From: Bacteroidota bacterium
GTDB lineage: Bacteria > Bacteroidota > Bacteroidia > Chitinophagales > Chitinophagaceae
DNA length: 11,722 nt
Direction: 5' to 3'
NCBI GenBank assembly: GCA_025361325.1
Contig: JANYAL010000284.1
Coordinates: forward strand, 1 to 11,722
Positions 1-11,722 of this stretch are shown one piece after another; within the stretch, counting starts at the first letter, position 1; each line of letters opens with the position of its first letter. A program made the position numbers and the translations under genes. The notes beneath the pieces were generated by a model. That model worked only from the letters and a program-made list of their open reading frames with translations, had not been told where the DNA came from and ran no database searches.

Positions 1-234
1 AAAAGTCATATCCTCACTGCACAAATTTAATTTATATAGGGATAATACTATTTATAATAAAAAAAGGGTTGCAAGCCGGGACCAGGATGGCATGCAGGGA
101 ATATATCTGTGGCAAAATGCTTAAGTTAGCAAATAGTTATAAGGATGTGCCGATGGTAATAATCTTTTAACCCCACAGTAATAATTACTCCATATCCAGA
201 TTATACTTTAGTACCAAACAAATAAAATATTATT

Positions 235-594
235 ATGACAACACATGACATCGCACACAGCTTACACGAGTTGTGCAATCAAGGACATTTTGACGCTGCA
301 CAAAAAGAATTGTTTGCAGCTGATGCTACCAGTACCGAAATGGATATGATTACCGGTAACCTGGTGACTACTACAGGAGTTGAAGCCATTGAATCAAAGG
401 GCAAACAATTTCAAAGCATGATCGACGAAATGCACAGCGGACATGCCGGCGAGCCCAAAGTATTCGGCAATCACATTTTTATGGACCTGCACATCGATGC
501 CACCATGAAGGAAAGAGGCCGGGTTCAGATGGATGAGATGTGTCATTATGAGGTAAAGGACGGAAAGATCATCAGCGAGCAGTTCTATTTTTGA
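235..594 (+). CDS. SnoaL-like / NTF2-fold small protein
   Basis: A 119-residue soluble protein without signal peptide or membrane segment. Its pattern is that of the SnoaL-like NTF2 fold: an N-terminal helical part with a short stretch like 'LHELCNQGHFDAAQKELFAAD' shortened here to its first half, then a central Gly/Thr-rich turn near residues 41-52, a helix rich in Lys/Gln/Met, and a C-terminal beta-sheet finishing with a 'YEVKDGKIISEQFYF' strand pair, which is the usual end of SnoaL-like proteins (a strand, a 'DGKI' turn, a strand). Members of this fold bind small hydrophobic ligands or act as isomerases or cyclases, but no catalytic set can be named here. The ATG is preceded by an A/T-rich leader, common in Bacteroidota, and the gene stands alone with its own downstream hairpin. 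The substrate is unknown; its proximity to the phosphonate cluster may be accidental because the two are convergent. Confidence 0.8.
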   Translation: MTTHDIAHSLHELCNQGHFDAAQKELFAADATSTEMDMITGNLVTTTGVEAIESKGKQFQSMIDEMHSGHAGEPKVFGNHIFMDLHIDATMKERGRVQMDEMCHYEVKDGKIISEQFYF

Positions 595-603
595 TCGCGG
601 GTT

Positions 604-660
604 ATGCATATAAGCAGGCTGGAAGGATATTCGACTGCTTATATGCATTCCTTTTATTTT
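604..660 (+). terminator. Rho-independent terminator of the SnoaL-like gene
   Basis: A perfect 14-bp inverted repeat (604-617 with 635-648, arm ATGCATATAAGCAG) encloses a 17-nt loop and is followed by a T-rich tract at 649-660. It begins 9 nt after the stop codon of the SnoaL-like gene. On the minus strand the hairpin is followed by AACCCGCGATC rather than a T-run, so it probably serves mainly the plus-strand gene, although it also lies downstream of the convergent phosphonate operon. Confidence 0.8.
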
Positions 661-732
661 AACACTATGCTAACCAGGTGCATGGACTCCAGCAGTTAGG
701 AACATTATTTCCAAAATATGCTTTTCAATATT

Positions 733-1860
733 TCATAACCCCTCCACCACTTCTTCCATGTATCCAAAGGACATGGTCATTCCTGTGCCACCCAGTCCGT
801 TCACAATATGCACGCCCTGTTCCGGCGAATAATACAGTTCGGTGTCTCCATTGGTAAGTTTGGGATAGATGCCGTTCCAGGTTTCTGCTATATGCCATTC
901 GGGAAACCGGGCGATCTTCTTCAGATAGGCCAGTATAAGAGTATTGATCGCTTCCCGGTCGAAAGGATCATGCGTTAAACCGTATTCATGGGAATCACCT
1001 ATGGTGATCTGTCCGCTTTCATTCTGGCAGGCCATCACATGTATCCCATTGTCCGTATATGCCTTCCATTCATCCGTATACCTTTTCTTCAGTTTGTCCA
1101 GCGAAGCGGCTGCATTGAAACTGTTATAGTGTATCAGGGATAATCCACCGCAAAGTGCTGTTCCCATTCTCCAGTTATCCGGCTGGGGTGCAGTACGCAT
1201 CATCTGTAATTTGCATTTGGTAAGGGAGAAACGAGCAAACTCTTCAGGGTACAAGGTCTCAAAATCGGTGCCGCTGCAAATAAAGACCTGGTCTGCGTCA
1301 TAGGACTCATGGGTTCCGATGTATACACAGCGATCTGAGATATAGCTAACACATTTATTCCATAAGAATTCAACACCATATTTCGAGGTAAGATAACCAG
1401 GCAGGGTTTCTATAGCCTGAAGCGCGTTTATGATCATCTCATCCCTGCTGTATAATCCCCCGATAAGTCCTTTGGGTTCTGCAGCAGGACAAATGTGTGC
1501 TATTTCAGGAATGGTTAATAATGCAACCGGCCGATCGCGATGAAATGATTCATAGAGTTCTTTTATCACTTCCCATTCATCCTCTTCATGTGCCACATGA
1601 AGACTACCCACTTCCCCATACCAAAGATTAGCTTCATCGCAGATACCCTTCCAAATTCTTTTACTGCGCAATGCCCTTTCATACAAATGACCTGCAGGCT
1701 GACCCACAGGCCATATCATGCCGAAATTCCGTATGGATGCACCTATTGCCCTTCCATTGCGTTCTAGGACCTTAACGTTAAATCCCCGGATGGCGAGGGC
1801 TCTGGCCATAGCCAGACCGCTAATTCCTGCGCCTATAACGATGGCTGTACGTTTTTCCAT
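733..1860 (-). CDS. FAD-dependent oxidoreductase of phosphonate clusters (TIGR03364-like)
   Basis: A 375-residue DAO-family flavoenzyme. The N-terminal Rossmann motif is GAGISG at residues 10-15, with the ribose-binding acidic residue E33 at the end of the second strand (KVLERN). A family-like 'RNFGMIWPVGQP' block follows near residue 44. Near the C-terminus is 'NGLGGTGMTMSFGY', the second FAD-contacting segment of D-amino acid oxidase-like enzymes. It resembles the FAD oxidoreductases (TIGR03364) that recur beside phosphonatase-like hydrolases. Related flavoenzymes from such clusters oxidise 2-aminoethylphosphonate or its N-methyl form to phosphonoacetaldehyde, so the likely reaction is oxidative removal of the amine with O2 and H2O2 release; the exact substrate is inferred. 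It is the last gene of the operon. Its ATG lies 28 bases inside the end of the transporter gene, suggesting translational coupling. No signal peptide, so cytoplasmic. Confidence 0.85.
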   Translation of the reverse strand: MEKRTAIVIGAGISGLAMARALAIRGFNVKVLERNGRAIGASIRNFGMIWPVGQPAGHLYERALRSKRIWKGICDEANLWYGEVGSLHVAHEEDEWEVIKELYESFHRDRPVALLTIPEIAHICPAAEPKGLIGGLYSRDEMIINALQAIETLPGYLTSKYGVEFLWNKCVSYISDRCVYIGTHESYDADQVFICSGTDFETLYPEEFARFSLTKCKLQMMRTAPQPDNWRMGTALCGGLSLIHYNSFNAAASLDKLKKRYTDEWKAYTDNGIHVMACQNESGQITIGDSHEYGLTHDPFDREAINTLILAYLKKIARFPEWHIAETWNGIYPKLTNGDTELYYSPEQGVHIVNGLGGTGMTMSFGYMEEVVEGL

Positions 1861-3118
1861 GGTATGATCGCCTTTTTGTATTTAAAGAAGAACCAGATTG
1901 CTGAGAAAAGCGTACCAGCCATTCCGATCAAAGAAAGGATCAGAACACTTTGAGAATAGAAACTAACCCAATGCAGTTTTATTCTGAATATTTCCTTTCC
2001 GAAAAGTACGGTTATACTTCCCAGGTAACCAAATGAATCAGCGAGATACATCAGGAATCCGACATTTCCTTTGAGTCCGAATGCCGCGATCATACGTTCG
2101 AACAACAAGCAGTTGAATGGTATATAGCCGAGGTAAAGTCCTAAGCCCACCATCAACATCCAGTTTATGGGATGAAGGCTATGCATCGTAAACAGATAGG
2201 TAGAAACGCCAGTGATCAGGAACCCGGTGAGTATCAGGATATGCGCGGTGAGAAAAGTGGCAAAATTATTCTTGATGAATACAAGTGAAGCTATAATGAC
2301 CAGTACAATCAGTGTGATGGGTACCTCCGTCTGTGTAAATATGGATGCCTGGTTTGCAAAACCCAGTTCATTCCAGAGATCAGCTGCAAAGTTATCGCGT
2401 ATATCCCTGAATATAGTAAGAGGGTATAAATGATGATAAGTACGACAAGACCAGGCAAAAAATTTAAAACCAATTGTTTACGTTTTTCTTTAGTCATGGG
2501 TACCCGTTCGTTCCGGGAGAGGATATCTGCCGAAGAGGGCAGGGGTATTTTTTCGAGGAAGAAGACACATATCATCAATGGAATGATAAAGATAAGTCCT
2601 GTAATGAAGGGCCCCCAGAATTCAGTCACTTCCCAGTTGATCACAAGGTATTTTGACACTGACTTTACCACACCGGAGGAAAAGATAAAACTAACGGCCA
2701 GCACCGCCCCAATGAAATCGGTCGTTCGCCGCCCTTCGATATAAGAAAATATGATGCCCCATATCATTCCTAGGGGAAAACCGTTGATGAATAGGAACAA
2801 AATATTATAGGGTGCCGGCACAATGGCAAAGAAGAACAAAGACAACCATGCGATCATCATGAGCAGTACGATAACCTTCCAGCGTTCGAAACGTTTCAAT
2901 TCTCCTATGAATTTTATACCATAGAACTTACTAAGGGTATACCCCAGCACCTGGCTGATGACCAGGCATACTTTATAGTTGATGCCCAGGAAGGTCATTC
3001 CGTCAAAAGTGCCAACAGTAAAAGGTTTTCGAAATGCATATACCATGGCATAGGTGAGAAAGACCACGATGGCAGCATAAACTGCTACCCCGAATCGGTT
3101 ATTCGGCTTTATAAACAT
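1833..3118 (-). pseudogene. Frameshifted 12-TM MFS transporter (DUF5690-like), candidate phosphonate importer
   Basis: Two open frames together make one transporter. The 5' frame begins at ATG 3118, just 10 nt after the hydrolase stop. It carries about seven membrane helices and an early 'YAFRKPF' motif, like the Y-x-x-R-K-x-F signature of organophosphate:phosphate antiporters such as GlpT and UhpT and typical of DUF5690 proteins. Around 2405-2430 the frame is lost: the first frame reads a nonsense tail to a stop at 2309. The -1 frame continues without a stop as LTIFRDIRDNFAADLWNEL and then five more membrane helices to the stop at 1833. Adding one base near 2422 restores a protein of about 428 residues with 12 helices, the normal size. 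The defect is either a real null mutation or a sequencing/assembly error; no slippery heptamer with a downstream structure was seen. A TTG start at 3139 is possible but less likely. Position between catabolic genes suggests aminophosphonate uptake at the inner membrane. Confidence 0.85.
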
Positions 3119-3128
3119 GCTTTCAGGA

Positions 3129-3839
3129 TTATTTGGCAAAGGAGGCTGAATTTAAAATGAACAGCAATTCTGACAGGTCATCAATGACCGCATCCGGGTA
3201 GTAGCTTTCCAATTGGCTGTTGGTATATACTCCTGTACTAACCCCTACTACCAGACCACAACCAGCCATCCTTCCTTCCAGTGTATCCACTTCTGTGTCG
3301 CCAATTTTGGCGACAGTGGAAGTATCCAGGACACCCAGTTTATGCATGATGGCCTGAATCATATCGGGAGCAGGCCTGCCTTTTTCCACTTCATCAGAGG
3401 AGATAACATGATCCACCAGTCCTGCCTCCCGCCAATTCAATCGCTCCATAATGATATTGGTGATGCTTTTCGGGAATCCCGTATTCAGTGCTACTTTAGC
3501 ACCTTCCTTATGCAAATGTGAAAATACTATTTCTGCGTAGGCCAGAGGTTCCAGGTGAGGGTCATTTTGATATAAGCTAGCCATCCTTTCCAGGAACAGG
3601 TCATGGATGCTTTTTACTAGGCCATTATTTGCGTTTATTTCCCCTGGGTAGCATCTTTCCAGCAACATGCGAATGGCCAACTGCTTATTGTATCCCCTGA
3701 CACGGTTCACTTCTTTCAGCTCTACGGTATAGCCGAACTTTTTCAGAGCAAACAAAAAGGATTGGGTAATATTTCCATTGTCCTTTACCGTTGTACCGGA
3801 AATGTCAAATACCGCCAACTGGAAATGGGAACCATCCAT
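3129..3839 (-). CDS. Phosphonatase-like HAD hydrolase (PhnX-like, TIGR03351-like)
   Basis: A 236-residue HAD-superfamily enzyme closest in pattern to phosphonoacetaldehyde hydrolase. With the ATG at 3839, the nucleophile is D12 in DISGTT, matching PhnX D12 in DWAGTT; the usual second Asp is replaced by Ser14 (Ala in PhnX). In the cap, RGYNK places K52 where PhnX has its Schiff-base lysine (MGLLK, K53). The loop NTG at 119-121 is motif II. R155 in 'KGRPAPDM' replaces the usual HAD lysine, as in PhnX (R160). D181 and D185 in GDTEVD are the Mg2+ ligands. Predicted reaction: hydrolysis of phosphonoacetaldehyde, or a close relative, to phosphate and an aldehyde, in the cytoplasm. The open frame extends to a TTG at 3866 inside the upstream gene, but ATG 3839 gives the family-typical N-terminus, 10 nt after the PhnZ-like stop. 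The exact substrate is inferred. Confidence 0.85.
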   Translation of the reverse strand: MDGSHFQLAVFDISGTTVKDNGNITQSFLFALKKFGYTVELKEVNRVRGYNKQLAIRMLLERCYPGEINANNGLVKSIHDLFLERMASLYQNDPHLEPLAYAEIVFSHLHKEGAKVALNTGFPKSITNIIMERLNWREAGLVDHVISSDEVEKGRPAPDMIQAIMHKLGVLDTSTVAKIGDTEVDTLEGRMAGCGLVVGVSTGVYTNSQLESYYPDAVIDDLSELLFILNSASFAK

Positions 3840-3849
3840 AACATAAGTT

Positions 3850-4446
3850 TTAGAAGTTAACAGCAACAGCTACCTGGCTTTCCAGGTGTTTGACCAGCAA
3901 CTGATGAAAATAGTCGAGCGACAATTCGAGAGGTCTGTGCATTTCCTTTGCCAATTCGTCCCAGCGCCGCATTTCAATAAAATCCTCAAAATAAGGGTCG
4001 TGTTCAAACAGAATGGCCTCATCGGGATTCATCACTCCACCCTGGTATTCCAGCGTCTTTTTACTGGCATCCGAGAGTTCTTCAAAATATTGGGGATATT
4101 TAAAGGTAAGGTAACGTTTGGCGGAAACATGGTTCTCCACGAGTTGCACTATATGTTCCGAGAAACCGCGTTTACGAAGAAATTGAGCCCCTATTTTTTC
4201 ATGGTTCATCACACCGGAATCTCCCATAGTGGATACTGTATAAGCGGCAGAACAGATATGACCTATATCGTGCAGGAATGCCGCCAATATCATCTCCTCG
4301 GGAAAACCTCCTTGCCTGGCCAGGTTAGCCGCCTGTACCATATGGTCAAGCTGTGTAACTTTTTCTCCTGAATATTCATTGCTGCCATATTTTTTATAAA
4401 GGCTGATGATATCATCGGCAATGGATTGTATTTTAGCTGAAGCCAT
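3850..4446 (-). CDS. phnZ: PhnZ-like HD-domain mixed-valent di-iron oxygenase
   Basis: A 198-residue HD-domain protein resembling PhnZ (TIGR03276-like, phosphonate-operon HDIG protein). Metal ligands visible are H35, H59-D60 (LHDIGH), H82 (NHEKIGA), H106 (ENHVSAKRYL) and D163 (RRWDE). These are in the same order and nearly the same spacing as in PhnZ. The pair Y25 and E28 in 'EYSGEKVTQLDH' matches the Tyr24/Glu27 switch that guards the iron site in PhnZ, which ordinary phosphohydrolase HD proteins lack. The conserved 'LSDASKKTLEYQGGVM' block (residues 124-139) is also PhnZ-like. PhnZ uses two irons and O2 to cleave (R)-1-hydroxy-2-aminoethylphosphonate to glycine and phosphate. The partner dioxygenase PhnY that makes this substrate is not in the window. 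First gene of the tight four-gene block; ATG start at 4446. The symbol is given for homology; the substrate is not proven. Confidence 0.85.
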   Translation of the reverse strand: MASAKIQSIADDIISLYKKYGSNEYSGEKVTQLDHMVQAANLARQGGFPEEMILAAFLHDIGHICSAAYTVSTMGDSGVMNHEKIGAQFLRKRGFSEHIVQLVENHVSAKRYLTFKYPQYFEELSDASKKTLEYQGGVMNPDEAILFEHDPYFEDFIEMRRWDELAKEMHRPLELSLDYFHQLLVKHLESQVAVAVNF

Positions 4447-4552
4447 AAATGATTGATATTGTTCAGTTATTTATTAATGCTGATTTCAAAATAAAAGAAA
4501 GTCATCCTTTCCATTTCGGTGATACTTCCTTGTTACCGGCAATCAAAAGTTA

Positions 4553-4560
4553 CAAAACTA
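4553..4560 (-). promoter_or_regulatory. Possible -7 promoter element for the phnZ-like block
   Basis: The minus strand reads TAGTTTTG, a full match to the Bacteroidota -7 consensus TAnnTTTG, in the 149-nt gap between the PhnO-like stop and the PhnZ-like start, about 106 nt upstream of that ATG. A TTG-type -33 box at the normal distance was not found (the nearest TTG is only about 10 nt upstream), so this is weak. A 6-bp inverted repeat GTTACA/TGTAAC (4549-4554, 4566-4571) brackets it. This could be an operator, a feeble terminator of phnO (TTTT follows on the minus strand), or chance. Confidence 0.25.
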
Positions 4561-4595
4561 TATTATGTAACAATGAAGTAATGATTATGCTTGTT

Positions 4596-5045
4596 TTAAA
4601 TGATCTTCGTGAACTTTGTATGTGTAAGAGTGAACCCGCATTTAAAATAGAATTCCGCTATGCCTTTTCGGATATTATTCGCTGTCACCTCCAGCGAAAG
4701 GCAATCCCTCTTCTCCAGTTCCCGGTGAAGTGAATGCAGCAAATGACTGGCTGCGCCTCTGGAACGGTAATGCCGGTCCACAAAAAGTTCCTGTATCTCA
4801 TACACCATTCCGCCATGATGCAGAAGCAACTGTCCGTGGCAACTGATATAACCGATGATTGCATTCCCACTATCCAAAGCCACCAGGTAGATGGTATTGT
4901 CAGCACAGATATTCTTCCTGTAGGTAATAAGAAATTGATCGAAGTCAAAAGACCTGTTCTCCAGTTCACATACAAACCTGTAAATGGTCAATCCATCACC
5001 GGGCCTGGCGTGCCGTGTTGTGATCTGCTGCTCTTTTTGCTGCAT
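4596..5045 (-). CDS. phnO: PhnO-like aminoalkylphosphonate N-acetyltransferase (GNAT)
   Basis: A 149-residue GNAT acetyltransferase that follows E. coli PhnO (144 residues) along its length. 'FVCELENRSFD' at 24-34 parallels PhnO ICELKQAEFD, 'EIQELFV' at 83-89 parallels EIQELVV, and the end 'HTKFTKII' parallels HFRFTKAL. The acetyl-CoA pyrophosphate loop is RSRGAA at 94-99 (R-x-x-G-x-A). PhnO acetylates the amino group of aminoalkylphosphonates from acetyl-CoA, for utilisation or detoxification. The open frame runs up to a TTG at 5090, but ATG 5045 yields the family-length protein. It is the first gene of the minus-strand phosphonate cluster, 149 nt ahead of the PhnZ-like gene, so it may be co-transcribed or separately expressed. 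It diverges from the small exported-protein gene at 5212; I found no convincing promoter in that 166-nt divergent region. Confidence 0.82.
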   Translation of the reverse strand: MQQKEQQITTRHARPGDGLTIYRFVCELENRSFDFDQFLITYRKNICADNTIYLVALDSGNAIIGYISCHGQLLLHHGGMVYEIQELFVDRHYRSRGAASHLLHSLHRELEKRDCLSLEVTANNIRKGIAEFYFKCGFTLTHTKFTKII

Positions 5046-5211
5046 ACGGGATCTTTGATATCTCACTCCATACCTGAATGTGATGGCCAAAGTGAAATGG
5101 TATCACTAGATATGCAATGTTTTGATTATAAAGGTTAACAAATCATCAAATTAAGTATCTAACCAAAGTCTTGTTAATTATTCTTTTATTTTGAAAAATA
5201 TTCCACCTGTT

Positions 5212-5580
5212 ATGAGAAAGATCCTGTTTGTACTTTTCGCTATCTTGAGTTACTTCCTATGCTTTTCGCAGCAAGACAGTCTTCAAAAAAAGCGTCCCAA
5301 GCTTGTACTTTTTGAAAAAGTAGCCATCATCGGAATGGATTTTCACAGCAGAGTATGGCTTGGGTTCGGAGGGCCTCAATTATTATTCAAAATCAACCAG
5401 GACCTTAAGATTGGCCCAGCCTATTACCCTACCCTTTGGTGGGATTATGCCACCGGAGAATGGGATACCAAACTGGGGGTAGGCGTCCGGGCAGATATTA
5501 AACGAGTGGTCATAGGTTTCAATGCTTTCAGGGTCAGGGAAACCTGGGTAGGTTCTATCGGTTGTGGTTACAAATTTTAA
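5212..5580 (+). CDS. Small exported protein of unknown function
   Basis: A 122-residue protein whose family I do not recognise. From the ATG at 5212 it begins with a clear Sec signal peptide (MRKILFVLFAILSYFLCFSQ, cleavage probably after the Ser or Gln near residue 20). The mature part of about 100 residues is rich in aromatics and glycine, alternates in strand-like fashion (FGGPQLLFKI, GPAYYPTLWWDY, KLGVGVRADI, VVIGFNAF) and ends in Phe, as outer-membrane beta-barrel strands often do. It could be a very small barrel or a periplasmic beta protein. The Cys at 17 is not in a convincing lipobox. A TTG at 5191 in frame is a less likely start. It diverges from phnO and converges on the phosphatase gene with only 8 nt between stops. 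Confidence 0.65.
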   Translation: MRKILFVLFAILSYFLCFSQQDSLQKKRPKLVLFEKVAIIGMDFHSRVWLGFGGPQLLFKINQDLKIGPAYYPTLWWDYATGEWDTKLGVGVRADIKRVVIGFNAFRVRETWVGSIGCGYKF

Positions 5581-5588
5581 CTCCATTT

Positions 5589-6413
5589 TTAAGCTTCATA
5601 GAGCAGTCTGAGCTTTTTTATCTTCTTTTTATTGAGGCCCATTACTTTTTTCAGGTATCTACTGATGTTCCCGTACCGGGTGCTAATTGTTTGCATAGTG
5701 GCCTGCAGATAAGAGGCTTTTACACCCATCACATCATTGACCACTTGTTCAGGTATCTTCAGGCTCTCCACCATCATCTTTACCCGCGATGCATTACCTG
5801 CCCTGATGTAATTGTTGCTGGCCAGGTAATCTTGCATGATGAAGGCTGTATCCACATCCAGCGCATACAGGAGCAAAGCAGCAAAAATACCGGTCCTGTC
5901 CTTTCCGGCAGTACAATGAAACAATATAGCACTGTCGCCGGATTCATTTAACAGCTGGTTAAATATAGGTTTGTAACGGTCTTTGAAAGGCTCTATCCCT
6001 GTATAATAGGTAAGCATCAGGCTGTCGCCGCTTTTGGCTTTCTGCATGGCTTTCATGAAAGCAGACATGTCATTGCCCACCTGTTCACTTCCGGCTGGCA
6101 GGGATATGCGTTGAGCTGTTGCAGGAAGGCGGTCGGGTGCTTTACTTACTTCCATTGGTCCCCTGAAATCGAAAACCCTGTTTATGGAAAGTGTATTCAA
6201 CCTGGCAAGATCCTGTTCTGTGAGATTACTAATCTCCGCAGAACGGTATATTTTCCCCCATTTAATATGCTTCCCGTCCTTTGCAGGGTAACCGCCAAGA
6301 TCTCTGAAATTGATGGAACCCTGTAATTTTATTTCCCGGTTAATACTATCTACAGGCTGTGCTAAGGCCATGACAGGTACAAGAAAAAAGACAACTAAAG
6401 AGGGCCTTTTCAT
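5589..6413 (-). CDS. Exported tyrosine/dual-specificity-type protein phosphatase (Y_phosphatase3)
   Basis: A 274-residue cysteine-dependent phosphatase. A Sec signal peptide occupies residues 1-18 (cleavage ALA-Q). Hallmarks of the Y_phosphatase3 family follow in order: NFRDLGGY at 35-42, GKIYRSAE at 53-60, the 'FDFRGPMEV' block near 81-89 (D-x-R-x-x-x-E type), and the catalytic P-loop HCTAGKDRTG at 166-175 with nucleophile C167 and phosphate-binding R173. Family members remove phosphate from phosphotyrosine and, in some bacteria, phosphoinositides. With a signal peptide it should act in the periplasm or at the cell surface, so it may scavenge phosphate from organic phosphates rather than control a kinase. 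The start lies 28 nt beyond the SusCD terminator, so read-through could supply some expression; no separate promoter was recognised. The C-terminus is Lys-rich (residues about 256-268). Confidence 0.88.
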   Translation of the reverse strand: MKRPSLVVFFLVPVMALAQPVDSINREIKLQGSINFRDLGGYPAKDGKHIKWGKIYRSAEISNLTEQDLARLNTLSINRVFDFRGPMEVSKAPDRLPATAQRISLPAGSEQVGNDMSAFMKAMQKAKSGDSLMLTYYTGIEPFKDRYKPIFNQLLNESGDSAILFHCTAGKDRTGIFAALLLYALDVDTAFIMQDYLASNNYIRAGNASRVKMMVESLKIPEQVVNDVMGVKASYLQATMQTISTRYGNISRYLKKVMGLNKKKIKKLRLLYEA

Positions 6414-6431
6414 GAACTAAGATTTTGAAAG

Positions 6432-6468
6432 TAAAACTAAAAAAGGCAGGCATTAGATGCCTGCCTTT
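6432..6468 (-). terminator. Rho-independent terminator of the susCD operon
   Basis: A perfect 12-bp inverted repeat (6442-6453 with 6457-6468, arm AAAGGCAGGCAT) with a 3-nt loop. On the minus strand it runs into TTTTTTAGTTTT (six T, three of them in the stem). It lies 14 nt beyond the SusD-like stop codon and immediately before the phosphatase gene. Stem, short loop and T-run give a canonical intrinsic terminator for the minus strand; the plus-strand exit (TTTCATAATAAAG) is poor in T. Confidence 0.9.
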
Positions 6469-6482
6469 CATAATAAAGAAGG

Positions 6483-8108
6483 CTATTTTGTTAACCAGGT
6501 ATCTTTTGTTAAATCATCTGTTCCACTGAATTGTGATTGAACAGCAGCTAAATAGTTAGTTGCATTATAATCCTTTTCAGACTGTGGATACTGCCAGCGC
6601 CTGGGAATCAGGTTATTGGTGGTACCGATGCCTACACCACCTTGTGAAAAGGCAGGAACGCCTGTCCGGCGCCAGTTATAATATGCTTCCCAACCTGAAT
6701 TATTGAACATGGCCACATATTTTTGTTGTAATATCTGGTTGAGGCCGGTTGCATTGTCTCCGGCATACACTACGTTGGGATTGCTCAGGAATTGGGGAAT
6801 ATTAACAGTCACAGTTCCCTGGGAGGCGCCTGTCAGATCACCGATAGTCAAAACCTGATTGTTGCTGAGGCCATAGATACCCATGGAAGCGTTTATGCCT
6901 GCCAGGTACCAGGAGGCTGAACTACCGGTGGCCCAGCCACGGTTGATACCTTCCGCTATGTTAAAACACATTTCTGGATACCCCATAAAAATATAAGGTT
7001 CGCAATTTGCGCCGGATGCTGAACTATAATAGCGGTTATAGTTAGCGAAAGAATAGAAACCACTTGGAGCGTTAGTGAACAACACTGCCTGGGAGGTATT
7101 CATATCTGCGCCAACATAAGCCGTAAAATCACTGATCATTTTACCATTACCACCGCTGGCAATCGATTTAATCTGGATTGGTGCCGGAGTGGATGTGATA
7201 AAGGTCCGGGGATCCTGGTTAGCCGTGGTTAAATCCAGGTAGGTCTTACCCATATTAGCGTAATTATTATACGGGGTATTACCGGTACGCTGAATGGGAT
7301 ATTGATTGGTGGCTGCATTATACACATACTTAACATTATCGGCATTGCTGGTCATGATCGGATAGGTGGTTGGGTTATTGACAATGGAAGCAAACTGGGC
7401 GGGTATGTTCAGGTCTGCGTTGTCAACAGCCCGCTTACTCAGGCTTATCAATACCCGTAAACGGAAGGTATTGATCATTTTCTGCCATTGCAGGTTGGTA
7501 AGACCAAAGATATCACCGGCTACATCGAATTTGTTGTTGGCCGTTGCAGGAGAAATCTTTGTATTAAAGATGGCATTGGCATCATCCAGTAACTTCAGCG
7601 AATTCTTGTACACATCGTGTTGTGTATCATATTTAGGTGTCAGGTTTGCGGGATTACCTGCTTCGGCCATTGGTATATCTCCAACACGTTGTGCCAGCCA
7701 GATGGCAGAATACGCGCGGATGAATTTTGAAGCACCAAAATATATATTAGTGGTATTACCAAACTGCTTTTGGGCCTGCTCTTCCATCTTGACCGCATAT
7801 TTCAGCAGGTCATAGGTATGATCTGAATTTGACCAGTTATAGAAATTACTGCCCCAGTAATAGGAGTAATTAGATACATAATACTGGTTGAGGCGGTGTG
7901 TATTTCCCCAGGGCTCCTCACTGTTACCAATACCTGCACTCCGGATAATGGTGGAGGTAATATGATTCAGCAACAGCGATACGGGGATTGTGCTGGCCTC
8001 ATTGGCAATATTTGGGTTGTTCTCCAGGTTGTCTTTTTTACAGCCCGAATTGGAGGCTATTAAAACAGCGGACAGAAGCCCTGCTGTTATGAATGATCTT
8101 ATTTTCAT
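6483..8108 (-). CDS. SusD-like nutrient-binding lipoprotein (SusD/RagB superfamily)
   Basis: A 541-residue outer-membrane lipoprotein. The signal peptide ends in a lipobox-like SNSGC with lipidated C23, followed by KKDN. The mature start 'NLENNPNIANEASTIPVSLLL' shortened to its NPN core is typical of the SusD-like_2 subgroup, as is the C-terminal 'IPRRWQYPQSEKDYNATNY' pattern and the preceding 'YVAMFNNSGWEAYYNWRRTG' segment. The N-terminal half is helical with TPR-like spacing (residues about 60-250). SusD proteins cap the SusC channel and hand over ligands. The gene starts 21 nt after the SusC stop, so the two are one operon. No sugar-degrading enzyme accompanies the pair, so the ligand (glycan, peptide or another compound) cannot be told. 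Length is normal for the family. Confidence 0.92.
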   Translation of the reverse strand: MKIRSFITAGLLSAVLIASNSGCKKDNLENNPNIANEASTIPVSLLLNHITSTIIRSAGIGNSEEPWGNTHRLNQYYVSNYSYYWGSNFYNWSNSDHTYDLLKYAVKMEEQAQKQFGNTTNIYFGASKFIRAYSAIWLAQRVGDIPMAEAGNPANLTPKYDTQHDVYKNSLKLLDDANAIFNTKISPATANNKFDVAGDIFGLTNLQWQKMINTFRLRVLISLSKRAVDNADLNIPAQFASIVNNPTTYPIMTSNADNVKYVYNAATNQYPIQRTGNTPYNNYANMGKTYLDLTTANQDPRTFITSTPAPIQIKSIASGGNGKMISDFTAYVGADMNTSQAVLFTNAPSGFYSFANYNRYYSSASGANCEPYIFMGYPEMCFNIAEGINRGWATGSSASWYLAGINASMGIYGLSNNQVLTIGDLTGASQGTVTVNIPQFLSNPNVVYAGDNATGLNQILQQKYVAMFNNSGWEAYYNWRRTGVPAFSQGGVGIGTTNNLIPRRWQYPQSEKDYNATNYLAAVQSQFSGTDDLTKDTWLTK

Positions 8109-8129
8109 AAAATTGTTTTATTTAGTTTT

Positions 8130-11100
8130 TTAGAATCCAAGATTGATATTGAAACCAAAACGACGTGCGGTTACACTGGATAGTCCCTGGTTACCATTAA
8201 CACCGCTCAATGACCTGTCGGAAGAGTTGTAACCAGCGGCAAACTGGTCTGCATCCAGGTCTTTCCTTTTCGCAAAATAGAGCAGGTTTCTTCCGACCAG
8301 TGAGAACACAGCATTCTTAATGAATGTCTTTTTAAGGAATTTCTCAGGAAGGGTATACCCCAGGATAATTTCACGCAGTTTCACGAATGAACGGTCGATC
8401 ATATAATATTCATCAAAATTTCCTCCCAATCCGCTCGAGAGGTAACTCTGCACAGTAACTGCTTTTGTATTGGGTGCAAAGGTCAACGCGCTCAGGTTGG
8501 TGATTTGTCCGCCAGCAAAAGTGGGCGTGCCCCCCGTGATTACAACGCCATTACCCACGTAAGCGGGCGTAGCGGTAACAGTACCGTTGTTGGTGCTCTG
8601 CCATTCCTTTAAACGGGCAATACCAAAATCACCGCTTGCACTTTCAATAGCTGTACCACCGTTCATAGACTGGTAATAAACACGGTCATAGATCTTTCCA
8701 CCGATCCTTCCGTCAAACTGGAAACTGAAACTGAAATTATGATAGGAGAATTTGTTGCTAACCCCGAAACTATAATCCGGATTGGCATATCCCAATAAAC
8801 CCCGGTTCGAGATATCCGAAGGTGCCTGTAGAGGGAAGCCAGCGCTGGTATAGACCACATTGCCGGAAGCGTCCCGGACGAATGTAGTTCCATATATAGC
8901 ATCTACGCGATCACCTACTTTATACTGGTGGCCATTCTGAGTAAGTACTGTTTCAGTGCCATAAATCGCATTCAGTGTTTGTTTAAATGTTGATACGTTG
9001 AACAATACATCCCAGGAAAGACCATTTGTATTTTTCAAGGGTGATCCGCTCAGCGAAAATTCAACACCCTTGGTCAGAACCGTAATTCCATTCACGATCT
9101 GGTCGGTATAGCTGGTAGATGCCGGAACAGGAAGCTTAAAAAGCTGAGGGCCATTCAGGTTGGAGAAATAAGTGAAATCAAAGCCTAGCCTGTTCTTCAA
9201 AAATTTCATCTCCAGGCCTGCTTCATATGATTTATTGTCAGCAGGTACAGCATTTGGGTTTGATATTGTTGAAGAGTAGTTAACTGAAGAACTACCATTA
9301 TAATAAGAGGCACTGGAGTATCCAACTGAGTTGTTGTAATTGGGGCCGTCATATGTGGTATACAGTTCGTTTCCATAACCCAACAGGCCGCCATTAAGGT
9401 CAACACCGTTCAGCAACATGAATGCAGATGGTGCAGTAGGTGAGGTAAAGGCTTCTTTAACATCGGCATAGGAAACACGAGCTTTGGCAAAAGATATGAA
9501 GCTTGGGAATTTAAGATAGTCGGTCAGCACCGAACTGACCGCAACAGATGGATAGTAAAAGGTATTGTTTTTCTTTGACAGCGTTGACAGGTTATCCACC
9601 CTTCCGGTGTGATTGATGTTGAAGAATTTCTTGTACCCGAAATCAACAGAATAGAATCCACTGTACACTTGCATCTCTGAACCCCAAGTGTATGACAGTA
9701 CCGGGTTGATGGAGTTTGCGAAATTGTACAGGTTAGGTATTGCTAGCGCCTTGGTAGTGGTAAAGCTGGACGTATATTTGAATTCGCGGTTACTTGCCCC
9801 AAGAAGAGCGGTTACACTGAAATCATCGAATTTCTTATCGTAGTTCACAATGAGGTCGGTGTTGTATTCACGCAGTGTGCGGCGGTCTTCGCGGTAATCA
9901 CCGTTCCATCCAAAGAAATACCAGGGTGTGTAGGTATTCAGGTTGATGGAAGGTGGTGCTTTTTCCGTCCGCAACTGGTCCCAGGTTGTCACCTGTGTAC
10001 GCAGGTTTACATTAATATTGTTATTGATCTTATAGCTGGCTTTTACATATCCGTAGATATCGGTCTTGTCATGCGAGCGCAACCATTTTTTGGCCATGAA
10101 CCAGGCGCTGTTCTCCCTTCCATATTCGGGTGCATATTGTACCAGGTCCTGTACACCCTGTGGGCCTTTATATGTATCCTTGATATCATTGATATTGTAA
10201 TCGGATGAGCCATATACTTTGAACATATACATATAACTGTTCGGACCATAATTCACATCAGGGATATTGGGCGAATGCTGCAGGTTCAGGTTGATATTGC
10301 TTTCTACCCTTAATTTCGGGGTTATGTTGTATCCCGCGTTAAGGTTCAGGTTATCCCCGTTAAGTTTGGTATTGGGGAACATACCCTTTTGGTACAGATG
10401 AGAATAAGAGATCCTGATATCATAATTGGAACCCCCTGCAGATACTGCGATATTATCTGTGGTAATGAAACCAGTCTCTATGAAATTCTTGAAATTATCC
10501 TTTCCGCGGGCCGTGTACGGGGTTGGAGTCCTCACACCTGCAACCGGATCCCAGGGACTGTCGTATTGTTTTACCAGTTGACCCTCAAAACGGGGGCCCC
10601 ATTCGGGTAAACGTTGCTTATTATCATACAGCACATCACCATAAGAATATTTATAAGTGGTGCCGCGTCCATATTCATACTGGCTCTTGGGATCTACCAG
10701 CAGGCCATTTTCGAAAGTATTGCTGCTGTTGAATTCAACGCTCCAGCCTTTCTTATCCTTAGTACCCCTTTTGGTGGTGATGATGATAGCGCCCTTGGCA
10801 CCCCTTGAACCGTACAATGCGGCAGCATTAGGGCCTTTCAGTACTGAATAGGATTCAATATCATCGGGGCTGATGTTCCAGGTATCAGAGTTCACAGGCA
10901 CACCATCCACAACAAACAATACATCGGTATTGCCCCTAAGCACAATCTGTGGGCGGCCCAGCATCTCAGCATTGGAGCCAACAGAAAGGCCGGATATTTT
11001 ACCTGCCAGTGAATTCACCGGGTTGGCATCACGGGCTTTGGTCAGCTCTGATCCTTTTATTTCCTGTATAGTGTACCCCAGTCTTTTGGCTTCTTTCCGG

Positions 11101-11444
11101 ATACCATACGCTGTTACCACTACATCAGTCAGTTGGGTAGCATCTTCAACCAGTTCTATGATCACGGTATCGTTCGCCCCCACTTTCTTTTCATCGCTCT
11201 TAAAACCCAGCGATGTTACGGAAAGAATCGCATCTTCATTCCTGACTGAAATGGAAAAATTACCAGTTTCATCGGTAAGGGTTACAGTATTGGTACCTTT
11301 AACTTTAACAACGGCGCCGGCAATACCAACTCCGGATTTCGTGACAACCTTACCGGTGATCTTTTTTGTCTGTGCAAAACCGCAAAGGCTCAGCAGGAGG
11401 AATGACATCAGAATTAATGTCTTAACACCAAATTTAAATTTCAT
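8130..11444 (-). CDS. SusC/RagA-family TonB-dependent outer-membrane receptor
   Basis: A 1104-residue receptor, normal length. Signal peptide at residues 1-25 (cleavage near CGFAQ). Residues about 28-105 form the carboxypeptidase-regulatory-like beta-sandwich (ITGKVV... TDETGNFSISV... VTSLGFKS), followed by the TonB-box-like stretch 'LTDVVVTAYG'. The plug domain covers roughly 115-225 and includes the SusC/RagA signature 'FVVDGVPVN' and 'ESYSVLKGPNAAALYGSRGAKGAI'. The rest is a 22-strand-type barrel rich in Asn, Tyr and Gly, ending with FGFNINLGF, with terminal Phe. It imports a ligand across the outer membrane with TonB energy, together with the SusD partner encoded just downstream. No anti-sigma/FecR-type regulator gene is visible in the 278 nt upstream, and no N-terminal signalling domain is present in the protein, so control by ECF sigma factor is not indicated. 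The substrate is unknown. Confidence 0.95.
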   Translation of the reverse strand: MKFKFGVKTLILMSFLLLSLCGFAQTKKITGKVVTKSGVGIAGAVVKVKGTNTVTLTDETGNFSISVRNEDAILSVTSLGFKSDEKKVGANDTVIIELVEDATQLTDVVVTAYGIRKEAKRLGYTIQEIKGSELTKARDANPVNSLAGKISGLSVGSNAEMLGRPQIVLRGNTDVLFVVDGVPVNSDTWNISPDDIESYSVLKGPNAAALYGSRGAKGAIIITTKRGTKDKKGWSVEFNSSNTFENGLLVDPKSQYEYGRGTTYKYSYGDVLYDNKQRLPEWGPRFEGQLVKQYDSPWDPVAGVRTPTPYTARGKDNFKNFIETGFITTDNIAVSAGGSNYDIRISYSHLYQKGMFPNTKLNGDNLNLNAGYNITPKLRVESNINLNLQHSPNIPDVNYGPNSYMYMFKVYGSSDYNINDIKDTYKGPQGVQDLVQYAPEYGRENSAWFMAKKWLRSHDKTDIYGYVKASYKINNNINVNLRTQVTTWDQLRTEKAPPSINLNTYTPWYFFGWNGDYREDRRTLREYNTDLIVNYDKKFDDFSVTALLGASNREFKYTSSFTTTKALAIPNLYNFANSINPVLSYTWGSEMQVYSGFYSVDFGYKKFFNINHTGRVDNLSTLSKKNNTFYYPSVAVSSVLTDYLKFPSFISFAKARVSYADVKEAFTSPTAPSAFMLLNGVDLNGGLLGYGNELYTTYDGPNYNNSVGYSSASYYNGSSSVNYSSTISNPNAVPADNKSYEAGLEMKFLKNRLGFDFTYFSNLNGPQLFKLPVPASTSYTDQIVNGITVLTKGVEFSLSGSPLKNTNGLSWDVLFNVSTFKQTLNAIYGTETVLTQNGHQYKVGDRVDAIYGTTFVRDASGNVVYTSAGFPLQAPSDISNRGLLGYANPDYSFGVSNKFSYHNFSFSFQFDGRIGGKIYDRVYYQSMNGGTAIESASGDFGIARLKEWQSTNNGTVTATPAYVGNGVVITGGTPTFAGGQITNLSALTFAPNTKAVTVQSYLSSGLGGNFDEYYMIDRSFVKLREIILGYTLPEKFLKKTFIKNAVFSLVGRNLLYFAKRKDLDADQFAAGYNSSDRSLSGVNGNQGLSSVTARRFGFNINLGF

Positions 11445-11722
11445 AGCAGTTTAATTTTTTCCAAAGAAATGCTGCGTATGTTAACGGTATGTTACTAATA
11501 CCTCTTAATAAGAAAAAAAAGAATATGGTAATAATTATTTAAACTAAAATTAATGTTGAGACATAGAAATATCTTTAGTCAGTCTCAAACTTCGTCCTGA
11601 ATACTAATTCCTTACCCGACACTCCTAAGCATAATACACGTTAAGTATTATTTCAATGCAATAGATATCCATCATTGAAGCTGAGTATGGTCTGAAAAGG
11701 TACTTGTTCGGGTCAGGGTGCT

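Follow-up and report, generated by a model that had tools for sequence, protein, structure and literature searches.

The stretch described here carries what is probably a phosphonate utilization locus of Bacteroidota, in which a SusC/SusD pair and a carrier of the DUF5690 family would import aminophosphonates and two enzymatic routes would cleave the carbon-phosphorus (C-P) bond. Family kinship, active-site residues and gene linkage were observed directly, and from them we infer all substrates and transport steps. The most telling part of the locus is the SusCD importer tied to the cassette, which lies outside the segment (positions 733 to 5045) that a preliminary description had presented as an aminophosphonate operon. 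Conservation of the cluster and kinship of its families give good support to the claim made there, namely aminophosphonate catabolism in the apparent absence of PhnW, PhnY* and PhnCDE from the stretch.

Gene content and active sites

The window (the whole 11,722-nt stretch analyzed) is a contig of only 11.7 kb, in which no RNA families, tRNAs or tandem repeats were found. Its genes lie on the minus strand, with the exception of a small open reading frame (ORF) from the ORF list (5191 to 5580, plus strand) situated between the SusCD-phosphatase block and the enzyme block. The gene coordinates and order first given for 733 to 5045 are correct. The 28-nt overlap offered as a sign of co-expression is real but joins the second DUF5690 piece to the FAD gene, and 149 nt separate the GNAT and HD genes.

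The FAD-dependent amine oxidase (733 to 1860; PbfD/HpnW type) scored 399.3 bits against TIGR03364, exceeding the curated cut-off of 285.1 and bearing out its initial identification. It is proposed to convert AEP and N-methyl-AEP to phosphonoacetaldehyde. According to the available part of PMC10590968, PbfD1 of A. baumannii is annotated as TIGR03364 and oxidizes N-methyl-AEP, and the product of the characterized PbfD enzymes is phosphonoacetaldehyde.

The HAD hydrolase (3129 to 3866) had been called PhnX-like. Kinship to TIGR03351 and the active site uphold this label, but the score of 166.0 bits falls below the curated cut-off of 218.9, and that of 89.0 bits against canonical phosphonatase (TIGR01422) below the cut-off of 220. 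Note that the TIGR03351 cut-off is reached in 8 of the 22 phylum genomes with a match, and that the genome of the window passes it solely via a second copy elsewhere in the genome. The protein keeps D21, G58, K61, T129 and D194, of which D21 and K61 are the counterparts of Asp12 and Lys53 in canonical PhnX, which we take to be its nucleophile and Schiff-base lysine, respectively. Equivalents of D21 and K61 were kept in 87 of 87 sequences, including one canonical PhnX, and the position of PhnX H56 is alanine in 81 of them; this set is limited to HAD ORFs longer than 200 residues and holds duplicates, since our named loci and genomes overlap (e.g., L056 = L030 and L073 = L217). HAD phosphatases are not known to need the Schiff-base lysine. 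In two relatives (L184 and L181), phosphonoacetaldehyde-making enzymes adjoin the TIGR03351 HAD gene. PhnA was ruled out among the alkaline-phosphatase-type enzymes of both loci (at most 25 bits against 407.55), so that the HAD protein is the sole C-P hydrolase recognized among the genes tested. We propose that it is a phosphonoacetaldehyde hydrolase.

The HD-domain protein (3850 to 4446), a putative diiron oxygenase, had been likened to PhnZ. It is related to TIGR03276 and its ligands are intact, but its 202.3 bits stay under the curated cut-off of 214.6, which 5 of 12 clear phylum members exceed. It matches the PDB structure of PhnZ (4n71; E = 8.9e-44), and its residues H35, H59, D60, H82, H106 and D163 correspond to PhnZ H34, H58, D59, H80, H104 and D161, presumably the diiron ligands; each of the six positions is identical in 112 of 112 sequences, a set that likewise holds duplicates. 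Residues telling PhnZ from methylphosphonate-type enzymes were looked for in one paper and not found. The proposed reaction is conversion of (R)-1-hydroxy-2-aminoethylphosphonate ((R)-HAEP) to glycine and phosphate. The oxidative PhnY*-PhnZ pathway was rejected, because no PF05721 gene that could encode a PhnY* partner (E ≤ 1e-5) was found within 100 kb on the HD contig in any of 12 genomes; the contig of the window spans just 11.7 kb of that range, and its genome has one PF05721 gene, on a different contig.

Between the FAD and HAD genes lies a broken DUF5690 permease gene, consisting of an N-terminal piece (2309 to 3139; PF18943 match of 303 bits) and a C-terminal piece (1833 to 2423; listed as an ORF at 1833 to 2186, with its frame open to about 2423). 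PF18943 was matched in two frames at 304.5 and 126.1 bits (gathering score 25), its positions 1 to 203 at 2417 to 3025 and its positions 202 to 380 at 1887 to 2423, which places a break in the gene, as assembled, at about 2417 to 2423. The break may be a fault of the assembly, or the gene may be in decay. The transporter with an OPA motif originally recognized here is thus a carrier related to DUF5690, yet one whose gene is split. An intact relative adopts the fold of carriers of the MFS, with SLC37A4 as first match, and no NCBIfam model matched the DUF5690 protein. The family was not found named in the phosphonate literature searched.

The GNAT acetyltransferase (4596 to 5090) had been assigned to PhnO. 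Its 70.4 bits against the PhnO model NF007530 (cut-off 142) leave GNAT as the only safe label, and a scan of 114 further loci (L178 to L204 not among them) gave no homologue at E ≤ 1e-3; the score and the lack of conservation speak against the PhnO identity, and membership in the locus is unproven. About 16 GNAT relatives are labeled PhnO or aminoalkylphosphonate by one source, as a label only. A PF13350 phosphatase (5589 to 6413; 226 bits), with a signal peptide apparent by eye, has no homologue in the loci scanned and occupies the spot of the phosphoesterases of relatives. Among these is a phospholipase C specific for phosphocholine, identified by scanning one protein, and its cluster occurs in 10 of the 60 Bacteroidota loci among the best 80 of 228 relatives. 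A profile search of the locus phosphoesterase C7 against the PDB returned nothing at E 0.01. Upstream of the enzyme genes and on the same strand (6483 to 11444) are a SusD-like lipoprotein (6483 to 8108; PF12771, 172 bits), the predicted lid of an outer-membrane importer, and a SusC-like TonB-dependent transporter (8130 to 11444; PF07715 and PF13715).

Recurrence and variants across Bacteroidota

The cluster recurs across Bacteroidota. The HD gene was found in 38 of the 147 genomes of the family sample, that of the window counted, and our family set comprises 20 of these 38, mostly the closest; G150, G126 and G253 were examined in addition. The named loci are the best 80 of 228 relatives (60 from Bacteroidota and 20 from Pseudomonas), and 38 of the 60 Bacteroidota loci, each longer than 16 kb, form the full-flank set. 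The SusC, SusD, C7, c13 and regulator labels denote clusters and profiles built here, with few members scanned. The gene families co-occur beyond chance: pairwise P values in 296 Bacteroidota genomes lie between 2.6e-13 and 1.2e-24, with no correction for relatedness. SusC, SusD, HD, DUF5690 and FAD genes occur together in the family, and 18 of 20 loci have them all on the same strand (the exceptions being L218 and L221). Cultured environmental relatives that possess the complete cassette include Mucilaginibacter lappiensis (L063), Pollutibacter soli (L057) and Ginsengibacter hankyongi (L073).

Variant cassettes link these families to established phosphonate enzymes. One of them (L034) retains SusCD, a phosphoesterase, HD and DUF5690, with curated PhnW, PhnY and PhnA and another FAD enzyme replacing the HAD and TIGR03364 proteins. 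The neighbors of DUF5690 in relatives include curated PhnW, PhnX, PhnY, PhnA and PbfA, in combinations such as PhnW-PhnX (L198), PhnW-PbfA (L191) and PhnW-FAD-HAD-PbfA (L184). True PhnW was present in 3 of the 22 cassette genomes searched, every time inside a DUF5690 cluster, and none exceeded the cut-off in the genome of the window (best score 30.9 bits). DUF5690 also occurs in six genomes that lack these FAD or HAD families and PbfA (G080, G115, G065, G275, G122 and G283).

HD and PbfA act on the same substrate. In a hand-assembled set of 25 genomes (22 in which TIGR03364 exceeds its cut-off, to which G223, G126 and G014 were added), HD and in-locus PbfA were never together (0 of 12 HD loci and 0 of 7 PbfA loci; P = 0.005). 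A similar exclusivity has been published for phnWX and phnWAY clusters (PMC8154272, in the part available). At the level of whole genomes the exclusivity fails, the two coexisting in 3 of 12 (P = 0.11).

Proposed function and alternative readings

Aminophosphonates, or larger molecules bearing them, would cross the outer membrane through the SusC/SusD complex. The locus of many relatives also encodes phosphoesterases, probably exported, that would release the head group. DUF5690, an MFS-type carrier with a possible likeness to antiporters that exchange organophosphate for phosphate, would deliver it to the cytoplasm. There, the FAD oxidase may convert N-methyl-AEP and AEP to phosphonoacetaldehyde, standing in for the transaminase PhnW, and the HAD enzyme may split this product into acetaldehyde and phosphate via a lysine Schiff base. 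In a parallel route, the HD diiron oxygenase would act on (R)-HAEP. Several points count against this reading: the sub-cut-off scores of HAD and HD in the window, a cassette genome (G302) without a TIGR03351 HAD, the occurrence of DUF5690 in six genomes without FAD or HAD of these families or PbfA, the coexistence of HD and PbfA in some genomes, the lack of SusCD in some cassettes, and the split of the SusCD block in the window.

The last two points bear on whether SusCD belongs to the locus at all, since the pair could be an unrelated glycan importer beside a phosphonate operon, with small aminophosphonates entering via porins. SusCD pairs are many in Bacteroidota, the opposite-strand ORF parts the SusCD block from the enzymes, SusD is absent from 10 of the 38 full-flank loci (from the best 80 of 228 relatives), and the G253 cassette has no SusCD. 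We nevertheless regard this explanation as unlikely, because SusD was found in 20 of 20 family loci and in 0 of 40 stretches picked arbitrarily from ten cassette genomes (a comparison that tests the subfamily of cassette SusDs from which the profile was built) and because, of 12 other genomes from several families, 11 had their best match to the SusD of the window at a phosphonate locus (13 chosen genomes with that of the window counted, nine other cassette genomes being excluded). SusC was found in 18 of the 20 family cassettes.

Alternatively, the FAD and HD enzymes could work in series, the former turning a hydroxylated or N-methylated precursor into the alpha-hydroxy substrate of the latter, with HAD serving a third compound. 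The low probability that we give to this arrangement reflects the 8 of 19 FAD+HAD genomes without HD, the occurrence of HD beside PhnWYA, the 3 of 38 full-flank loci (from the best 80 of 228 relatives) in which HD has none of FAD, HAD, DUF5690 and SusD, and the phosphonoacetaldehyde produced by PbfD enzymes (PMC10590968, in part). In its favor, the 20 Pseudomonas loci among the best 80 of 228 relatives include no TIGR03351-type HAD (within the loci themselves) and 13 with FAD, which directly adjoins HD in all 11 maps showing both, and the available part of PMC11203657 raises HpnW as a possible source of substrate for PhnHD. G302 (99% complete) also fits, having FAD, HD, DUF5690 and SusCD and no TIGR03351-type hydrolase at E 1e-12; in two other HAD-less cassettes a HAD gene lies about 10 kb off (G312) or on another contig (G413). 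A third reading, very improbable, takes the phosphonate names as inherited annotation of a locus whose substrates are phosphoesters or another amine. Phosphoesterases, phosphocholine-specific phospholipase C among them, are plentiful in the locus and the TIGR03364, TIGR03276 and TIGR03351 models are of the hypoth_equivalog kind, but linkage to curated PhnW, PhnX, PhnY, PhnA and PbfA, all over their cut-offs, and conservation of the Schiff-base lysine in HADs oppose such a reading.

Within the preferred reading of phosphonate utilization, we tentatively suggest a PUL-like locus for bound aminophosphonates with a dedicated SusCD, in which phosphonolipids or phosphonoglycans would lose their head groups AEP, N-methyl-AEP and (R)-HAEP to surface and periplasmic phosphoesterases, a specialized SusCD lineage would import these, and DUF5690 would be a new, phylum-wide family of aminophosphonate permeases.

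Relation to known systems

The preliminary description suggested that the route may be poorly described. The enzymes are of known kinds, and a PhnW-less set of FAD, HD and phosphonatase enzymes has already been published for Achromobacter (PMC11203657); the combination of this set with its transporters is little described. In the part of that paper available, the Achromobacter phnX-hpnW-phnHD cluster likewise combines a phosphonatase and a TIGR03276 HD protein with a TIGR03364 FAD enzyme that substitutes for PhnW, but has canonical PhnX, the transporter phnSTU and a LysR regulator, whereas the locus described here has a TIGR03351 HAD, DUF5690 and SusCD, with an XRE-cupin regulator in many relatives. 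The phnX-pbfD clusters of PMC10590968 share oxidative deamination to phosphonoacetaldehyde without PhnW, and PbfD homologues are noted there in the FCB group; neither "Bacteroid" nor "TIGR03351" occurs in its main text, and the paper is absent from the searched literature that combines phosphonate, SusC and SusD.

Among transporters, PusCD of Flavobacterium lies near phosphonate genes and is induced by phosphate depletion (PMC8115612). The accessible part of that source mentions neither an enzyme set of this kind nor the carrier family and describes PusD as polyphyletic, whereas here one SusD subfamily tracks the cassette. AepP, a GlpT-like carrier of the OPA family for AEP, reported also from one Bacteroidetes, Kriegella aquimaris (PMC8316502, in part), is an MFS carrier like DUF5690. 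The latter differs in forming a separate family: no NCBIfam model matches it, and comparing profiles between it and a single OPA carrier encoded in a related cassette found no similarity.

Since PhnW exceeds its cut-off in so few of the cassette genomes searched, surveys confined to PhnW, canonical PhnX or PhnCDE would miss this locus. Our analysis also gives DUF5690, a Pfam family of unknown function, the TIGR03351 hydrolase and one lineage of SusCD functions that can be tested.

Gene order and enzyme families

The locus lies on the minus strand of a single contig from a source genome of 2.6 Mb (417 contigs, 88% complete), and the few named nearest relatives of its PhnZ-like diiron oxygenase (HD) carry the organism names Ferruginibacter and Chitinophagaceae. 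In transcription order, SusC (8130-11444), SusD (6483-8108) and a PF13350 phosphatase (5589-6413) are followed, past a small ORF on the opposite strand (5191-5580), by a GNAT gene, the HD, a PhnX-like hydrolase (HAD), a predicted DUF5690 (PF18943) carrier and a TIGR03364 oxidase (FAD). The DUF5690 gene is split over two frames, which counts against our reading of the locus. A SnoaL-like protein (PF20409, 110 bits) is encoded convergently to the FAD gene on the plus strand (235-594), and nothing seen links it to the locus.

The phosphonate-enzyme assignments of the preliminary description held in part. The FAD protein scored far above the TIGR03364 cut-off in profile searches, whereas the HD (TIGR03276, 202.3 bits against 214.6; lower on TmpB, 144.8, and on hydroxymethylphosphonate-type PhnZ1, 117.2), the HAD (TIGR03351, 166.0 against 218.9) and the GNAT protein (PhnO model, 70.4 against 142) fell below theirs. 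The shortfall of HD and HAD counts against the locus reading, and both are therefore called relatives of these families rather than members by cut-off. In a draw of 296 Bacteroidota genomes from across the phylum, which included the window's own, just 5 HDs out of 12 and 8 HAD genomes out of 22 reached these cut-offs. In the PDB, HD matched PhnZ and HAD matched phosphonoacetaldehyde hydrolase. A second TIGR03351 hydrolase in the same genome (L204:1870-2544, 224.3 bits, above cut-off) lies on a 4.8 kb contig, C174, where no further phosphonate gene was recognised.

Alignment with PhnZ revealed that the six ligand positions, and those of Tyr24, Glu27, Lys108, Ser126 and Arg158, are identical in 112 of 112 HDs (a set holding duplicates), with His62 kept in 110. 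All 87 HADs (duplicates again included) keep Asp12, Gly50 and Lys53 of PhnX, with Ala at the His56 position in 81. Taking Asp12 as the nucleophile and Lys53 as the Schiff-base lysine, conservation of the latter points to an aldehyde substrate for HAD, for instance phosphonoacetaldehyde, and away from a phosphate ester.

Recurrence and exchange of enzyme parts

The expected conservation of the cluster was borne out by the phylum draw, by 20 loci from HD-bearing genomes (the family loci) and by named loci. We regard this recurrent aminophosphonate locus as real, its proposed functions being predicted from sequence. In the draw, 12 genomes clearly had HD, 22 had TIGR03364 over cut-off, 22 had TIGR03351 at E 1e-25 and 29 had DUF5690 over cut-off. 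DUF5690 occurred in all 19 FAD+HAD genomes and in 12 of 12 HD genomes, 11 of which had FAD and HAD, not always at one place: in G099 and G190 an HD locus with SusCD stands apart from the other three genes. HD itself is optional, being absent from 8 of the 19 FAD+HAD genomes. FAD occurred without HAD in G119, G215 and G258, and HAD without FAD over cut-off in G014, G179 and G223 (FAD 278.8 bits, just under). Counting against the reading are G302, with no TIGR03351-type HAD at E 1e-12, and Pseudomonas loci among the best 80 of 228 relatives, which pair FAD with HD and have no such HAD at the locus. At L086:6805-8546 and other Pseudomonas loci, FAD adjoins HD, and an apparent ABC transporter ATPase and an apparent LysR regulator lie nearby.

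Only one HD genome of the draw, G126, lacks FAD and HAD, with no TIGR03351; between HD and DUF5690 it carries PhnA (496.0; cut-off 407.55), PhnY (665.1; 635.65), PhnW (485.1; 400.8) and an FAD enzyme of another kind, and SusCD and a phosphoesterase are present. Beside the G258 FAD gene stand PhnA (496.0, over 407.55) and PhnY (632.6, just under 635.65), along with an OPA-type carrier, PhnW and PbfA. Other arrangements are DUF5690-PhnW-PhnX with a canonical PhnX (G014), PhnW-DUF5690-PbfA (G119), PhnW, FAD, HAD, PbfA and DUF5690 (G223), and SusCD, PbfA, DUF5690, FAD and HAD (G202). Of 22 cassette genomes, just 3 had PhnW above its cut-off, G014 and G258 (outside those 22) also having it; profile search found none over cut-off in the window's genome. 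Given this rarity, the FAD oxidase likely replaces PhnW in most cassette genomes. Such replacement is argued in PMC10590968 for PbfD2, which oxidises 2-aminoethylphosphonate (AEP) four-fold less efficiently than N-methyl-AEP.

Both HD and PbfA are known users of (R)-1-hydroxy-2-aminoethylphosphonate, (R)-HAEP. In a set of 25 genomes compiled by hand they never shared a locus (0/12 HD loci, 0/7 PbfA loci; p 0.005), but 3 of the 12 HD genomes had both at separate places (p 0.11). This separation within loci agrees with published phnWX and phnWAY clusters, for which PMC8154272 gives 0 joint cases of an HD-type enzyme with PbfA.

Proposed import across the outer membrane

No PF05721 gene, the family searched as a PhnY* partner for HD, lay within 100 kb of HD on the same contig in 12 genomes (the window's contig being 11.7 kb). 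The HD substrate would for this reason probably come by import. PMC8154272 traces the first isolation of (R)-HAEP to complex polysaccharides from a soil amoeba, a source that fits a locus with SusCD and phosphoesterases.

All 20 family loci had SusD, DUF5690 and FAD, 18 had SusC (in the other two the stretch stops at that point), 17 HAD and 16 an alkaline-phosphatase-type enzyme. In 40 arbitrary 16.5 kb stretches from ten cassette genomes, the SusD profile matched 0 times and the SusC profile 8 times; the former was built from cassette SusDs, and the comparison tests that subfamily. SusD was found at 8 and SusC at 10 of 11 HD loci of the draw. Among 38 full-flank Bacteroidota loci (from the best 80 of 228 relatives), SusD occurred in 28, FAD in 30, HAD in 31 and DUF5690 in 31, and the quarter or so without SusD counts against the reading. 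A search with the window's SusD gave between 1 and 12 matches in each of 12 other cassette genomes. In 11 of these the best match lay at an HD or FAD/DUF5690 locus, albeit weakly in G182 (80 bits, next 66); the chance of such placement is ~2e-5 over the eight that had at least two matches. The exception, G253, also counts against: its SusD (L207, G253:C8:266525-268117; 63% identical to that of the window) has SusC beside it and no cassette gene, and its cassette lies elsewhere without SusCD.

Directly before DUF5690, L180:5941-8817 encodes a TonB-dependent receptor without SusD (PF00593, 126 bits; PF07715); weakly SusC-like receptors without SusD lie at or near DUF5690 at L182:11050-13908 and L185:6574-9513. 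Where SusCD is missing, as in L180, such a receptor could perhaps take its place as an alternative importer.

Genes next to the locus in relatives encode, among others, a beta-propeller phosphoesterase, a metallophosphoesterase, PF01663-type hydrolases, a phosphocholine-specific phospholipase C and an XRE-cupin regulator. The phospholipase adjoins the cassette at L055:782-3331 (829 bits against 580; one protein scanned), and its cluster recurs in 9 other Bacteroidota loci, mostly Mucilaginibacter, among the best 80 of 228 relatives. The regulator (L036:5752-6369 and others; one protein scanned) has its cluster in 26 of 60 Bacteroidota loci from the same 80; the window has none.

DUF5690, a predicted carrier

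The best ground for labelling DUF5690 a predicted aminophosphonate carrier is its gene company, beside several known routes that make or use phosphonoacetaldehyde. The family may not be uniform, since six DUF5690 genomes of the draw, compared for FAD, HAD and PbfA, have none of the three. An intact DUF5690 has the predicted fold of an MFS carrier (mean pLDDT 89.2). The glucose-6-phosphate exchanger SLC37A4 is its top match in a sequence-profile comparison, in Foldseek and in VIA-align 2, other MFS carriers being close. At L193:10451-11788 and L192:118-1446, in genomes without DUF5690, the FAD cassette comes with an OPA carrier that resembles GlpT/PgtP. A known AEP permease, AepP, is GlpT-like (PMC8316502).

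DUF5690/PF18943 was not named in the literature searched, most subscription papers being outside reach. Within the same bounds, and from sources available in part, searches on TIGR03351/TIGR03276, SusCD with phosphonate, TonB-dependent with AEP, PusCD, SusD with AEP, and Chitinophagaceae with PhnZ or phosphonatase found no description of the locus; PMC11203657 and PMC8115612, as far as accessible, are nearest. The enzymes are of known kinds, joined here to an unusual, little described transport side.
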